Shown one piece after another: positions 1-64,000 of a stretch of 64,000 nt of DNA. A program made the position numbers and the translations under genes. How positions within the stretch are numbered: position 1 is the stretch's first letter; every line of letters begins with the position of its first letter. The notes beneath the pieces were generated by a model, which worked only from the letters and a program-made list of their open reading frames with translations, had not been told where the DNA came from and searched no databases. Where the stretch lies: positions 1 through 64,000 of the forward strand of contig CAMLRS010000005.1 in the NCBI GenBank assembly GCA_946482515.1. The letters run 5' to 3'. The stretch comes from an uncultured Flavobacteriales bacterium. GTDB taxonomy: Bacteria; Bacteroidota; Bacteroidia; Flavobacteriales; Crocinitomicaceae.

Positions 1-1
1 C

Positions 2-442
2 CTGGATACCGAACAGCTGTTTAACGGTAACGATAAGCTGTCGCTGACTTACCTGGAAGATTATCTGATCGGCAGGTATGCCGGATTGGAAATTTCCGGT
101 ATCGAGAAAGTCATCTGGATGATCAATAACGATCCGGGACATGCAGTGGCTCAATTAGCCGAGCAGGTGTTTTTGACCGAGAAAACCCTGAACCGGCAGT
201 TTCAGAAATACGTGGGCTGTACGATCTCCAAATACCGGAGCATTGTTCGCTTTCGGAATACGATCGAGACGCATTTTAAAAACAGCAATTTAAGTCTCAC
301 GGAGTTGTGCCTGGAAAACGACTACTTCGATTCGCCGCATTTCTACAAACAGATGAAAAAAATAGCGCACTTTAACCCAAAGGACTTTTTCAATAAAGTG
401 CGGGCCAACGGATTGGGGAGCTATCCTTATATTTTCGATTGA
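2..442 (+). CDS. AraC-family transcriptional regulator, C-terminal part (5' end outside window)
   Basis: Reading frame 2 is open from the first bases of the window to the TGA at 440-442, so the gene begins upstream. What remains is the C-terminal DNA-binding region of an AraC/XylS regulator: two helix-turn-helix units, the first around 'LAEQVFLTEKTLNRQF', the second carrying the family signature around 'DSPHFYKQMKKIAHFNPKDF'. The effector-binding N-terminus is missing, so ligand and targets cannot be told. An internal TTG at 86 could be called as a start by software, but the frame runs on to the window edge. The gene downstream is an unrelated hypothetical protein on the same strand. Confidence 0.8.
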   Translation: MDTEQLFNGNDKLSLTYLEDYLIGRYAGLEISGIEKVIWMINNDPGHAVAQLAEQVFLTEKTLNRQFQKYVGCTISKYRSIVRFRNTIETHFKNSNLSLTELCLENDYFDSPHFYKQMKKIAHFNPKDFFNKVRANGLGSYPYIFD

Positions 443-511
443 TTTGTCCTTTTTGTACAAGTTCATTGTTGGAGTTTAGCTGAATTTCGCATTCATAAAC
501 AAGAAGCGAAT

Positions 512-982
512 ATGAAAGCAATTTGCATCAATCAACAAACATTTCAGTTAACCGACAACGAACAACTCTTAGGGACCATCGTTTACAAAGGCCTTTTTTC
601 TTACGACGCCGAGCTTGTCGTGACAAACACCGTTGACCGCTACGTCATTAAATCCCGCAACCTTTTCGGGACGAATCTGGTGGTCACCAAAAACGAAACA
701 GAGATCGCGAATCTGCGAATGAACCTGAAAGGACAAATCATCATCTCGATGAGTAACGGCGAGGAATTTCTGTTCAAAGAAACCAGCCTGTTGCAGCATA
801 AATTTGTGATCGAAAACCAGCAGGAGCAACGCATCGTTCAGTACGAGCCCGGCATGAACTGGAGCAAGCTCAATTACAATTACACGATCGCTCACAACCT
901 GAAATCGCAGGACACGCTATTTCTTTTGCTGGGAATTTATGCATCGAATTATTTCATCGCTGCGATGTCAGGATTGGTGTAA
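512..982 (+). CDS. Hypothetical protein with hydrophobic C-terminus
   Basis: This 156-residue protein has no family I can name with confidence. It is rich in alternating beta-type segments (residues about 15-120), which resembles the tubby-C/LURP-one type of small beta-barrel fold, but this is only an impression. The last 22 residues or so ('TLFLLLGIYASNYFIAAM') form one hydrophobic segment that could anchor it in the membrane or be a buried helix. There is no signal peptide. The ATG at 512 is the first in frame. It is followed by a convergent acyltransferase gene whose stop lies 16 bases beyond its own. Confidence 0.55.
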   Translation: MKAICINQQTFQLTDNEQLLGTIVYKGLFSYDAELVVTNTVDRYVIKSRNLFGTNLVVTKNETEIANLRMNLKGQIIISMSNGEEFLFKETSLLQHKFVIENQQEQRIVQYEPGMNWSKLNYNYTIAHNLKSQDTLFLLLGIYASNYFIAAMSGLV

Positions 983-998
983 GCATTCACACTGTAAT

Positions 999-2312
999 TT
1001 ACCCCTGAAACACCAACTCCTTCAACGCCGCACGCTGCGCTTTCAGCTGTGTAAAAACCTGCTTCCGGCTGCGGGCAAAACGACTGAATTGCTGCTTGGA
1101 AAATAAATGCTTCATGTAGCGCAGAAAGAAGTGGGCAAACAACCCGCTTAGAGGCAACGCAGCAATATAGAGCAGCAATACGAACAGGGAAGGTGCGAAC
1201 AGCCAGTTGAATGTAATAGCCCATCCGCCGTAGATGATCGGATAGAGGAAGATGCTCAGCAGGATGGACAACGGCGCGTGGTATTCCACTTCCTTCGTAA
1301 TGCGCGGTACCAGCCAGCCGATGAGGTAATACGGAAGGGCGCTGTGTACAAAACCAAAGAGGAACAACGGAATGGTGAGCAGCAGGAACAGATACGATTG
1401 CAGTGTCTGGCGCAAATAAAGCGTGTTGCGGTACGGACGGTCGAGGAAATGCGGACGGATGCCGAAAAAATGCAGTTGTCGCGTAAGCTCGTTGGCCTGT
1501 TCGCTCAGCTCGTCGAGCTTCCACGGTGCCGTAATGGAAATCTCATCAATGCGGTCGAGTACCGTTTTCAGGATACCGATCGATTGCCGAACACCTTTTT
1601 CTTCGGCGTAGCGCGATTCAAACAAATAAGTGAGCTGCTGCACGAGCTGCGATTTCACGTCGTCGCTCATAGTCACAAACACGCGCGACAGCTCGCTGCG
1701 GAAACGCTCGGTGAGCTTTTTGGCGGTCAATCCCTGGTTCTGTTTGTATTCTTCGAGAAAAGGATCTACGGAGATCGGCTTGCCCACGTGTACCATCACA
1801 CTTCCGCGAAAACTATCGGCACTCACGTAATTCAACCCGATGGGAACGACCAGCAGGTCGAGGTTGCCATTACTGCGTTTTTCCACTTCCAGCGCAATGC
1901 GGGCCGTTCCGGTTTTCAGCTCGCGCAACCGGCGTTCGAGGTAGCTGGTTCCTTCCGGGAAGACGGCCAGTACGCCGCCGCGCTCGAGCAGATCGTAGCA
2001 CGCTTCAAACGAATCTTTGTTCGCAACACCGGCCACCACACCATCGCTTTTGCGGTTGATCGGGATCATGCCCAGTGCGTTGAGCACTTTTCGTTTGAAC
2101 GGCGAATTGAAAAAAGTAGCCTTGGCCATGTAATGCACGCGCCGGCGATTGATGTAGCCGAGTATCCAGGCGTCCATGAGCGTATTCGGGTGATTGGCGA
2201 TCAGCAGCATCGGGCCGTCATGTTCGAGGTTTTCCCGGTTCAGCACACGAATTTCCCGGTAATAGATCCGGATGCTCAGGGAAACGATCAGCTTGAGAAG
2301 GCGATACAGCAT
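999..2312 (-). CDS. PlsC-type lysophospholipid/glycerol acyltransferase with C-terminal membrane segments
   Basis: The product (437 residues) carries the acyltransferase block I motif as NHPNTLMD (His41, Asp47; HX5D spacing) and the block III motif FPEGTS at about 118-123, so it probably transfers an acyl chain to a lysophospholipid or related glycerol/lipid acceptor at the inner membrane. The C-terminal third contains several hydrophobic segments (roughly residues 305-400), an extension beyond the compact PlsC enzymes. I place the start at 2312 because a TAGCTTTA -7 box lies at 2325-2318, five bases upstream; the longer frame to 2387 would be read through an intergenic repeat. It stands alone on the minus strand. 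The acyl acceptor is not identifiable. Confidence 0.82.
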   Translation of the reverse strand: MLYRLLKLIVSLSIRIYYREIRVLNRENLEHDGPMLLIANHPNTLMDAWILGYINRRRVHYMAKATFFNSPFKRKVLNALGMIPINRKSDGVVAGVANKDSFEACYDLLERGGVLAVFPEGTSYLERRLRELKTGTARIALEVEKRSNGNLDLLVVPIGLNYVSADSFRGSVMVHVGKPISVDPFLEEYKQNQGLTAKKLTERFRSELSRVFVTMSDDVKSQLVQQLTYLFESRYAEEKGVRQSIGILKTVLDRIDEISITAPWKLDELSEQANELTRQLHFFGIRPHFLDRPYRNTLYLRQTLQSYLFLLLTIPLFLFGFVHSALPYYLIGWLVPRITKEVEYHAPLSILLSIFLYPIIYGGWAITFNWLFAPSLFVLLLYIAALPLSGLFAHFFLRYMKHLFSKQQFSRFARSRKQVFTQLKAQRAALKELVFQG

Positions 2313-2317
2313 GGGGA

Positions 2318-2325
2318 TAAAGCTA
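2318..2325 (-). promoter_or_regulatory. -7 promoter box of acyltransferase gene
   Basis: On the minus strand the sequence reads TAGCTTTA, close to the Bacteroidota consensus TAnnTTTG, and the ATG follows after five bases. This decides the start codon and suggests a leaderless transcript. Confidence 0.55.
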
Positions 2326-2328
2326 CGC

Positions 2329-2353
2329 AATTCATAATTCATAATGCATAATT
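2329..2353. repeat. Intergenic repeat, family B (AATTCATAATTC type)
   Basis: The stretch repeats AATTCATAATTCATAATGCA-like words that recur at 18095-18154, 23573-23630, 36838-36868 and 57892-57946. It lies upstream of the acyltransferase promoter. Confidence 0.7.
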
Positions 2354-2411
2354 GGTTGGTGGAGAAACAACTCGGCGGCCTCAACAAAATGGAGTTCTTG
2401 AAACCAATATC

Positions 2412-2441
2412 CTCCCCCTTTATCCCCCTCCAAAGGGGGAG
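2412..2441. repeat. Palindromic intergenic repeat, family G (CTCCCCCTTT / AAAGGGGGAG)
   Basis: Ten-base arms CTCCCCCTTT (2412-2421) and AAAGGGGGAG (2432-2441) surround a ten-base C-rich loop. Related pieces occur at 29968-29983 and 36786-36813. It lies between divergent genes, so it is not an obvious terminator. Confidence 0.65.
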
Positions 2442-2500
2442 AGCGTCCGATTTACTACTATTACCTTTGCTTTCTTAAGCAATCTGGGCATTAACCAAAC

Positions 2501-2519
2501 CTTTGCTCCTTTGTGGTGA
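2501..2519. repeat. Intergenic repeat, family D (CACCACAAAGGAGCAAAG, minus sense)
   Basis: CTTTGCTCCTTTGTGGTGA is the reverse complement of the word at 40868-40886. Its inner TTTG (2510-2513) lies 19 bases before the TACATTTG box of pabB, so the repeat appears to supply the -33 element. Confidence 0.65.
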
Positions 2520-2540
2520 AAGCTCGAAAACCTACATTTG
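2510..2540 (+). promoter_or_regulatory. pabB promoter (TTTG-N19-TACATTTG)
   Basis: TTTG at 2510-2513 and TACATTTG at 2533-2540 are spaced by 19 bases, as in the Bacteroidota primary sigma factor consensus. The pabB ATG starts at 2545, four bases after the box, so the mRNA should be leaderless or nearly so. Confidence 0.7.
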
Positions 2541-2544
2541 CATC

Positions 2545-3732
2545 ATGAAAACGCGCATCGCTCTCAACGGCAACGACGGCAGCTGGCGGATCGGCATCGG
2601 TGAAGCCGATCGCTTTGAAAGTACCGTGCGTTTCGATTGGGAAACCTTTGATCGTTTTATCGAAAAGCATAAGGGCGAGACCATTTTCCTTTCGCTTTCC
2701 TATGAACTGCGCCAACAGATTTATCCCTCAACGGAAGATGTGAACGAGCCTTTTCCCCTGATCGCCGCCTGGGTGCCGGAAAGCCTGTATGTGATGGAAA
2801 ACGGCAGCCTCGTGTTGGCGGAAGGAAAAAACGATCCGGCGAACCGTGAGCAGGCAGAAGCATACCTGCAACCGGTGGAAACTCCCGTTCGCGTTCAGTG
2901 GAAACCCCGTCAGTCGAAAGCAGATTACCTGGAACAGGTGCGTGGTTTACAGGAACAGATCCGGCTGGGCAATCTTTACGAGATCAATTACTGCCAGGAG
3001 CTGGTGGCGGAAAACGTAAATTTGGATTCGTTTACCGGCGTTTATCAGGCACTCAACGAGATCAGTCGTGCACCTTTCTCTTTAGTTTATGAATCGAACG
3101 ACTGGATGATCGCTTCGGCGAGCCCGGAGCGTTTTTTACAAAAAACCGGCAACCGACTCATTTCACAGCCGATTAAAGGAACGGCCCGCCGACATTCGGA
3201 TCCCGCAGTAGATGAAGCAATCCGGACGGAATTGCAGCAAAATCTGAAAGACCGTACCGAAAACGTGATGATCGTCGATTTGGTGCGTAACGACCTTTCA
3301 CGTGTGGCCACCAAAGGAAGTGTGCAGGTGGATGAATTGTTCGGCGTTTATACGTTTCCGACCGTGCACCAGCTTATTTCAACGGTTTCCTGCGAGCTGA
3401 AGGAAAACACGCCGTTTTCGGAGATCATCCAGGCCTTGTTCCCGATGGGCTCCATGACTGGCGCCCCGAAAGTGGCAGCTATGGAATGGGCTGAAAAGAC
3501 GGAGCGGTTCACACGCGGCATTTATTCCGGAAGCATGGGCTATATTGCACCGAATGGCGATTTCGATCTGAATGTGATGATCCGTTCACTTGTTCTTGAT
3601 CGAAAGCAAAACCGCCTGAGTTGTGGCGTCGGAGGGGCAATCACCATTCTTTCCGACCCCGAAGCCGAATACGAAGAATGTAAGATCAAAGTCGGCCGGA
3701 TTCTCGAAACCATCGGAACATGCCAGTGGTAA
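2545..3732 (+). CDS. pabB: Aminodeoxychorismate synthase component I
   Basis: This chorismate-using enzyme makes 4-amino-4-deoxychorismate for folate synthesis. The 395-residue protein shows the family motifs in order: 'NLYEINYC' , 'SPERFL', 'QPIKGTARR', 'VMIVDLVRNDLSRV', 'FPTVHQLIS', 'FPMGSMTGAPK' and the C-terminal 'GVGGAITILSDPEAEYEE'. The lysine at about 211 in PIKGT is the PabB signature; anthranilate and isochorismate synthases have Ala or another residue there. The start at 2545 follows a promoter box by four bases; a longer frame to 2503 would overlap the promoter. The 3' end overlaps tilS by 13 bases, so the two are cotranscribed. No glutamine amidotransferase partner is in view. Confidence 0.93.
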   Translation: MKTRIALNGNDGSWRIGIGEADRFESTVRFDWETFDRFIEKHKGETIFLSLSYELRQQIYPSTEDVNEPFPLIAAWVPESLYVMENGSLVLAEGKNDPANREQAEAYLQPVETPVRVQWKPRQSKADYLEQVRGLQEQIRLGNLYEINYCQELVAENVNLDSFTGVYQALNEISRAPFSLVYESNDWMIASASPERFLQKTGNRLISQPIKGTARRHSDPAVDEAIRTELQQNLKDRTENVMIVDLVRNDLSRVATKGSVQVDELFGVYTFPTVHQLISTVSCELKENTPFSEIIQALFPMGSMTGAPKVAAMEWAEKTERFTRGIYSGSMGYIAPNGDFDLNVMIRSLVLDRKQNRLSCGVGGAITILSDPEAEYEECKIKVGRILETIGTCQW

Positions 3733-4997
3733 CGGAAGCAATCCGCCTGAGGCGGATGAGCTTATCGGGCAAAAAGCTGCTCGTGGCTTGCAGTGGCGGT
3801 GTCGACAGCATGGTTTTATTACACGCTTTGGTCGCTGAAAACCTTCATCCGGAAGTCCTGCACGTGAACTACCAGCTGCGCGGAAACGATAGCGATGCCG
3901 ATGAAATGCTTGTTCGCCAAACGGCTGAAGAGCTGGGATTGAACGTCCATGTTCATCATTGTCCGGTTGCATTGACGAAGCAGAAAGGCGTGAATCTCCA
4001 GTCCGCAGCCCGCGATTTCCGCCGGGAATTGTTCCGGGAATGGATCAGTCGCTCGGAGCAGCACGCGGTTGTATTGGCGCATCACCTCGACGACCAGGTC
4101 GAGACGTTTTTCCTGCAATATTTCCGGGGAAGCGGTTTGTTTGGACTTGGTGGCATGCATTCGGAAAAAAACGGGATCATTCGTCCGTTCCTGGAAGTCC
4201 CCAAATCGGCTCTAATTGCCTACGCAACCGAAAACGGAATTGCCTGGCGGGAAGATCAAAGCAACCAAAGCAGCAATTACCTGCGCAATGTATTCCGCAA
4301 CACGCTGTTGCCGGCTTTGAAACAGGAACATCCGCAGCTGGCCGAACATTGCCGCATCATCATGGGACACCTGCGCGAGCTGCAACAAACGGTTCGCGAG
4401 GAAACGGCCGCGGCGGTAAATCAGTGGAACGAACAACAGCAATTGCCCGTAACAACCTGGCAGCAATTTACTTCCGAACAGGCGCTGGCGTTTGCATATG
4501 GATTGGGCTGGCCGGCCTGGACCGTCGAACGGTTGAACCAGCTGGCTGCCGGACCCGATGGCAAGCGCATCGAGATCGGAAAGGTGACGCTCTATAAAGA
4601 AGCCGGGCATTTTCGAACCGTATCGGCAAGTGAAATTCATTGGGAGTTCAAGATTGAAGAAATTGGAATCTTACCGAAAGTGTGGAACAAGCATGCGTTG
4701 TACCTTGATGCGGCCGTGATCGACCCAACGAAACTGGAATACCGGAGCTGGCAGCAAGGCGATCGAATCCGTAGTTTGGGAATGAAAGGTAGTCAGCTTG
4801 TGTCTGATGTACTGAAAGATGCCGGTGTACCGTTATCACGACGGGAACAGTATCCGGTCCTGGTCTATGACACTGAAATCCTGTGGATTCCGGGAATCAA
4901 GGTCGGCCGAAAGGGATTGGCAGGTCCGGATTCAGCTGTTATTCTGAAGATTACTGTACTGAAAATGGGTAGAAAAAAGCCGTTAGTCTTTGGATAG
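3720..4997 (+). CDS. tilS: tRNA(Ile)-lysidine synthase
   Basis: TilS uses ATP to attach lysine to C34 of the CAU-anticodon tRNA-Ile, changing its specificity from Met to Ile. The 425-residue protein has the PP-loop SGGVDS at 25-30, an N-terminal adenine-nucleotide alpha-hydrolase fold, and a C-terminal TilS_C-like region around 'SWQQGDRIRSLGMKGSQLVSDVLKD'-type sequence. Length fits the family. The frame opens at ATG 3720 inside the end of pabB, but a second in-frame ATG lies at 3756, right after a perfect 17-base GC-rich palindrome (3741-3757). Because residues 8-12 are encoded by that palindrome and the family core begins at 'GKKLLVACSGG', 3756 may be the original start. Confidence 0.93.
   Translation: MPVVTEAIRLRRMSLSGKKLLVACSGGVDSMVLLHALVAENLHPEVLHVNYQLRGNDSDADEMLVRQTAEELGLNVHVHHCPVALTKQKGVNLQSAARDFRRELFREWISRSEQHAVVLAHHLDDQVETFFLQYFRGSGLFGLGGMHSEKNGIIRPFLEVPKSALIAYATENGIAWREDQSNQSSNYLRNVFRNTLLPALKQEHPQLAEHCRIIMGHLRELQQTVREETAAAVNQWNEQQQLPVTTWQQFTSEQALAFAYGLGWPAWTVERLNQLAAGPDGKRIEIGKVTLYKEAGHFRTVSASEIHWEFKIEEIGILPKVWNKHALYLDAAVIDPTKLEYRSWQQGDRIRSLGMKGSQLVSDVLKDAGVPLSRREQYPVLVYDTEILWIPGIKVGRKGLAGPDSAVILKITVLKMGRKKPLVFG
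3741..3757. repeat. GC-rich palindrome at the 5' end of tilS (ATCCGCC-TGA-GGCGGAT)
   Basis: Seven-base arms ATCCGCC and GGCGGAT flank TGA in a perfect palindrome. A related intergenic palindrome, TCCGCCGCGGCGGA, lies at 10910-10923. Here it is translated in frame, between the two candidate tilS starts. Confidence 0.7.
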
Positions 4998-5094
4998 CAG
5001 TCGTTTGTCGAACTCCTCAAAGATTTTTTTTGATTTTTTAGCAACCGCTTAATTTTTTATTAAATTACAGCTACAAATCAAACCCCAACAGTAT

Positions 5095-5364
5095 ATGGAA
5101 CCAGAAGTGATTGAAAAAGAACAGGTGAAAGATTTGACCTTCAAAGCGCCCATGCATGTAAAGCAGGATCCGGAGTTGCAGCGCCATCTGGCAGAAGCTA
5201 CCAGGTTAGGGAATGGCTACCATACGAAAGTGGGGATCATTTTTCATGATGACGAAGGGTTGAAACGTATCAATACAACCATTTGGGCAACCGGAACCCG
5301 ATATATCTGTCTCAAAGGCGGAATGTGGCTTCCGATCAATCACATCGTAGAGCTGAAGTTTTAG
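5095..5364 (+). CDS. Small conserved Bacteroidota protein of unknown function
   Basis: An 89-residue soluble protein without signal peptide or membrane segment. Residues about 40-89 read as beta strands ('KVGIIFHDDEGLKRINTTIW', 'GTRYICLKGGMWLPINHIVE'), typical of a small single-domain protein I recognise as recurring across Bacteroidota but for which I know no function. The N-terminus is acidic and charged. It is monocistronic by position: 97 bases after tilS and 78 before the DsbD-alpha-like gene, same strand. The ATG at 5095 is the only sensible start; no clear -7 box is visible close to it. Confidence 0.7.
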   Translation: MEPEVIEKEQVKDLTFKAPMHVKQDPELQRHLAEATRLGNGYHTKVGIIFHDDEGLKRINTTIWATGTRYICLKGGMWLPINHIVELKF

Positions 5365-5415
5365 CTTTTCAATAATTATTCCGATTATAAAAGGGCGATT
5401 CGGCAATTCGTTTCG

Positions 5416-5423
5416 TAGTTTTG
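5416..5423 (+). promoter_or_regulatory. -7 promoter box of the DsbD module
   Basis: TAGTTTTG matches TAnnTTTG. It ends one base before an in-frame ATG at 5425, which therefore cannot be inside the transcript with any leader; the ATG at 5443 is preferred. No good -33 TTTG is seen. Confidence 0.5.
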
Positions 5424-5442
5424 GATGGAATGTTCAAAATCA

Positions 5443-5871
5443 ATGAAACACTTGCTCTTTTTTCTTTGTCTTGCCGTTAGCGCGTTTTCCTTCTCACAGG
5501 AAAAGGTGGTTTGGAACGTGCAGTACAATGCAGCCCTGAAACAGATTGAATTCCGCGCAACCATTGCCGGCGGATGGCATTTGTACAGTCAGCATATCCA
5601 GAACGATATCGGTCCGGTACCAACAACTTTTGTATTCTCCGATGTACCGACCGTAAAATGGGAGGGGCCGGTAAACGAGCCGCAGCCCATCCGCGAATAC
5701 GACGAGAACTTTGAAGCTTCATTGGATTTTTTCAAAGACGAAGTAGTCTTTGTCCGTAAAATCACTCCCGGCAGTAAAGGCGTGATTTCCGGCTACGTCA
5801 CTTATATGGTCTGCAATGAGACGATGTGTCTGCCGCCTGTCGACCACGAATTTTCCGTTACCATTCCCTAA
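5443..5871 (+). CDS. Free-standing exported DsbD-alpha-like (DsbD N-terminal) domain protein
   Basis: The 142-residue product begins with a signal peptide ('KHLLFFLCLAVSAFSFSQ') and then looks like the periplasmic N-terminal domain of DsbD: a beta sandwich with 'WHLYSQHI' and, near the end, a Cys pair in 'YMVCNETMCLPP' (C-x4-C). The same spacing and following LPP occur in the N-terminal domain of the complete DsbD encoded 27 bases downstream, so the two probably arose by duplication and are cotranscribed. It likely accepts electrons from the DsbD membrane domain and passes them to periplasmic partners. The upstream ATG at 5425 lies on the promoter box, so 5443 is chosen. Confidence 0.8.
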   Translation: MKHLLFFLCLAVSAFSFSQEKVVWNVQYNAALKQIEFRATIAGGWHLYSQHIQNDIGPVPTTFVFSDVPTVKWEGPVNEPQPIREYDENFEASLDFFKDEVVFVRKITPGSKGVISGYVTYMVCNETMCLPPVDHEFSVTIP

Positions 5872-5898
5872 GCTTATTTAAAACCCATTACCCTTGTT

Positions 5899-7968
5899 AT
5901 GAAAGTTGCCGTTTCGCGCTATACCGCCTTTTTCCGAGCCTTCCTGGTGACGTGCTCGCTCCTGATCACCGTCTTTGCGCAGGCGCAGATTGAATTCCCG
6001 GAAGACAAAGTCAAATGGAAATTCAGTGTGGAGCAAAAAGGATGTGAAGCCTACATCGTTGCGAAGGTCACAATGGTGACCAACTGGCATATTTATGCGG
6101 CAAACCTTCCGAAAGGAGCTTTTTCGATTCCAACGAAAATCGCGCTCAATAAGACCAAAGATTTCGAAGTGGTGGGGAAAGTCACTGAGCCGAAACCACA
6201 TTTCGAGCACGACGAGGAAGCAGACGAAGATATTTATACGCACAGCGGAACCGTTCTCCTCAAGCAGAAGATCAACATTCTGACCGATAAGGATTTCAAG
6301 GTAAGCGGCGTTTTCTCCTTCCAGACTTGCGACGACACACATTGCCTTCCACCACATGAAGCACCCTTTACCGTAACGGTGAAAGGCTGCCAGGATGCAT
6401 CACAGACTCCGGCAACAAATGGTGCAGATTCTTCTGATCAGGCATCAGCCAACACAACAACGATTCCGGAAGATCCGAAGCAGCCACAGATGAAATCTAT
6501 CAAAATTGCGGCGAAGAAAGTCGAAAAGGTAGATACATCTTTGTCGACAATCTTTATTCTGTCGTTCCTGAGCGGTTTTGCAGCGTTGCTCACACCGTGC
6601 GTTTTCCCGATGATCCCTATGACCGTGAGCTTCTTTACCAAGCAAAGCAAGACGCGTTCAAAAGGGATTCGCAACGCGATCATTTATGGTATTTCCATTA
6701 TCGGGATTTACATCGTATTGGGGACTGTAGTAACCGCTACGTTTGGTGCAGAAGTACTGAACGAAATGTCGACCAATCCTACATTCAACATCGTTTTCTT
6801 CCTTATTCTGATCGTATTTGCCGTTTCCTTCATGGGGGCGTTCGAGATTCGTATGCCAAGCAAATGGATCAACAAAGCCGACCAGGCTTCTGATCGCGGT
6901 GGATTAATCGGTATTTTCTTTATGGCTTTGGTACTGGCACTGGTTTCTTTTTCCTGCACCGGACCTATCGTAGGAACATTGCTGGTAGAATCGGCGACCA
7001 AAGGGGGAGTTGCGCCGTTTGTTGGAATGTTTGGATTCTCCCTCGCATTGGCCTTGCCGTTCATGCTCTTCGCAGCTTTCCCGGGTTGGATGAACAGCTT
7101 GCCGAAATCAGGCGGATGGCTGAATACAGTGAAGGTTGTGCTCGGTTTCCTCGAATTGGCGCTGGCGTTTAAATTCCTTTCCAATGCCGACCTGGCTTTA
7201 CAGGCGCATTACCTCGAGCGCGAGCTGTTCCTGGCTATCTGGATCGCCATTTTCCTTGCTTTGACACTTTACCTGTTCGGGGTATTCCTTTTGCCGCATG
7301 ACAGTCCGGCAGAGCGAATTTCCGTAGGGCGTTCCTTGCTGGGAATTACCTCCCTGTTATTTGTGGTTTACCTCTTGCCGGGTATGTGGGGCGCACCATT
7401 GAAGCTCATCAGCGCTTTCCCGCCGCCGCTTAATTATAGCGAATCACCGATGGGTGTAGGAGGCAGTGGTGCAGCTACAGCTCCGAAAGAACATATTGAG
7501 GGCACACACCTCGGACCGCAAAACCTGATGGTCTTCCACGATTTCGATCAGGCAAAAGCATATGCTGAAAAAGTAGGCAAGCCGTTGTTTGTTGATTTCA
7601 CGGGCCATAACTGCGTAAACTGTCGTAAGATGGAGCAAAGCGTTTGGGGAGAGCCGGGCGTGATCGAGCTGCTGCGCGATGAAGTGGTAATTGCTTCGCT
7701 GCACGTGGATGAGCGCCTTCCTTTGCCGGAAAACGAGCAGGTTGTTGTGGAGCTCACCCCTGGTCATACCAAAAAGCTGAAAACGACCGGCGACAAATGG
7801 ATGTATAAACAGATCAAAGAATACCAGGTTACGGCCCAACCGTATTACGTAATGATCGGTACAAATGGTGAAAACCTTGGAAACGGTTCAGCCGATTACC
7901 AGAACCACCGGAATCCTTCCGACTTCAAAAAATGGCTTGAACAAGGCCTTGAACAATACAAAAAGTAG
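5899..7968 (+). CDS. dsbD: Thiol:disulfide interchange protein DsbD
   Basis: DsbD carries electrons from cytoplasmic thioredoxin across the inner membrane to periplasmic thiol proteins and cytochrome c maturation. All three redox pairs are visible in this 689-residue protein: the alpha domain 'QTCDDTHCLPP' (Cys144/149), the membrane CcdA-like domain 'LTPCVFPMIP' and 'FSCTGPIVG' (Cys234/353), and the C-terminal thioredoxin-like domain 'TGHNCVNCRKME' (Cys572/575). A signal peptide occupies residues 1-30, about eight membrane segments run from 215 to 500, and the thioredoxin domain follows. It is preceded by a free alpha-like domain gene and followed by a strong intrinsic terminator, so the two form a dedicated unit. 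Confidence 0.95.
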   Translation: MKVAVSRYTAFFRAFLVTCSLLITVFAQAQIEFPEDKVKWKFSVEQKGCEAYIVAKVTMVTNWHIYAANLPKGAFSIPTKIALNKTKDFEVVGKVTEPKPHFEHDEEADEDIYTHSGTVLLKQKINILTDKDFKVSGVFSFQTCDDTHCLPPHEAPFTVTVKGCQDASQTPATNGADSSDQASANTTTIPEDPKQPQMKSIKIAAKKVEKVDTSLSTIFILSFLSGFAALLTPCVFPMIPMTVSFFTKQSKTRSKGIRNAIIYGISIIGIYIVLGTVVTATFGAEVLNEMSTNPTFNIVFFLILIVFAVSFMGAFEIRMPSKWINKADQASDRGGLIGIFFMALVLALVSFSCTGPIVGTLLVESATKGGVAPFVGMFGFSLALALPFMLFAAFPGWMNSLPKSGGWLNTVKVVLGFLELALAFKFLSNADLALQAHYLERELFLAIWIAIFLALTLYLFGVFLLPHDSPAERISVGRSLLGITSLLFVVYLLPGMWGAPLKLISAFPPPLNYSESPMGVGGSGAATAPKEHIEGTHLGPQNLMVFHDFDQAKAYAEKVGKPLFVDFTGHNCVNCRKMEQSVWGEPGVIELLRDEVVIASLHVDERLPLPENEQVVVELTPGHTKKLKTTGDKWMYKQIKEYQVTAQPYYVMIGTNGENLGNGSADYQNHRNPSDFKKWLEQGLEQYKK

Positions 7969-8000
7969 ACTCAAACCGGGTTTTTAACAAAAATTAAGGA

Positions 8001-8031
8001 AGTCCGTCTGTTTATTCAGGCGGACTTTTTT
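8001..8031 (+). terminator. Intrinsic terminator of dsbD
   Basis: AGTCCGTCTG (8001-8010) pairs with CAGGCGGACT (8017-8026) with one G-T pair and a six-base loop, followed by six T. Confidence 0.85.
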
Positions 8032-8132
8032 GTTGCTGACACTCAGCGCAATATAAATACCGTTTAATCATAATAATTACACTTTAATCAATGAAAACTA
8101 CCGTTCACTCGAAAAAATATGCCATTTACTGC

Positions 8133-8162
8133 TTGCGGAAACTAAAAAAGGTTGTATCTTAG
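8133..8162 (+). promoter_or_regulatory. Promoter of candidate small RNA (TTG-N19-TATCTTAG)
   Basis: TTG at 8133-8135 is 19 bases from TATCTTAG at 8155-8162, a near match to the Bacteroidota consensus. No credible ORF starts after it. Confidence 0.45.
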
Positions 8163-8165
8163 CTA

Positions 8166-8236
8166 TGATTTAGGTGGTTAGGTTAGGTTGATTAGTGAAT
8201 GGAGTGAGGACGCCTGTCTTCGCTCCATTTATTTTT
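8166..8236 (+). ncRNA. Candidate ~70-nt small RNA
   Basis: Between dsbD and recG lies a promoter-like pair (8133-8162) and, about 35 bases further, a strong hairpin: AATGGAGTGAGGAC (8198-8211) with GTCTTCGCTCCATT (8216-8229), a GCCT loop, two G-T pairs, then TATTTTTTAT. Promoter plus terminator with no ORF between them imply a short non-coding transcript. The unstructured 5' part is G/T-rich (GGTGGTTAGGTTAGGTTG), which could pair with C/A-rich targets. No known RNA family is recognised. Confidence 0.45.
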
Positions 8237-8274
8237 TATCCATAATGCGTCGCTGTTGACGAGTTGCTGAACTA

Positions 8275-8397
8275 GTTTTCTTCAAAACTCACAAAACCCG
8301 CTAACCCCTAAACCCGCTAACCCCTAAACTCGCCAACCCTGCAACTCACCAACCCTGCAACTCACCAACTTCAAACTTCAAACTTCCAACTAATAAT
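8275..8397. repeat. Degenerate G-poor tandem repeat upstream of recG (family A)
   Basis: Words such as CTAACCCCTAAACCCG, CAACCCTGCAACTCAC and CAAACTTCAAACTTCC follow each other with a period near 10-16 bases. The strand is almost free of G. Related words are at 33461-33570 and, in reverse sense, at 14975-15024 and 36741-36775. It ends directly at the recG -7 box. Confidence 0.65.
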
Positions 8398-8405
8398 TAC
8401 CTTTG
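8398..8405 (+). promoter_or_regulatory. -7 promoter box of recG
   Basis: TACCTTTG is a perfect TAnnTTTG; the recG ATG at 8412 follows after six bases. It excludes the TTG at 8403 as a start. Confidence 0.6.
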
Positions 8406-8411
8406 CCCTTC

Positions 8412-10511
8412 ATGAACGAAATCCTGCTAACGCCGATTGAATTCCTGAAAGGAGTAGGCCCGCAACGTGCGCAATTGCTGCGATCGGAGCTCGGTATCGC
8501 TACGTTCGGCGATCTGCTGTGGCATTTCCCTTTTCGGTATGTAGACCGTTCTTCGTATCAGCAGGTACGCGATCTGGCCGGTGCTGACGGATTCATTCAG
8601 CTGAAAGGGAAACTCACATCGGTCCGGGAAGTCGGTTCGGGGAAATCCCGTCGTTTGACGGCCCAGTTCACCGATGGAACAGGAATGGTCGAGCTGACCT
8701 GGTTCCAGGGAATCAAGTGGATTTTACCGACGCTGAAAATCGGTCTGGAAATGCAGGTTTTCGGGAAACCGAAATTTTACGCGAATTCCTGGAGCATCCC
8801 GCACCCGGAGATTGTGGAAATGAGCAAAGCCGAACAGGTTTCCGGCTGGCAACCCGTGTATTCATCGACCGAAAGGCTCACCACTGCCGGCTTGCATTCG
8901 CGCGGTTTACAGAAGCTCATTACAACGTTATTGCCGCAGCTGAGGCCCGATCAATTGCCGGATGCTTTGCCCGAATCATTGAAAAAAGACTTGTCGCTTC
9001 CTGATTTTGCGCAGGCGATCGTTACCATCCATCAGCCATCCGATACGACCAAAGCACAACAGGCGCGTGTGCGCTTTAAATTGGAAGAGTTGCTGCACCT
9101 GCAGCTCGAATTGTTGTTGCGCAAACACATTTCCATGCAGAAAACGGCCGGGCATGTGATTACTGAAGTGGGCGATCCGTTCCACCGTTTTTATGAAAAC
9201 CATTTGCCCTTTCCGCTTACCGAAGCACAAAAGCGCGTGCTGAAGGAAATCCGGAAAGACCTGGGCTCCGGTACGCAAATGAACCGCTTGCTGCAAGGCG
9301 ATGTGGGTAGCGGGAAAACCGTTGTAGCGCTGCTGACCATGCTCATGGGAATTGGTAGCGGTTTCCAGGGAGCGCTCATGGCACCGACCGAAATATTGGC
9401 CAATCAACATTTTACCGGCCTGAGTGAATTGCTCGAAGGAACAGGGATCCGCATTGCCCTGCTGACCGGATCTACGAAACAGGCTGCCCGCAGACAGCTT
9501 CACGAAGAATTGCGCGCAGGCGAAATCCATATACTGGTGGGCACGCATGCGCTTTTAGAAGATGTGGTGCAGTTTGCCAACCTCGGTATTGTGATCATCG
9601 ATGAACAGCACCGTTTCGGTGTAGCCCAGCGCGCCCGGTTATGGAAGAAGAATACCGTTCCGCCGCACGTGCTGGTGATGACCGCAACGCCGATTCCGCG
9701 TACGCTCGCCATGACGTTTTACGGCGATCTGGATGTTTCCGTGATCGATGAGCTGCCGCCGGGACGCAAGCCGATCACTACCCGGCACCGGTTCGAAAAA
9801 GACCGCTTGGTGGTATTTGGCTTTATCCGAGACGAAATTGCGAAAGGCCGGCAAGTTTATATCGTTTATCCGCTCATCAACGAATCCGAGAAAGTGGATT
9901 ATGCGAACCTGATGGACGGCTACGAATCCATTTGTCGTGCTTTTCCGCTTCCGGAATACAAAGTGAGCATTGTACACGGCAAAATGAAACCCGAAGCCAA
10001 GGATTATGAAATGCAGCTGTTCGTGGAAGGAAAAACGCAGATCATGGTCGCTACAACGGTGATCGAAGTAGGCGTAAACGTTCCGAATGCATCCGTGATG
10101 GTGATTGAAAGCGCCGAACGGTTCGGTTTGTCACAGCTTCACCAGCTACGCGGCCGGGTAGGACGTGGGGCTGAACAATCGTATTGTATCCTGCTGTCGG
10201 CGGATAAATTGTCGCAGGATACCCGCAAGCGCCTGTCGACCATGGTGCGCACCAACGACGGTTTTGAGATTTCGGAAGTCGATCTCGAGCTGCGCGGTCC
10301 CGGCGATCTGATGGGAACACAGCAAAGCGGCGTGCTCGATCTTCGCATCGCCGACCTCGTAAAAGACGGCCCGTTGGTAGCATTAGCACGCGATAAAGCT
10401 CGGGAAATACTGGCTTCCGATCCACGACTGGAACGTTCTGAACATGCACTGTTGAAAAAAGAGGCCATCAGGCGGTTAAAAGACAAGCCGAATTGGGCGG
10501 AAATTTCTTAA
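8412..10511 (+). CDS. recG: ATP-dependent DNA helicase RecG
   Basis: RecG remodels stalled replication forks and Holliday junctions. The 699-residue protein has the N-terminal wedge/OB region (about 60-150), the helicase Walker A 'GDVGSGKT' (296-303), the DEQH box (397-400), 'TATPIPRTLAMT' and the C-terminal 'QLRGRVGRG' motif VI. Length is normal. The start at 8412 is chosen because a TAnnTTTG box overlaps the TTG at 8403. A small exported TonB-C-like gene follows eight bases after the stop and is likely cotranscribed, although no functional link is known. Upstream lies a long stretch of tandem intergenic repeats. Confidence 0.95.
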   Translation: MNEILLTPIEFLKGVGPQRAQLLRSELGIATFGDLLWHFPFRYVDRSSYQQVRDLAGADGFIQLKGKLTSVREVGSGKSRRLTAQFTDGTGMVELTWFQGIKWILPTLKIGLEMQVFGKPKFYANSWSIPHPEIVEMSKAEQVSGWQPVYSSTERLTTAGLHSRGLQKLITTLLPQLRPDQLPDALPESLKKDLSLPDFAQAIVTIHQPSDTTKAQQARVRFKLEELLHLQLELLLRKHISMQKTAGHVITEVGDPFHRFYENHLPFPLTEAQKRVLKEIRKDLGSGTQMNRLLQGDVGSGKTVVALLTMLMGIGSGFQGALMAPTEILANQHFTGLSELLEGTGIRIALLTGSTKQAARRQLHEELRAGEIHILVGTHALLEDVVQFANLGIVIIDEQHRFGVAQRARLWKKNTVPPHVLVMTATPIPRTLAMTFYGDLDVSVIDELPPGRKPITTRHRFEKDRLVVFGFIRDEIAKGRQVYIVYPLINESEKVDYANLMDGYESICRAFPLPEYKVSIVHGKMKPEAKDYEMQLFVEGKTQIMVATTVIEVGVNVPNASVMVIESAERFGLSQLHQLRGRVGRGAEQSYCILLSADKLSQDTRKRLSTMVRTNDGFEISEVDLELRGPGDLMGTQQSGVLDLRIADLVKDGPLVALARDKAREILASDPRLERSEHALLKKEAIRRLKDKPNWAEIS

Positions 10512-10519
10512 CATTAGAC

Positions 10520-10858
10520 ATGAAAAAATGGATTGCGTGTCTGGCGTTGCTGGGTTGGTCCTGGGGAGCTAATGCCCAGGTGGAGAGTGGAACTGTCGTT
10601 GAATCGGGCCGGAAATTAACGGTACCAGCCGTGTTCAAGGTCGAAGGGACAACAGAGGGAACAGTGATCCTGGAGCTTTCCATCAACCGCGAAGGAAACG
10701 TCACTTCCAGCAAAGTCATCAAGGAAGGCACAACCGTTGTTTCGACACCGCAGATCATGAAAGCGCAGAACATCAGCAAGAAGCTCAAGTTTACTCCCGG
10801 AACACATTTTGCGGAATTCCAGCACGTACGGGTTCGGTATACGTATGTAAAAAAATAG
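10520..10858 (+). CDS. Small exported protein with TonB C-terminal-like domain
   Basis: This 112-residue product starts with a signal peptide or single membrane anchor ('WIACLALLGWSWGANAQ') and continues as one TonB-C-like domain: 'TVILELSINREGNVTSSKVI' , then a helix, then 'KLKFTPGTHFAEFQHVRVRYTYV'. Such domains in Bacteroidota often contact TonB-dependent receptors, but here the proline-rich linker of a true TonB is absent, so energy transduction is unlikely. Cleavage after AQ would leave a small periplasmic domain. It begins eight bases after recG; an upstream GTG-like frame start at 10493 would overlap recG and is rejected. Function is inferred from fold only. Confidence 0.65.
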   Translation: MKKWIACLALLGWSWGANAQVESGTVVESGRKLTVPAVFKVEGTTEGTVILELSINREGNVTSSKVIKEGTTVVSTPQIMKAQNISKKLKFTPGTHFAEFQHVRVRYTYVKK

Positions 10859-10909
10859 GAGAAGAGCCTCTGAAATCCCTTGATTTTGCTGACCCTCGTA
10901 ATATTGCAA

Positions 10910-10923
10910 TCCGCCGCGGCGGA
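10910..10923. repeat. Perfect GC palindrome TCCGCCGCGGCGGA
   Basis: A 14-base self-complementary sequence in an A/T-rich gap between convergent genes, with the same TCCGCC/GGCGGA arms as the element in tilS. It might fold as a terminator stem, but no T-run follows on either strand. Confidence 0.65.
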
Positions 10924-10988
10924 CTAAAAAATGCAATTTTTAAAATTCTAGAATTTTGAAGTTTCCAAATTCGAGAATTCTATGAGTG

Positions 10989-11606
10989 TCAATCGGTGAA
11001 CTCTTTCTGCACATCGTGCAGCACTCTCGTTTTCGTTGCATCCGGAAAAAAATCATACCGTATCGAACACTTATTCACCAGCACGGCGCCGTTATCCAGC
11101 AACACCTGCGATTTCCCGTTTACGATTAGTGATTTTCCGTCTTCGGCGTAGCTCAACCTGTCGTTACAGGTATGTTTCGTCCCTTTTCGACTGGTACCGA
11201 TCAGTGTACAGCCAAGTAAGGTACGTGTCTCCTTGTTCAGCGTAAAATGATACAACGATGTGTAGCCACCCTGATCACGCCGTGCTATGGAAAACAGGAA
11301 CAGGTTATCCAGATCGTTGTAATCCAGCCAGTGGTAAACCGAAAGCGTGTCGGAAGGTAATGTGTCATTATTGTTAACGGAACGGAGCATGATCGCCGCA
11401 ATTTCATCGTGTGAAGCAGCTGGTTGCTTACGCCATTTCGTTTTTCTCATATTGAGGAAAGGAAGCCGGGGCAGCGATCGCCCTTTAACAAAATCGATCA
11501 GCGTATCCTGCTTGTCAACTGTAGCAACGGCTGGTGAATCTGTCGGGGACGAGCAGGAAGCCAGGAAAACCAATCCCGGCAAAGCAAGGAGGTAGAGGGT
11601 TTTCAT
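10989..11606 (-). CDS. Lipoprotein of unknown function
   Basis: The 205-residue protein starts with a lipobox signal peptide ('LALPGLVFLASCSS', Cys19), so it is predicted to be acylated and anchored in the inner or outer membrane. The mature part has no domain I recognise; it contains two cysteines ('TCNDRLSYAEDG', 'NKCSIRYDFFP') that could form a disulfide and many beta-type segments. It is alone on the minus strand between the TonB-C-like gene (convergent) and dusB. The ATG at 11606 gives a complete signal peptide. Nothing in the surroundings suggests a role. Confidence 0.7.
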   Translation of the reverse strand: MKTLYLLALPGLVFLASCSSPTDSPAVATVDKQDTLIDFVKGRSLPRLPFLNMRKTKWRKQPAASHDEIAAIMLRSVNNNDTLPSDTLSVYHWLDYNDLDNLFLFSIARRDQGGYTSLYHFTLNKETRTLLGCTLIGTSRKGTKHTCNDRLSYAEDGKSLIVNGKSQVLLDNGAVLVNKCSIRYDFFPDATKTRVLHDVQKEFTD

Positions 11607-11680
11607 GACCTTGTTTTTCAGGAAATTACGAAAAAGAAATTCCGGACTTAGTGCTCGCTAACGTTCTTTAACGCAAGTGA

Positions 11681-12673
11681 TCAGGCGAAAGCGAATTCGT
11701 TTGCGTTGTCTTCTACATAAGCGAGGATGTCGAAGATCTCGTCGCGGTCGAAGCTGGTGACGAGTTTGGTGCGGTAATCCTTGAAATGGGCAATGCCTTT
11801 GAAATAGTTGGTGTAGTGGCGCTTCATTTCAGCAATGCCCAGGCGCTCACCTTTCCATTTGATGCTCATCTCGAGGTGCTTGCGGGCTGCATCAACACGG
11901 GCTTTCACGTCCGGAGCAGGTAAATGCTCGCCGGTTGCAAAGTAGTGTTTCACTTCGTTGAAAATCCACGGGTAGCCGATCGCGGCACGACCGATCATAA
12001 TGCCATCAACACCATAGCGGTTGCGGTATTCGAGCGCTTTTTCAGGTGAGTCGATGTCGCCGTTTCCGAAAATCGGGATGTGGATGCGCGGATTGTTTTT
12101 CACTTCGGCGATGTAACTCCAATCGGCCTCGCCTTTGTACATCTGCGCCCGCGTTCTGCCGTGAATAGACAGTGCCGCCACGCCAATATCCTGCAAACGT
12201 TCGGCAACTTCCATCACATTGATCGTGGAATGATCCCAGCCCAGACGTGTTTTGACCGTCACAGGCAGGTTTGTGCTATTGATGCAGGCTTTGGTGAGAC
12301 GAACCATCAGATCGATGTCTTTCAACACGCCGGCGCCAGCACCTTTGCAGACCACTTTTTTCACCGGACAGCCAAAATTGATGTCCAGCAGGTCGGGATT
12401 GGTCGCATCGACGATTTTAGCCGAAATGGCCATGGCTTCTTCATCACCGCCGAAGATCTGTATCCCGATCGGACGCTCGTAATCGAAAATATCGAGCTTC
12501 TTGCGGCTTTTGATGGCATCACGGATCAATCCTTCCGAAGAAATGAATTCAGTGTACATGAGATCGGCACCGTTTTCCTTGCAGAGCGCACGAAACGGCG
12601 GGTCACTCACGTCTTCCATTGGAGCAAGCAGCAACGGGAATTCTCCCAATTCGATGTCACGGATTTTTACCAC
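11681..12673 (-). CDS. dusB: tRNA-dihydrouridine synthase, DusB family
   Basis: Dus enzymes reduce uridines in the tRNA D-loop with FMN and NADPH. The 330-residue protein shows 'LAPMEDVSDPPFRALC', 'QIFGGDE', the conserved 'NFGCPVKKVVCKGAGAGVL' segment, 'TVKTRLGWD', 'HGRTRAQMYKG' and the phosphate-binding 'FGNGDI' and 'GVDGIMIGRAAIG'. Length suits bacterial DusB. The start is a GTG at 12673, supported by a perfect TATCTTTG box at 12685-12678 only four bases upstream, so the transcript should be leaderless with GTG as first codon. The region just upstream of the box is one copy of a 31-base direct repeat. Confidence 0.92.
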   Translation of the reverse strand: MVKIRDIELGEFPLLLAPMEDVSDPPFRALCKENGADLMYTEFISSEGLIRDAIKSRKKLDIFDYERPIGIQIFGGDEEAMAISAKIVDATNPDLLDINFGCPVKKVVCKGAGAGVLKDIDLMVRLTKACINSTNLPVTVKTRLGWDHSTINVMEVAERLQDIGVAALSIHGRTRAQMYKGEADWSYIAEVKNNPRIHIPIFGNGDIDSPEKALEYRNRYGVDGIMIGRAAIGYPWIFNEVKHYFATGEHLPAPDVKARVDAARKHLEMSIKWKGERLGIAEMKRHYTNYFKGIAHFKDYRTKLVTSFDRDEIFDILAYVEDNANEFAFA

Positions 12674-12677
12674 GGTG

Positions 12678-12685
12678 CAAAGATA
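12678..12685 (-). promoter_or_regulatory. -7 promoter box of dusB
   Basis: Minus-strand TATCTTTG, four bases before the GTG start. Confidence 0.6.
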
Positions 12686-12687
12686 CG

Positions 12688-12718
12688 GTATTTCTGATGA
12701 TTAGCGTTGGCGGGCTTT
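12688..12718. repeat. 31-base direct repeat, copy 1 (dusB promoter region)
   Basis: Begins GTATTTCTGATGATTAGCG and is identical over 31 bases to 12897-12927. This copy covers the -33 region of dusB. The gap 12674-12980 contains no gene; it also holds a family D word (12756-12778), a palindrome (12809-12828) and a family H word. Confidence 0.85.
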
Positions 12719-12755
12719 TGGGTGGTTAAAAATGTAGTTTAACGTTGGATGTTTT

Positions 12756-12778
12756 TCACCACAAAAGGCACAAAAGGG
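12756..12778. repeat. Intergenic repeat, family D variant (CACCACAAAAGGCACAAAAGG)
   Basis: A variant of the CACCACAAAGG word seen at 2501-2519, 40868-40886 and 41061-41079. Confidence 0.55.
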
Positions 12779-12808
12779 AAGGTGACGTACTAGTGTAGTT
12801 TAAAGCGC

Positions 12809-12828
12809 TCCCGACTCTTCGGTCGGGA
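12809..12828. repeat. Palindrome TCCCGAC-6-GTCGGGA
   Basis: Arms TCCCGAC and GTCGGGA around TCTTCG. The same arms occur at 52033-52048 with a two-base spacer. Confidence 0.7.
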
Positions 12829-12896
12829 CCTACACAAAGTTTAGCTACAAAATTCAATAAGACTTTGCGCATTTCCACGAAAATTTGGATAGTAAA

Positions 12897-12927
12897 GTAT
12901 TTCTGATGATTAGCGTTGGCGGGCTTT
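12897..12927. repeat. 31-base direct repeat, copy 2
   Basis: Identical to 12688-12718. It lies in the gap downstream of the histidine kinase and is not followed by a promoter box or ORF, so it may be a remnant of a duplicated dusB promoter. Confidence 0.85.
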
Positions 12928-12938
12928 CCGACGATTCA

Positions 12939-12983
12939 AAAAGTAATAATGCACTATTGCAACAATGCAATAACGTAATATTA
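12939..12983. repeat. Intergenic repeat, family H (AAAAGTAATAATGCA)
   Basis: The word AAAAGTAATAATGCA is shared with 53615-53629, followed in both places by TTGCAA/AATGCAATAA words. Its minus-strand end TAATATTACG contains the stop codon of the histidine kinase. Confidence 0.6.
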
Positions 12984-14258
12984 CGTGTGAGCTGTGAAAG
13001 TGATTTCCATTCGATGCATCCCATTAAAGCTATACGAAACCCCAATCCCTTCCGCTTCGCAGATCGATTGCACAATCGCCAGTCCCAGCCCCGTAGATCG
13101 ATTGCCCGCATCGCCTTTGTAGAAACGACTGAAGATCTTCTCTCCGTCCAATGCTTCGGGCTGTCCCGTGTTTTCAATGATCAGCTGATTCGCTTCGATG
13201 GTCACGATCAGCTCGCCGCCGGTTTGGTTATGCGTGATGGCGTTTTTCAACAGGTTGGTGAGCAGGATAGAAGCCAGGTCGTGATGGAATTGCCGTACGA
13301 GGGTAGCGTTTTCGTGGAACTGAACGCTGATGTTTTTGTGTTCCGTCAAAGCCGAGAAATCTTCCAGCAATTCACGACACAGCTCATTAAAGTTGACTTC
13401 GGATGCCTCGCTGAATTGCCGGTTTTCGATCTTCGAGAGTAACAGCAGCGATTTGTTCAGTCGTGTTAAGCGTTCTAAAGCTCTTACAACCTGGTACAGC
13501 TCTTCCATTTGCTCTTCCGTGAGCGCGTGTTTATCAGTAAAAAGCTGCAATTTATTCAGGGCGATGGCCAGAGGCGTTTGCCATTCGTGTGAAGCATTTT
13601 CAATGAGCTGTTTCTGACTGTTGAACGCCTTGCTGTTGCTTTCCAGCACTTCCCGAACGGCATCGTTGAGCATGCGGAATTCCGTAATGTTGGTCGCTTC
13701 CGGTTCGATGCGATCATTACTGCCCAGGCGAAATGCACGCAATCGTTCGAGCAATGTATAGAACGGTTTCCAGATGCGACGCAGCAAAACACCGTTGATG
13801 AGCAGAATGCTGACGGTGAAGATCAGATAGAGCCAGAGCAGTGAATAGAACAGGTCTTCGATCAGGTCGTCTTCTTCCACCATCGACGAAATGACTTTCA
13901 TCTCGTAGTAATTCCCGTCTTTTGCCCAGAAAGTGGTCGTGAGCAGGCGCACAGGCTCGAGGTCTTCTTCCTCTTCCATATACATCAGCGTATCGATGTA
14001 CGTATCTACGTGCTTCAGCGCAGCCGTTTTGGTGATCTGCCGGATGGCGTAATTGCCTTCATCGAAGGTTCGTTGCTGCAATACCAGGCTGTCTTTTTCC
14101 GCTTCGCGGATGATGAGCAATTTGGAATTCGCCAGGCCGTCGTCGATGCTGTCGTGGACCTCATCGAGCATATTGATATAGAAAATAACGGCCCACGCGG
14201 TGAGTGCGAGCAGCAAAGCGCCCGAGAGGTAAAGCGATGTGCGGGTGAGCAGCTTCAT
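12981..14258 (-). CDS. Two-component sensor histidine kinase
   Basis: A 425-residue inner-membrane kinase: membrane segments at about 8-28 and 138-160 enclose a periplasmic sensor of about 105 residues with an acidic stretch ('MEEEEDLEP'). The HisKA domain has His224 in 'NASHEWQTPLAIALNK' (HEWQTP in place of the usual HELRTP), and the ATPase has 'NLLKNAITHNQ', 'GEKIFSRFYKGD' and 'STGLGLAIVQSI'. The start at 14258 overlaps the response regulator stop by four bases (ATGA), so both are translated from one mRNA; a longer frame to 14399 only shadows the regulator. Signal unknown. The stop codon TAA starts an intergenic repeat. Confidence 0.92.
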   Translation of the reverse strand: MKLLTRTSLYLSGALLLALTAWAVIFYINMLDEVHDSIDDGLANSKLLIIREAEKDSLVLQQRTFDEGNYAIRQITKTAALKHVDTYIDTLMYMEEEEDLEPVRLLTTTFWAKDGNYYEMKVISSMVEEDDLIEDLFYSLLWLYLIFTVSILLINGVLLRRIWKPFYTLLERLRAFRLGSNDRIEPEATNITEFRMLNDAVREVLESNSKAFNSQKQLIENASHEWQTPLAIALNKLQLFTDKHALTEEQMEELYQVVRALERLTRLNKSLLLLSKIENRQFSEASEVNFNELCRELLEDFSALTEHKNISVQFHENATLVRQFHHDLASILLTNLLKNAITHNQTGGELIVTIEANQLIIENTGQPEALDGEKIFSRFYKGDAGNRSTGLGLAIVQSICEAEGIGVSYSFNGMHRMEITFTAHT

Positions 14259-14932
14259 TCTTCCGTGAGCTTGTAACCAATACCATAGACCGACCGGATC
14301 TCGATTCCGGCATCTGCGTCTTTGAGTTTTTTGCGCAGGTTCTTGATCTGCGAATAGATGAACTCGAAGTTGTCGGCTTCGTCGATGTGATCGCCCCAAA
14401 CATGCTCTGCGAGCGCGGTCTTATCTATCAACCGGCCTTTGTTGGCCACGAAGTAGGAGAGGATTTCATATTCTTTCCGGTTGAGTGGAAGGGGAGTTCC
14501 GGAAGCGATCACTTCCCGGTCTTCCGGATGCAAAACCAGGTTGGCGATCGTGATAACGGGTTTTCCGTTGAATTGCTTGCGTCGCACAATGGATTTGGTA
14601 CGAGCGATCAATTCGGAAATATGAAACGGCTTGGTAAGGTAATCGTCGGCGCCCAGGTTCAGTCCTGTCAAACGATCGTCGAGTGCATCCCGTGCCGAAA
14701 TGATTAATACGCCATCGGTTTCACCCTGTCGTTTGAGCTCTTCGAGCAGTTCCAATCCGCTGCCCCCCGGAAGATTGATGTCCAGTAGAATGCAATCGTA
14801 ACGGTAAATGAGCATCTTGTCGAGCGCAGTGGGAAAATCGGCGGCCATTTCGACCACGGCGTCCTCTTTCAGCAACGCATCGCGAATGATTTCCCGCAAT
14901 TCGGGCTCGTCTTCAACAACCAGGATCTTCAT
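14255..14932 (-). CDS. OmpR/PhoB-family response regulator
   Basis: The 225-residue regulator has a receiver domain with the phospho-acceptor Asp51 ('CILLDINLPGGSG'), acidic residues Glu7/Asp8 and Lys around 'DDYLTKPFH', and a C-terminal winged helix with 'LNRKEYEILSYFV' and 'GIGYKL'. It pairs with the kinase encoded downstream through a four-base overlap. A TAAGTTTA -7 box (14944-14937) stands four bases before the ATG, so the mRNA is probably leaderless. Direct targets are not evident; no binding repeats are obvious in its own promoter. Confidence 0.94.
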   Translation of the reverse strand: MKILVVEDEPELREIIRDALLKEDAVVEMAADFPTALDKMLIYRYDCILLDINLPGGSGLELLEELKRQGETDGVLIISARDALDDRLTGLNLGADDYLTKPFHISELIARTKSIVRRKQFNGKPVITIANLVLHPEDREVIASGTPLPLNRKEYEILSYFVANKGRLIDKTALAEHVWGDHIDEADNFEFIYSQIKNLRKKLKDADAGIEIRSVYGIGYKLTEE

Positions 14933-14936
14933 GACG

Positions 14937-14944
14937 TAAACTTA
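14937..14944 (-). promoter_or_regulatory. -7 promoter box of the two-component operon
   Basis: Minus-strand TAAGTTTA, a one-base variant of TAnnTTTG, four bases before the ATG of the response regulator. Confidence 0.5.
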
Positions 14945-14974
14945 GACCTAAAATCGGGAAAAAAACTGGAAGGA

Positions 14975-15024
14975 TAGTTACTAGTTGGAAGTTACTAGTT
15001 AGAAGTTGCTAGTTGGAAGTTGAG
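14975..15024. repeat. Tandem intergenic repeat, family A (TAGTTGGAAGTTGC)
   Basis: Four tandem, slightly varied copies of an approximately 13-base word (CTAGTTGGAAGTTA and similar). A shorter array with the same word is at 36741-36775. Confidence 0.75.
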
Positions 15025-15040
15025 TCTTCGATTTGACACT

Positions 15041-15120
15041 AAGCATCAACCATCCAACATTAAGAATCAACCATCCCTCTTAAAGTCCTGGTGTCTTGAA
15101 ATCTTACTGTCCTGACGTCC
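15041..15120. repeat. Intergenic repeats, family C (CATCAACCATCCAACAT) followed by family I (AAAGTCCT..GTCTTG)
   Basis: CATC/CAACAT words match 19261-19296 and 42857-42887; the following AAGTCCT/GTCTTG/GTCCTG words match 19301-19335 and 19889-19920. Confidence 0.6.
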
Positions 15121-15130
15121 AAAAAAGCTG

Positions 15131-15138
15131 TACCTTTG
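15131..15138 (+). promoter_or_regulatory. -7 promoter box of the sulfatase-fold gene
   Basis: TACCTTTG, nine bases before the ATG at 15148. It overlaps a TTG at 15136 that would otherwise extend the frame. Confidence 0.6.
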
Positions 15139-15147
15139 CAAAGCCGT

Positions 15148-17025
15148 ATGAATACAAGTATGTTTCGACCGTTCCGCGACGCCTTATTGCTGGTGCTTTT
15201 CTGGATTATTTGCTTTGACATGCAACGTATCCTGTTTTCCATTCACCATTGGGGCAAATTGCAGGCGGTTGGCACCTGGGAATGGTTCCAGTGTTTCTTC
15301 TATTCATTTCGGCTCGATCTGGCAACAGCCTGTGCTTTAGCAGCTTTGCCTTTCATCGTGCGATTGTTCGGATTTTACAGTCCATGGAAATGGACCTTCC
15401 GCATTTTCCGTATCGTATTGCTGACGACCCTCGCTGTACTGGTACTGGTTCAAGCCGGCGAAATCGTTGCTTACGGCGAATGGAACCACAAGCTCACATC
15501 GCGTGTGTTCATGCACCTGGCGCATCCGGATGAAGTGGCGCGTACTGCGAATTACACCATGATCTTCTGGTACATTTTCTACGCCATTATCCAGTTCGCT
15601 TTCGGTTTCTGGGTATCAAAGAAACTGTTCAAACGCATTCCGAACGAGCGCTATACGTTCGAATGGCGCCAAGTCATCGCTTTTCCTCTTCAAATGGTCG
15701 TGCCACTCGGCTTGATGTTCTTCTTCCTGCGCGGCGGCGTTCAGCCCATTCCGATCAACATCGGCTCAGCGACGTATACGGATAAAGCCATTGCCAACGA
15801 TATTTCGATCAATTCGTTCTATTATTTCGCTAAATCATACTTGTTGTACAATCGCAGCACCATTGACCAGTTCATGCCGAAAGTCAATGTACAGCTGGCC
15901 GAAAAGGAAGTACAGCAATGGTATGCTTATCCAAAGGAACACGATCAGTATTTCCTCGAGAACACACGGCCCAATGTGATCGTGATCGTACTCGAAGGCT
16001 GGTCGGCAGAAGGAATTGGCTCGCTGGGACCAACGAAAGGCGCAACGCCGCACTTCGATAAGCTGGCTTCGCAAGGCGTGTTGTTTACGAACATTTACGC
16101 TACCGGTACAACATCCGAAATTGGGAATTCCAGCATTTTCAGTGGCAACCCGGCCGTTCCGGAAGTGTCGATTTCCATGCAGCCGGAAAAACACCGGAAG
16201 CTGCACTCGCTCAACGAAGATTTTGAATCGTGGGGCTACCACACCAGCTATATTTTCAGCGGCGATCTCAAATACGGCAACATCGGCGGGTACTTCATGG
16301 ATCACGGTTTCGATGTAGTGAAAGACGAAAACGATTTCCCGTCAGACCTGCCGCGCGGCAAGCTGAATTTCTACGACAAAGACCTGTACCGTTTCCTGCT
16401 GAAGGAAATCAATGATAACAAGAAACCGTTCCTGCAATGTGCGTTTACGGGCAGTACGCACGCACCTTACGACCAGCCGAAAGGAAAAGGAAAGGTGTTC
16501 AAAGGAGAGGAAGCGGATTTCATGAACTCACTCGTTTATGCAGATGAATGCCTCGGAAAGTTCATCGACGACTGCAAAAAATACCCGTGGTACAACAATA
16601 CACTGTTCGTTTTTGTAGCCGATCACGGTCATGCCACGCCTACAACGGTTGATCCGGGATCCGGGAAGTTCTACCACATTCCGCTGCTGTTCTTCGGTGA
16701 GCCGATCAAAGCCGGTTACCGTGGAAAACGCATGGATGTGATCGGTTCACAGGCCGATATCGCCGCAACGCTTATTACGCAGCTCAAAGGCGATGCAACG
16801 CGCTATCCGTGGAGCAAAGATCTCATGAACCCGAAAGTGCCGCAGTTTGCCTTCCATTCCATCATTCGTGGCTATGGCTGGATCACGCCGAAAGGCAACC
16901 TGACGTACTACATGGAACAGAAAGTCAAGGGAGAAGATACCTACAACGCACAGGATTCGAAAAAAGAGCTGAAAAACTGCCACTACTTCCTCACGGCGAT
17001 TTACGAAGATTACAAACGGCTCTGA
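15148..17025 (+). CDS. LTA synthase-family sulfatase-fold phosphotransferase, membrane bound
   Basis: The 625-residue protein has about five membrane segments (roughly 12-30, 52-72, 85-105, 138-158, 178-195) and then a periplasmic alkaline-phosphatase-like catalytic domain from about residue 274: 'NVIVIVLEGWSAEGIG' (metal-ligand Glu283), the nucleophile region 'ATGTTSEIGNSS' (Thr near 321) and 'FVADHGHATP'. Such proteins transfer glycerol-phosphate or phosphoethanolamine, or act as phosphoglycerol transferases; Gram-negatives lack lipoteichoic acid, so the true substrate is an envelope lipid or glycan not identifiable here. rlmN starts one base after its stop, so the two are cotranscribed, an arrangement that gives no functional hint. 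Confidence 0.88.
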   Translation: MNTSMFRPFRDALLLVLFWIICFDMQRILFSIHHWGKLQAVGTWEWFQCFFYSFRLDLATACALAALPFIVRLFGFYSPWKWTFRIFRIVLLTTLAVLVLVQAGEIVAYGEWNHKLTSRVFMHLAHPDEVARTANYTMIFWYIFYAIIQFAFGFWVSKKLFKRIPNERYTFEWRQVIAFPLQMVVPLGLMFFFLRGGVQPIPINIGSATYTDKAIANDISINSFYYFAKSYLLYNRSTIDQFMPKVNVQLAEKEVQQWYAYPKEHDQYFLENTRPNVIVIVLEGWSAEGIGSLGPTKGATPHFDKLASQGVLFTNIYATGTTSEIGNSSIFSGNPAVPEVSISMQPEKHRKLHSLNEDFESWGYHTSYIFSGDLKYGNIGGYFMDHGFDVVKDENDFPSDLPRGKLNFYDKDLYRFLLKEINDNKKPFLQCAFTGSTHAPYDQPKGKGKVFKGEEADFMNSLVYADECLGKFIDDCKKYPWYNNTLFVFVADHGHATPTTVDPGSGKFYHIPLLFFGEPIKAGYRGKRMDVIGSQADIAATLITQLKGDATRYPWSKDLMNPKVPQFAFHSIIRGYGWITPKGNLTYYMEQKVKGEDTYNAQDSKKELKNCHYFLTAIYEDYKRL

Positions 17026-17026
17026 C

Positions 17027-18103
17027 ATGGAAAAAGCGATCAATATCCGGAACCTGAACCTGGAAGAGCTCAAAGCCCATATCACGGCGCTGGGCGAACC
17101 GGCGTTTCGTGCCAAACAGGTCTACGAATGGCTATGGAAGAAAAACGCCCAGTCGTTTGCAGATATGGCCAACATCGGGAAAGCATTGCAGGAAAAGCTC
17201 GCAGCCGCTTGTTTCATCGATGGCATTCGCCTGGAAGACCAGCAGATCAGCACCGATAAAACGATCAAATGTGCGTTTGGCGTAGGCGGACAATCGCAGG
17301 TCATCGAAGGCGTTCTGATCCCGACCAAATCGCGCATGACAGCTTGTATTTCGTCGCAGGTTGGTTGCAGCCTGGCGTGTGAATTCTGCGCCACAGGACG
17401 TTTGAAAATGCTCCGGAACCTGTCTGCCGGCGAGATCGTCGACCAAGTCGTATACTTGAAAAACCTGGCGCATACGCGTTACGATCAGTCACTCACGAAC
17501 ATTGTGTACATGGGCATGGGCGAACCGCTGCTCAATTACAAAAACGTGGTGCGCAGTACCGAGATTCTCAGCGACGAAAACGGGCTCAATATTTCTCCGC
17601 GCCGCATTACCGTGTCAACGGCCGGAATCGCCAAAATGATCAAAAAGCTCGGCGACGACCAGGTGAAATTCAACCTCGCGCTTTCGCTTCACGCTGCCAA
17701 CGACGACAAGCGCAACAAGATCATGGAAATCAACGAGTCGAACAACCTCGAAGCGCTTTCCGAAGCACTCGTTTACTTCCACGAAAAAACCGGCTCACGC
17801 GTTACGTTTGAATACATCATTTTCAAAGATTTCAACGACGGAATGGAAGATGCTCGCCAGCTCGCCGATTTCGCCAAAGCCGTTCCCTGCAAGATCAACA
17901 TCATCGAATACAATCCGATCGACGGTGGTATCTATCAACAGGCCGAGCCACAAAAAGTGGACGATTTCGCCCGTTTCCTCGAAGAAAAATGCAACCTCAT
18001 TGTGAACGTTCGTCGCAGCCGCGGTAAAGACATCGACGCCGCTTGCGGACAGCTCGCGAATAAGAACAAATTGATCGATCAACGCGTTTTGAAAAATTCA
18101 TAA
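17027..18103 (+). CDS. rlmN: Dual-specificity RNA (adenine-C2) methyltransferase RlmN
   Basis: RlmN is a radical-SAM enzyme methylating C2 of A2503 in 23S rRNA and A37 in some tRNAs. The cluster-binding CxxxCxxC is Cys114-Cys118-Cys121 in 'GCSLACEFCATGRLK'; the second catalytic cysteine is Cys340 in 'DIDAACGQLA'. 'MGMGEPLLNY' and 'LSLHAAND' are also typical; 358 residues is normal length. It begins one base after the preceding sulfatase-fold gene. The stop codon TAA (18101-18103) lies inside the left arm of a perfect 20-base inverted repeat that continues into the next promoter. Confidence 0.96.
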   Translation: MEKAINIRNLNLEELKAHITALGEPAFRAKQVYEWLWKKNAQSFADMANIGKALQEKLAAACFIDGIRLEDQQISTDKTIKCAFGVGGQSQVIEGVLIPTKSRMTACISSQVGCSLACEFCATGRLKMLRNLSAGEIVDQVVYLKNLAHTRYDQSLTNIVYMGMGEPLLNYKNVVRSTEILSDENGLNISPRRITVSTAGIAKMIKKLGDDQVKFNLALSLHAANDDKRNKIMEINESNNLEALSEALVYFHEKTGSRVTFEYIIFKDFNDGMEDARQLADFAKAVPCKINIIEYNPIDGGIYQQAEPQKVDDFARFLEEKCNLIVNVRRSRGKDIDAACGQLANKNKLIDQRVLKNS

Positions 18104-18154
18104 TTCAGAATGCACAATTCATAATTATGCATTTTGCATTCTGAATTATGAATT
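18095..18154. repeat. Perfect 20-base inverted repeat, family B
   Basis: AATTCATAATTCAGAATGCA (18095-18114) is exactly reverse-complementary to 18135-18154; the 20-base loop is itself made of the same words. The left arm contains the rlmN stop codon, the right arm overlaps the -33 TTTG and touches the -7 box of the prenyl synthase promoter. Confidence 0.85.
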
Positions 18155-18161
18155 ACCTTTA
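18133..18161 (+). promoter_or_regulatory. Polyprenyl synthase promoter (TTTG-N17-TACCTTTA)
   Basis: TTTG at 18133-18136 and TACCTTTA at 18154-18161, spaced by 17 bases; the ATG at 18169 follows after seven. The -33 element is part of the inverted repeat. Confidence 0.6.
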
Positions 18162-18168
18162 CGTCACT

Positions 18169-19137
18169 ATGACGGTAAAAGAAATCCTTGCTCCCATTGA
18201 TGAAGAAATGCGCCTGTTCGAAGTGCGCTTCCGCGAGAGCATGAAATCGAAAGTACCGTTGCTCGACAAAATCACCCATTACATCATTCGCCGCAAAGGG
18301 AAGCAGATGCGACCTATGTTCCTGTTTCTCACAGCTAAAATGCTCGGAGAAGTCAACGACCGTACCTACCAGTCGGCTTCGCTGGTGGAACTGCTGCACA
18401 CGGCAACGCTCGTCCACGATGACGTAGTAGACGATGCCAACGAGCGCCGTGGTTTTTTCTCGGTAAATGCTTTGTGGAAGAACAAAATTGCCGTTCTGGT
18501 GGGCGATTACATGCTGTCGCGCGTGATCCTGAATTCATTTGAGAACAACAACGTGCGTGCGCTGCAGATCGTAGCCCAGGCTGTACGTGAAATGAGTGAA
18601 GGGGAATTGCTCCAGATTGAAAAAGCGCGCCGCCTCGATATCACCGAAGAAGTGTATTTCGAAGTCATTCGTCAGAAAACGGCGTCACTTATTGCAACTG
18701 TTTGTGAATCGGCTGCCGCTTCCGTTGATCGCGAAGACATGGCCGAGCGCATGCATCGTTTCGGCGAGCTCGTCGGATTGGCCTTTCAGGTAAAAGACGA
18801 TATTTTCGATTATGGAACGCCGGGCAATATCGGTAAACCGACCGGAAACGACATCCGCGAACGGAAGATCACCCTGCCGCTTATTTACGCGTTGGAACAT
18901 TCAGACAAAGCCGTGCGCAAAGAGCTGATGAACATCGTGAAAAACCACAACGAGGAGAAAAAATACGTGCAGCGTGCCGTAGACCTGGTGATTGCCGCCG
19001 GTGGAATCGAGTACGCTCAGAAACGCATGCTCCGCCTGAAAAACGAAGCCCTCGAGCTGCTCACAGACATTCCGGATTCGCCGTCCAAACGCTCGCTGAT
19101 CGGATTGGTGGAATACACGGTTAGCCGGGAAAAGTAG
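18169..19137 (+). CDS. Trans-polyprenyl diphosphate synthase (menaquinone side chain)
   Basis: This 322-residue prenyltransferase condenses isopentenyl diphosphate onto an allylic primer. The first Asp-rich motif is DDVVD at 84-88 in 'LVHDDVVDDANERRG', the second DDIFD at 210-214 ('QVKDDIFDYG'). The residues four and five positions before the first motif are small (Thr80, Ala79), which favours long (C35-C40) products such as those attached to menaquinone. The start at 18169 follows a TACCTTTA box by seven bases; the longer frame from 18148 would include the promoter. It stands alone between long repeat-filled gaps. Confidence 0.9.
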   Translation: MTVKEILAPIDEEMRLFEVRFRESMKSKVPLLDKITHYIIRRKGKQMRPMFLFLTAKMLGEVNDRTYQSASLVELLHTATLVHDDVVDDANERRGFFSVNALWKNKIAVLVGDYMLSRVILNSFENNNVRALQIVAQAVREMSEGELLQIEKARRLDITEEVYFEVIRQKTASLIATVCESAAASVDREDMAERMHRFGELVGLAFQVKDDIFDYGTPGNIGKPTGNDIRERKITLPLIYALEHSDKAVRKELMNIVKNHNEEKKYVQRAVDLVIAAGGIEYAQKRMLRLKNEALELLTDIPDSPSKRSLIGLVEYTVSREK

Positions 19138-19180
19138 TCTTTCAGCCTCCAGTCGATGGTCGTTCAGTCAGGCTTCTTTT

Positions 19181-19203
19181 ACCACATAGAACACATAGAG
19201 AGT
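19181..19203. repeat. Intergenic repeat, family D variant (ACCACATAGAACACATAGAG)
   Basis: Seven-base periodicity (ACACATAG). Fuller copies at 19736-19785 and 19855-19884. Confidence 0.65.
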
Positions 19204-19260
19204 AGAACTTACCGCAGAGTTGTTTGCGGAGAACGCTAAGCTAATTTCCTGATCGTGCAA

Positions 19261-19335
19261 AACCATCAAACACCCAACATCAAAAATCAAGCATCTTCTT
19301 GAAGTCTTAATGTCCTAAAGTCTTAAAGTCCTATT
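19261..19335. repeat. Intergenic repeats, family C then family I
   Basis: CATCAAACACCCAACATCAA and AATCAAGCATC words (family C) followed by GAAGTCTTAATGTCCTAAAG words (family I). They fill the end of the gap between convergent genes; the order C then I is the same as at 15041-15120. Confidence 0.65.
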
Positions 19336-19660
19336 GTTTCTCGTCGAGAATTTGCGAAGAAGCACGCTGTTTTGCCCACGACTTTTTCAGCATAGCACGT
19401 ACGATAGCAGCGATACCAGCTGCCAGTCCGATTGCTCCGAATTCGAAAATGAAAACAGTGGTCATGTCGCCCAGCAATTCCGGGCTTGTAAGAGCTATGA
19501 CAATTCCTAGTGCGAAGGCAAAGATGAAATAACCAACAATAAAAATACCCACTCCAAGAGCGCCGAAACCAGTGCGTTGCTTGTTGTATTCAAAAGCGAG
19601 TTCAGCAAAGTGGCGGTAAAGAAATACGGCGATACCGATGATAACAGCCCACATGATCAT
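19331..19660 (-). CDS. Small membrane protein of unknown function
   Basis: A 109-residue protein with three hydrophobic helices (about 2-16, 33-58 and 67-90) and a charged C-terminus ('KKSWAKQRASSQILDEKQ'). No signal-peptide cleavage site and no recognisable motif. Two ATG codons (19660 and 19654) are possible; the first gives the whole first helix. It is isolated between repeat-rich gaps on both sides: 19138-19330 and 19661-20088 contain no other gene that I can support. Function cannot be assigned. Confidence 0.65.
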   Translation of the reverse strand: MIMWAVIIGIAVFLYRHFAELAFEYNKQRTGFGALGVGIFIVGYFIFAFALGIVIALTSPELLGDMTTVFIFEFGAIGLAAGIAAIVRAMLKKSWAKQRASSQILDEKQ

Positions 19661-19735
19661 AATTCAGGTAGTTTAAAATTTATGACGGCGAAGCTAGCTA
19701 AAAAATGAGAATCTGTTGTATTGCGTTCAATCTTT

Positions 19736-19785
19736 ACCACATACCTGCCTGTCGGTAGACAGGGACACATAGAGCACATAGAGTA
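19736..19785. repeat. Family D repeat interrupted by a 20-base palindrome (filled site)
   Basis: ACCACATA (19737-19744 region) is followed by CCTGCCTGTCGGTAGACAGG and then GACACATAGAGCACATAG. The uninterrupted version ACCACATAGACACATAGAGC is at 19855-19884, so the palindrome looks inserted without loss of bases. Confidence 0.8.
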
Positions 19786-19830
19786 GTTGGTGAGTTGTAG
19801 AGTTAAGGAGTTTCTGAGTTGACCGGAAGA
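19786..19830. repeat. Tandem intergenic repeat, family A-like (GAGTTGTAGAGTTAAGGAGTT)
   Basis: GAGTT/TGAGTT words similar to 33401-33440. The gap 19661-20088 is otherwise only repeats D, A, I and A/T-rich DNA. Confidence 0.5.
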
Positions 19831-19854
19831 CTGCGGACGGGAGATTGACTAGTT

Positions 19855-19884
19855 AAACCACATAGACACATAGAGCACATAGAT
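19855..19884. repeat. Family D repeat, uninterrupted (empty site)
   Basis: AACCACATAGACACATAGAG followed by CACATAGATGG. It is the empty counterpart of 19736-19785. Confidence 0.8.
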
Positions 19885-19888
19885 GGAT

Positions 19889-19920
19889 CTGATGTCCTAC
19901 AATCCTGAAGTCTCCTAATT
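19889..19920. repeat. Intergenic repeat, family I
   Basis: TGATGTCCTACAATCCTGAAG and GTCTCCTAATT words match 15081-15120 and 19301-19335. Confidence 0.5.
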
Positions 19921-20060
19921 ATTACAACCTGCAACAAAACAATTCGCGCCAATTAGCGAATTCGCGGGAAACCAACTTTCCTAACATTTGGTGTTCGAAT
20001 TGCGTTAATAACCCGTGAAAATTGTGTTTCCTCTGAAACGGAGGACGATGAAACTTTGTG

Positions 20061-20068
20061 TACTTTTG
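20061..20068 (+). promoter_or_regulatory. -7 promoter box of the MORN lipoprotein-dnaG-mscS unit
   Basis: TACTTTTG matches TAnnTTTG; the ATG at 20089 follows after 20 bases, giving a short leader. The next three genes are tightly packed behind it. Confidence 0.5.
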
Positions 20069-20088
20069 AAATTCAAATCCGAACGATC

Positions 20089-20496
20089 ATGAAAAACCCG
20101 TTGCTGTATCTTTCAGCCGCTGCTGTCTTGTCGATGGTATCCTGCTCCGAGCCCGAAAAAGCGCCGGAAGTGGAAAAGACCGAATCACTCGTGGAATTCA
20201 AGGACGGTATTTACATCGAATACTATCCGGGAAGAAAAGCGATCAAATTCAAAGGTCCGAAAGACGAGAACAATCAGCGCGACGGTATCTGGTATTACTA
20301 TGCTGAAAACGGTGTGGAACAATCCATGACCGAATACTCGCACGGAAAGAAAAACGGTTCTTCGTTTGCCCGCTACCCGGATGGACGCATGCGCTATTAC
20401 GGCGACTGGAAAGACGACAAACAGGTAGGCGTATGGGTGACCTACAATCCCGACGGTACGATCGGTGAAGAAAAAGATTACGGACAGCCTGAATAA
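20089..20496 (+). CDS. Lipoprotein with MORN-like repeats
   Basis: The 135-residue protein has a lipobox signal ('AAAVLSMVSCSE') and then short repeats of the MORN/antitoxin-like 'Y.NG..EG.W..Y..DG' type: 'QRDGIWYYYAENGVEQ', 'KKNGSSFARYPDGRMRYY', 'KQVGVWVTYNPDGTIGEE'. Such repeats occur in Bacteroidota exported proteins and have no fixed function. The start at 20089 gives an intact lipoprotein signal; a frame from 20056 would read through the promoter. dnaG starts five bases after its stop, so it is probably the first gene of a three-gene mRNA, although its link to replication is unclear. Confidence 0.75.
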   Translation: MKNPLLYLSAAAVLSMVSCSEPEKAPEVEKTESLVEFKDGIYIEYYPGRKAIKFKGPKDENNQRDGIWYYYAENGVEQSMTEYSHGKKNGSSFARYPDGRMRYYGDWKDDKQVGVWVTYNPDGTIGEEKDYGQPE

Positions 20497-20501
20497 AACC
20501 G

Positions 20502-22469
20502 GTGTCAAGGATTCCTCCACATATCGTTGATGAAATCATGCAAACGGCCCGCATCGAAGAGGTGATTGGGGAGTTTGTGAATTTGAAGCGCTCGGGATCC
20601 AACCTCAAAGGACTCAGTCCGTTCGTGGACGAAAAAACACCTTCGTTCATGGTGTCGCCGGTGAAGCAGATCTTCAAATGCTTTGCTTCCGGGAAAGGCG
20701 GAACGGTGGTCAGCTTCCTGATGGAAAAGGAGCATTTTTCCTATCCGGAAGCGCTGCGCTGGCTGGCCGGAAAATACAATATCCAGGTTCCGGAAGACGA
20801 ACCACAGTCGGCAGAAGAGATCGCTGCGACGACTGAACGCGAAAGCCTTTACATCATCAACGAATTCGCCAAAGACCACTTCATGCAGCGCATGCATGAA
20901 CACAGCGAAGGGCAGAATATCGGGATGGCTTACTTCGAAGAGCGCGGTTTCCGTCCGGATATCATCAAGAAATTCCAGCTCGGTTATTGCCTCAATGCCG
21001 GTGACGATTTTACCAAAACGGCGCTGAACCGCGGCTACAAGAAAGAATACCTCGAAAAAGTCGGGCTGGTCAAAACGAAAGAAGACCGCAGCTTCGACTT
21101 CTTCCGCGGTCGTGTGATGTTTCCGATCCATTCCATTTCCGGCCGTGTGCTCGGATTTGGAGGCCGGACCCTGCTCACCGACAAAAAAGTAGCGAAATAC
21201 TTCAACTCGCCCGAAAGCATCATCTACAACAAAAGTGAGATCCTCTACGGATTGTACTTTGCCAAGGGCGATATCATCAAATACGACAATTGCTTCCTCT
21301 GCGAAGGCTACACGGACGTTATCAGTATGCACCAGGCCGGTGTGTTCAACTCCGTTTCTTCGTCGGGAACATCGCTTACGCAGCAGCAAATCCGCCTGAT
21401 CAAGCGTTACACGTCCAACATCACGATCCTGTACGATGGCGATGCGGCCGGAATCCGGGCTTCGTTCCGTGGAATCGACCTCATCCTCGAGGAAGGGATG
21501 AACGTGAAAGTGGTGCTGTTCCCGGATGGAGACGACCCCGATTCCTATTCCAAAAAAGTCAGCGCTTCGGAATTCGAGCAGTTCATCAAAGACCATACGC
21601 AGGATTTCCTGGCCTTCAAAGCTTCAATGCTGCAACGGGAAGGCGAAAGCGATCCGCTGAAACGCGCGGGCATGATCCGGGAAATGGTGCATTCCATTTC
21701 ACTCATTCCTGATCAGATCACGCGTTCCGTTTACGCCAAGGAAGTCGCCACCCACTTTGCGCTGGAAGAAAGCGTGGTGCTCGGCGAGCTGAACAAACTG
21801 CGTCGCAACCAGCTTTCCAAGGATTTACAGGAACCGCAGATTGCCGAAAATCCTGCGCTCACCGATACTTTTCCGGAAAAGCCCGTACAACAGGTAACGC
21901 AGCCGGAACCCGAATTTCCGTTCGAGGAATACGACCTGCTGCGCATCCTGATCAAATACAGCCATTTCGCGGTCGAAACCGAGCAGCTCGACGAACACGG
22001 CGTTCCGCATCCGATCGAAGTGAGCGTAGCCGAGCTGATTTGCCATGAGCTGGAAAAAGACGAGCTGTTTTTCTCCTATCCGTTGTTCAATACCATTCAC
22101 GGCATGATCACGGAAGGGTTGGCAAAAAAGACGTTCTTCAAGCCAACTTACTGGCTGCGACATGCCGATCCGGAAATTGTGCAGCTGGCCACCGAAATGG
22201 AAACCGACCAATACGATCTCAGCCCTGGCTGGATGACAAAATTCAACGTCGATACCAACCGCGAGATCGATAAGCTCAAAGATGCGGTGGTGAGCGCTAT
22301 TTACTGCTTCAAGCTCTTCCGCGTCAAAAGACTGATCGCCGGTGTGATGAAACAATACGAAATGATCGAGCCGGAAGACGATACGAAAATCATGGACCTG
22401 CAATCCGAGCAGATCATCCTGGATGAGGTTCGCCGGAAAATCGCCACTAAACTCGGACGCGTCTTATGA
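20502..22469 (+). CDS. dnaG: DNA primase DnaG with degenerate zinc-binding domain
   Basis: DnaG makes RNA primers for replication. The 655-residue protein has the N-terminal CHC2-like domain (about 1-95), the TOPRIM catalytic core with 'LCEGYTDVISMHQ' and 'LYDGDAAGIRA', and a C-terminal helicase-binding region. In the zinc domain three of the four ligands are gone: 'GLSPFVDEKTPSF' has Ser39 and Val42 where Cys and His are expected, and 'IFKCFASGKGG' keeps Cys60 but has Ser63. This loss fits Bacteroidota primases as I know them. The start is GTG 20502, in good alignment with family N-termini. mscS overlaps its stop by four bases. Confidence 0.94.
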   Translation: MSRIPPHIVDEIMQTARIEEVIGEFVNLKRSGSNLKGLSPFVDEKTPSFMVSPVKQIFKCFASGKGGTVVSFLMEKEHFSYPEALRWLAGKYNIQVPEDEPQSAEEIAATTERESLYIINEFAKDHFMQRMHEHSEGQNIGMAYFEERGFRPDIIKKFQLGYCLNAGDDFTKTALNRGYKKEYLEKVGLVKTKEDRSFDFFRGRVMFPIHSISGRVLGFGGRTLLTDKKVAKYFNSPESIIYNKSEILYGLYFAKGDIIKYDNCFLCEGYTDVISMHQAGVFNSVSSSGTSLTQQQIRLIKRYTSNITILYDGDAAGIRASFRGIDLILEEGMNVKVVLFPDGDDPDSYSKKVSASEFEQFIKDHTQDFLAFKASMLQREGESDPLKRAGMIREMVHSISLIPDQITRSVYAKEVATHFALEESVVLGELNKLRRNQLSKDLQEPQIAENPALTDTFPEKPVQQVTQPEPEFPFEEYDLLRILIKYSHFAVETEQLDEHGVPHPIEVSVAELICHELEKDELFFSYPLFNTIHGMITEGLAKKTFFKPTYWLRHADPEIVQLATEMETDQYDLSPGWMTKFNVDTNREIDKLKDAVVSAIYCFKLFRVKRLIAGVMKQYEMIEPEDDTKIMDLQSEQIILDEVRRKIATKLGRVL

Positions 22470-23575
22470 GCCAGGATCTTTTCAAGTTCGGTCCGTATCA
22501 CGTCAGCCTGTGGAACATTGTGCTGATCGCAATCATCGTGCTGGCAGCCATCGTCGTGCGCAAGATCATCCACAAGCTGCTGAAGCGTTACCTTGTAAAT
22601 GCCAATATCCGTATCGAAGGCCGTCGCGTGGCAGGATTGAAGCTTCTCACACAAAGCGTTTACGCCCTGGCCGCCTGGCTGGCAGTTATCAGCTTTCGGA
22701 TCAACAACCCGGAAGTGACCTTTGCCGACTTCCTCGACTACAATTTCTGGGATTACAAGATCAAAGTGAGCTTCGGGCACATTTTGTCCATCATTTTTAT
22801 CCTGTTCGGCGCCAAAGTGACCATTAACGTGGCGCAGCTCTACCTGCACCGTCGTTTCCGGAAGGATGAAAATTACAATCGCGGAACGGAATACGTGTAC
22901 CTGCAGGTAACGAAATACGTCGTTTACACGATTGCGTTCATCATGATCCTCAGCGCGCTGGAAGTCAAGCCGTCGATCTTCCTCGGAGGTTCCGCTGCCT
23001 TGCTCGTCGGTCTCGGATTGGGATTGCAGGACGTTTTCAAGGATATGTTTTCCGGTTTCGTGCTCTTGTTCGAAGGCAGCATTCGAGTAGGGGACGTGAT
23101 CGAATTCTACGATGGAAAATCGTCTGAGCCTATTGTAGCGAAAATTCTGAAGATCAATGTCCGCACCACACAGATCGAAACCCGCGACGGCAACGTGCTC
23201 ATCGTCCCTAATGCCAAGCTCACGCAGGAATACGTTGAAAACTGGAGCCACGGTTCCATGCTTTCCCGTTTCCGGATCGATCTCACCGTGCCGTACAATT
23301 GCAATACACAGCTGGTGAGCGAGCTGCTCGTACAAGCCGCTATGAGTCACCCAAAAGTGAAGAAATCCGAGCCGGTCCAGGTGCGTATGAATAACTTTTC
23401 CGAGAACGGTCTGAGCATGCAGCTCATTTTCTGGGCCGATCAGAGCTGGGACATCAACCAGTACAAATCTGACATCCGCTTCGAAATCGATCGCCTGTTC
23501 CGCCACTACGGCATCGACTTCCCGTATCCGCAGCGCGATATTCACGTATTCCAGGGGAAACAAACCAAAGAGTAA
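22466..23575 (+). CDS. Small-conductance mechanosensitive channel, MscS family
   Basis: MscS channels release solutes on osmotic downshock. The 369-residue protein has four hydrophobic helices (about 12-32, 58-75, 92-115, 145-162), then the pore helix 'FLGGSAALLVGLGLGLQDVF' continuing to 'SGFVLLFEGSIRVGDVIE', and a cytoplasmic beta/alpha-beta part. Glycine and alanine packing in the pore helix is typical. The ATG overlaps the dnaG stop by four bases, implying translational coupling. The stop TAA is the first triplet of a family B intergenic repeat (TAATTCAGAATTCAGAATGC). Confidence 0.9.
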   Translation: MSQDLFKFGPYHVSLWNIVLIAIIVLAAIVVRKIIHKLLKRYLVNANIRIEGRRVAGLKLLTQSVYALAAWLAVISFRINNPEVTFADFLDYNFWDYKIKVSFGHILSIIFILFGAKVTINVAQLYLHRRFRKDENYNRGTEYVYLQVTKYVVYTIAFIMILSALEVKPSIFLGGSAALLVGLGLGLQDVFKDMFSGFVLLFEGSIRVGDVIEFYDGKSSEPIVAKILKINVRTTQIETRDGNVLIVPNAKLTQEYVENWSHGSMLSRFRIDLTVPYNCNTQLVSELLVQAAMSHPKVKKSEPVQVRMNNFSENGLSMQLIFWADQSWDINQYKSDIRFEIDRLFRHYGIDFPYPQRDIHVFQGKQTKE

Positions 23576-23630
23576 TTCAGAATTCAGAATGCACAATTAT
23601 GAATTCTGCATTTTGAATTGTGCATTGATG
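23573..23630. repeat. Intergenic repeat, family B, starting at the mscS stop codon
   Basis: TAATTCAGAATTCAGAATGC begins with the stop TAA; AATGCACAATT (23588-23598) pairs with AATTGTGCATT (23616-23626). Same phase to the stop as at rlmN. Confidence 0.75.
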
Positions 23631-23647
23631 ATTGTTCCTTAGTTTTG
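23618..23647 (+). promoter_or_regulatory. Pyrophosphatase promoter (TTG-N19-TAGTTTTG)
   Basis: TTG at 23618-23620 inside the repeat, TAGTTTTG at 23640-23647, ATG at 23652 four bases later. Confidence 0.55.
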
Positions 23648-23651
23648 TCCT

Positions 23652-24347
23652 ATGAAAGCAGAAATCAAACAACTCATTGACGCGATGAGCAAGCGCTTTA
23701 CATCGCACCCGTGGCATGGCATCGAGATCGGCGAAAAACAACCGGCTGTGGTGAATGCCTTCATCGAAATTATTCCTTCGGATTCCATCAAATACGAAAT
23801 CGATAAAGCTTCCGGCTACATCATGGTCGATCGCCCGCAAAAGCTCTCCAACCACATGCCGTGTCTCTACGGTTTTGTTCCGCAAACGTATTGCGATAAA
23901 GAAGTGGCAGCTTTTTCGAACGAGAAAACCGGCCGCACAGACATCGTTGGCGACGGCGATCCGCTCGATATTTGTGTACTTTCCGAGCGCTCGTTCAACC
24001 ACGGGAACATCCTGTGCGAAGCGAAAGTGATCGGTGGTTTCCGCATGATCGACGGCGGCGAAGCGGATGATAAGATCATTGCTGTCCTGAAAGGCGATCA
24101 GGCTTATGGAAATATTGAAGACCTGGCCGATATGCCAAAACTGGTGATCGATCGCGTTCGTCATTTCTTCCTGACCTACAAAGACCTGGACGGTGGCGCG
24201 AAAAACGTAGAGATCACCCACGTTTACGGTAAAGAAGAAGCGTTTGAAGTGATTCGTCGTTCGCACGTAGATTACACGGCGAAATATGGCAACGCTACAG
24301 ACAACCTCGCTGCGGCACTCGCAGCACTGGGATTGGTAAATAATTGA
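23652..24347 (+). CDS. ppa: Inorganic pyrophosphatase, family I
   Basis: Family I soluble pyrophosphatases hydrolyse the PPi made in biosynthesis. The family signature DGDPLD appears in 'IVGDGDPLDICVLSE', with 'YEIDKASGYIMVDR', 'YGFVPQTYCDKE' and 'GGFRMIDGGEADDKIIAV' around it; these place the metal-binding aspartates and the Lys/Arg that bind phosphate. The 231-residue length is somewhat longer than E. coli Ppa. The ATG lies four bases after a TAGTTTTG box, so the messenger is probably leaderless. The DUF2911 gene follows after 25 bases and may be cotranscribed. Confidence 0.93.
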   Translation: MKAEIKQLIDAMSKRFTSHPWHGIEIGEKQPAVVNAFIEIIPSDSIKYEIDKASGYIMVDRPQKLSNHMPCLYGFVPQTYCDKEVAAFSNEKTGRTDIVGDGDPLDICVLSERSFNHGNILCEAKVIGGFRMIDGGEADDKIIAVLKGDQAYGNIEDLADMPKLVIDRVRHFFLTYKDLDGGAKNVEITHVYGKEEAFEVIRRSHVDYTAKYGNATDNLAAALAALGLVNN

Positions 24348-24372
24348 ATCCTCACATATAAATTACGATAAC

Positions 24373-25215
24373 ATGAACAAGATTACATTGATCGCGGCAG
24401 CCATTGGGTTGCAGTTTACAGCAATGGCACAGTTGGCTCCGCAGCCAAGCCCGCTGGGTAAAGTAGAACAGAAAGTAGGCCTGACAGATGTTACCGTTCA
24501 GTATTCACGTCCTGCGAAAAACGACCGCGTTATCTTCGGCGACCTCGTTCCTTACGGCGAGCTGTGGCGTACAGGTGCAAACGAAAACACGAAGGTTACC
24601 TTCAGCGATGGAGTTGTGATCGGGAAAGACAGCCTGAAGGCCGGTACGTACGCTATTTTCACCAAGCCGGGTAAAGACAGCTGGGAAGTTTACTTCTACA
24701 ACGATTATTCCAACTGGGGAACGCCCGAAAACTGGGACGAAGCGAAAGTAGCAGCACACGTTACGACCAAAGCGCTGAAATTGACGGAAACAGTAGAATC
24801 GTTCACGATTGCTATCGACGCAGTTCAGGGAACTGGTGCCAGTATTTCCATCGCGTGGGACAAAACCAAAGTGGTGGTGCCGTTCAACGTTCCGACCGAT
24901 ACGAAAGTGATGGCGAACATCAAGAAAACGATGGCTGGTCCTTCGGCAAACGATTACTTCGCTGCCGGACAGTACTATTACACTACTAAGAAAGACCTGG
25001 CACAGGCACTCGAGTGGACGAATAAAGGCATCGAGCTGCGTCCGGATGCATTCTGGATGTGGCGTCAGAAATCCCTGATCCAGGCAGAAATGGGTGACAC
25101 TGCTGCTGCTGTCGAAACAGCGAAAAAAGGACTGGAGCTGGCTCAGAAAGCAGGCAATGCCGACTACGAGCGCATGTTCAACAAATCCATCGCTGAATGG
25201 AGTAAGAAGAAATAA
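24373..25215 (+). CDS. Exported DUF2911 protein with C-terminal TPR-like helices
   Basis: The 280-residue protein has a signal peptide ('LIAAAIGLQFTAMAQ') and then a DUF2911 domain (about 25-180) with the typical 'VTVQYSRPAKNDRVIFG', 'LVPYGELWRTGANE' and 'LKAGTYAIFTKPG' segments. Residues about 195-275 form TPR-like helices ('AQALEWTNKGIELRPDAFWM', 'AAVETAKKGLELAQKAG'). DUF2911 proteins are abundant in Bacteroidota, are secreted or periplasmic, and have no known activity. A strong intrinsic terminator follows 26 bases after the stop, shared in position with the convergent T9SS gene. Confidence 0.9.
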   Translation: MNKITLIAAAIGLQFTAMAQLAPQPSPLGKVEQKVGLTDVTVQYSRPAKNDRVIFGDLVPYGELWRTGANENTKVTFSDGVVIGKDSLKAGTYAIFTKPGKDSWEVYFYNDYSNWGTPENWDEAKVAAHVTTKALKLTETVESFTIAIDAVQGTGASISIAWDKTKVVVPFNVPTDTKVMANIKKTMAGPSANDYFAAGQYYYTTKKDLAQALEWTNKGIELRPDAFWMWRQKSLIQAEMGDTAAAVETAKKGLELAQKAGNADYERMFNKSIAEWSKKK

Positions 25216-25240
25216 GACAAATCTTATTTGTTACGATAGA

Positions 25241-25276
25241 AATCCCGGCTCGATAACTTCGAAGCCGGGATTTTTT
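25241..25276 (+). terminator. Intrinsic terminator of the ppa-DUF2911 region
   Basis: AATCCCGGCT (25241-25250) and AGCCGGGATT (25263-25272) form a perfect ten-base stem with a 12-base loop, followed by T. Confidence 0.9.
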
Positions 25277-25294
25277 AATTATCCATGTGATGAA

Positions 25295-26830
25295 TTAATT
25301 GATCAGAACGATTTTTCCGTTCATGAAGCTTCCATCACCAAATGAAACAGTGTAAAAGTAAATTCCCGTCTCGTGGCCCGAGAGATCGATTTCAACGGCA
25401 CCTGACCTCGTCGATCCCTGGTTGACTTGCTGACCTGCAGGATTTACAACGGCATAAAGAAAAGGCTCCTGTGAGGCCGTTTTAAGGTTGATTTTGCCGC
25501 TCGTAAGCGTAGGGAAAACCTCAAGGCCGTATCGGTTGAGCTCTTGAACGCTGCCTTCGCGATAAACGCATCCTTCTTCAATGATGTATGACTCGGTATT
25601 TTCGTATGTCAGTTCATAATAACTTCTAACGAATGCTGGCGTAGAGATGGTAAGAGCCTGATCAATTCCGACAAACGTTGTTATGTCGGATGAGACAACC
25701 GATAAATGGGGACGGAAACAATTGTTCGCGGCAAATATCGCCGTATCTACTTTCATAATTCCAATCGATGGGTCGTCGATGTCTGCGTTCTTTATTCCGT
25801 ACGTCGGGCCGTTTCCAACAATAATCCAGTTGGAATCCCGGTATAAGAAATCAATAGCTTCGACATCTGGAACATAAACCTCCATATTCGTACCCATGGT
25901 GTCCATCAGCATGAACAAACTCTGGTACCCATCACCATAGAGCATACCGAATGTCCCGTTGTCGTTTACAATCATACGCTGGAGTTCTTCCTGGTCACCT
26001 GCCGGAAAGGTTTCATATTTACGTGCCCAGTCCATGGTTCCGTCATAATCTAATTTGAACAAAGCCACTTTACCAGTAGAAGGTTCCAGTCCCTGGATGA
26101 ACACACTGTTTGCAAAACCGGCATATGATTCGGACAGCCCTGAATTGCCAAATTCTTTTGACCAGATCAATCCGCCCAACTGATCGAAGCGGGATACAAC
26201 ATCCTCACCGACATACGGTTTGCGAGTGATGAGAAAGAATGTTCCGTCAGAAGCTGCTGTAATGCTACGGTACCATGTTTCATCTTCGCTTTCGATAACC
26301 TTTACCCACACTATCGTTCCGTCTGCATCCAGTTTCATCAAACCGATGTCAGTGTAATTATCGACTACTACAACCGCCAGGTAACCCCCATCGGAAGCAA
26401 CAACGATGTCTGCCATGTATATGGAAACGGATTCATTGGAATAGGTGCGAGTCCAGAGTGTATCTCCCACCGAATCGAGCTTTGCAATAAAGGCGTCGTA
26501 AGCGTTTGAAACGGGGTTTTTCATACGTCCTCCAACCAGCATAGTGGTATCGGAAGCAGCAACCGTGCAATACAGGTGTCCATCGCCTCCTCCCGAAGGA
26601 GTAATTTTTTTGAAGAGTATCGGTACGCCGAGTGAATCAACACGGATTACCAAACCTCTGGAGCTCGTGTGCCCAACTATCAGTGAGCTTTTTTCAGTCA
26701 TTGGAGCAATTGCGGTCGAGTAAAAATGATGCTGATTAGAATAGATTCTATTGCTCCAGATGGTATCGCTTTGAGAGAGAGCAGTTAATGTACAAAGCGA
26801 AAGGATAATAAAGAGTAAATAATTCTTCAT
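25295..26830 (-). CDS. Secreted protein with T9SS type A sorting domain and beta-propeller-like repeats
   Basis: The 511-residue protein has a signal peptide ('YLLFIILSLCTLTALSQ') and a body of repeated beta segments such as 'DSVGDTLWTRTYSN', 'DADGTIVWVKVIE', 'DQLGGLIWSKEFG' and 'DYDGTMDWARKYE', spaced about 50 residues apart, as in propeller proteins that summarise 'D..G...W...Y'. The last 75 residues are a type IX secretion C-terminal signal: 'LEVFPTLTSGKINL', 'VVNPAGQQV', 'IDLSGHETGIYFYTV' and 'GKIVLIN'. It is therefore predicted to be exported across the outer membrane and attached or released. It is monocistronic. Substrate unknown. The gap 26831-27082 upstream holds no gene. Confidence 0.88.
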   Translation of the reverse strand: MKNYLLFIILSLCTLTALSQSDTIWSNRIYSNQHHFYSTAIAPMTEKSSLIVGHTSSRGLVIRVDSLGVPILFKKITPSGGGDGHLYCTVAASDTTMLVGGRMKNPVSNAYDAFIAKLDSVGDTLWTRTYSNESVSIYMADIVVASDGGYLAVVVVDNYTDIGLMKLDADGTIVWVKVIESEDETWYRSITAASDGTFFLITRKPYVGEDVVSRFDQLGGLIWSKEFGNSGLSESYAGFANSVFIQGLEPSTGKVALFKLDYDGTMDWARKYETFPAGDQEELQRMIVNDNGTFGMLYGDGYQSLFMLMDTMGTNMEVYVPDVEAIDFLYRDSNWIIVGNGPTYGIKNADIDDPSIGIMKVDTAIFAANNCFRPHLSVVSSDITTFVGIDQALTISTPAFVRSYYELTYENTESYIIEEGCVYREGSVQELNRYGLEVFPTLTSGKINLKTASQEPFLYAVVNPAGQQVNQGSTRSGAVEIDLSGHETGIYFYTVSFGDGSFMNGKIVLIN

Positions 26831-27070
26831 GATTTGAGGTGTTAGTTTTTATGCATAAATGTGTTTTTTATCATTAGGTTGGAAAATAAAGTTGAAAATA
26901 GATGAAAAAATGAAATCTTCACATTCGTAAAATCAATACTTCCGTAGTTACAATCTGCTCCGACGGAGTTTGCAGTAAAACTTGTTCAGAGAACCTAGAG
27001 ACACTCCTTAATTATATGGCAAGCCATTTGTAATCTTTCCAGTCGAAAAACGTTATACCGTGAAACTCCT

Positions 27071-27078
27071 TATCTTCA
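27071..27078 (+). promoter_or_regulatory. -7 promoter-like box of the first VWA gene
   Basis: TATCTTCA (two bases off TAnnTTTG) lies four bases before the ATG at 27083. Confidence 0.35.
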
Positions 27079-27082
27079 ACGC

Positions 27083-28501
27083 ATGATCCGTTTTGCCTGT
27101 TTGCTTTGCCTGCTGCTTGCGAGTCGCCTGAGTGCGCAGACTGTGTTCAGTACGACCGAGCTGGACCTGGGCGATCTGTATGCCGGTTCCGAGCGCTTCG
27201 GCGATATCCTGGTAACGAACAAAGGACCAAAGAAAGCCTACATTCTGCGCGTGGAGAAAAGCGCCGATGTGGTGTACCGCGCCAGCTCCGATCTGCTGCT
27301 GCCCGACAGCTCGTTTTCCTTTCGCTTACAGGTCAACCCAAAACAAAAAGGCGTGTTTTCCTATACAATCAACGTTTATACCAGCGATAATACGCAGCCG
27401 GTGGCCATCCGCGTTCGTGGAAATGTGAAGGAACTGCCGCAGGACGATGTAGCTGCCATGCAAAACTGTCCGGATTTCGGAACCGAGCCTTCACGTGTGA
27501 AAACGTCTGAAGTCACTGTCATTACTGTCGATGAAAATACACGGCAGCCACTGGCAAAAACCACCGTGACGATCATACGGAATGGCGAACCTGCAGGAGC
27601 ATGGATCACCGGGAAAAAAGGATCATTTACGCAGGAAAGTGTGCCCGGCTATTTCTACTTTTTTGCTTCCCACGACGGCTATTTCCCGAAAGAAGCAGGT
27701 GTTTATGTGGGGCCTAAAGTGAAGGAAATCACCATTCCGCTGCGCATGGACCCGAGCTACTGTTTGCCGGTGCCGACCAAAGAACCCGAAGTAATTGCCG
27801 AATTGCCGCAGGAGCTGCCGAAAGAAACAGCCGAAGCGGTCCTGGAAACCCAGATGAGCAACCAGCAATCCGATTCGGTGATCAAAAAAGAATTGCCGGA
27901 GCTTGCAGCGATCGATCCGAACAATTTCGACGCCGAATATTTCAAGCCGGTGAACGTGGTTTTTGTGCTCGATGTTTCCAGCTCGATGAAGCTGGGCGAG
28001 AAAATGGACCTCATGAAGTATTCGCTCAACCAGCTGGTAGGCTCGCTGCGACCGGAAGACCATATGGCACTGGTGACTTATTCCGACGATGCCAATGTGC
28101 TGCTGGAACCGACTTCCTGCGATCAGAAAGACAAAGTGAAAGCGCAGGTTGCGCAATTGAAGCCACAAGGCTTGACCGCCGGTGGAGCGGGAATCAAGCT
28201 GGGCTACAAGCAGGCCTTGAAACAATTGTCGCCGGACAAGACGAACATGGTCATTATCATCACCGATGGTGCGTTCAACCGCGATTCGGACGATTACCAG
28301 AAAGTGGTGAAGAAGTATGCCAAACAGGGAATCATTTTCTCCGTTGTCGGCATTCAGGACAGCGAGCGCGACGAAAAAAAGATGCAGGAAGCGGCAACAT
28401 TCGGTGGCGGGCGTTACGTGCCGATCGATAAGCTTTCGGATGCGCAATTCAATCTGCTTCAGGAAATCCGTATTGCTTCATTTCGCCGGGTGAGTCAATA
28501 A
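27083..28501 (+). CDS. Exported VWA-domain protein, paralog 1
   Basis: A 472-residue exported protein in three parts: signal peptide (1-19); an Ig-like/DUF1573-like domain (about 20-115) with 'ELDLGDLYAGSERFGDILVT'; a carboxypeptidase-regulatory-like domain (about 145-225, 'VITVDENTRQPLAKTTVTI'); a variable acidic linker rich in Glu/Pro; and a C-terminal von Willebrand A domain from about 290. The VWA metal site is complete: 'VLDVSSSMKLG' (DxSxS), a Thr in 'GLTAGGAGIKLGY', and 'IIITDGAFNRDS'. It is probably involved in a metal-dependent protein contact at the envelope. The next gene is a clear paralog with the same order. Confidence 0.88.
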   Translation: MIRFACLLCLLLASRLSAQTVFSTTELDLGDLYAGSERFGDILVTNKGPKKAYILRVEKSADVVYRASSDLLLPDSSFSFRLQVNPKQKGVFSYTINVYTSDNTQPVAIRVRGNVKELPQDDVAAMQNCPDFGTEPSRVKTSEVTVITVDENTRQPLAKTTVTIIRNGEPAGAWITGKKGSFTQESVPGYFYFFASHDGYFPKEAGVYVGPKVKEITIPLRMDPSYCLPVPTKEPEVIAELPQELPKETAEAVLETQMSNQQSDSVIKKELPELAAIDPNNFDAEYFKPVNVVFVLDVSSSMKLGEKMDLMKYSLNQLVGSLRPEDHMALVTYSDDANVLLEPTSCDQKDKVKAQVAQLKPQGLTAGGAGIKLGYKQALKQLSPDKTNMVIIITDGAFNRDSDDYQKVVKKYAKQGIIFSVVGIQDSERDEKKMQEAATFGGGRYVPIDKLSDAQFNLLQEIRIASFRRVSQ

Positions 28502-28557
28502 AATCGCCCGTTTATTCAAACGTTCCATTTTCCCTTTTTCAAACGATTTGATTTTTG

Positions 28558-28565
28558 TAGCTTTC
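28558..28565 (+). promoter_or_regulatory. -7 promoter-like box of the second VWA gene
   Basis: TAGCTTTC (one base off consensus), 31 bases before the ATG at 28597. Confidence 0.35.
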
Positions 28566-28596
28566 ATTAACGGATTGTCCCGAAAAACAACCGCTT

Positions 28597-29967
28597 ATGA
28601 AACAGCTAATCCTTCTGCTAAGTCTCTGTTTGCCTGTTTTTGCCTTAGCGCAAACCAAAACGGTCGAAATGGGCGAGATCGATCGTTCTACGGTCCGCTA
28701 TGCCGATATTAAGATCCGAAACTATGGCGAACAAACCGTTCACCTGGTGCGCATCGAGCACAGTCCCGAGCTGGTGTATCGCGTCAGTCAGCGTTATACG
28801 AAACCCGATAGCTCGTTTACCATTCGCGTGCAGGTCAATCCTGACACCACCGGATCTTTCGATCACGTATTGCGCATTTACCTGAGTGATAATCAGCTTC
28901 CGTTTGAGATCCGCATTGTGGGTGAAGTCACCGAGATGCCAGATTACACCGACGTGCTGCAGCAGCGCTGCCCGGAATTTGTGCAGGAAACCACCCACAG
29001 CCGCGATACAGAAACGGAATTTACCTTAACAGCTGTGGATGCTGCCACCGGAGCTGTCCTCACACGGAGTACCGTTACGCTCATCCGCGATGGAATGGCC
29101 GCTGAATCATGGATCACAGGAGGAACAGGATCGCTGCGGAAACAATTGCCCCAGGGCTTTTTCTACTTTGTGGTGTCGCACTCGGGTTACGAAACGACTG
29201 AAACCGGGATTTACGTCACACCGGATATCGATACCGTTTACATTCCGCTGAAAAAATACATCTACGAACGACCGAAAGAAGAACAGCCTGATCCAGAGCC
29301 GCTACTGGCCGATGAGCCCGAACGGATTCCTGACAAAGACGTTGAAAAAGTACTGCTGGAGCAGATCCGGACCGATACGGCGCAGGCAGAATATGCGTTT
29401 TCCGACACCAGCGTTTACCGTCCGGTGAATATCGTTTTTGTGCTTGATATGTCCAGTTCCATGAAAATGGGCGAGAAGATGGACCTGCTGAAATTCTCGC
29501 TACAGCAGCTGGTGGATGAGCTGCGGCCATCCGACCAGATCACGTTTGTGACCTATTCCGAAAATGCACGGGTTTACCTTTCACCTACGTATTGCATCGA
29601 CAAACAACCGATTCGTCAAAAGATCACCGATCTGAAAGCGGAAGGCCGGGCTTCGAGTACGCGCGGGATCAAACTGGGCTATAAAGAGCTGAAGCGTCGT
29701 GCCGAGCCTGGATCTGCCAACCTGGTCATCGTGATTACCGACGGCGCTTTTAACCGTTATTCCAACGATTACCAGAAAGTGGTGCAGCAACATGCCGGCC
29801 ATGTGGTCTTTTCCGTTGTAGGCATCCAGTGTTCTTCCGTCGATGAAAAGCACCTGAAAGCCGCGGCTGAATTCGGAAACGGCCGTTACATCCCGATCAA
29901 CAAGCTCGCCGACGCCCAGCAGCGCCTTCTGGAAGAAATCCGGAAGGTGACCTTCAGACAATCTTAA
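28597..29967 (+). CDS. Exported VWA-domain protein, paralog 2
   Basis: This 456-residue protein repeats the architecture of its upstream neighbour: signal peptide ('LILLLSLCLPVFALAQ'), Ig-like domain with 'VEMGEIDRSTVRYADIKI', regulatory-like domain with 'LTAVDAATGAVLTRSTVTL', a short acidic linker ('KEEQPDPEPLLADEPE') and a VWA domain with an intact metal site ('VLDMSSSMKMG', 'RASSTRGIKLGY', 'VIVITDGAFNRYS'). Differences concentrate in the linker and Ig-like domain, while the VWA core is nearly the same, so the pair arose by tandem duplication. The two genes are 95 bases apart with a possible separate promoter. The stop TAA is followed at once by a G/E repeat (29968 on). Confidence 0.88.
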   Translation: MKQLILLLSLCLPVFALAQTKTVEMGEIDRSTVRYADIKIRNYGEQTVHLVRIEHSPELVYRVSQRYTKPDSSFTIRVQVNPDTTGSFDHVLRIYLSDNQLPFEIRIVGEVTEMPDYTDVLQQRCPEFVQETTHSRDTETEFTLTAVDAATGAVLTRSTVTLIRDGMAAESWITGGTGSLRKQLPQGFFYFVVSHSGYETTETGIYVTPDIDTVYIPLKKYIYERPKEEQPDPEPLLADEPERIPDKDVEKVLLEQIRTDTAQAEYAFSDTSVYRPVNIVFVLDMSSSMKMGEKMDLLKFSLQQLVDELRPSDQITFVTYSENARVYLSPTYCIDKQPIRQKITDLKAEGRASSTRGIKLGYKELKRRAEPGSANLVIVITDGAFNRYSNDYQKVVQQHAGHVVFSVVGIQCSSVDEKHLKAAAEFGNGRYIPINKLADAQQRLLEEIRKVTFRQS

Positions 29968-30007
29968 TTTCCCCCCTTTGGAGCTTGCCTCGCCGGCAGG
30001 CAGGGAG
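29968..30007. repeat. Family G repeat carrying an embedded palindrome (family E)
   Basis: TTTCCCCCCTTTGGAG is followed by CTTGCCTCGCCGGCAGGCAGG and then GAGTATTAAGGAG. The palindrome has the same CTTGCC/GGCAGG arms as at 38086-38110. Confidence 0.65.
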
Positions 30008-30071
30008 TATTAAGGAGTGTGGCCTATCCAATTTAGGTTGCCACCTCCATCATTCCCTTACGCCACGGAGA

Positions 30072-30100
30072 GGCATCAAACATCCAACATCAAAAAAATC
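30072..30100. repeat. Intergenic repeat, family C
   Basis: GCATCAAACATCCAACATC followed by AAAAAATC, as at 19261-19296. Confidence 0.6.
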
Positions 30101-30170
30101 ATTCCCAATTCTTTCCTGATTTCCATCTGAACTTTGTCAAAAATAAATGTTCAACTAAAAAACAGAAATC

Positions 30171-30614
30171 ATGAAAACAATGCATGTAATGCTGGTGATG
30201 CTGGGACTTTCAACCGTTTCCTGTGCGCAGGATATTCCACAGAACGAAGTACCATCTGTTGTCATCAACGCTTTCCAAACCAAATTCCCGGATGCAATGG
30301 ATGTCGAGTGGGAGAAAAAAGGCGACATCTTCAATGTGGAATTTGATCTCGGAAAAGTCGACCACGAAGCCTGGATGGATGCAACCGGAAAGATCATCAA
30401 ACACGAAACGGATATCAAAGAAAGTGAGCTGCCGGCTTCGGTGAAAGCAACCATTGCGAAAGATTTCAAGGATTCCCGCATCGATGATGTGGATAAGATC
30501 GAAAAAGACGGAAAAGTGTATTACAACGTGGAACTGGATGGCAAAACCGGTGATCGCATCATCCTCTTCGATGCAGCCGGTAAACAGGTCAGCGATCCGT
30601 CATTCCTGTATTGA
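30171..30614 (+). CDS. Exported PepSY-like (DUF2874) protein
   Basis: The 147-residue protein has a signal peptide ('MLVMLGLSTVSCAQ'; the Cys could be a lipobox but AQ cleavage is equally possible). The mature part contains two PepSY-like units: 'VVINAFQTKFPDAMDVEWEK' with 'VEFDLGKVDHEAWMDATG', and 'SVKATIAKDFKDSRIDDV' with 'YYNVELDGKTGDRIILFDAAG'. Such proteins are common in Bacteroidota periplasm, and the fold resembles beta-lactamase-inhibitor proteins, but no inhibited enzyme is known. It is monocistronic and ends in a strong terminator. Confidence 0.85.
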   Translation: MKTMHVMLVMLGLSTVSCAQDIPQNEVPSVVINAFQTKFPDAMDVEWEKKGDIFNVEFDLGKVDHEAWMDATGKIIKHETDIKESELPASVKATIAKDFKDSRIDDVDKIEKDGKVYYNVELDGKTGDRIILFDAAGKQVSDPSFLY

Positions 30615-30634
30615 TCTAAACACCGTTGACCCAG

Positions 30635-30665
30635 AGCCCCGTCCCGCCAATAGACGGGGCTTTTT
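30635..30665 (+). terminator. Intrinsic terminator of the PepSY-like gene
   Basis: AGCCCCGT (30635-30642) pairs with ACGGGGCT (30654-30661), then TTTT. Confidence 0.85.
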
Positions 30666-30742
30666 GTCATGTTTCCTGTCAGCCTGTCGCACTTTTATTC
30701 ATGGCCTGTTTCTTGACATGCCAGCAATGAAAATGACGCATT

Positions 30743-31303
30743 ATGGCAAAAGAAAAAGAGCAAAACGAGCATATTGACCCGAAAACAGAACCGATTGCAG
30801 AGGAAACAACCGATCAGCAGGCAGATGCAGCCGTGTCGAATACTGACAATTCGTCAGAAAAACCGGGTGCAGAAGACCAGCTTGCTGTGTTGAATGACAA
30901 ATACCTTCGTTTGTACTCTGAATTCGACAATTACCGCAAGCGTACCAACAAGGAAAAAATCGATCTGATTGCAACGGCAAGCGCTGCTGTGCTGAAAGAC
31001 CTGGTGGGCGTTCTCGACGATTTCGATCGTGCTGTGGCCAACAACGAGCAGGTAACTGATCCGGAAGTATTGAAATCCGGCTTTAACCTCATCCATACCA
31101 AGCTGAAATCCCTGCTCGAAGCAAAAGGATTGAAGCCGATGCAGTCCAAAGGCGAAGTATTCGATCCTGAGTTGCACGAAGCAATTGCCAATATTCCGGC
31201 TCCGAGCGACGATCTCAAAGGAAAAGTGATCGACGACGTAGAGCGTGGTTACTACCTCAACGATAAAGTAATCCGTTACGCGAAAGTTGTTGTCGGCCAA
31301 TAA
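30743..31303 (+). CDS. grpE: Nucleotide exchange factor GrpE
   Basis: GrpE releases ADP from DnaK. The 186-residue protein has an acidic, low-complexity N-terminus (about 1-50), a long coiled-coil helix ('LNDKYLRLYSEFDNYRKRTN', about 55-100) and the C-terminal beta domain with 'FDPELHEAIANIPAP', 'GKVIDDVERGYYLNDKVIRYA' and 'VVVGQ'. Length is typical. dnaJ begins nine bases after its stop, so the two co-chaperones are cotranscribed; dnaK is not in the window. The start at ATG 30743 is the only one giving the acidic tail. No clear CIRCE or HrcA operator is seen in the 78-base upstream gap. Confidence 0.95.
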   Translation: MAKEKEQNEHIDPKTEPIAEETTDQQADAAVSNTDNSSEKPGAEDQLAVLNDKYLRLYSEFDNYRKRTNKEKIDLIATASAAVLKDLVGVLDDFDRAVANNEQVTDPEVLKSGFNLIHTKLKSLLEAKGLKPMQSKGEVFDPELHEAIANIPAPSDDLKGKVIDDVERGYYLNDKVIRYAKVVVGQ

Positions 31304-31312
31304 GATCACCTG

Positions 31313-32428
31313 ATGGAAAAAAGAGATTATTACGAGATTCTGGGCATTGCGAAAAATGCGACTGAAGGTGAGATCAAGAAAGCTTACCGGAAAATGGCGT
31401 TGAAATACCACCCGGATAAAAATCCGGGCGATAAAGCAGCCGAAGAACAGTTCAAGGAAGCGGCCGAAGCCTACGAAGTGCTTTCCGATGCGAACAAGCG
31501 CGCACGCTACGATCAGTACGGTCATGCCGGATTGGGCGGAGCAGGCGGTTTCGGAGGCGGCATGAACATGGAAGACATCTTCTCCCAGTTCGGCGATATC
31601 TTCGGAAGCGCATTCGGAGGCGGTGGAAGCTTCGGCGGCAGTCGTGGCGGACAACGCGTGGTGCGCGGTACCAACCTGCGGGTGAAAATGAAGCTCACGC
31701 TGGAGGAAATCGCCGAAGGCGTTCGTAAAAAGATCAAAGTCAGCAAGCTCGTCAACGCAGAAGGCGTAACGTATAAAAACTGTTCGACCTGTAACGGAAC
31801 GGGGCGCATCACACGTGTGGCGCAAACCTTCCTTGGGGCGATGCAGACACAAACGGCTTGTCACGTGTGCCAGGGAGCCGGTAAAATGATCGATTCCAAG
31901 CCGGCCGACACCGATGCACAAGGATTGAAGCGCCAGGAAGAAGTGATCGAGATCGATATTCCTGCTGGTGTGGAAGAAGGCATGCAGCTCAGCGTAACCG
32001 GGAAAGGAAACGCCGGGCCGTTCAATGGCATCCCGGGCGATTTGATCGTCGTGATCGAAGAACACGAGCATGAAGAATTGCGTCGCGATGGCGATCACCT
32101 GCATTACGAAGCCTACATCAGCTTTATCGATGCCGTTCTGGGCGAATCACTCGACGTTCCGACCATTGGCGGCAAAGCCAAGATCAAGATCGAACCGGGA
32201 ACGCAAAGCGGCAAAATCGTTCGTCTGAAAGGCAAAGGCTTACCGCATTTGCAAGGTTATGGACACGGCGACCTGTTCGTACACATCAATATCTGGACAC
32301 CGAAGAAAGTATCGAAAGAAGAACGCGAGATTCTGGAAAAGCTCCGCAGCAGCGAACATTTTGTTCCTGCACCCGAAAAAGGGGAGAAGGGCTTCTTCAA
32401 ACGTGTGAAAGATATGTTCCACGGATAA
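31313..32428 (+). CDS. dnaJ: Chaperone DnaJ with reduced zinc finger
   Basis: DnaJ stimulates DnaK and holds unfolded clients. The 371-residue protein has the J domain with HPD at 33-35 ('[11 protein letters not shown]'), a Gly/Phe-rich segment (about 70-115), a zinc region and the two C-terminal substrate-binding sheets ('[20 protein letters not shown]', '[20 protein letters not shown]'). The zinc region has only two CxxCxGxG motifs, 'CSTCNGTG' (157-164) and 'CHVCQGAG' (183-190), instead of the usual four, so at most one zinc can bind. This matches what I know of flavobacterial DnaJ proteins. It follows grpE and ends in an intrinsic terminator. Confidence 0.95.
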
Positions 32429-32449
32429 AAAAGTTTACTTGTTTAGAAG

Positions 32450-32479
32450 GGCTGCGCTGAGATTCACGCAGCCTTTTTT
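32450..32479 (+). terminator. Intrinsic terminator of grpE-dnaJ
   Basis: GGCTGCG (32450-32456) pairs with CGCAGCC (32467-32473), extended by A-T pairs to about ten, followed by six T. Confidence 0.85.
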
Positions 32480-32481
32480 GT

Positions 32482-32489
32482 TAGTTTTA
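32482..32489 (+). promoter_or_regulatory. -7 promoter box of the CPBP gene
   Basis: TAGTTTTA, one base off TAnnTTTG, four bases before the ATG at 32494; it lies directly after the dnaJ terminator. Confidence 0.5.
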
Positions 32490-32493
32490 GTTT

Positions 32494-33408
32494 ATGAAAG
32501 TGTTCTTCTTCCGGCAGCATTCCGGCAAACAGCAATGGTGGACGTACCTCACGACCCTTTTCCTGGTTATTTCAGGCATTATCGGCTTTGGGAATATCCC
32601 GCTTATGATTGCGATGAGCTCGAAAGGCTTTAGCATCGAAGAGATGAACGTTCTGACAATTGCGCAGTACGAAGCAGCTTTGGGGAAAAACCTGTTTTTC
32701 ACCATCAATCTGTTTCCGTTCATGATCGGCTTCGCGATGCTGCTCATAGCTTTCAGGTTTGTCCACCATCGACCGATTAAATCCTATTTCACCACCCGAA
32801 AAGTCTTCGATCTGAAACGCTTCCTGACCGGATTTTTCCTGACGGCATTGGTCATGGGGATTTTGTTCGCCATCAGCTATTTTCAGAACAGCGAAACCCT
32901 GCTCTGGAACTTCCAGCCCGAATCCTTTTTTACGCTCTTGCTGATCTGCCTGTTCATCGTTCCGCTGCAAACCGGCTTCGAAGAATTGCTGTTCCGCGGC
33001 TACCTGCTGCAATTGTTCGGTCGGGCGACATCCCGTGGGGTTGCGGTGATCGTTATCAACGGCTTGCTGTTCGGTCTGTTGCATGGCATGAACCCGGAAG
33101 TCACGCAGCTGGGCTGGTTCGCATTGGTGTATTACGTCGTTTCCGGCATTTTCGCAGCACTCATCACCCTTATGGACGACGGTATCGAGCTTTCCTGGGG
33201 CTTCCATACGGCGAACAACTTCGTAGGCATGCTCCTGGTCACCAACAAATGGCAGGTTTTCCACACCGATGCGTTGTTTCTCGATACCTCCAAACCTTCC
33301 ATTGGCTGGGATATGCCCATTGTACTCTTCGTCGCTTATCCCTTATTGATCCTGGCCTTCGCGAAAGTTTACAAGTGGACGGGGTGGAGACAGCGTTTGT
33401 TAGGTTGA
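32494..33408 (+). CDS. CPBP-family intramembrane glutamic endopeptidase
   Basis: The 304-residue membrane protein has about eight hydrophobic helices and all CPBP (Abi) signatures: EExxxR as Glu163-Glu164-Arg168 in 'FEELLFRGYLLQ', 'LLFGLLHGMN' (His197), and 'SWGFHTANNFVG' (His238). Family members cleave prenylated or other membrane proteins, or process bacteriocins; the substrate here is unknown. It is a single gene between the grpE-dnaJ terminator and a long repeat-filled gap, with a very short leader. Its stop TGA overlaps the start of the next repeat (GGTTGACGAGTTACTGAG). Confidence 0.9.
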   Translation: MKVFFFRQHSGKQQWWTYLTTLFLVISGIIGFGNIPLMIAMSSKGFSIEEMNVLTIAQYEAALGKNLFFTINLFPFMIGFAMLLIAFRFVHHRPIKSYFTTRKVFDLKRFLTGFFLTALVMGILFAISYFQNSETLLWNFQPESFFTLLLICLFIVPLQTGFEELLFRGYLLQLFGRATSRGVAVIVINGLLFGLLHGMNPEVTQLGWFALVYYVVSGIFAALITLMDDGIELSWGFHTANNFVGMLLVTNKWQVFHTDALFLDTSKPSIGWDMPIVLFVAYPLLILAFAKVYKWTGWRQRLLG

Positions 33409-33570
33409 CGAGTTACTGAGTTTTCCAGTTGGCGAGTTGCAGTATTATTGAAAGATAAAACCCAATTCTTCAACCCCGAAACCCGCCACTAATAACTCGT
33501 AACTCATAACTCATCAACCCAACAACTCATAACTCAAAAACTCTCCAACTCATCAACTCGTAACTCCAAC
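33401..33570. repeat. Long imperfect inverted repeat between CPBP and ABC genes (family A)
   Basis: The first part (33401-33440) is C-poor, with GAGTTACTGAGTT and GGCGAGTTGCAG; the second (33461-33570) is almost free of G, with AACTCGTAACTCATAACTC and CATCAACCCAACAACTC words. They can pair. The CPBP stop codon lies in the first bases. This gap (33409-33601) has no gene. Confidence 0.65.
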
Positions 33571-33577
33571 TTTCTGC

Positions 33578-33585
33578 TAACTTTA
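33578..33585 (+). promoter_or_regulatory. -7 promoter box of the ABC exporter-ppx unit
   Basis: TAACTTTA, one base off TAnnTTTG, 16 bases before the ATG at 33602. Confidence 0.45.
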
Positions 33586-33601
33586 TCCAAAATCTTAACA
33601 A

Positions 33602-34534
33602 ATGCTCGAAGTACAACAGCTCACCAAACGCTATCAGCGCAAGGCAGCCCTGGACAACGTATCCTTATCGTTACGTTCCGGTGAGATCTTCGGGTTGCTC
33701 GGACCAAACGGCGCCGGAAAAACAACCCTGATCCGCGTCATCAACCGGATTGTGGAACCGGATTCCGGGCACGTCCGTTTCAAAGGCGATCTGTTACAGC
33801 AAAAACACCTGCTCAACATCGGCTATTTGCCGGAAGAGCGCGGATTGTACCGCAACATGACCGTAGAAGCACACGCGTTATTCCTGGGAATGCTGCGCGG
33901 CATGACCAAAAGCGATGCGAAACAGGCGTTGCACTACTGGCTGGAGCGTTTTGGCATCCAGGACTGGCGAAAAAAACGCATCGATGAGCTTTCCAAGGGA
34001 ATGGCGCAGAAAGTACAGTTCATTTGCGCGGTGCTGCACGAGCCGGAATTGCTCATCCTCGACGAGCCGTTTTCCGGTTTCGACCCGGTGAATGTGGAGC
34101 TCATCAAGCAGGAGCTGATCGAAATGAAAGCCAAAGGCAAAACGATCCTCATTTCAACCCACAACATGAAAAGCGTGGAAGAGATCTGCGACCGCGTTGC
34201 GCTCATCCATCAGTCGAAAAAGATCATGGAAGGCAGCGTAACGGCTTTGCAGGAATCGGCGAAAACCGGTGAATATGCGGTGAAATTCCGTGGTTCCATG
34301 ATTGCCTTCGTGAACGCCTTGTGGACAGGATTTGAGCTCATCGACAAAGAAATATTAGGCGACGACCGTTTCGTGGCCCGCGTTAAAATGCGCGGCGATA
34401 ACCAATTCGAAGACCTGCTGCGCGCATTGATCGGACAGGTGAAAATCGAAGCCGCATGGGAAGTCCTGCCATCGATGCAGGAATTGTTCATCGATGCGGT
34501 TTCCGACAAACAACAAACAGGAACTGAAGCATGA
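33602..34534 (+). CDS. ABC transporter ATP-binding protein (NatA-like)
   Basis: The 310-residue ATPase has Walker A 'GPNGAGKT' (34-41), the signature 'LSKGMAQKVQ', Walker B 'LLILDEPFSGFDPVN' and the switch His in 'STHNMKS', followed by a C-terminal extension of about 90 residues typical of NatA/exporter ATPases. It is translationally coupled to the permease gene by a four-base overlap (34531-34534). Together they form a Na+- or drug-type export system; the cargo is not evident. The promoter lies after the repeat-filled gap. Confidence 0.92.
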   Translation: MLEVQQLTKRYQRKAALDNVSLSLRSGEIFGLLGPNGAGKTTLIRVINRIVEPDSGHVRFKGDLLQQKHLLNIGYLPEERGLYRNMTVEAHALFLGMLRGMTKSDAKQALHYWLERFGIQDWRKKRIDELSKGMAQKVQFICAVLHEPELLILDEPFSGFDPVNVELIKQELIEMKAKGKTILISTHNMKSVEEICDRVALIHQSKKIMEGSVTALQESAKTGEYAVKFRGSMIAFVNALWTGFELIDKEILGDDRFVARVKMRGDNQFEDLLRALIGQVKIEAAWEVLPSMQELFIDAVSDKQQTGTEA

Positions 34535-35826
34535 GAAACAGCTGGATCATAGCACGAAGAGAATTGTGGGAGCGTATCGGAAGCCGCTCGTTCCTGATCA
34601 TGGCGCTGATCGGTCCGCTGCTGGTGTTGTCGATGACCTACCTGCTGTTTGTACTGGGTGGTAACGATCAACAGCAATGGAAAGTACTGATCGCCGATCC
34701 GAAGGAGATCATGGAGAATAAGATCATGGCCCACAAGGACCAGTCGGTTACGTATTCCTTCATCGCTACATACGTGGAGATCGAAGAATTTGCCAACGAT
34801 CCGAAGTACCGTTCATTCGATGCCCTGGTGGAAGTCAACGAAAAAGTCCTGACCAACAAAGTCGGGTTCGTTTTCTACCGAGAAAAACCGTCGATGAATA
34901 TGTCGATCAGCTTGCGTTACCACGTCGAGCGGCGACTGGAAGAGATTTTGGCCGAGGAATTCACGGACCTGTCGCAGGCTGATTTCCGCAAGATCAAGCA
35001 GCCATTGACGCTCAACTTCCGTAATGTGTACGATCCGAACGACAGTGCCAGCGACCTCGGCGGCTGGGTGGGGTTGTTTTTCGGAACGGTTATTTTCATT
35101 TTCATCTTCCTGTTCGGGATGACCATCCTGCGTTCCGTTTCCCGCGAGAAAAGCAATCGCATCGTGGAGCTGCTCGTGTCGACCGTTCATCCGCGGACTC
35201 TCATGTTAGGAAAAATCATCGGGGTTGGACTAAGCGCCTTTTTACAGTTTCTGCTTTGGCTCACGGTCATTTCCATTGGTTTGTACTTCATGCGTGAAAC
35301 GATCTTCATCGATCTGTACGACGCCGCCAATGTGAATTCCGCCAATGCTGCTTCGCAGGATTACAACGAATTCGTAGAGCTGGTCTTCTCACGCATCCAG
35401 TATTCCAACATGCTGCTGTATTTCTTCCTGTTCTTTACGATCGGCTACCTGTTTTATGGCGCTTTCTTCGCTGCACTGGGTGCCGTTACCGGTTCCGAAT
35501 CCGACGGTCAGCAATTCCTGCTGCCTTTGATCGCATTGCTGCTGTTTGCGTTGTATGCCGGCTATTATGCTTTGAACAATCCCGACAGCTCGCTCACGAC
35601 ATTCTACCACTATTTTCCGTTCACAGCGCCCGTTGTGGTGATGGTGAAGCTCGCACTCGGTTATCCCGACGGGCAAGGCTATACCCTTTATGTTTCCCTC
35701 ATTATTTTGCTGTTAAGCGCATTTATTGTTCTGGCCATCGCCGGAAGATTGTACAAAAACGGATTGCTGCAGTTTGGACATTCCGTTCGTTTACGACAGA
35801 TCATTCTATGGCTTAAAAAGAAGTAA
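34531..35826 (+). CDS. ABC-2 family permease (NatB-like)
   Basis: The 431-residue permease has one N-terminal membrane helix ('IMALIGPLLVLSMTYLLFVL', about 24-45), a large extracytoplasmic domain (about 50-180) and five to six C-terminal helices starting at 'GWVGLFFGTVIFIFIFLF' and including 'RIVELLVSTVHPRTLMLGKI', a typical NatB segment. It forms the channel of the exporter whose ATPase overlaps upstream by four bases. The phosphatase gene begins two bases after its stop, so all three are probably cotranscribed. Confidence 0.9.
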   Translation: MRNSWIIARRELWERIGSRSFLIMALIGPLLVLSMTYLLFVLGGNDQQQWKVLIADPKEIMENKIMAHKDQSVTYSFIATYVEIEEFANDPKYRSFDALVEVNEKVLTNKVGFVFYREKPSMNMSISLRYHVERRLEEILAEEFTDLSQADFRKIKQPLTLNFRNVYDPNDSASDLGGWVGLFFGTVIFIFIFLFGMTILRSVSREKSNRIVELLVSTVHPRTLMLGKIIGVGLSAFLQFLLWLTVISIGLYFMRETIFIDLYDAANVNSANAASQDYNEFVELVFSRIQYSNMLLYFFLFFTIGYLFYGAFFAALGAVTGSESDGQQFLLPLIALLLFALYAGYYALNNPDSSLTTFYHYFPFTAPVVVMVKLALGYPDGQGYTLYVSLIILLLSAFIVLAIAGRLYKNGLLQFGHSVRLRQIILWLKKK

Positions 35827-35828
35827 GC

Positions 35829-36743
35829 ATGCGTGTTGCGGTTATTGACCTGGGGACAAATACCTTCAATGTGCTCGTTGCAGATGTACACGAGAACGGT
35901 TTTGATGTCATTCACAATGCCAAAGAAGGCGTGGCGCTCGGTATGGGCGGCATCAACCAGGGATTTATCGCCCCGGAAGCCTTGAAACGCGCCTTGAAAG
36001 CATTCGAAACGTTTATGAACATTTGCGTCAAATACCAGGCGTTCAGCGTGCGGGCTATCGGTACTTCGGCTTTGCGCGATGCCAGCAACGGACAGGAATT
36101 AGTCGATAAAATAAAGCGTTTGTACGGTGTACACGTCGAAGTCATTGACGGCTTGCGCGAAGCACAACTCATCTACGACGGCGTTCGCTGGCTCTACGAT
36201 TTTTCCGAGCCTTCCCTGATCATGGATATCGGCGGTGGCAGCACGGAATTCATTCGCGGACATGGTGAAATGCCGTTGCAATCGTGCAGTCTCAATATCG
36301 GCGTTTCGCGTGCTGTTCAGCTCTTCGATCTTTCCGATCCGTATACCGAAGCCGATCAGCAGCTGGTTACCAATTGGTTCGAAGAAAATGCCCGCCCGCT
36401 GGATGCATTCGATGCCTGCACGACACTCGTAGGTGCTTCGGGAAGCTTCGAGACGTTCTACGAAATGATCCACAAAAAGCGCTTCCCAAAAACCACGCAT
36501 ACCATCCGACTGAAACGCCCGGAGCTCGATCACATCCTCGACTGGCTCATTCAATCGCGTTTCGAAGAGCGGGAAAGTCATCCGTACATCATTCCGATCC
36601 GCCGGAAAATGGCACCCATCGCTGCACTCAAAACCAAATGGATCCTCGATAAATTCAACATCAGCGAGATCGTCGTTTCGCCATTCGCACTGAAAGAAGG
36701 TGTTCTGAAAGAAGAAAACCAGAAGTGGGATAAGATAAACTAG
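35829..36743 (+). CDS. Ppx/GppA-family phosphatase
   Basis: This actin-fold protein (304 residues) hydrolyses polyphosphate or pppGpp. The two phosphate loops are 'AVIDLGTNTFNVLV' (4-17) and 'IMDIGGGSTEF' (about 131-142). It lacks the C-terminal HD-like domain of the long E. coli Ppx, so it is the short type and cannot be called Ppx or GppA from sequence alone. It begins two bases after the ABC permease. The stop codon TAG (36741-36743) is the first triplet of a family A repeat, so the gene ends exactly where the repeat begins. Confidence 0.9.
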   Translation: MRVAVIDLGTNTFNVLVADVHENGFDVIHNAKEGVALGMGGINQGFIAPEALKRALKAFETFMNICVKYQAFSVRAIGTSALRDASNGQELVDKIKRLYGVHVEVIDGLREAQLIYDGVRWLYDFSEPSLIMDIGGGSTEFIRGHGEMPLQSCSLNIGVSRAVQLFDLSDPYTEADQQLVTNWFEENARPLDAFDACTTLVGASGSFETFYEMIHKKRFPKTTHTIRLKRPELDHILDWLIQSRFEERESHPYIIPIRRKMAPIAALKTKWILDKFNISEIVVSPFALKEGVLKEENQKWDKIN

Positions 36744-36775
36744 TTACTAGTTGGAAGTTGCTAGTTGGAAGTTGG
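36741..36775. repeat. Intergenic repeat, family A, starting at the ppx stop codon
   Basis: TAGTTACTAGTTGGAAGTTG followed by CTAGTTGGAAGTTGG; the first TAG is the stop codon. Same word as 14975-15024. Confidence 0.75.
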
Positions 36776-36785
36776 TGTTTCAACT

Positions 36786-36868
36786 TCCTCCTTCGGAGGG
36801 GATAAAGGGAGGACGGCACAAATCTGCGCATACGGATTGTGCATTATGCATTCTGAATTATGCATTAT
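36786..36868. repeat. Intergenic repeats, family G palindrome then family B
   Basis: CCTCCTTCGGAGG (36787-36799) with GGATAAAGGGAGG, then TGCATTATGCATTCTGAATT (from about 36840). They fill the gap before the response regulator promoter. Confidence 0.55.
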
Positions 36869-36871
36869 AAC

Positions 36872-36879
36872 TATCTTTC
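36872..36879 (+). promoter_or_regulatory. -7 promoter box of the AAA+ response regulator
   Basis: TATCTTTC, one base off TAnnTTTG, 13 bases before the ATG at 36893. Confidence 0.45.
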
Positions 36880-36892
36880 CGAAAAAAAATCC

Positions 36893-38068
36893 ATGGCGAA
36901 AATCCTGATCATTGACGACGAGCGTGCAATCCGCCGCGCATTGCGTGAAATCCTTGAGTTTGAGAACTTCCATGTTGAGGAGGCTGAAAACGGCATGGAA
37001 GGATTGGAAAAAGCCAAAAACGGCTTGTTCGATATGATCTTCTGCGATATCAAAATGCCGCAGATGGATGGCATGGAAGTACTCGACGAGCTCAATAAAG
37101 CCAAGGTTGATACACCTGTGATCATGATCTCCGGTCACGGAAACATCGAAACGGCGGTGGAAGCGATCAAAAAAGGCGCTTTCGATTTCATTGAAAAACC
37201 GCTCGACCTGAACCGCATCCTCGTTACGATCCGCAATGCCAAAGACCGGGTAGTGCTGGTAGAAGAGACCAAAGCGCTGAAAACAACGGTGCGTCGCTTC
37301 AAAGGCTCGTCCATCATCGGTGAAACAGATGGCATTATCAAGATCAAGGAAATGATCGAGAAAGTGGCACCGTCGGATGCCCGTGTATTGATCACCGGCG
37401 GAAACGGAACCGGAAAAGAGCTGGTGGCGCGTTCCCTGCACGATTTCAGCAACCGCAAGAAAATGCCGTTTATCGAAGTGAATTGTGCAGCCATTCCGGG
37501 CGAGCTGATCGAAAGCGAATTGTTCGGCCACGAAAAAGGCGCATTTACTTCCGCCGTAAAAGACAAAAAAGGAAAATTCGAGCTGGCTACCGGCGGAACC
37601 TTATTCCTCGACGAGATCGGCGATATGAGTGCTTCAGCCCAGGCGAAAGTGCTGCGTGCCTTGCAGGAAAATGTGATCCAGCGTGTAGGCGGCGAACGCG
37701 ATATCAAAGTCGATACGCGTGTGATAGCTGCGACCAACAAAGATTTGCGCAAAGAGATCGAAGCCGGTCGTTTCCGCGAAGACTTGTACCACCGTCTGGC
37801 CGTGATCCTGATTCACGTTCCGGCATTGAACGATCGCCGCGACGATATTCCGTTGCTTTCAGAGCATTTCCTGACCATGGTCTGTGCCGAGCACGGTATT
37901 CCGAGAAAGAACTTTACAGACGACGCCCTCGACGCCCTCAAAAACACTGATTGGAGCGGAAACATCCGTGAGCTGCGCAACATCGTGGAGCGTTTGGTGA
38001 TCCTCTGCGGACAAACCATTACCGGCGAAGACGTGAAGCTGTTTGCGAATCCGAAAGCGAACGCTTAA
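36893..38068 (+). CDS. Sigma-54-type AAA+ response regulator lacking a DNA-binding domain
   Basis: The 391-residue protein has a receiver domain with Asp52 ('MIFCDIKMPQMDG') and the sigma-54 interaction AAA+ domain from about 135: Walker A-like 'GGNGTGKE' (169-176), the sigma-54 contact loop as GAFTSA (216-221) rather than GAFTGA, 'GGTLFLDEIGDM' and the arginine-finger region 'FREDLYHRLAV'. It ends right after the AAA+ C-subdomain ('NIVERLVILCGQ...FANPKANA') without a Fis-type helix-turn-helix. It may therefore activate sigma-54 from solution or act in another way. The start at 36893 is preferred over an upstream frame that reads through repeat DNA. No kinase gene is adjacent. Confidence 0.9.
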   Translation: MAKILIIDDERAIRRALREILEFENFHVEEAENGMEGLEKAKNGLFDMIFCDIKMPQMDGMEVLDELNKAKVDTPVIMISGHGNIETAVEAIKKGAFDFIEKPLDLNRILVTIRNAKDRVVLVEETKALKTTVRRFKGSSIIGETDGIIKIKEMIEKVAPSDARVLITGGNGTGKELVARSLHDFSNRKKMPFIEVNCAAIPGELIESELFGHEKGAFTSAVKDKKGKFELATGGTLFLDEIGDMSASAQAKVLRALQENVIQRVGGERDIKVDTRVIAATNKDLRKEIEAGRFREDLYHRLAVILIHVPALNDRRDDIPLLSEHFLTMVCAEHGIPRKNFTDDALDALKNTDWSGNIRELRNIVERLVILCGQTITGEDVKLFANPKANA

Positions 38069-38073
38069 GAGGG

Positions 38074-38133
38074 ATGTTTGATTTTGGACCTTGCCTGCGG
38101 CAGGCAGGTGCTGAATGCTTGATGATGGTATTC
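38074..38133. repeat. Family C repeat with embedded palindrome (family E), orientation 1
   Basis: TTTGATTTTGGA leads into CCTTGCCTGCGGCAGGCAGG and continues with TGCTGAATGCTTGATGATGG. Positions 38077-38110 (34 bases) are exactly the reverse complement of 45656-45689. Confidence 0.8.
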
Positions 38134-38182
38134 AATAAAGGCGCATCTATTTCGTTAGTTGTGTAGAACTCAATCATCGAAG

Positions 38183-38212
38183 ATGAAACGACCCGTAACA
38201 AAACCGATATGA
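38183..38212 (+). other. Nine-codon upstream reading frame overlapping a lipoprotein start
   Basis: ATG at 38183 opens MKRPVTKPI and ends in TGA (38210-38212) that overlaps the second candidate start ATG (38212-38214) of the next gene as TGATG. It may be chance; coupling of translation is possible. Confidence 0.25.
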
Positions 38213-38673
38213 TGAAGCGCACGTATTGGATAGCTGTATTTTTCCCATTTGTATTGACAAATAGTTGTACGCAGGAACTGAGTATACAGAATTCGGTGGC
38301 TACAGAACTTCCTTCGAAACGGCAGATGTTCCCTAAAATTGCAGCTGAAACGGATCTTCAAAAACTCACGGATCAGATTGCTGAAAAGAATTGTGTCTAT
38401 GAACGTGCTGTTGGGGAGGCAGGGGCTTATACGGAAGTTTATGCTTGCTACGAGCGTCTGTGCATCATTGCATCCGACAAAGAGCTGGTACAATTGATTG
38501 ATCATGCTTCACCAGCTGTTCGGGTGTATGCGCTTCGAGCATTAAAGGAACGTCAATCAGAATCTTATGAAGCGGCCCGACTTAAGCTGGCAACAGACGA
38601 ATCCAAAACCGACTGGTTCTCTGGCTGTATGCGTTCCACTCAAACCGTTTCCTTCTTCGTCAAAACGGATTAG
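38209..38673 (+). CDS. Small lipoprotein of unknown function with HEAT-like helices
   Basis: The 154-residue protein has a signal with lipobox-like 'FVLTNSCTQE' (Cys20 if read from 38209) and then mostly helical sequence. 'DKELVQLIDHASPAVRVYAL' with 'RALKERQSESYEAARLKLA' looks like one or two HEAT/armadillo-like repeats. Three further cysteines ('EKNCVYERA', 'YACYERLCII', 'SGCMRST') may pair. Two adjacent ATG codons (38209 and 38212) are equally possible starts. It lies alone between the regulator and a minus-strand membrane protein. I know no homologous family. Confidence 0.6.
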   Translation: MMKRTYWIAVFFPFVLTNSCTQELSIQNSVATELPSKRQMFPKIAAETDLQKLTDQIAEKNCVYERAVGEAGAYTEVYACYERLCIIASDKELVQLIDHASPAVRVYALRALKERQSESYEAARLKLATDESKTDWFSGCMRSTQTVSFFVKTD

Positions 38674-38742
38674 CATTTGCAAACATGAATCGACAACTTA
38701 TGCATCTTGTGCGGACAAGCATTCCCCTATTGATGTGGATTG

Positions 38743-39168
38743 TTATTTTTTAGTAAACGCAAAAATCAACGAAGCCGAAGAAGTAAAAGCCATGCTTATG
38801 TAAAGATAAATGGGTGGTCCGTTAAGTTCAAGATACGTATCACTAACTCCTGGCCCCATCGGCATTTCTGTGATACTAACGGACACGATAGTTATTCCGG
38901 CAACAACCACGACCATAATAAGTGTCAGCACTATGCGCGCCAGTTGATTTTTCAGCAGTCCGAATAAGCAGTAGATGAATGCGCCTGCTAAATAAACCCA
39001 TGAGCCAAAGAAGTTTAGGCCGGTAAATTCTTCTGTGATTCCGAGTGAATCCTGTTCCAGACTTAATTCGCGTGAAACGGTGTAAGCAAAAACGTGCTGC
39101 AAATGAAAAATGAAGCTGATTACACCCAGGATTAATAAGAAAAAAGCGATTTGGTGGATACGTTTCAT
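38743..39168 (-). CDS. Small four-helix membrane protein of unknown function
   Basis: A 141-residue protein with four hydrophobic helices (about 7-25, 52-70, 77-97 and 120-138) and few charged residues between them. No conserved motif is evident. It is on the minus strand, followed by nothing in the same direction for 60 bases, and its reading frame ends 70 bases from the stop of the upstream lipoprotein gene (convergent). A strong hairpin terminator for the next minus-strand gene lies immediately upstream, so it must have its own promoter there. Confidence 0.65.
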   Translation of the reverse strand: MKRIHQIAFFLLILGVISFIFHLQHVFAYTVSRELSLEQDSLGITEEFTGLNFFGSWVYLAGAFIYCLFGLLKNQLARIVLTLIMVVVVAGITIVSVSITEMPMGPGVSDTYLELNGPPIYLYISMAFTSSASLIFAFTKK

Positions 39169-39192
39169 AGCTTGAAGTTAATTAAACATCAT

Positions 39193-39233
39193 AAAAAATC
39201 CCGTTCCGATAACTATCAGAACGGGATTCGTTT
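39193..39233 (-). terminator. Intrinsic terminator of the amino acid permease gene
   Basis: ATCCCGTTC (39198-39206 on plus) pairs with GAACGGGAT (39219-39227). On the minus strand it is followed by a run of T (39193-39198 as A on plus). The plus strand also ends in six T, so it could stop transcription both ways. Confidence 0.85.
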
Positions 39234-39247
39234 TTTATAACAAGGTA

Positions 39248-40801
39248 TTATTTATCATCTAACGGACCGTCATGGCCTTCGTCGAGACCCGCGGCTGTAT
39301 TGATCGCATCGTGGCCTTTCAATGATTGCTCGAATTCATATTCATTGAGCTTACTGTTGCGCTTGCTGTAAGCGAAGTAAACGATCACGCCCAATGCAGA
39401 CCAGCACAGGAAGGCGATCCAGGTTTCCACTCTTACAAAGAACATCAGACCTACGTTGAAAGCCGCTCCGAGAATGGAAACGACAGGCAGGAACGGCGTT
39501 CTGAACGGACGCTCCAGGTGTGGCTGCTTGACGCGCAGTACGAGCACAGCAATCGCAATCATCGCAAAAGCCAGGAGCGTACCCATGGAACACATTTCGG
39601 ATACCTTATCGATTGGTGTTACGGAAGCTACAATCGAAATGATCAGACCTACGATAAGGGTGCTTCTGTAAGGCGTTTTGAATTTTGCATGGACTACACC
39701 GAAAATCTTGAATGGCAACAAGCCATCTTTTGCCATACCGAGGAAGATACGTGTCTGTCCGAGCATCATTACGAGCATTACGGAGGTCAGACCGGCTACA
39801 GCGGCGATCGTAATAAGTGTGGTCGCCCATGGCATTCCGATTCCTTCAAAGGCTGAAGCTACAGGTGCTTTGATGTCGAGCTGATCGTAAGGAACCATTC
39901 CGGTCAATACCAATGAAACGGCTATATACAGCAGCGTACAGATGATCAGAGAGGCAATAATGGCAAAAGGAACGTCTTTTTTCGGATTGATCGCTTCGCC
40001 CGATTGTGTGGAAACGGCATCGAAACCGATATAAGCAAAGAATACGATACTGGCTGCGGTCAATACACCACCAAAGCCCCATCCGTAGTGCGAAGTACCT
40101 GTGGCATCCACCACTTTATCCGGAACAAACGGTGTCCAGTTGTCTGTATCGATGAAGAAGAAACCTACAAAGATCACGAACAGTACCACGGCAACTTTCA
40201 GGATAACGATCAGGTTGTTGGTCTTCGCCGCTTCTTTGATCCCTTTCACCAGGATGGCCGTTACCACCCAGGTAATAATGAACGCCGGCAGGTTAAAAGC
40301 AAAAGACGGGGCGGCCATCCCTGCATCTGCCGCTTTTTGTGCGGCGGTGACGGGGTCGTTCATGATCCATAAGGGGGGATGTATGCCGCATTGATGCAGT
40401 AGCTTTTCAAAATAACCGCTCCACGCTACGGCCACCGTCGTGGCACCCATCATGTATTCCAGAATCAGGTTCCACCCGATAATCCAGGCGAAAATCTCAC
40501 CCATCGTACCGTAAGAATAAGCGTAAGCCGATCCTTCAACCGGTAATACAGAAGAAAATTCCGCATAGCACAGGGAAGCAAACAAGCAGCCGATTCCTGC
40601 GATCACAAATGCGAGGGCCAGAGCCGGACCTGCGTGATTGTGCGCCGCAATACCTGTCAGAGTGAAAATACCGCCGCCGATAATCGCACCGATACCCAAT
40701 GAGGTCAATCCCCAACGGCTCAATACGCGTTTCAGCTCACTTTTCTTCATGTCAGCCTCAAAGAGGTGAATGGGTTTTTTACGCCATGGACTTCCTGCCA
40801 T
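39248..40801 (-). CDS. APC-family amino acid permease
   Basis: The 517-residue protein is an amino acid-polyamine-organocation transporter with 12 or more membrane helices. 'LGIGAIIGGGIFTLTGIAA' is the helix 1 substrate-binding break, and 'FFAYIGFDAVSTQSGEAINP' is the helix 6 unwinding motif. The sequence is closest in feel to the CAT (cationic amino acid) type. The N-terminus 'MAGSPWRKKPIHLFEAD' resembles family N-termini, so 40801 is kept over Met18. It is monocistronic, with a strong terminator 20 bases downstream. The substrate cannot be fixed. Confidence 0.92.
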   Translation of the reverse strand: MAGSPWRKKPIHLFEADMKKSELKRVLSRWGLTSLGIGAIIGGGIFTLTGIAAHNHAGPALALAFVIAGIGCLFASLCYAEFSSVLPVEGSAYAYSYGTMGEIFAWIIGWNLILEYMMGATTVAVAWSGYFEKLLHQCGIHPPLWIMNDPVTAAQKAADAGMAAPSFAFNLPAFIITWVVTAILVKGIKEAAKTNNLIVILKVAVVLFVIFVGFFFIDTDNWTPFVPDKVVDATGTSHYGWGFGGVLTAASIVFFAYIGFDAVSTQSGEAINPKKDVPFAIIASLIICTLLYIAVSLVLTGMVPYDQLDIKAPVASAFEGIGMPWATTLITIAAVAGLTSVMLVMMLGQTRIFLGMAKDGLLPFKIFGVVHAKFKTPYRSTLIVGLIISIVASVTPIDKVSEMCSMGTLLAFAMIAIAVLVLRVKQPHLERPFRTPFLPVVSILGAAFNVGLMFFVRVETWIAFLCWSALGVIVYFAYSKRNSKLNEYEFEQSLKGHDAINTAAGLDEGHDGPLDDK

Positions 40802-40867
40802 TTCTTCGATTTTTTAGTTCAGGGTGCTAAAGATAGGAATTTTGTTGAATCTTAAGATTTGTTAAAT

Positions 40868-41079
40868 CACCACAAAGGAGCAAAGATCAATGAATCACCA
40901 TACTGCATAAGGCAGCAAAGGCGTTTTTATGAGTTCTTTTACCTGAAGTATAATCTGATGAATTGCTGGTTATCTCTACCGGATACACCTGACGAATGGA
41001 AAAATAACAGTTCTACCGAGATTGTCTTTGCTTCCTTAACAAACACCTCAACAGAAGAAGTCTTTGCTTCTTTGTGGTG
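40868..41079. repeat. 212-base segment bounded by family D inverted repeats (MITE-like)
   Basis: CACCACAAAGGAGCAAAGA (40868-40886) and TCTTTGCTTCTTTGTGGTG (41061-41079) are inverted copies of 19 bases with one mismatch. An inner partial copy lies at 41025-41038. A 73-codon frame spans it but has no coding character. No target duplication is visible. The gap 40802-41158 contains nothing else. Confidence 0.5.
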
Positions 41080-41158
41080 ACTGTAATGATAAAAAACCCT
41101 AATCCTTGTTAAAACCCCCACTATCTTGCTATTTTAGCGACTAAAAGTCGTCAGCCTC

Positions 41159-42817
41159 ATGTGGATACTCCGGTTTAACCAATTTCTCAAGAATTTCTTC
41201 CGTTTGATGGCGATCATTTTTATCGTTATCGGACATTATTGGAGAAACTGGCTGACGACCGGTCCACTTCGTAAAATCGTTGATCCGAGAGGGCGAAAAC
41301 GCATGTCGCGGGCCGAACGTCTGCGTCACCTGATCGAAGATTTAGGACCAACGTTCATTAAGTTCGGGCAGATCCTGGCCGACCGTCCCGACCTGATTTC
41401 CGAAAGCCTGCGTATCGAGCTGAAAAAACTGCAATCATCGGCACGACCGTTTGACGACGATCTCGCGCTCGGACTGATCGAAGCCGAGCTGGGTGACAGT
41501 GTTGCCAATATCCTCGACGAATTTGACACCAAGCACATTGCTTCGGCTTCTATTGCACAGGTCTACCGCGCCACGCTCCGGACCGGTGAGCAGGTGGTGA
41601 TCAAAATCCAGCGCCCAGGCATCAAGGACAAGATCAAGCTCGATCTGATCCTGATCCAGCTTTTCGCCAGGAAGATCCAGCGTCATTATCCTGAGCTGAA
41701 CAGCTTTAACATCGTCAACTTCATCACCGATTTCAGTGAGATCATTCTCAAAGAGCTCGATTTCACGAACGAAATGTCGAACATGCTGCGGTTCACGCAT
41801 ATGTTCAAAGACGATGAGCGCTGCTACATCCCGAAAGTCTACAACCGTTACTGCACACCTAAGCTGCTGGTGATGGAATACATCGATGGTGAAAAGCCCG
41901 ATCACGTTAAGGAGCTGGATGCCAAAGGCTATTCGCGCGAACAGATTGCTGAGAACGGCGTCAATATCGTGCTCACGATGATCCTCAAACACGGTTTCTT
42001 CCATGCCGATCCGCATCCCGGAAACCTGTTCATTCGGGGCGACAACCAGATCGTACTCATCGACCACGGAATGTGTGCTTCCCTGAAGCCGCGCCAGATC
42101 GACGGTCTGATCAACTTCCTCCTCGGTTTTGCCGAAAAGAACTCGCACAAGATCGCGAAAGCGGTTCTGGCGCTTACAGAAGTCCAGCACCTGCGGGATA
42201 TGGAAAACCTCGAGTTCAATATCGACGAGATTATCCAGAAATACAGTTACCTGAAATACGACCAGGTGGATATTTCCGGGTTGTTCAACGATACGTTCCG
42301 TTTGCTGATCCGCTACGAGATCAAGATTCCGTCGAACCTGTATATGCTCCTCAAAACCCTCATCACGATCCAGAATCTGGCCGAGTCCATGGGCGCGAAG
42401 CTGTCGATCGTAGAAATGATCCGCCCGTATGCGAAGGAAAAGATCATGGAGCGCTTCAGCTGGGACAATATCAAATCGAAAGTTATCAATTCGGCGGAAG
42501 ATTATCTGTACCTCATCAGTACGCTGCCGAAAGACATTCGCGAGATCGTTAGCGGTTTCAAAAACGACGGTTTGCGCCACAAAATCTCCTTCGGTGGCAG
42601 TACCGACAGCAACAACGCCATTGTGAAGAGCCACATTTACCGTTTCGGAACGGTGTTGCTGGTGGGTGTTATGCTGATCTGTTCGACCCTGTTAATGATG
42701 CACGGCAAGCCTGATTCTTTCGAGAAATTCTTCTTCTACACATCCATTTCGTTGTGCGTCTGGGTGCTGCTCCGCATGGTGATCCGCTCGATTGTGGATG
42801 AAGGCGGCGGCAGATGA
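41159..42817 (+). CDS. UbiB/ABC1/AarF-family protein kinase-like protein
   Basis: The 552-residue protein belongs to the atypical kinases that support quinone synthesis or lipid transport. It has the KxGQ motif as 'KFGQILADRP' (68-77), 'ASASIAQVYRA' with 'VVIKIQRPG' (ATP-binding Ala-rich loop and Lys), 'HADPHPGNLF' and 'LIDHGMCAS' (metal Asp). Two C-terminal membrane helices ('TVLLVGVMLICSTLLMMHG', 'SISLCVWVLLRMVI') anchor it. Menaquinone is the expected quinone in this group. The stop TGA (42815-42817) begins a family C repeat. Confidence 0.92.
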   Translation: MWILRFNQFLKNFFRLMAIIFIVIGHYWRNWLTTGPLRKIVDPRGRKRMSRAERLRHLIEDLGPTFIKFGQILADRPDLISESLRIELKKLQSSARPFDDDLALGLIEAELGDSVANILDEFDTKHIASASIAQVYRATLRTGEQVVIKIQRPGIKDKIKLDLILIQLFARKIQRHYPELNSFNIVNFITDFSEIILKELDFTNEMSNMLRFTHMFKDDERCYIPKVYNRYCTPKLLVMEYIDGEKPDHVKELDAKGYSREQIAENGVNIVLTMILKHGFFHADPHPGNLFIRGDNQIVLIDHGMCASLKPRQIDGLINFLLGFAEKNSHKIAKAVLALTEVQHLRDMENLEFNIDEIIQKYSYLKYDQVDISGLFNDTFRLLIRYEIKIPSNLYMLLKTLITIQNLAESMGAKLSIVEMIRPYAKEKIMERFSWDNIKSKVINSAEDYLYLISTLPKDIREIVSGFKNDGLRHKISFGGSTDSNNAIVKSHIYRFGTVLLVGVMLICSTLLMMHGKPDSFEKFFFYTSISLCVWVLLRMVIRSIVDEGGGR

Positions 42818-42887
42818 TGTTGGATGTTGAATTTTTGATGATGGATTAAACGATTCATCAAAAATCAAGCATCAATAATCCAACATC
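42816..42887. repeat. Inverted pair of family C repeats between convergent genes
   Basis: GATGTTGGATGTTGAATTTT (from 42816, overlapping the kinase stop TGA) faces ATCAATAATCCAACATC (to 42887). The 31 bases 42857-42887 are the exact reverse complement of 45106-45136. The stem could stop transcription from both sides. Confidence 0.8.
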
Positions 42888-42890
42888 GTT

Positions 42891-43682
42891 TTAAAACCAT
42901 TTCGTTTTCCAGATCTTCGGGCGAAGCGTAAAATGCTCTTTTGTTTGCTGCGGGCGCTGCCAGACCAGGCCCATGCGGCCCAGGTCGACGGTGACGTGAA
43001 AGCGTTTGTCTGAAACGATCTGTTCCCAGGCTTGCCACATATCGTCGCTCCAGCGGATATCATCCAAAATAAACAGCGTCTCGTCGTGCGATTGCTTCAG
43101 CAACGATTCCAGGTAATGGATGGTGGCTTTCCCGTCGTGGTGCCCGTCGATAAAGATCATATCGTAGCGCATAGAGGGAGGAAGCTGTAAGAATTCATCA
43201 AACGGTGCGCAGATGGTGGTAATGCCGTCGAGGTTCCAGTGATCGAACGATTGTGCAGCCCGTCGCTGCGTTTCCGAACAGCCTTCGACCGTAATAACGT
43301 GGGCCAGCGGATGTCCTTTTTTCATGTGAACGGTTCCTATGCCAATGGAGGTCCCCAGCTCGAGGATGGTTCCCGGATGGTAAAACCGTGCCAGGCGATA
43401 GAGCACGTCGCCATAGATGCCACGACTGGAACTGGATTTCAGCAACTTGCTCACAGAACGCTGTTGTGTGAGCTTCTTAGAGCCGGCCCCGAGATCGGTA
43501 ATCGTGAAAGGGTTGCGATTGCGGTGAAGCTGCCGGAACCATTTTTTTCGTTCGTTGTTAAAATTTTTGTCAACCTTTGCCGTTAGACAGGTGTCGGCCA
43601 ATTGGAAAACAAAGGGTGAATGTACACCATGCCGACCTTTGGAACGAACAAAATAGGAGCGGTATGAACGACCGTTTTGCAT
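42891..43682 (-). CDS. Class I SAM-dependent methyltransferase, Bacteroidota type
   Basis: The 263-residue protein has a conserved Bacteroidota N-terminus ('SYFVRSKGRHGVHSPFVF'), then a Rossmann methyltransferase core: 'TILELGTSIGIGTVHM' (SAM motif I, about 105-120), 'VITVEGCSETQRRA', and 'YDMIFIDGHHDGKATIHYL', typical of O-methyltransferase-like enzymes. The start is the ATG at 43682; the much longer frame up to 44534 is antisense to the DUF4301 gene and not real. It is divergent from DUF4301 with only 30 bases between starts, so their promoters overlap. Substrate unknown. Confidence 0.85.
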   Translation of the reverse strand: MQNGRSYRSYFVRSKGRHGVHSPFVFQLADTCLTAKVDKNFNNERKKWFRQLHRNRNPFTITDLGAGSKKLTQQRSVSKLLKSSSSRGIYGDVLYRLARFYHPGTILELGTSIGIGTVHMKKGHPLAHVITVEGCSETQRRAAQSFDHWNLDGITTICAPFDEFLQLPPSMRYDMIFIDGHHDGKATIHYLESLLKQSHDETLFILDDIRWSDDMWQAWEQIVSDKRFHVTVDLGRMGLVWQRPQQTKEHFTLRPKIWKTKWF

Positions 43683-43712
43683 AGTACAAAGAAACAAAAA
43701 CGCTACGAACGA

Positions 43713-45107
43713 ATGCAGTCCATTCCAAACACTACGATTGAAGAACAATATTTCCGTATTACCCATGCTCAGCCGGAAGTACACCTGAATGCGCCCTGCA
43801 AGCTCGGAGAAGGTATTGTTGCCTTGCCGCAGGAAGAAGCAGCCCGTTTGCGCGAATTGTTCCTTCACAGTCCGCAATCCAAGGCATTTTTCATTCCTGC
43901 TTCGGGTTCGGGATCGCGTATGTTCGAATTCCTTTTCAATTTTATCGATAACCCAACGGAAGAAAACCGCGGACAGGTCGAGCGTTTCCTCAACCACGTG
44001 GAAGATTTTGCCTTCTTTCACCAGTTTCCGATCGAAGTGCAGCGCCAATTGACCGGCCGCACCATGGACATCGATGCATTTGTGGCGTATATCCTGAACG
44101 ACAACGGCATGGGACTGGCGCATTTGCCGAAAGGTCTGATCGCTTTTCACAAGCACGGACCTTTTCTCCTGAATCCGTTCCATGAACATATTCTGCAAGG
44201 CCTGGCGGTTTGCAACAACGAATGCAGCTTCCATTTCACGATTCGTAATACGTTTCGCTCGCTGATCGAAAAGCGTCTGGAACATATGGAAGGTATGACG
44301 GGCAAAAAGCTCGATATCGCATTCAGTGTTCAAAACCCGGAAACCGATGCGTATTCCTTTACCGCTGATGGCGAAGTAGCGCTTTGCGAAAACGGGGAGC
44401 CGCTGAAACGACCTGCCGGGCACGGCGCTCTGCTCGAAAACCTGAACAGCGTCGATGCGGACATGATTTTCATCAAGAACATCGACAATGTGCAGCACCT
44501 CAACCATGCGGGCGAAGCCATTGAAACACAGCAATTGCTAGGCGGTTTGCTGCTGAAAGTGCAGCAGGACATCGAACAAGTCTTGCAACAGCCTTCGTTC
44601 CAGCAGATCAAAGAGCTGAACAATCAGTACCAGCTGTTTCACGAAGAAGAATTGCAGAAACCGCTCGACGACCTGATCGCTTTGCTGAAGCGTCCGATGC
44701 GTGTGTGCGGAATGGTGCGCAATGAAGGACAGCCGGGTGGAGGACCGTTTTGGATCCATGAAAACAATGGTATTTCTAAGCAGATCATCGAAAAAGCACA
44801 GATCAGCATGAGCGCCGATCAATACCGTTTGATGATCCAGTCGACGCACTTTAATCCGGTAATGATGGTTTGCTCCGGCAAGCTGCTCTCGGGCGAAAAA
44901 GTAGACTTCCTGCAATACCGAGACAATGAAAAATACTTCATCGTGAATAAGAATTACCGCGGGAAAGAAATCCGTTTTACGGAGCTTCCTGGCTTATGGA
45001 ACGGCAGCATGGCTTACTGGAACAGCGTGTTTGTGGAAATCCCAAGCACGACCTTCAGCCCGGTGAAAACCGTGCTCGACCTGCTCGAAGCAGCACACCA
45101 GAAGTGA
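43713..45107 (+). CDS. DUF4301 family protein (nucleotidyltransferase-like fold)
   Basis: The 464-residue soluble protein fits DUF4301, a Bacteroidota family whose N-terminus resembles sugar nucleotidyltransferases: 'FFIPASGSGSRMFEFL' (glycine-rich loop), 'HLPKGLIAFHKH' (Lys-Gly-Leu, as in PKGL) and 'LNPFHEHILQ'. Further motifs are 'LDIAFSVQNPETDAYSF', 'RPAGHGALLENLN' and 'MRVCGMVRNEGQPGGGPFW'. Activity is unproven. It starts 30 bases from the divergent methyltransferase; ATG 43713 is preferred over a TTG at 43677. The stop TGA starts a family C repeat identical to the one behind the methyltransferase. Confidence 0.88.
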   Translation: MQSIPNTTIEEQYFRITHAQPEVHLNAPCKLGEGIVALPQEEAARLRELFLHSPQSKAFFIPASGSGSRMFEFLFNFIDNPTEENRGQVERFLNHVEDFAFFHQFPIEVQRQLTGRTMDIDAFVAYILNDNGMGLAHLPKGLIAFHKHGPFLLNPFHEHILQGLAVCNNECSFHFTIRNTFRSLIEKRLEHMEGMTGKKLDIAFSVQNPETDAYSFTADGEVALCENGEPLKRPAGHGALLENLNSVDADMIFIKNIDNVQHLNHAGEAIETQQLLGGLLLKVQQDIEQVLQQPSFQQIKELNNQYQLFHEEELQKPLDDLIALLKRPMRVCGMVRNEGQPGGGPFWIHENNGISKQIIEKAQISMSADQYRLMIQSTHFNPVMMVCSGKLLSGEKVDFLQYRDNEKYFIVNKNYRGKEIRFTELPGLWNGSMAYWNSVFVEIPSTTFSPVKTVLDLLEAAHQK

Positions 45108-45144
45108 TGTTGGATTATTGATGCTTGATTTTTGATTGTTGATG
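45105..45144. repeat. Family C repeat starting at the DUF4301 stop codon
   Basis: TGATGTTGGATTATTGATGC begins with the stop TGA. The 31 bases 45106-45136 match 42857-42887 in inverted orientation. It runs into the start of the next small gene. Confidence 0.8.
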
Positions 45145-45624
45145 ATCAGGTTTTTTCTGTTGTTGTTCCTTACAATCAATTGTTTCCGTTCGGAAGCACA
45201 AGGATTGATGGAATTCTCCGGGAAGGAATGGACATTTGGCTTCCTGATGATTCCCGGTGAAGAGAAAACCATTACAACCAACTATCATGCAACATCGTTT
45301 GAGATCAGGCCGGATAGTACCTTTGCAATGGGAATGAGCGAAGCCGCAGAATCGGGTGTGATTCATGCAGATTCTACCCTGACAATCCAATTATACGATT
45401 ATAACTCAGACGCTGAAAACAGCCGATGGGCGGAAAGCTTCCGGATCTGGCATTGTTCAGAAAATTACCTCATCCTGGTTCAGCAAGCCGCCAACTATAA
45501 TTGGTATTATAGCTCGATGAAAGGATTCGGCGACATTTGGTTCGTTTATTGCCGAAAAGACGTTGGCCGCGTCAGCGAGGCAAAAAAAATCTACAAAAAG
45601 CTCAGAAAAGAACTTTCCTTCTGA
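45142..45624 (+). CDS. Small exported protein of unknown function
   Basis: A 160-residue protein with a signal peptide ('IRFFLLLFLTINCFRSEAQ') and a mature part of mixed beta strands ('WTFGFLMIPGEEKTITTNY', 'FEIRPDSTFAMGMSEAAESG', 'TIQLYDYNSDAENSRWAESF') and two cysteines. It resembles many short Bacteroidota periplasmic proteins that have a 'D..GW.. strand' layout but I cannot place it in a family. ATG 45142 is preferred over TTG 45136. Its 5' end overlaps a family C repeat and its stop TGA begins another, so the gene is flanked by repeats on both sides. Confidence 0.6.
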   Translation: MIRFFLLLFLTINCFRSEAQGLMEFSGKEWTFGFLMIPGEEKTITTNYHATSFEIRPDSTFAMGMSEAAESGVIHADSTLTIQLYDYNSDAENSRWAESFRIWHCSENYLILVQQAANYNWYYSSMKGFGDIWFVYCRKDVGRVSEAKKIYKKLRKELSF

Positions 45625-45700
45625 TGTTGGATGACTTGTTTAATCCATCATCAAACACCTGCCTGCCGCAGGCAAGGTCCAAAATCAAAAATCAACCAAC
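45622..45700. repeat. Family C repeat with embedded palindrome (family E), orientation 2
   Basis: TGATGTTGGATGACTTG starts at the stop TGA of the small exported protein. Positions 45656-45689 are the exact inverted copy of 38077-38110 and include CCTGCCTGCCGCAGGCAAGG. Confidence 0.8.
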
Positions 45701-47449
45701 GATTGTTTCCCTGCGTTCACCAATTTGCTGGCGCCACATCGCGTAATACAAGCCTTTCTCGTTGAGCAATTCCTCGTGTTTCCCGGTTTCGATAATGGCA
45801 CCTTTTTCCAATACGAAAATGCGGTCGGCATGCATGATAGTCGACAAGCGGTGTGCGATCAGAACGGTGATGTGATCTTTCTTCTCTGTAATCGAACGAA
45901 TGGTCGATGAAATCGCTTCTTCCGTAATGGAATCCAATGCCGAAGTTGCTTCGTCGAAGACCATCAGTCGCGGGTGACGCAGCAACGCACGTGCGATCGA
46001 CAAACGCTGTTTTTCACCACCGCTGAGCTTCATGCCGCCTTCACCGATTACGGTTTCGATGCCGTTTTCGCTGCGGGAAAGCAAGCTCTGACAAGCCGCT
46101 TTGTTCAAGGCTTCCATGATCTCTTCATCGGTTGCATCCGGTTTTACGAACAACAGGTTTTCGCGAATCGTTCCGGCAAACAGCTGCGTATCTTGTGTTA
46201 CGAAACCAAGCTGCTGCTGCAATTCGTTTTTGTCGATTTCCGTTGCGCTCAGACCGTTGTAATACAGATCGCCTTTCTGTGGCGTGTACAAGCCTACGAG
46301 CAGCTTCACAAGCGTGCTTTTCCCTGAACCGCTTGGTCCGACAAAGGCAACAGTTTCACCTTTCGCTACATGGAAGGAAATATCCGAAAGCGCATCGAAA
46401 TTGGCTGTTTTGTGACGGAAATACACGTGATCGAAGCGCAGATCGTCGATGGCGTTAAGCGTGGCCGGAGTGGCAGGTCGGTCTTCAACCGGAGTTTGAA
46501 TAATGCGCTGGAAATTTTCCATCGAAGCCTGCGTTTCGCGGTAGCTGATCAATACGTTGCCAATCTCCTGCAAAGGTCCGAAAATGAAGAACGAATAGAA
46601 TTGCAGGATGCTGATCTGTCCAAGCGTCAATACGTCGCGGAAGAGCAGGTAATAGAGCAGGAACATGATCGACTGACGGGTGAAATTCACCAGCGTTCCC
46701 TGTACAAAGCTGATGCTTCGAATGTCTTTTACCTTTTTGAGCTCCAGTTTGAGAATCTTGCGGGTCGTATCGTTCAGGCGCGTGGTTTCCTGGTCGGTGA
46801 GTCCGAGGCTTTTGATCAGCTCCACATTTCGGAGGCTTTCCGTGGTGCTGCCGGCAAGGTCTTTGGTTTCCTTGACGATGGTCATCTGAACTTTTTTGAT
46901 GCGGCGTGAAAGGTAGCTTACCGTGAGCGCCAGCAATGTTGCCGAGATCATGTAGATCAGGATGAGCCAGGCGTTGATGGTCAGTGTGTAGACCGTTACC
47001 ACAACGAGCCCGATAAAGGTCATGAACAGGATGTTTACGAAGCTCATGATGAAGCGTTCGGTATCGGTGCGTACTTTTTGCAATACGTTAAGCGTTTCAC
47101 CGCTTCGACGGTCTTCAAATTCCTGGAAAGGAATCTGCAAGGTGTGTTTGAGTCCGTCGGTATACAGATCGGCTCCGAGCTTCTGGATCACGAGGTTCAT
47201 GCAGTAATCCTGGAACGCTTTGGCGATACGACTCACCATTGCTACGCCAATCGCAGCTCCGATGAGAGTAAGAACACCACTTACGTATGCATCCTGGTTG
47301 TAATTGTGCGGGCGTGTCAGGAAACGGTCCATAATCTGCCCGAAAATGTATGGATCGAGCAGGGAAAACACCTGGTTGACAGCGGCCAGGAAGAGTGAAA
47401 GTATAACGAGGTATTTATAGCGTTTGAGATAGGATAACAGTATTTTCAT
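45692..47449 (-). CDS. ABC exporter, fused permease-ATPase (MsbA-like)
   Basis: The 585-residue half-transporter has six membrane helices (within about 10-310) and an ATPase domain with Walker A 'GPSGSGKS' (371-378), 'LSGGEKQRLSIARALLRHPR' signature, Walker B 'LMVFDEATSALD' and 'LIAHRLSTIMHA'. It forms homodimers that flip lipids, peptides or drugs; cargo is not identifiable. It stands alone on the minus strand, with repeat DNA after its stop. The start ATG 47449 gives a normal first helix. Confidence 0.93.
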   Translation of the reverse strand: MKILLSYLKRYKYLVILSLFLAAVNQVFSLLDPYIFGQIMDRFLTRPHNYNQDAYVSGVLTLIGAAIGVAMVSRIAKAFQDYCMNLVIQKLGADLYTDGLKHTLQIPFQEFEDRRSGETLNVLQKVRTDTERFIMSFVNILFMTFIGLVVVTVYTLTINAWLILIYMISATLLALTVSYLSRRIKKVQMTIVKETKDLAGSTTESLRNVELIKSLGLTDQETTRLNDTTRKILKLELKKVKDIRSISFVQGTLVNFTRQSIMFLLYYLLFRDVLTLGQISILQFYSFFIFGPLQEIGNVLISYRETQASMENFQRIIQTPVEDRPATPATLNAIDDLRFDHVYFRHKTANFDALSDISFHVAKGETVAFVGPSGSGKSTLVKLLVGLYTPQKGDLYYNGLSATEIDKNELQQQLGFVTQDTQLFAGTIRENLLFVKPDATDEEIMEALNKAACQSLLSRSENGIETVIGEGGMKLSGGEKQRLSIARALLRHPRLMVFDEATSALDSITEEAISSTIRSITEKKDHITVLIAHRLSTIMHADRIFVLEKGAIIETGKHEELLNEKGLYYAMWRQQIGERRETIVG

Positions 47450-47628
47450 ATATGGTAAGTTATAGTTCTGCCGGACGGGAATGGCGCGTTAATTTGAATG
47501 GAAGTGTTTCATCCGGACGGGACAAAAATACAAATAGTCACCATGGTATTAAATACAAATCCGAATTAAAATTTATCTGAATCATCCATTTTACATTCTC
47601 TTTTTATATTTGACGAAACACCTGCTTC

Positions 47629-48180
47629 ATGAAACAATTGATCGGCCTGCTTTTTCTTCTGCTGGCAAACGACGTGTTGTCACAGGAAGATCCAAAAGAG
47701 CTGCGCATCGAATGCTCGGCCGGCTATTCGCCCCGCAAGCTGATTATCGGCGAAGTATTTCATCTGAATGCCGGGTTGAGCTGTTCGGCCAGGAAACCGG
47801 GATGGTTTACGAATTATGCCTATCACTTTACAAGAAACGGAGCTTTCACTAATTACAGCTACGATTTCCATACATTTTCAGTCGGTAAGTTCAGGGAGTG
47901 GAACAAGCGCCATTTTTATACGAGTCTTGGGTTGAATGTTGGTGTTTACCTGGCTTACGATGACCCGAACAGTCCTTATCGCTGGTTCAATCTGGGTATT
48001 GCTACATTTCCGAGAGCAGAGATCGGCTGGACAAACGACCGCGTAATCCTGAGCTTCGGCATTTACTTCCCGATAGGATTTGGCTATTACGACAATCCCG
48101 GAATTGAGTCGTTCAGCGGAAAAGATTATTGGTTCAAAGGACTTGGAGCACTCAGTCCGTACCTGAAAATTCAGTTCTGA
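47629..48180 (+). CDS. Exported, probably outer-membrane beta-barrel-like protein
   Basis: The 183-residue product has a signal peptide ('LIGLLFLLLANDVLSQ') and a mature part of alternating aromatic/hydrophobic strands ('FHLNAGLSCSARKPGWFTNY', 'RNGAFTNYSYDFHTFSVGKF', 'HFYTSLGLNVGVYLAY', 'EIGWTNDRVILSFGIYFPIG'). It ends '...LSPYLKIQF', with a terminal Phe as expected of a beta-signal for insertion into the outer membrane by BamA. About eight strands fit a small barrel. It is convergent with the LacI-type gene, with only four bases between stops. Ligand unknown. Confidence 0.7.
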   Translation: MKQLIGLLFLLLANDVLSQEDPKELRIECSAGYSPRKLIIGEVFHLNAGLSCSARKPGWFTNYAYHFTRNGAFTNYSYDFHTFSVGKFREWNKRHFYTSLGLNVGVYLAYDDPNSPYRWFNLGIATFPRAEIGWTNDRVILSFGIYFPIGFGYYDNPGIESFSGKDYWFKGLGALSPYLKIQF

Positions 48181-48184
48181 TTCT

Positions 48185-49177
48185 TTAGTGAGACGCGCGC
48201 TCCACCAGCGTGCAATCCATCATGCGGTGCTTGCGCTGTTCGGTCGGTTCGCGCAGTCGTTCGAGCAAACGCACCACGGTTTCTTTTCCGATCTGATCGG
48301 TTGGCTGCTGCAATGCCGTGATGGGCGGCGTGAAGTAAGCAAATGCTTCGCTGTCTTCGAACGAGATCAACCGCAGCTGCTCCGACAATTGAATGTCGAG
48401 TCGTTTCAGGCATGCAAGCGTTGAAAGCGCCACTTTACTGTTCAACGGTACGAGCGCATCGACACCGCTTTTCAACAGCTCGCTGATTTGCTTATCCGCT
48501 TGTTTCGCATCGTCGGAAAGGCTTACTACTTCATACGGCAACTTGCGTTCTTCGCAGGCGCTTTTCGCCCCGGCAATGCGCAGGCTAATGGTCATGACGT
48601 TTGCCGCCATCGGGTGAATGATGCCCACTTTTTTCGGTTTCCGGGTGAAACGGTCCATTAGCTTTCCGGCTTCTTTGGAGTTGTCTACACCCACGAAATC
48701 GCCGTGCTCATCGGCAATGCGGTCCATGAAAATCACCGGGATAGGCGTATCGTCGAGAATGGGCTTCAAATCCGGAACCGAATTACACGGTGCAATGATC
48801 AATGCATCTACTGAGCGCAGGATCAGATCGCGCAGCAATTTCAATTCGATCGCCGGATCATCGTTCGTGCTCACAATGAACAGGCTGTAGCCTTGTTCGT
48901 AGAGGCTTTCCTGGATCACTTTGCACAGCTCGGAGTAGAACGGATTGGAAATATCGGCGAGTACCAGCCCGATGGTTTGCGTTTTGCCTTCACGAAGGCT
49001 TTTGGCGTAGAAATTCGGTACGTAATTCAACTCTTTCGCTTTCGCCAGAATGAGCTTTTGCGTCGTTTCGCTGATGTTGAACTGCTTGCCTTTTCCGTTC
49101 AATACAAACGAAACGGTCGATTTAGAAATGTTCAGGCTTTCGGCGATGTCGGCAAGTGATGTACGTTTTGCTTTCAT
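48185..49177 (-). CDS. LacI-family transcriptional regulator
   Basis: The 330-residue regulator has an N-terminal helix-turn-helix ('SLADIAESLNISKSTVSFVL', about 6-25) with hinge helix ('PNFYAKSLREG') and a periplasmic-binding-like effector domain ('TIGLVLADISNPFYSELCKV', 'DALIIAPCNSVPDLKPIL', 'FMDRIADEHGDFVGVDNS'). It would sense a sugar or related metabolite; no transport or glycosidase genes are close. It starts 21 bases after the nadK stop without a visible promoter box, so it may be the last gene of a CBS-nadK-LacI mRNA. Confidence 0.9.
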   Translation of the reverse strand: MKAKRTSLADIAESLNISKSTVSFVLNGKGKQFNISETTQKLILAKAKELNYVPNFYAKSLREGKTQTIGLVLADISNPFYSELCKVIQESLYEQGYSLFIVSTNDDPAIELKLLRDLILRSVDALIIAPCNSVPDLKPILDDTPIPVIFMDRIADEHGDFVGVDNSKEAGKLMDRFTRKPKKVGIIHPMAANVMTISLRIAGAKSACEERKLPYEVVSLSDDAKQADKQISELLKSGVDALVPLNSKVALSTLACLKRLDIQLSEQLRLISFEDSEAFAYFTPPITALQQPTDQIGKETVVRLLERLREPTEQRKHRMMDCTLVERASH

Positions 49178-49198
49178 GCAGGCTGGTGTTTTAATTGA

Positions 49199-50077
49199 TT
49201 AGTTTCTCTTGTCGATCCCCCAATGCATCTTATTGCGGATCGTATCCAGGAAGTTGTTTTCTTCGAATTTCACCACATTGATCATGTATTCTGCCTTTCG
49301 GATAACGACTTCTTCTCCCTGTCGCAGGCTTTTGGAAAAGCCGTCGAGGTTGATGAGGTAATTGCGTTCGCGGCCTTCAACGGAAAGTTTGACAGGCATG
49401 CGATCCGGAACCACCATCGGGCGAACGTTCAGATTGTGTGGAGCAATAGGTGTGAGGATATGTACCTGGCATCCGGGCGTAACGATCGGTCCGCCGCAGC
49501 TCAGGCTGTATGCCGTAGAGCCGGTAGGAGTAGAGACGATCAGACCATCGGCCCAATAGGAGTTCAGGTATTTTTCATCGAGATAGGCGTGAACCGTGAT
49601 CATCGACGATGTGTCTTTTTTATGTACGGTGAGCTCGTTCAGCGCTACGTTTTCCGTCCCGAACAGGTTTCGTTCGGTTTCAACGCGCAGCAGTGACCGC
49701 AGCTGGTATTCAAACTCCTTGCGCGCTACCAGATCGATGGCTTCTTCGAGGTGCTTGATCCCAATGTTGGCAAGGAACCCGAGCCGACCGGTATTGATTC
49801 CCAGAATAGGCACCTGGCTGTCGCGGATGTAGGAAACCGTTTTCAGGAACGTACCGTCGCCGCCAATGCTGAACACCATATCGATGCCCGTTTGAAAATC
49901 GAGGAAGCTGGAAAAAGTATCGCCCGGAATATCGAGTCCCCACTTGCGGGTCAGTTGTTGCTTCAGCTCGGCTTCGAGTACGGGTTTCCAGCCCATTTTG
50001 ACTACGAGGTCCAGGAATTGCTGGAAAACCGGGACGGTTTGTTTCGTTACTTTTCTGCCGTAGATCGCAATACGCAT
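49199..50077 (-). CDS. nadK: NAD kinase
   Basis: NadK phosphorylates NAD to NADP. The 292-residue protein has the GGDGT motif at 72-76 ('FSIGGDGTFLKTVS'), 'GINTGRLGFLANIG', 'NELTVHKKDTSSMIT' and 'GLIVSTPTGSTAYSLS', all family hallmarks. Length is normal. It begins two bases after the stop of the CBS-domain gene, so the two are coupled; pdxJ is divergent from the CBS gene. This CBS-nadK/pdxJ arrangement recurs in flavobacteria to my knowledge. The LacI gene follows. Confidence 0.95.
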   Translation of the reverse strand: MRIAIYGRKVTKQTVPVFQQFLDLVVKMGWKPVLEAELKQQLTRKWGLDIPGDTFSSFLDFQTGIDMVFSIGGDGTFLKTVSYIRDSQVPILGINTGRLGFLANIGIKHLEEAIDLVARKEFEYQLRSLLRVETERNLFGTENVALNELTVHKKDTSSMITVHAYLDEKYLNSYWADGLIVSTPTGSTAYSLSCGGPIVTPGCQVHILTPIAPHNLNVRPMVVPDRMPVKLSVEGRERNYLINLDGFSKSLRQGEEVVIRKAEYMINVVKFEENNFLDTIRNKMHWGIDKRN

Positions 50078-50079
50078 GG

Positions 50080-50742
50080 TTACATATTTAAGTAATTCAT
50101 CAGTGCGTCATAGCGGAATTGCAGGTCGTCTTCATCCATGCTTCGCTGGAAGCTGGCTTTTACTGTGATGTCGTAGCGCTCAAACGAGCGAATAATGCGG
50201 CTGAGGTCCGTTTCATTGATCTTCAGTGTGATCTCGATTTTCATCGAATCAGGCGAAGACATGATGTAGGAGCTGAGGATTTTGGCGTTGTCGCTTTCCA
50301 CGATCTGTGCGATCTGTGCCAGCGAGTAGTCAATGCGGTTCATTTCGAGTACAATGATTCCGCCGGTTTCTTTGATGCTGCCGGTATTGGCTACCAGGCA
50401 CATGAGCTGGTGAACGCTCGTGCAGCCGAGGTATTGCTCGTTCGCGTCGAGGATGGGCAATACGGAGATGCGGTGTTCGGCCATTTTTGCCAGTACTTCG
50501 AATACGTGTGCATTTTCGCCCACATACGGTCGTGGCAGATGATCGAATAACACATCCAGCGTCTGCTCCAGGTCCTTGCGATCGAGGATCTCGGTTTCTG
50601 ATATGAGTCCCACGAAATTGCCGTTTTTCAGCACCGGAAGATGGGAGACTTTGAATTCTTCCATCCATCGCAGCGCCTTCTCTCCTGAATCCGAATGGAT
50701 TAACGGTGGGATCTCGTCTGTAATTACTTCTCTTGCTGTCAT
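50080..50742 (-). CDS. CBS-pair domain protein with ACT-like C-terminus
   Basis: The 220-residue protein has two CBS motifs (about 3-58 'TAREVITDEIPPLIHSDSGE' and 65-120 'HVFEVLAKMAEHRISVLPIL') that bind adenine nucleotides, then a region (about 140-215) with 'GIIVLEMNRIDYSLAQIAQI' and 'MKIEITLKINETDLSRIIRS' of ACT-like beta-alpha-beta type. It lies directly before nadK and may regulate it or sense energy charge, an inference from position. The start at 50742 is chosen because the longer frame to 50811 runs over the divergent promoter region. Confidence 0.85.
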   Translation of the reverse strand: MTAREVITDEIPPLIHSDSGEKALRWMEEFKVSHLPVLKNGNFVGLISETEILDRKDLEQTLDVLFDHLPRPYVGENAHVFEVLAKMAEHRISVLPILDANEQYLGCTSVHQLMCLVANTGSIKETGGIIVLEMNRIDYSLAQIAQIVESDNAKILSSYIMSSPDSMKIEITLKINETDLSRIIRSFERYDITVKASFQRSMDEDDLQFRYDALMNYLNM

Positions 50743-50770
50743 GTTATGTGCCAAAGTACTAAAAACCTCG

Positions 50771-50778
50771 CTATCTTC
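50771..50778 (+). promoter_or_regulatory. Possible -7 box of pdxJ
   Basis: TATCTTCG, one base from TAnnTTTG, 26 bases before the ATG at 50805. It lies between the divergent CBS and pdxJ starts. Confidence 0.35.
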
Positions 50779-50804
50779 GTAGGACTGTCTAAAAATTGTG
50801 CCGA

Positions 50805-51518
50805 ATGACAAAGCTCAGCGTCAACATCAATAAAATCGCAACAATCCGTAATGCCAGAGGTGGAAATACGCCCGATGTAATTGCCGTTGCGATCGATTGT
50901 GAACGATTTGGAGCTGAAGGAATTACGGTGCATCCACGACCGGACGAACGACATATCACGACACAGGACACTTACGATCTGGCGAAAGTCGTAACGACGG
51001 AATTCAACATCGAAGGCTATCCCGACCAGCGGTTCATGGACATGGTGCAGGAAATCCGCCCGGCACAGGCTACGCTTGTTCCCGATCCGCCGAATGTACT
51101 CACCAGCAACGCCGGGTGGGACACGCAGAAGCACCTCGAACAGCTGAAAGAGCTGATCGCGCAATTGAAAGCGTGGGGCGTCCGCACATCCATTTTTGTC
51201 GATACGGATTTGAACAACATCGATTATGCAGCCAAAACCGGTGTCGATCGGGTGGAGCTGTATACCGGTCCGTATGCCGAAGAATTCCACAGTGGCAAAG
51301 AGCAGGCTATAGCTCCGTATGTTGCCGCGGCCAATCGAGCTACAGAGTTGGGACTTGGTTTGAACGCCGGTCACGACTTGAACCAGGATAACTTGCGTTT
51401 TTTCCGCCAATCCATTCCCCAATTGGAAGAAGTTTCCATTGGTCACGCGCTGATCTCGGATGCTTTGTATTTAGGACTGGAGAATACGATCCAGCGGTAT
51501 AAATACCTGCTTTCGTAA
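50805..51518 (+). CDS. pdxJ: Pyridoxine 5'-phosphate synthase
   Basis: PdxJ condenses 1-deoxyxylulose-5-phosphate with 3-amino-2-oxopropyl phosphate to pyridoxine phosphate. The 237-residue TIM barrel begins '[19 protein letters not shown]' and continues '[20 protein letters not shown]', '[18 protein letters not shown]', '[15 protein letters not shown]' and '[11 protein letters not shown]', all typical. Family proteins start at MTKLSVNIN, so ATG 50805 is preferred to the GTG at 50796. It is monocistronic and divergent from the CBS-nadK unit. Confidence 0.95.
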
Positions 51519-51606
51519 ATAACGCGGGTAGTCCTTTTCCTTTCCCACGAATGCACAGATGACATACTGTGTGTCAATGTAGGCGAATGCCGGAACCTTG
51601 TCCCGG

Positions 51607-51981
51607 CTAGCGAACAACCCGTTTATATTTCAGCTGCTTTTCACGAAAGTTGATAACAAGACCGAGCTTTGAATTCGAAACGGATAAATAATTCAGAGTT
51701 TGCTGTAAGTGATTATCATTGAGTTGCGATACAGTTTTTACTTCCAGAATAATCCTATCCCAAACGACAAAATCTGCATAGAATTTATGTGGAAGAATAA
51801 CGTCTTTGTAATGCACAGCATATTCTCTTTCCCGTTGAAAAGGAATTAGATGCTTTCTAAACTCATATTCTAAAGCATCTTTATAAACGATTTCCGAAAA
51901 ACCCTCACCGAGATGATTGTGAATATCCATGCAGATCCCAATGATCTTGTAAGACTCCTGTTTATAGATTAAATGACTCAT
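51607..51981 (-). CDS. GxxExxY protein (nuclease-like fold)
   Basis: The 124-residue protein contains the family signature GFSEIVY in 'LGEGFSEIVYKDALEYEF' and the restriction-endonuclease-like core 'FYADFVVWDRIILEVKTV' (Asp, then Glu-x-Lys), so it is probably a small PD-(D/E)XK-fold protein. Members are patchily distributed and often found in accessory positions; biological role unknown. Codon use is A/T-richer than in its neighbours (many AAA, TTT, ATA), which hints at recent arrival. It stands alone; the gap on its 5' side (51982-52205) has no gene and contains a palindrome. Confidence 0.85.
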   Translation of the reverse strand: MSHLIYKQESYKIIGICMDIHNHLGEGFSEIVYKDALEYEFRKHLIPFQREREYAVHYKDVILPHKFYADFVVWDRIILEVKTVSQLNDNHLQQTLNYLSVSNSKLGLVINFREKQLKYKRVVR

Positions 51982-52032
51982 ATACTTGAATATACAAAAA
52001 AATGCGAAGTGTAAATCACGAATGTTCGTGAA

Positions 52033-52048
52033 TCCCGACGAGTCGGGA
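52033..52048. repeat. Palindrome TCCCGAC-2-GTCGGGA
   Basis: Same seven-base arms as the element at 12809-12828. Here the spacer is GA. Confidence 0.7.
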
Positions 52049-52195
52049 TATTCGCTGTAATTCTACACAGCAAGTCATTCGTGTATTCGTGGGGAGCCTG
52101 TCATGGGCATCCTTCATCGAAGCTTCATTGTGAATTTCCGCTGCCCCGAAACATTATGCGAATCTTCAAAAGAAATAATCTCCCAACACTTTCGT

Positions 52196-52203
52196 TATTT
52201 TTG
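52196..52203 (+). promoter_or_regulatory. -7 promoter box of the beta-helix lipoprotein gene
   Basis: TATTTTTG is a perfect TAnnTTTG and ends two bases before ATG 52206, five before ATG 52209. The later ATG is therefore more likely inside the transcript. Confidence 0.55.
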
Positions 52204-52205
52204 TC

Positions 52206-53606
52206 ATGATGAAACACCTCCTTCTGATTTGCTTTACACTGCTGCTGGCCGGAACGGCTATGCTGTCATCTTCCTGTAAGAAAAAGCAATTCAGCTCGAA
52301 TGGAAACCTTGCTTTTTCGGCCGACACGCTGGTTTTCGATACTGTCTTTACAACCGTCGGTTCTACCACCAAGCAATTCAAGGTTTACAACAACGACAAC
52401 AAAAAGCTGCTCATCGAAGAAATAGAGCTGATGGGTGGCGCAGCGTCACCTTTCCGCATGAATTTCGACGGTTTGATGGGAACATCGTTCAGCGATATCG
52501 AAATTGAAGGAAAAGACAGCCTGTTCTGCTTTGTGGAAGTGACATTGGGCGTGAACAGCGGCAACCTGCCCATGGTTGTGGAAGATTCGATTCGTTTCCG
52601 GACCAATGGAACGGATCAATACGTAAAGCTGGCAGTCTGGGGGCAGAATGCGCATTTTCATTACAAGGATGTGAATTCAGGCACCTGGCCCAACGACCTG
52701 CCGCACGTGATCTACGGTTATGCAGCGGTAGATGAAGGTCAGACGCTCAATATTCCAGCGGGAACAGATGTCTACCTGCACAAAAACAGCTTCCTGTATG
52801 TGTACCGCGGAACGTTGAATGTAAACGGAACGCCCGGCAATGAAGTCACGTTCCAGGGCGATCGCCTCGAATCGTTCTACGATGATGTGGCCGGCCAGTA
52901 TTACGGCATCTATCTCGACAGCGCCCGTCCGTCGACGATCAGCTTCGCAAAGATCAAAAATGCGATCACGGGTATTCATATCGAATCGAAAGATCCGTCG
53001 GTTACCGGAACGACATTGACACTGAAAAACACCGAGATCGGCAACTGTGCCAGCTACGGCATGTTGTTTTATGACCGTCCGAAAGTGGAAGTGGAAAACA
53101 CGCTCATTCACAGCAGCGGCGTGCATGCATTGATCGTTTTGCAAGGCGCCGAATTCACCTTTACTCACTGCGACCTGCTGGGCTTCGGTGCCGGCGATGG
53201 AACGACACCTGCCGTAGGGATCAGTAATCACTTTACACAGAATGGCGTCACGACAGTCACTTCCATTCCAACCGGCGATTTCAACAACTGTCTGATTTAT
53301 GGCTACCAGGCCGAACAGCTGGCTTTTGATACCATCGCCGATGTAGGAGTTACCTTGAATTTCAATTTCAGGAATTGCCGCATTGCACGCGTTCAGAATA
53401 CAAATTCGGGCATATTCCAGAGCTGCTTTTTCACCGGGAATCCGTATCTGGTCAACCCGTCTGAAGACGATTATCACCGTTATGCCGCTTCGGGGAATAA
53501 TATCCTGAACAACAATGGTGCTTCAGCTTATACGCTTCCGTTCGATATTACCGGGACTACGGTGCGAGGCAATCCGCCGGATATAGGGGCTTACGAGGTT
53601 CCATAA
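52206..53606 (+). CDS. Lipoprotein with right-handed parallel beta-helix
   Basis: The 466-residue protein has a signal peptide with lipobox-type 'AMLSSSCKKK' (Cys24) and an Ig-like region (about 30-155, 'LVFDTVFTTVGSTTKQFKVY'). Residues about 165-420 form parallel beta-helix coils ('VIYGYAAVDEGQTLNIPAG', 'ITGIHIESKDPSVTGTTLTL', 'NTLIHSSGVHALIVLQGAEF'), typical of carbohydrate-binding or -cleaving proteins. It ends 'RGNPPDIGAYEV', a motif common in Bacteroidota choice-of-anchor beta-helix proteins. It is a surface or periplasmic lipoprotein of unknown substrate. An ATG pair at 52206/52209 leaves the start ambiguous. Confidence 0.8.
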   Translation: MMKHLLLICFTLLLAGTAMLSSSCKKKQFSSNGNLAFSADTLVFDTVFTTVGSTTKQFKVYNNDNKKLLIEEIELMGGAASPFRMNFDGLMGTSFSDIEIEGKDSLFCFVEVTLGVNSGNLPMVVEDSIRFRTNGTDQYVKLAVWGQNAHFHYKDVNSGTWPNDLPHVIYGYAAVDEGQTLNIPAGTDVYLHKNSFLYVYRGTLNVNGTPGNEVTFQGDRLESFYDDVAGQYYGIYLDSARPSTISFAKIKNAITGIHIESKDPSVTGTTLTLKNTEIGNCASYGMLFYDRPKVEVENTLIHSSGVHALIVLQGAEFTFTHCDLLGFGAGDGTTPAVGISNHFTQNGVTTVTSIPTGDFNNCLIYGYQAEQLAFDTIADVGVTLNFNFRNCRIARVQNTNSGIFQSCFFTGNPYLVNPSEDDYHRYAASGNNILNNNGASAYTLPFDITGTTVRGNPPDIGAYEVP

Positions 53607-53614
53607 GTCATCCC

Positions 53615-53668
53615 AAAAGTAATAATGCAATAATGTGTTAATGCATTATTGCAATATTGCAAATCGCG
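53615..53668. repeat. Intergenic repeat, family H
   Basis: AAAAGTAATAATGCA (53615-53629) is identical to 12939-12953; the following TGCATTATTGCAATATTGCA words are palindromic. Confidence 0.6.
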
Positions 53669-53718
53669 ATTTTCATTCTTGGAATCCTATTCAGTTAATT
53701 TCCTTTTTTGAAATATTT

Positions 53719-53732
53719 ATACCGATCGGTAT
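53719..53732 (+). promoter_or_regulatory. TetR operator (perfect palindrome ATACCGATCGGTAT)
   Basis: A perfect 14-base palindrome nine bases before the -7 box of the TetR gene. A sister site with the same outer half-sites lies before the next gene (54366-54379). Confidence 0.75.
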
Positions 53733-53741
53733 TTTTTTTTG

Positions 53742-53749
53742 TAGCTTTG
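53742..53749 (+). promoter_or_regulatory. -7 promoter box of the TetR gene
   Basis: TAGCTTTG, perfect TAnnTTTG, four bases before ATG 53754; the operator occupies the region upstream. Confidence 0.65.
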
Positions 53750-53753
53750 CTTC

Positions 53754-54347
53754 ATGCAATCCAAAGCAGAACGTACGCGCCAGTTCATCATTGAAAAAAC
53801 CGCACCGGTATTCAATGCCAAAGGCTATGCAGGCACGTCGATAACAGACCTCACAACGGCAACCGGGCTCACGAAAGGAAGTATTTACGGCAATTTCGAA
53901 AACAAAGACGAAGTAGCATTGGCCGCTTTCGATCACAATTTCGGGCTGGTCGTACAGTTCATCCGCGGGAAAATGCAGGAAAAATCGACTGTTATCGAGC
54001 AGCTGTTGGTTTATCCGGAAATCTACCGGGATTTTCTCGAGCTGCCCATGCTGAAAGAAGGCTGCCCGGTTCTGAACACTTCGACAGAAGCCGACGACAC
54101 ACACCCGTTGTTGAAAGCCAAAGCTGCGGAAGCACTGCAGTTCTGGAAAAATGCTGTTGAACGCTTATTGCAGAAAGGCATCGAAAATGGTGAAATTGAT
54201 TCCCGAACACACGTTCCACAATTTTCAGCCATCTTGATGTCGCTGATCGAAGGCGCGGTGATGCAGGCGAAAGTTACAGGAAACAGCAGGGATTTGCACT
54301 TGGCGATGGATTACCTGGAAGCGATGATCCGGCAATTGCAGCGCTAA
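53754..54347 (+). CDS. TetR/AcrR-family transcriptional repressor
   Basis: The 197-residue protein has the TetR helix-turn-helix ('SITDLTTATGLTKGSIYGNF', about 29-48) and a ligand-binding core of the AcrR type. 14-base palindromes sharing ATACC...GGTAT stand before its own gene (53719-53732) and before the thioesterase gene (54366-54379), so it probably represses itself and the thioesterase. The ATG at 53754 lies four bases after a perfect -7 box. Inducer unknown; the neighbouring enzyme suggests an acyl-CoA-type or related ligand. Confidence 0.9.
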   Translation: MQSKAERTRQFIIEKTAPVFNAKGYAGTSITDLTTATGLTKGSIYGNFENKDEVALAAFDHNFGLVVQFIRGKMQEKSTVIEQLLVYPEIYRDFLELPMLKEGCPVLNTSTEADDTHPLLKAKAAEALQFWKNAVERLLQKGIENGEIDSRTHVPQFSAILMSLIEGAVMQAKVTGNSRDLHLAMDYLEAMIRQLQR

Positions 54348-54365
54348 AAAAATTTAAACAATAAT

Positions 54366-54379
54366 ATACCAATTGGTAT
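54366..54379 (+). promoter_or_regulatory. TetR operator (perfect palindrome ATACCAATTGGTAT)
   Basis: A perfect 14-base palindrome between the TetR stop and the thioesterase start, with the outer ATACC/GGTAT identical to the site at 53719-53732 and a different centre. Confidence 0.75.
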
Positions 54380-54405
54380 TTTATGTACATAAATAACAAA
54401 GTACT

Positions 54406-54909
54406 ATGACTAAAACACCTCATTCCGTTCACAAAATTCGCTTCAGCGACTGCGATCCATTCGGACACCTCAACAACGCGCGGTACCTCGATTATTTCCT
54501 CGACGCGCGGGAAGAACATCTGAAACACGCTTACGATTTCAACCTGACAGCTCATTACAGCAATGGCCTGGCATGGGTGATCGGCAGTCACGAAATTGTC
54601 TACATCCGCCCGGCGGTGTATAACGAGCAGGTTCGTATTACGTCGACCTTGCTGCAAGCCGAAAATGATAGTCTGCATGTGGAAATGCTGATGATGAACG
54701 AACAACAGGATCAGCTGAAGGCAATCATTCGAACAACTTTCGTTCCAATCAACACGAAAACCGGAAAGCGCGATCAGCACCCGGCCGATCTCCTGGAATG
54801 GGCAAAAACGATTGAAAATGCTGAACCTGGAATGCAGACAAACTTGCAGGATAGAATTAAAACGCTGCTCGGTGAGCTGAAAGCCGGAAAGAGCCCTATT
54901 GCCGGTTAA
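54406..54909 (+). CDS. Hotdog-fold acyl-CoA thioesterase (4HBT family)
   Basis: The 167-residue protein has the 4-hydroxybenzoyl-CoA thioesterase pattern 'IRFSDCDPFGHLNNARYLDY' at 11-30, with Asp/His at the active-site turn, followed by beta strands 'VIGSHEIVYIRPAVYNEQVR' and 'DSLHVEMLMMNEQQDQLKAI'. It would cleave an acyl-CoA or acyl carrier thioester. A TetR gene lies upstream with matching operators on both genes, so expression is regulated. Its stop TAA (54907-54909) shares TTAA with the stop of the convergent gene on the other strand. Confidence 0.88.
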   Translation: MTKTPHSVHKIRFSDCDPFGHLNNARYLDYFLDAREEHLKHAYDFNLTAHYSNGLAWVIGSHEIVYIRPAVYNEQVRITSTLLQAENDSLHVEMLMMNEQQDQLKAIIRTTFVPINTKTGKRDQHPADLLEWAKTIENAEPGMQTNLQDRIKTLLGELKAGKSPIAG

Positions 54910-55856
54910 CGTGCGTTGGTCGTTTCTACCAGGCGCGGAGGCAATTCCATACCACCCCATTCGAGTACATCAAAACCGGAACGGTCAAATACCGGGAGTG
55001 TTCGAAGGGAAGTATTGACATCCGGAATTTCAGACGACCAGATCATATACAAACGATTGATTTTCGCCGGAACGGAAAGCTCTAGCGTCGCCAGCTGATT
55101 AACTTCTTCATTGAAGATAAAGTTCAGGTAAACGCGCTCGTGTTGAATGAGCTGCGGTCCCCAGAAGGTAATGAAATCGGTTTGTTCCTGCGCCGTTAAT
55201 CCGATACGGGTTAGCTGCGTTTCCAGGAAAGCAACGACTTGGTCGCGTTCGATAATGAATCCGTCGGCACGGTTGGCCAGGCTTGGTGGTAGTACTTTAT
55301 CGGCTTCCCAGAACAAATACGGGTAAGTTTTGCCTTCAATCGTCATGCTGCCATCGGGATGGGCCGTTCCTTTCCAGCCGTTATCGTAAGCAGGGTAGGA
55401 GAAGCTCAGTCCGTTTTCTGTTCCAACGGTTACTTCGACTTCCGTATCGCTTTCCGGGTAGAGGTAAATCACCGGCTTTTTCATTTGAACAGGCCGCTCG
55501 GCGTTAAAGAAATGGAGCCGAATCCGTGTGACATAACCTGCTTTCACTTCGATGGAATCAGTTTCGATCTCATCAAACTGTGAAGTATAGTAAAAGCTGA
55601 AAACGTATTTTCCTGCCGGAAGCTCCGTACCGATTGCCTGCTCCACCACGGCCGGCAGCGAGCTGCTGTATTCATTAGCTCCGTAGTGGAGAAGATCACC
55701 TTCCTCGGCTGTACTGAATTGATCACAATGGATGACAACCTTGGTTTGTGTAGCCGATACAGCCGCATCTTTGACGTAACTTACGCTGTATGTGGGAATT
55801 TTCTTCGCAAACGCAAAAATCGGCAGCAGGAGCGCCAATGTTAAAAACAGTTTCAT
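54906..55856 (-). CDS. Exported 'KPVIYLYPE' family protein, copy 3 of operon
   Basis: The 316-residue protein has a signal peptide ('LFLTLALLLPIFAFAKK'), an N-terminal beta domain (about 20-120) and a conserved C-terminal domain: 'MKKPVIYLYPESDTEVEV', 'GWKGTAHPDGSMTIEGK', 'YPYLFWEADKVLPP', 'ERDQVVAFLETQLTRIGL', 'EQTDFITFWGPQL', and the end 'LPVFDRSGFDVLEWGGMELP'. I know no function for this family. It is the last of three paralogs; its ATG overlaps the previous stop by four bases (55853-55856). The start at 55856 fits the overlap; a longer frame to 55907 does not. Its stop TAA shares TTAA with the thioesterase stop. Confidence 0.75.
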   Translation of the reverse strand: MKLFLTLALLLPIFAFAKKIPTYSVSYVKDAAVSATQTKVVIHCDQFSTAEEGDLLHYGANEYSSSLPAVVEQAIGTELPAGKYVFSFYYTSQFDEIETDSIEVKAGYVTRIRLHFFNAERPVQMKKPVIYLYPESDTEVEVTVGTENGLSFSYPAYDNGWKGTAHPDGSMTIEGKTYPYLFWEADKVLPPSLANRADGFIIERDQVVAFLETQLTRIGLTAQEQTDFITFWGPQLIQHERVYLNFIFNEEVNQLATLELSVPAKINRLYMIWSSEIPDVNTSLRTLPVFDRSGFDVLEWGGMELPPRLVETTNAR

Positions 55857-56818
55857 TGCTGAACAATTAAAGGATGAAACAATGCAGGCAATTGGATGCC
55901 GCCCCATTCCAATACGTCGAAACCGGAACGGTCGAACACAGGCAATTGCTGTGGGATAAGCGCCGGTTCATTGCCGGTAGCCTGCGACCAAAGGATGTAC
56001 AAGCGATTGATGTTATCGGGCTCAGGCGACAATTGCAAGGTGGCAAAACGATCGCAGGAAGCTCCCCATGCAAACTGGATGGCAACCCGGTCGTATTGTG
56101 TCAATCGCGGTCCCCAGTAAGTAATGAAATCGGCCTGCTCGCGCTCGTTCAGTCCTGCGGAAGTGAGCTTTTCCTCGAGGAAAGTCAGCACCTGGTCGCG
56201 CGAAACCACAAAACCGGTTCCCGGAGCCGGGGCTACTTCATTGGCAGTCGTTTCGGCGTCCCAAAAGAGATACGGATAGTTTTTACCGTTGATGGTCATA
56301 CTGCCATCGGGATGCGCCGTTCCTTTCCAGCCATTTTCGTAAACAGGATAGGTGAACAGAAACGAACCTTGTGGCTCAACCAATGTGGTAACTTCCAGAT
56401 CGGTTTCCGGGTAAAGGTAAATCACCGGTTTTTCGGTCGTGACGGGAATGCGTTCGTATTCGAAACGCAAATCGATAATGGTCAGCATTCCCGGCTTTAC
56501 TTCGATGGAATCGGTCGTGATTTCGCTGAAATAATCCAGGTAGAATTGGAAAACGTACGTTCCGGGTGCCCGGGTAATTTTCAGTGTTCTGTCTTTTTCG
56601 AGCACACCGGATTCAGATGAGCCGTTCAGGCCGTACAACAATGCTGTTGGTGTTGCCAGGTTCATATTGACATTGAGCGTACAGCGGAACAGCAATTTTC
56701 CTTCAGTGGGAGCAAGGCCTGTTTCGTCCTGGTAAGAGACCGAATACGGCGGGATCCATTCTTTTCCGAAAACCGGTAAAGCGGCTAAAAGCAGTGTTAT
56801 CAGGGCAAGTATTTTCAT
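55853..56818 (-). CDS. Exported 'KPVIYLYPE' family protein, copy 2 of operon
   Basis: The 321-residue middle copy has a signal peptide ('ILALITLLLAALPVFGKEW'), a variable N-terminal beta domain, and the same C-terminal domain: 'TEKPVIYLYPETDLEVTT', 'GWKGTAHPDGSMTINGK', 'YPYLFWDAETT', 'VSRDQVLTFLEEKLTSAGL', 'EQADFITYWGPRLTQY' and 'LPVFDRSGFDVLEWGGIQLP'. It starts inside the previous stop and ends inside the next start, both with four-base ATGA overlaps, so all three are translated together. The N-terminal region is more divergent than the C-terminal one, suggesting each copy contacts a different partner. Confidence 0.75.
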   Translation of the reverse strand: MKILALITLLLAALPVFGKEWIPPYSVSYQDETGLAPTEGKLLFRCTLNVNMNLATPTALLYGLNGSSESGVLEKDRTLKITRAPGTYVFQFYLDYFSEITTDSIEVKPGMLTIIDLRFEYERIPVTTEKPVIYLYPETDLEVTTLVEPQGSFLFTYPVYENGWKGTAHPDGSMTINGKNYPYLFWDAETTANEVAPAPGTGFVVSRDQVLTFLEEKLTSAGLNEREQADFITYWGPRLTQYDRVAIQFAWGASCDRFATLQLSPEPDNINRLYILWSQATGNEPALIPQQLPVFDRSGFDVLEWGGIQLPALFHPLIVQQ

Positions 56819-57828
56819 CGGTTGCTGGATAAAGATTTGGTTTCAATAAACTGAAAAGGAACTTCCGATCCGCCCCATTCGAGCACGTCGAAGCCGGAAC
56901 GGTCAAATACCGGCAATTGCTGTGGAACGACTTTAAAATCGGGTTGTTTGCCAACAGCCGTCCACAAGATGTAAAGACGGTTCACATGATCAGGCTGCGG
57001 ATAAATGTCCATTTCGGCAAAACGGTCACAGGCATCGTTCCAGGCAAACTGGATGAACACCATCGGCTCTTGCGTGAGGCGCGGGCCCCAATAGGTGATG
57101 AAATCGGTTTGCTCACGGGACGAGAAGCCCATTTGGGTGAGCTTTTGCTCCAGAAAAGCAACAACCTGGTCTTTGTGAACGATAAATCCTTCGTCCTGTT
57201 TCATATCCGACTGATTGATCTGCATTTTGGCGTCCCAGAACAGGTAAGGATAATTTTTTCCGGCGATCGTCATGCTGCCGTCGGGATGCGCCGTACCATG
57301 CCAGCCATTTTCGTATGCCGGATATGTGAAGCTGAACTCACCACGTGGTGTTACTTCCGTGCAAAATTCCAGATCTGTTTCGGGATACAGGTAAACCACC
57401 GGCTTGTCGACCATGATCTCCACATGTGATTCCTGGAAATTCAGTTCAACGGTGGTGCGATAGCCCGGCTGAATGGTCACCGAATCAGAATAGATCTCGT
57501 AATAATGATTGTTCATCGTGTAGGCATAGAACTGGAAAACGTGAATTCCGGCATCTACCATGTGATCCTGCCACAGATTGTCGTCTTGCTTTACTTCCAT
57601 GTAATTGCCGTCGCAGCTCGCCATAATAACCGGATAGTCGGGATTGCCCGGAATGGCAACAAAGCTGGGACTCCTGAAAATAAAATGAAAAACAGCTTTG
57701 CCGGCCGGAATAGAGGCATCCTTTTCGCTTTTGAGCACATTGAAAGGTGGGATAATGCGATTCTCTTCCGCCGCTTTCGCGAAAAATACGGTCGGAAGGA
57801 ACAGGAGGAAGCAGATCAGTCGTTGCAT
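56815..57828 (-). CDS. Exported 'KPVIYLYPE' family protein, copy 1 of operon
   Basis: The 337-residue first copy has a signal peptide ('RLICFLLFLPTVFFAKA'), an N-terminal domain (about 20-145) with 'HMVDAGIHVFQFYAYTMNN', and the conserved domain: 'VDKPVVYLYPETDLEFCT', 'GWHGTAHPDGSMTIAGK', 'YPYLFWDAKMQ', 'VHKDQVVAFLEQKLTQMGF', 'EQTDFITYWGPRLTQEP' and 'LPVFDRSGFDVLEWGGSEVP'. Conserved Tyr, Trp and Asp residues suggest a folded enzyme or binding domain. The start at 57828 gives the signal peptide; the longer frame to 57852 adds an unlikely leader. Upstream is an A/T-rich gap with a family B inverted repeat. Confidence 0.75.
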   Translation of the reverse strand: MQRLICFLLFLPTVFFAKAAEENRIIPPFNVLKSEKDASIPAGKAVFHFIFRSPSFVAIPGNPDYPVIMASCDGNYMEVKQDDNLWQDHMVDAGIHVFQFYAYTMNNHYYEIYSDSVTIQPGYRTTVELNFQESHVEIMVDKPVVYLYPETDLEFCTEVTPRGEFSFTYPAYENGWHGTAHPDGSMTIAGKNYPYLFWDAKMQINQSDMKQDEGFIVHKDQVVAFLEQKLTQMGFSSREQTDFITYWGPRLTQEPMVFIQFAWNDACDRFAEMDIYPQPDHVNRLYILWTAVGKQPDFKVVPQQLPVFDRSGFDVLEWGGSEVPFQFIETKSLSSNR

Positions 57829-57891
57829 ACAAACAGATTTTATATGCAGCAATACAGCTCTCTTTGGAAAAAGTTCAGATCGAATTATAAA

Positions 57892-57946
57892 TGATCAATT
57901 ATGAATTATAAAGGCCTTGATAATTCATAATTATCGCATTCATAAT
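57892..57946. repeat. Intergenic repeat, family B, starting at the LpxD-like stop codon
   Basis: AATTATGAATTAT (57897-57909) is reverse-complementary to 57920-57932 around GGCC. On the minus strand the stop TAA (57948-57946) leads into TAATTATGAATGCG, the B word in the same phase as at rlmN and mscS. Confidence 0.7.
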
Positions 57947-58869
57947 TATTTACTGCCCAGTTCTTTTGCTGGAACACCGGCCACGGTTTTACCGTCTTCT
58001 ACCGATTTCAGGACCAAACTCGACATACCAACCGTGACATGACTTCCGATCGTGATGCCGTTTTTGATGCTGGCTGCCGGAGCGATCCAGCTCTGTTCGC
58101 CGATCTTAACGCTTCCCGCAATCATCGAGCAGGCAATTACCAGTGTATGTTCGCCTATGTCGACATTGTGGGCGATGTGGACCAGGTTATCGATCTTCAC
58201 GCCTTTGCGGATAATGGTATCGCTGAGCGAGCCACGATCGATGCAGGTATTGCTACCGATGTGTACGTCGTCTTCGATGATCACTTTTCCGAAATGCGGC
58301 AAGTGTTCAAACGAGCCGTTTTCGGTTTTAACGTAGCCGAATCCGTTTCCGCCAATCACAGCGTTGGCTTTGATGTGCACGCGGTTGCCGATCACGGTTC
58401 CCGACTGGATGTACACATTCGGCTCGATGGTGCAGTATTCACCGATGGTGACGTCCTGTTCGATCACGACACCCGAGCCAATCGAAGCATTACGCTCCAC
58501 AACGGCTTCCGGGTGAATGGATGCATGCGGATGAATAGTCGCTGCCGGTTTGCGGAGGAAATACGTTTTGGCCGCTTCCATCATGGTTTTCTTTGCATCC
58601 TTGCTTAGAAACACACACGCCGTTTCCGGGAAGCTGAAACGTGAATCGTCGAGCGAGTCTTCGAGTATGATCAGCGCCGCTTCCGATGCCGCGATTTTGT
58701 CGTAGACCGCTTCGCCCGCTTTCGTATTGAAAAACGTGAATTCTTCCTGCGAAGCCTGATCGCCGTTGCGCGGACCTTTGATAAGATGATTATCGGGCAG
58801 CGATCCCCGGTGGATGATCTTTCCGCCGTGTGCGGCCATGAAGCTGATGAGCTGAACGAGCGTAACCAT
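57946..58869 (-). CDS. LpxD-like UDP-sugar N-acyltransferase (hexapeptide-repeat)
   Basis: The 307-residue protein has an N-terminal uridine-binding-like domain (about 1-105) and left-handed beta-helix hexapeptide repeats (about 110-300) with the LpxD hallmarks 'ANAVIGGNGFGY', 'HIGSNTCIDRGSL', the likely catalytic His in 'DNLVHIAHNVDIG', and 'AGSVKIGE'. It is shorter than classical LpxD and is separated from lipid A genes, so the substrate may be another N-amino sugar. It lies one base downstream of a PIG-L deacetylase gene: a deacetylase and an N-acyltransferase together suggest exchange of one N-acyl group for another. Its stop begins a family B repeat. Confidence 0.85.
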   Translation of the reverse strand: MVTLVQLISFMAAHGGKIIHRGSLPDNHLIKGPRNGDQASQEEFTFFNTKAGEAVYDKIAASEAALIILEDSLDDSRFSFPETACVFLSKDAKKTMMEAAKTYFLRKPAATIHPHASIHPEAVVERNASIGSGVVIEQDVTIGEYCTIEPNVYIQSGTVIGNRVHIKANAVIGGNGFGYVKTENGSFEHLPHFGKVIIEDDVHIGSNTCIDRGSLSDTIIRKGVKIDNLVHIAHNVDIGEHTLVIACSMIAGSVKIGEQSWIAPAASIKNGITIGSHVTVGMSSLVLKSVEDGKTVAGVPAKELGSK

Positions 58870-58870
58870 A

Positions 58871-59509
58871 TCAGTGATGGATTAAACGGATGGCTTCAAA
58901 CGATTCTGCAAAAGCCGTGTTGATCTGGATGCCGCGGATAGTTGCCAGCGAGCGCACAAACTCATCAGCGCTGTACGGACGATGGGCCTGCGAGCGATAC
59001 AGGTTGATGGCTTCGATCTTTTTGAGAATGTGCTTCTCTTCCAGCTTCACATACATATAAGACTGGAATTTGAAGTTGTTCCACGGCATTTCATAGCCCA
59101 GAATATTCTGGTGCTTGAACGCGCGGATGCCTTCGTTGTGGATCGTAGCGTGGTCCTGGTGCATATCGCTCGAGCTTGGCAGGAATACCAGGTCCGGCTG
59201 GATCTGTCGTTTGAGCTCAATCATGCGTTCCAGGATTTCCTGACGCAGCTGCGGAAACAAACGGACCTCGTAGCGATGCATATGGATGTGCTTCTCAGCG
59301 ATTCCCATAAACGCCATGCTTTGCATCAGCTCTTCTTCGATCACGCCCACGTGGAATCCCGGAGGAGTTGATTTTTCGCAATCGCTGAACACCGCAACGT
59401 GGACTTCTTTGCCCATGTCTACGAGTTTCGAAATAGTTCCTCCCACGCCAAACTCGGCATCGTCGGGATGCGGGGCGAGGATCAGGATACGCTGGACGTC
59501 ATTCAACAT
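58871..59509 (-). CDS. PIG-L family N-deacetylase
   Basis: PIG-L/LmbE enzymes remove acetyl groups from GlcNAc-containing compounds with zinc. The 212-residue protein has 'LAPHPDDAEFGVGGTISKL' (HPDD metal site near residue 14) and 'SDMHQDHATIHNEG' (HxxH), the usual ligands. A TACATTTG box lies at 59556-59549, so a TTG at 59551 cannot be the start; the ATG at 59509 is used. It is coupled by a one-base gap to the LpxD-like acyltransferase gene, consistent with deacetylation followed by re-acylation of an envelope sugar. Confidence 0.88.
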   Translation of the reverse strand: MLNDVQRILILAPHPDDAEFGVGGTISKLVDMGKEVHVAVFSDCEKSTPPGFHVGVIEEELMQSMAFMGIAEKHIHMHRYEVRLFPQLRQEILERMIELKRQIQPDLVFLPSSSDMHQDHATIHNEGIRAFKHQNILGYEMPWNNFKFQSYMYVKLEEKHILKKIEAINLYRSQAHRPYSADEFVRSLATIRGIQINTAFAESFEAIRLIHH

Positions 59510-59548
59510 GCTTTCTGGTTTGACAGCCTTGTGCAAGGCATTCGCGTA

Positions 59549-59556
59549 CAAATGTA
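59549..59556 (-). promoter_or_regulatory. -7 promoter box of the PIG-L/LpxD-like unit
   Basis: Minus-strand TACATTTG, perfect TAnnTTTG; the next in-frame ATG is at 59509, giving a leader of about 35 bases. Confidence 0.55.
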
Positions 59557-59673
59557 ATGAATCCCGTAAACTGGAATCGCACCAGTGTACGATCGTGTTT
59601 TTGGCTGCAATGGTAAAATCGGCCTGTCCATAAGCAAAACATTTACTATTTTCGACTACTTTTTTGCACGTCT

Positions 59674-62600
59674 ATGAATCTAAAAGCATTTTTTCAGAAG
59701 AACCTCATCCATATCGGCATCCTTGTATTCATGGTGCTGCTGACGGTTATTTATTTCAAGCCACAGCTGGAAGGATACAATTTGAAACAACATGACGTTG
59801 AGCAAGTCATCGGGGGAGCCCATGAAGCAGTAAGATACCGCGATGATTTCGGTAAAGAGCCCATGTGGACGAACTCGATGTTCGGAGGAATGCCTACGGA
59901 TCAGATCTCGACGCAAAACCCGGGAAACTGGTTTAAGGAAATTTACGATGGTTTTATTAACCTGTTTCCGTATCCAATGGGATTGATTCTCATGCACTTA
60001 TTGAGCTTTTATGTTTTCGCGCGCTTACTTCGCCTGAATCCTATTGTAGGTGCGATAGGTGCCATAGCGTTTACATTCGCCAGTTATGAGCTGATCATTA
60101 TTCAGGCCGGTCACATCACAAAATCGGTTTCCGTAGCGTTTCTACCGGCCCTTTTGGGATCGTTTATCTACGCCTATCGAACCAACAGGATGTGGGGTAT
60201 CGTACTTTCCGGTGCGTTCATGGCACTTGAGCTGATCGCCAGCCACGTACAGGTAACCTATTACTTCCTGTTCGTTCTGCTGCTGCTGGGCTTTTACTTC
60301 CTCTACGAAGCGATCCGCGATAAGAAACTGAAAGACTATGTCATTACATCTGCCGGATTGCTGGCCGTTTTCGCGGTTGCGATCTTCATCAGCAGTGGAA
60401 ACCTTTCCCTGACAGCGAACTACGTTCAACATACGACTCGCGGTGCCAATGATATAACCATTACACCGAACGGTGAGCCTTCGAAAGTGCAGTCGGCGGG
60501 CCTCGACCGTGATTACATTACGCAATGGTCCTATGGTATTGGTGAATCGTTCACTTTCGTTTCGCCATACGTAAAAGGAGGTGGAAGCGTGCCGCTGGCA
60601 GAAACTTCTTTCCGCGACGATATCGAAAACAGCGACCTGGGCCAGGACGAAATCAAAGCCGTTCTCGGTAATTACAGCTACTGGGGCGATCAACCGATCA
60701 CCAGCGGACCGGTATACCTTGGAGTGATCTCTGTGATGCTGGCGCTTCTTGGTCTGATTTTTCTGAAAGACAGGATCAAATGGGTGCTTTTTGCAGTAAC
60801 GATTCTCGCTGTATTGCTTTCCTGGGGTAAAAACTTCATGGGACTGACGAACTTCTTCATCGACAACGTTCCGATGTACAACAAGTTCCGTACGGTAACC
60901 ATCATCCTGGTGCTTGTTGAGCTGACGATTCCTGTGATGGGAGTGTTGTTCCTGGATCAGCTGATCAAACAGCGCGAAAGCATGCTTCAAAAGAAGAAAC
61001 CTATACTCATCACTGTTGGGGCGTTTACGGTATTCCTGATTGTTGTGAAAATGGTTGGTCTCAACGATGGTTACTCCAGCAAAATGGAGCGCCAGCAGAT
61101 GGACGGGCTGGTAGCGAACATTGAAGGACAAATCCGCGGACTTGATCCGGCGATGGCCCGATCACAATACAACCTCGATATTACACAACCGCAGCAAGTA
61201 AAACAGTTTGCCGAAATGCAGGCCGAGCAATACTTCAAGAACTACGATAATGTGAAGGAAGTGCGAAAAGACATTTTCCATTCGAGTATGAATCGTTCCA
61301 TCCTGTTTACGATCCTTGCGGGACTGCTTTTGGCATTCTTTCTGTACTCTTCAGCAGTGTTCGCACCTACAGTGCTGACCGTTGGATTGCTTGTACTCAC
61401 AATGGCCGACCTGATTCCTGTTGCTTATGAGTACCTCGGAAACCAGGAAGATGATTACGGTAACTACCGATATTGGGAAGATGCGAGTGCGGCACTTTAT
61501 CCGATTTCAACCAACGAAGCCGACGAGCAGATCCTTACGGCCGAAACGATGCAAAACCCTGCATTGAAAGCAGCTGTCGACAAGGCGGCACGTGAAGGAA
61601 AGCAAAAAGCCGACGAGCTTGGATATACCGGAACGGTACGCACCAATCTCATTAATTCGTACCGCTTTATGGCACTCAATCGGGGAACAAACTACCGGGT
61701 ATTTGACCTGAACGGTGGATTCTCCAGCAGCCGCGCATCTTACCTTCACAAATCGCTTGGAGGTTACCACGGCGCCAAGCTGCGCAACATCAGCAACCTG
61801 TTCGATTTTCACCTCTCGAAAATGAACAACAAGGTGTATGATATGATGAATGTAAAGTATTTCATCCAGCAAGGAGAGAACGGAACATTCGCCGCTCGTC
61901 CGAATCCTACGGCACTTGGGCCGGTTTGGCTGGTGAAACGCGTAGAGCAATATCCAAATGCAAATGATGAGATCCGCGCGCTGGGAAGTCAGTTCAAGCT
62001 GAACAACGCTGGTGCGGGAATATTGCTCGTGAACAAAGCGCCTGTAAAAGAAGCGGTTGTTTATGGTGGCGAAAAACTGCAATACCTGCTTCCTGGAAAA
62101 GATACGATGGATGTTCCGCTAGCCAATGGTATTGCTGAAGGAACGGAAGCCATGATGGTGATGGATATAAACGGCAAAACGGACCTGGTTCCGATGCAGA
62201 CCATGTCGCTGGATACAGCCAAATCATTTACCGCATTGGTATCCCTGAAAGTAACCAATGAATTCAAGCCGCAGGAAGAAGCAGTGATGGTGCAATCGGA
62301 AGCAAAGCAGCTTTCTGCAACTCAATTCTCAGGCGAAGGCAAAATTCACATGGTGAGCTACGGCCCGAACAAAATGATCTATTCAGCGGATGTAAAAGGC
62401 AAGCAGCTGGCGGTTTTCTCGGAAGTATATTACCCGCATGGCTGGAAAGCATATGTAGACAAAAAAGAAGTGCCTATCCGCAAAGTGAATTACATCCTGC
62501 GCGGATTGGAGCTTAGCGACGGTAAACACCGAATTGAGTTCATTTACGACGTGCCGAGCTATTATACAGCCAATAACATTGCGCGTATTGCCTCGTCTAT

Positions 62601-62685
62601 CATGTTCCTCCTCATCGGCGGTGCGATTTTCGTAGAGATCAGAAAACGTCGCCGTGCACGTGCAGAAAACGAAAAAACGGCCTAG
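59674..62685 (+). CDS. YfhO-family membrane protein (GT-C-like glycosyltransferase fold)
   Basis: A 1003-residue integral membrane protein with about 13 helices, arranged like GT-C glycosyltransferases: N-terminal helix ('ILVFMVLLTVIYFKP'), a long first periplasmic loop with 'YNLKQHDVEQVIGGAHEAVR', then repeated helices to about 450, a second set near 540-590, and a final helix ('IASSIMFLLIGGAIFVEI') with a basic tail. In Bacillus, YfhO transfers a sugar to cell-wall polymers from a lipid carrier; here the acceptor is probably an envelope glycan. The C-terminal 'YYPHGWKAYVDKKEVPIRK' motif is family-wide. It is divergent from the PIG-L unit; a glycosyltransferase follows 54 bases later. Confidence 0.9.
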   Translation: MNLKAFFQKNLIHIGILVFMVLLTVIYFKPQLEGYNLKQHDVEQVIGGAHEAVRYRDDFGKEPMWTNSMFGGMPTDQISTQNPGNWFKEIYDGFINLFPYPMGLILMHLLSFYVFARLLRLNPIVGAIGAIAFTFASYELIIIQAGHITKSVSVAFLPALLGSFIYAYRTNRMWGIVLSGAFMALELIASHVQVTYYFLFVLLLLGFYFLYEAIRDKKLKDYVITSAGLLAVFAVAIFISSGNLSLTANYVQHTTRGANDITITPNGEPSKVQSAGLDRDYITQWSYGIGESFTFVSPYVKGGGSVPLAETSFRDDIENSDLGQDEIKAVLGNYSYWGDQPITSGPVYLGVISVMLALLGLIFLKDRIKWVLFAVTILAVLLSWGKNFMGLTNFFIDNVPMYNKFRTVTIILVLVELTIPVMGVLFLDQLIKQRESMLQKKKPILITVGAFTVFLIVVKMVGLNDGYSSKMERQQMDGLVANIEGQIRGLDPAMARSQYNLDITQPQQVKQFAEMQAEQYFKNYDNVKEVRKDIFHSSMNRSILFTILAGLLLAFFLYSSAVFAPTVLTVGLLVLTMADLIPVAYEYLGNQEDDYGNYRYWEDASAALYPISTNEADEQILTAETMQNPALKAAVDKAAREGKQKADELGYTGTVRTNLINSYRFMALNRGTNYRVFDLNGGFSSSRASYLHKSLGGYHGAKLRNISNLFDFHLSKMNNKVYDMMNVKYFIQQGENGTFAARPNPTALGPVWLVKRVEQYPNANDEIRALGSQFKLNNAGAGILLVNKAPVKEAVVYGGEKLQYLLPGKDTMDVPLANGIAEGTEAMMVMDINGKTDLVPMQTMSLDTAKSFTALVSLKVTNEFKPQEEAVMVQSEAKQLSATQFSGEGKIHMVSYGPNKMIYSADVKGKQLAVFSEVYYPHGWKAYVDKKEVPIRKVNYILRGLELSDGKHRIEFIYDVPSYYTANNIARIASSIMFLLIGGAIFVEIRKRRRARAENEKTA

Positions 62686-62726
62686 ACAACCAGCGTACAG
62701 GAAGGGAATAGTCCCGACATTGATGT

Positions 62727-62734
62727 TATTTTTG
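62727..62734 (+). promoter_or_regulatory. -7 promoter box of the glycosyltransferase gene
   Basis: TATTTTTG, perfect TAnnTTTG, overlapping GTG 62734 and five bases before ATG 62740; the ATG is therefore preferred. Confidence 0.6.
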
Positions 62735-62739
62735 TGTCT

Positions 62740-63981
62740 ATGGAAAGATCTCCGGCTACCGGTAAAATACGCGTTTGTTTTGTAGTAGCGGGATTGCCGC
62801 ATTATTTTACGTTGCTGCTGAACAAAATGGTGTCTGATCTGGGCTTGGAGGTGATTGCAATCCGGCCCAATAAGACCAGCGATGCGTTAGGATCCGGAGT
62901 CAAAGAGGACACCTCCAGTCACCTGTTTCAAATTGTCGAATTACCTGAGTACAAAACATGGTACGGGAAGCCTTTTTTCAAAGATCTGATACCAGCATTG
63001 AAGGAGATTAATCCTCATATTGTCGTTATGTCGGCATGGCCGTTTTTCCTTCAGCTGATACTGAATCCTTTCTTTTACCCCAGATTCAGAAAGACCGGGA
63101 TCAAGCTGATATGCAGAGACATTCCGTTCAATATTTCTTATTGGGGAAAAAGCCGTTCCTATTATTATTCGGGGCAAAACCTGACCGAAGATCTGCGGGA
63201 ACAACGTAAAAGTGTGGCCGGTTACCTGGTATTTCTGTTCACCACGCTTCTTCGACGTTGCTATCTGCCGTTAGCAGATGCCCATATCAATTATTATGAG
63301 GAAGGAAAGGAGATCACAGCTAGTTACGGCGTGCCGAAGGAAAAAATCTTTGTAACGGCGAATTCACCTGATACAGATGAGCTTCTGGAAGCTTACCGCG
63401 TTGTTCAGACAGAACCGGCTATCCTGCCTGATAATTCATTCCGGCTCATTCATGTCGGTCGACTAGTTAAATGGAAACGAGTGGATATGCTGATTCAATG
63501 CGTCAAAAACCTGTCGTCCCGATTCCCGGAAATAGAGCTGGTAGTGGTAGGTTTTGGCCCTGAGGAAGCTGCTTTAAAACAACTCGCTGAAGAGCTGAAT
63601 ATAGCCGAACGCATCCGTTTTACCGGCGGTGTTTATGATGCTATAACACTTGGTCGCTACCTGCATAGTTCAACAGTATACGTACTTGGAGGAATGGGCG
63701 GACTTTCGATCAACGACGCCATGTGTTTTGCCAAGCCTGTGATCTGCTCCGTTGCGGATGGCACAGAAAAACAGCTTGTGCGTGAAGGCATCAACGGTTA
63801 CTATTTTGAAAATGGCAGCCAGAGCAGTCTGGATTCAGCTGTCGAAAGGCTATTGGAAGATCCGAATAAATTGGCGGAATTTGGTAGAGCATCGCTTGAA
63901 ATCATCCAAAAAGAGGTGAATATCAACACCGTTTTGCGCGAATACAATAGCGTTTTCCAATACGTTCTGGGTAAGAACTAA
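62740..63981 (+). CDS. Glycosyltransferase, GT4-like
   Basis: The 413-residue protein is a GT-B glycosyltransferase. The C-terminal half has the GT4 pattern: 'LIHVGRLVKWKRVDMLI' (nucleotide-sugar site region), 'EIELVVVGFGPEEAAL', 'IRFTGGVYDAITLGRYL' and 'GGLSINDAMCFAKPVICS' with the ExxxxxxxE-type positions partly varied (Asn/Asp replace one Glu). The N-terminal half has a weak hydrophobic patch ('AWPFFLQLILNPFFYP') for membrane contact. It follows the YfhO-like gene by 54 bases with its own promoter, so it belongs to the same envelope-glycan group. Donor and acceptor sugars are unknown. The window ends 19 bases later. Confidence 0.88.
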   Translation: MERSPATGKIRVCFVVAGLPHYFTLLLNKMVSDLGLEVIAIRPNKTSDALGSGVKEDTSSHLFQIVELPEYKTWYGKPFFKDLIPALKEINPHIVVMSAWPFFLQLILNPFFYPRFRKTGIKLICRDIPFNISYWGKSRSYYYSGQNLTEDLREQRKSVAGYLVFLFTTLLRRCYLPLADAHINYYEEGKEITASYGVPKEKIFVTANSPDTDELLEAYRVVQTEPAILPDNSFRLIHVGRLVKWKRVDMLIQCVKNLSSRFPEIELVVVGFGPEEAALKQLAEELNIAERIRFTGGVYDAITLGRYLHSSTVYVLGGMGGLSINDAMCFAKPVICSVADGTEKQLVREGINGYYFENGSQSSLDSAVERLLEDPNKLAEFGRASLEIIQKEVNINTVLREYNSVFQYVLGKN

Positions 63982-64000
63982 ACGAATTGGTCGTCGCTAA

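Follow-up and report, generated by a model that had tools for sequence, protein, structure and literature searches.

A palindrome of 20 bp that splits a repeat in the DNA of an uncultured Flavobacteriales bacterium is probably a non-coding, non-autonomous mobile hairpin, REP-like yet without the GTAG tag, on which an enzyme would act in trans. The stretch of DNA analyzed, called the window throughout, is 64,000 nucleotides long. Mobility and the exact length of the unit are both supported by comparison of filled with empty sites, every such pair being comparative in kind. REP-like palindromes have long been suspected of being mobile, and to our knowledge (our own judgment, not a survey) clean before-and-after sites are scarce. 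If its mobility is true, the 20-mer would be an unusually small mobile DNA unit, scarless, in the non-coding DNA of many Bacteroidota and of some viral contigs.

The 20-bp unit and its boundaries

The original prediction was that a palindrome interrupts a repeat whose uninterrupted form lies nearby, and this can be read directly from the window (Table 1). The split point is ACCACATA^GACACATAGAGCACATAGA (^ marks the insertion point), and the flanks rejoined without the unit agree with the empty copy until the first mismatched letter, which follows directly on the matching stretch. The unit is one base off the commonest form, CCTGCCTGTCGGCAGACAGG, which accounts for 29 of the 85 sites recovered by a degenerate-pattern search. 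A scan of the 64-kb window for the 20-mer at up to three mismatches gave this one match, and 100 shuffles gave none.

Table 1. Positions of the features discussed, in window coordinates except where loci of other genomes are named.
Feature	Position or locus	Strand	Basis
Filled site, left flank ACCACATA	19736..19743	+	direct read
Putatively mobile 20-bp palindrome CCTGCCTGTCGGTAGACAGG	19744..19763	+	only match at ≤3 mismatches; boundary test
Filled site, right flank GACACATAGAGCACATAGAG	19764..19783	+	direct read
Empty copy of the rejoined flanks, ACCACATAGACACATAGAGCACATAGA	19857..19883	+	27/27 letters identical
Related 21-bp palindrome CTTGCCTCGCCGGCAGGCAGG, preceded by CCCCTTTGGAG	29984..30004	+	sequence read
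Related 20-bp palindrome CCTTGCCTGCGGCAGGCAGG within TTTGATTTTGGA^TG word repeat	38089..38108	+	sequence read
Second, inverted copy of the 38089-38108 composite; 20-bp variant CCTTGCCTGCGGCAGGCAGG	45658..45677	-	sequence read
Word-repeat intergenes	8294-8399, 14975-15076, 18091-18156, 23572-23640, 33488-33566, 36727-36868, 42815-42887, 45105-45151		
Small, free-standing GIY-YIG genes next to an intact tRNA, with a partial tRNA copy in the same locus	L178, L182, L185, L190, L193, L194, L195, L196 (family genomes)		

The length of the unit was determined by a boundary test, in which 12 + 12 letters of flank were rejoined for 86 of 89 copies (three were dropped for short or masked flanks) and sought in DNA of the same genome. 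Outside UBA5871 (G001) this DNA comprised the surroundings of copies only, and for the window copy it was the window plus G001. The prediction had called for a search for uninterrupted copies of the flanks, and these exist: with 20 bp removed, 25 of 86 rejoined flanks match elsewhere in the same genome at ≤3/24 mismatches, as compared with 0/86 at each of the other offsets from -4 to +4 and 0/176 for random cuts. At ≤4/24 mismatches the counts are 35/86 at 20 bp, 0 to 4 at the other offsets, and 2 for random cuts. No empty copy was found for 61/86 copies at ≤3 mismatches and for 51/86 at ≤4 (surroundings of copies only being searched outside G001), and the statement that such palindromes are always nested and never alone is thus too strong elsewhere.

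In G001 the flanks read on across the unit as GTGTGAG^TGTGAG, CACCACAAA^AGGCACAAAG, CCTGAAG^TCTTGAAG, TCGGT^CTCCGGTC, and TTCGTGCA^TTCGTGG, and other genomes have flank words of their own (ATTCGTGATTT^GTGATTCGTG, ATTTGAATATTT^GAATATTTGAATC, and AACTTTT^GAACC). A hairpin repeat of G292, TCATCCTGAG^CGAAAGCGAAG, occurs twice filled and five times empty; CCTGAG^NNTGTCGAAGG of G198 occurs once filled and 20 times empty, with the same NNT in six of the empty copies. The pattern CCTGAGN{0,26}GTCGAAGG had no match in G494 or G340 and gave empty forms only in G065. Flank comparison shows a unit of exactly 20 bp placed between two neighboring bases of the target, its ends being ambiguous by one base where the left flank ends in G, and at clean sites the same comparison shows the target neither duplicated nor lost. 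The proposal of exactly 20 bases without target duplication is therefore upheld by the boundary test and the clean empty sites.

Three related palindromes had been noted elsewhere in the window. All are present, but the last two belong to inverted 51-bp copies of each other (88%) and hence are one duplicated composite rather than independent cases. The CCCCTTTGGAG/CTTGCCTCGCCGGCAGGCAGG composite recurs in contig C226 (L288) of UBA5871, the closest genome found to the window, with 98% amino acid identity in polyprenyl synthase. Among the pieces that align, the two longest show 86–88% nucleotide identity and a third, of 389 bp, shows 77%. The window itself looks like a contig from a Fluviicola-like member of the Crocinitomicaceae. 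None of the window's four palindromes was found in the corresponding UBA5871 intergenes, where entire repeat blocks differ, and because whole blocks are replaced there UBA5871 offers no clean presence/absence test for them.

Many intergenes of the window contain word repeats of 7 and 8 bp, which are found again at distant positions (Table 1), and one 31-bp inverted pair is 100% identical; the word-repeat blocks that were compared are replaced in the sister genome UBA5871. A Pfam scan of 49 window ORFs (short ORFs excluded) gave a match for 40 and none for nine, and no transposase, integrase, or reverse transcriptase was among the 40. Three adjacent, mutually similar genes at 54906-57852 have no Pfam match at E ≤ 1e-4. 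CP034120.1 (L004), titled Glaciecola amylolytica, groups with Fluviicola (90% amino acid identity in polyprenyl synthase, common neighboring genes), and its species label looks wrong.

Presence and absence in related genomes

The leader of rpsB was compared in 30 loci, the best matches among the 143 rpsB-bearing genomes of 150; 27 could be aligned and three had no recognizable leader. Among the 27, 22 have no insert, three carry the exact 20-mer (G014, G150, and G062), and two carry other inserts, of about 21 nt (G132) and 18 nt (G083), at the same place. The join in G014 and G150 is (T/C)A(T/A)A(A/T)AG^GAACGTAAACAA-like, and that of G014 is exactly TAAAG^GAACGTAAACAA, which is the empty leader of G015. 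Filled G014 and empty G015 are 89.3% identical over 2,924 bp, and their S2 proteins are 100% identical over 210 amino acids. Filled G062 and empty G137 share 94.0% identity over 3,632 bp and 98.9% over the first 630 nt of rpsB, but they make a less clean pair, since their joins differ, apart from the 20-mer, by substitutions and some 2 bases (TTAAG^AATG versus CTAAAGTGAACG). Since the G014 and G150 leaders are clearly unlike that of G062, two entries at the same place, losses, or leader exchange are needed. The leader motif GGTTGTTTAGTATC...ACTAAAGGAACGTAAACAA is conserved with variation in 27 of the 30 fetched loci (L316-L345), and had no Rfam match at the gathering threshold in L080, L098, and L120.

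Among the predicted viral contigs of IMG/VR, L244 and L254 are filled at GAGCGCCCCGTG^CTTGAACACGGAG and L302 is empty, the difference being exactly 20 bp. To the right of the site, L244 and L302 are identical for more than 100 bp, and to the left they lose their similarity within some 20 bases. Four other gapped IMG/VR scans gave no empty partner (three returned filled copies only, one its own contig), and one 46-base filled site had no match in the phage collection. Presence/absence comparison of relatives had been proposed as a check; the alignments show the 20-mer present in some and absent from other relatives at orthologous sites, both in cellular genomes and in IMG/VR contigs.

Palindromes in general are prone to deletion, and the 20-mer could accordingly be ancestral at its sites, with the empty ones arising by precise deletion; G014 and G150 are filled, and G015, despite an S2 identical to that of G014, is empty. 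We consider this very unlikely, as 22 of the 27 leaders have no insert, the filled leaders are split between two sequence groups, and the join, apart from a single shared G, has no direct repeat that could guide a precise deletion. We hold as equally unlikely a reading in which recombination or gene conversion spreads only long composites of palindrome and host word-repeat, with the 20-mer never moving on its own. The same phase and variant do recur in G001 (CACCACAAA^AGGCACAAA twice, and four TCCTGAAG-word sites), and the 38089/45658 pair of the window is such a case. However, the same 20-mer occurs with exact edges in unrelated contexts (5S, tRNA, rpsB leader, hairpin repeats, and word arrays), and the G014/G015 and L244/L302 pairs are orthologous sites with and without the unit.

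Copy numbers were determined in 15 genomes with the pattern CCTGYCTRYCGRYAGRCAGG at ≤1 mismatch, the reversed pattern serving as control. G001 has 32 copies, in many varied repeat contexts, G014 has four and G009 has one, and G002-G008, which are Fluviicola and near relatives, have none; the reversed pattern gave no match in the 15 genomes. A survey of the family found the palindrome in 22 of 150 genomes (reversed control, 1/150). Across the phylum, 21 of 395 Bacteroidota genomes, G001 included, have the exact asymmetric CCTGCCTGTCGGCAGACAGG, with 61 occurrences in all (reversed control, 0/395), and well under one match is calculated for random sequence of the size of these 395 genomes. The same form was found in 23 stretches of IMG/VR contigs; with copies present on contigs classified as viral, phages may plausibly have carried the unit between genomes. 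The palindrome is thus not limited to the places first noted, nor always shared in the same position, as indicated by the 32 varied UBA5871 copies, the exact boundary, and the orthologous presence and absence.

At L049, L061, and L066 of G001, word repeats close to the palindromes also contain different GC-rich inverted stretches (GTCCGC...GCGGAC). On IMG/VR contig L253 (9094-11373), GC-rich similar palindromes lie in frame within a long ORF, reading LPVRQAG and LPAGRQ, and are reminiscent of Rickettsia RPEs. In the open-licence literature searched, the 20-mer was found as a literal string in no paper; among the matches listed (20 of 106) only the 10-letter GGCAGGCAGG occurred, in unrelated papers, and a search by topic found no description of this 20-bp unit among the matches listed.

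Insertion sites and candidate enzymes

Position counts show that the 20-mer avoids genes: 6/116 non-viral sites are inside ORFs of at least 120 amino acids, as compared with 72% of random positions, and 5/28 IMG/VR sites are so placed. Similar targets were thinned to 103 sites, 75 of them non-viral, for the analysis of flanks. G directly precedes the oriented unit on its left at 46/103 sites (background 22%, p 3e-7), and the left dinucleotide is AG at 18/103 (background 5.5%, p 1e-5). The mirror counts are 22 for right C and 8 for right CT, with right A rare (10); at the 75 non-viral sites, left G falls to 27/75 and AG is 14/75. These counts show an excess of G and of AG, so that a left (A)G would be a weak but oriented candidate for an IS200/IS605-like fixed target word, with the caveat that a perfect palindrome has no inherent orientation. 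Flank letter counts gave no conserved tetranucleotide.

The preferences also bear on whether the copies are an assembly or adapter artefact. Several carriers are metagenome-assembled drafts, but gene avoidance, orientation preference, and lineage-specific copy numbers, together with copies deep within multi-megabase contigs of G443, G385, and G340, make an artefact scarcely credible.

Hairpin loops were rejected as targets, being marginal at best in two tests. Loops with arms of at least 5 were hit at 18/103 sites versus 9.9% at random (p 0.012), those with arms of at least 6 at 5 sites (p 0.28) and of at least 7 at 3 sites (p 0.047), and energy folding gave 32/103 versus 23%.

At 6/103 sites tRNA or 5S sequence spans the junction, versus 2/2053 random cuts. 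G077 and G132 have an intact 5S rRNA gene followed by a partial second 5S end with the 20-mer, in G132 a variant of it, between TAAGTC and GACGC. A partial tRNA-Arg in G054 and a partial tRNA-Phe in G014 carry the 20-mer near the intact gene. In G385 (L229, 1350-2350), nine same-strand ~77-bp repeats of a partial tRNA-Leu with the 20-mer, as read in its D-loop, lie beside an intact tRNA-Leu. Two contig starts of G001 (L056 1-120 and L062 1-120) have a 5S-like 3' end with the 20-mer and an extra GC-rich stretch, and these ends had no Rfam match at the gathering threshold.

As RNA, the commonest form folds on one strand into an 8-bp hairpin with a G.U pair (-11.2 kcal/mol) and on the other into CCTG plus a 6-bp hairpin (-9.0 kcal/mol), the CCTG strand being a tetranucleotide followed by a 16-nt hairpin (CCTGTC GGCA GACAGG). 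Letters 9 and 16, which are paired only in the shifted fold, are TA at 64, CG at 14, TG at 4, and CA at 3 of the 85 genome sites; their covariation may reflect merely two sequence lineages.

A RAYT or reverse transcriptase partner had been suspected, and profile matching found neither in G001, a draft genome in which the absence of a gene is consequently not certain. Y1_Tnp (PF01797) had a match in 11 of 17 palindrome-positive genomes (G009 and 10 of a further 14) and none in the other six (G001, G014, G137, G065, G077, and G469). It also matched in palindrome-free genomes (such as G002, G004, and G006-G008), and in 7/10 palindrome-free or untested-positive relatives overall. With 6/17 positive genomes lacking a match, a RAYT as required partner in the same genome was rejected. 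RVT_1 had a match in 8/20 genomes, the positives G062, G047, and G137 included, with no visible relation to copy number; a reverse transcriptase was rejected as partner on the lack of a match in G001, which has 32 copies.

GIY-YIG matches were found in 32/32 genomes, only a few in each, and their number was rejected as a predictor of palindrome count, there being no relation across the 32 genomes: G004, G005, and G007 have 7 each and no palindrome, and G001 has 5 (UvrC-type included) and 32 palindromes. A GIY-YIG ORF, scored by a custom profile, lies within 300 bp of 8/144 sites (7/103 after thinning) and of 1.9% of random positions in the same loci. The six adjacent loci are in G054, G065, G179, G443, G385, and IMG/VR contig L238, with a Pfam match for G054, G065, L211 of G443, and L238. 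Separately, 9 of 30 fetched GIY-YIG loci have a tRNA, eight of these with a partial tRNA copy (short BLAST matches), and the tRNA-adjacent genes listed in Table 1 look like tRNA-targeting GIY-YIG elements.

The proximity of these ORFs to insertion sites, although the genes are few per genome, and the tRNA and 5S matches across junctions would agree with capture, in which a GIY-YIG nuclease cuts DNA that is tRNA-like or cruciform and the break takes up the self-complementary 20-mer. By analogy, intron endonucleases have been proposed to help mobilize yeast mitochondrial GC clusters (PMC4478555). Such capture is nonetheless unlikely: gene number does not track palindrome number, random positions also fall near these ORFs at the rate given above, and the co-location may merely reflect non-functional tRNA fragments tolerating insertions. 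The GIY-YIG and tRNA-fragment link does provide a concrete enzyme candidate.

In the account we prefer, that of a mobile hairpin served in trans, the 20-mer would move as a folded single strand, a mode that we infer. The anatomy of its strands, CCTG plus hairpin on one and an 8-bp hairpin on the other, may be akin to that of REP or IS200/IS605 ends. The enzyme would act in trans and need not reside in the genome now holding copies, and composite arrays already containing the palindrome would then also be copied by recombination. Two enzymes can be named as candidates, a transiently acting Y1-HUH protein and a GIY-YIG nuclease. A broader version is tentative and, in our estimate, somewhat doubtful. 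It posits a class of ultra-short mobile hairpins whose trans enzyme is neither RAYT nor reverse transcriptase but possibly a GIY-YIG protein acting on tRNA-like or folded DNA, whose spread through the phylum is partly on phages, and which remodels leaders such as that of rpsB on landing. As the most copy-rich genome seen (G001) has no match to the usually invoked enzymes, what moves a 20-bp hairpin is directly testable. The unit is minimal, its ends are defined to a single base or almost so, and before-and-after constructs are readily provided by the pairs from the rpsB leader and from IMG/VR.

Comparison with known systems

MITEs are non-autonomous, non-coding, and have terminal symmetry, as does the 20-mer. 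The 20-mer is far shorter, however, it is not known to have a parent transposon, and target-site duplication is absent from its empty sites (G292, the rpsB leader, IMG/VR, and the boundary test). REP or IS200/IS605 ends insert without target duplication.

Comparison with REPs, RPEs, and GC clusters draws on PMC3733652, PMC6006769, PMC3116915, PMC4478555, and PMC2800124, with PMC7218506 besides. GC clusters of yeast mitochondria and RHEs of sponge mitochondria are described in PMC4478555 and PMC2800124 as small intergenic hairpins that proliferate with no known enzyme, a likeness to the 20-mer. They are organellar, and the 20-mer leaves no repeat, the IMG/VR and rpsB-leader sites having no short direct repeats at its ends. 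CGTC-tagged REPs, Rickettsia RPEs included, apparently have no dedicated transposase (PMC3733652); they are likewise short palindromes, some of them nested in palindromes. The commonest 20-mer, CCTG...CAGG, differs from these in having no CGTC at its end, and orthologous filled/empty pairs are available here.

REPs are short (20-40 bp), and some lie within other small palindromes (PMC3733652). The GTAG-type REP, BIME, and REPIN families with a RAYT resemble the 20-mer as short, multi-copy intergenic palindromes of patchy spread, with a hairpin and a 5' tetranucleotide, and the suggestion that the 20-mer resembles REPs was right as an analogy. It has CCTG at the foot, however, where REPs have GT[AG]G, its copy-rich genome G001 has no Y1_Tnp match, and the same 20-mer occurs across a phylum. 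Copies in G001 are singlets rather than the inverted doublets of REPINs, the closest two on one contig being 1.9 kb apart. Where copies lie close together in G443 and G385 they share a strand, and a single pair on opposite strands, separated by about 250 bp, occurs on contig L253.

A plain REP family mobilized by its own RAYT, a Y1 HUH transposase, would agree with the size, palindrome, intergenic location, patchy spread, and lack of target duplication, and with the Y1_Tnp matches in the majority of positive genomes tested. We nevertheless judge it improbable, as the commonest form has neither a GTAG/GTGG nor a CGTC tag, Y1_Tnp is missing from positive genomes including the draft G001 and present in palindrome-free ones, and copies that share a contig in G001 are separated by no less than 1.9 kb. 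The 20-mer is not filed with the GTAG or CGTC REPs or with MITEs, because the tags and the target duplication are missing; the best account is that it works like a REP despite lacking the REP tags.
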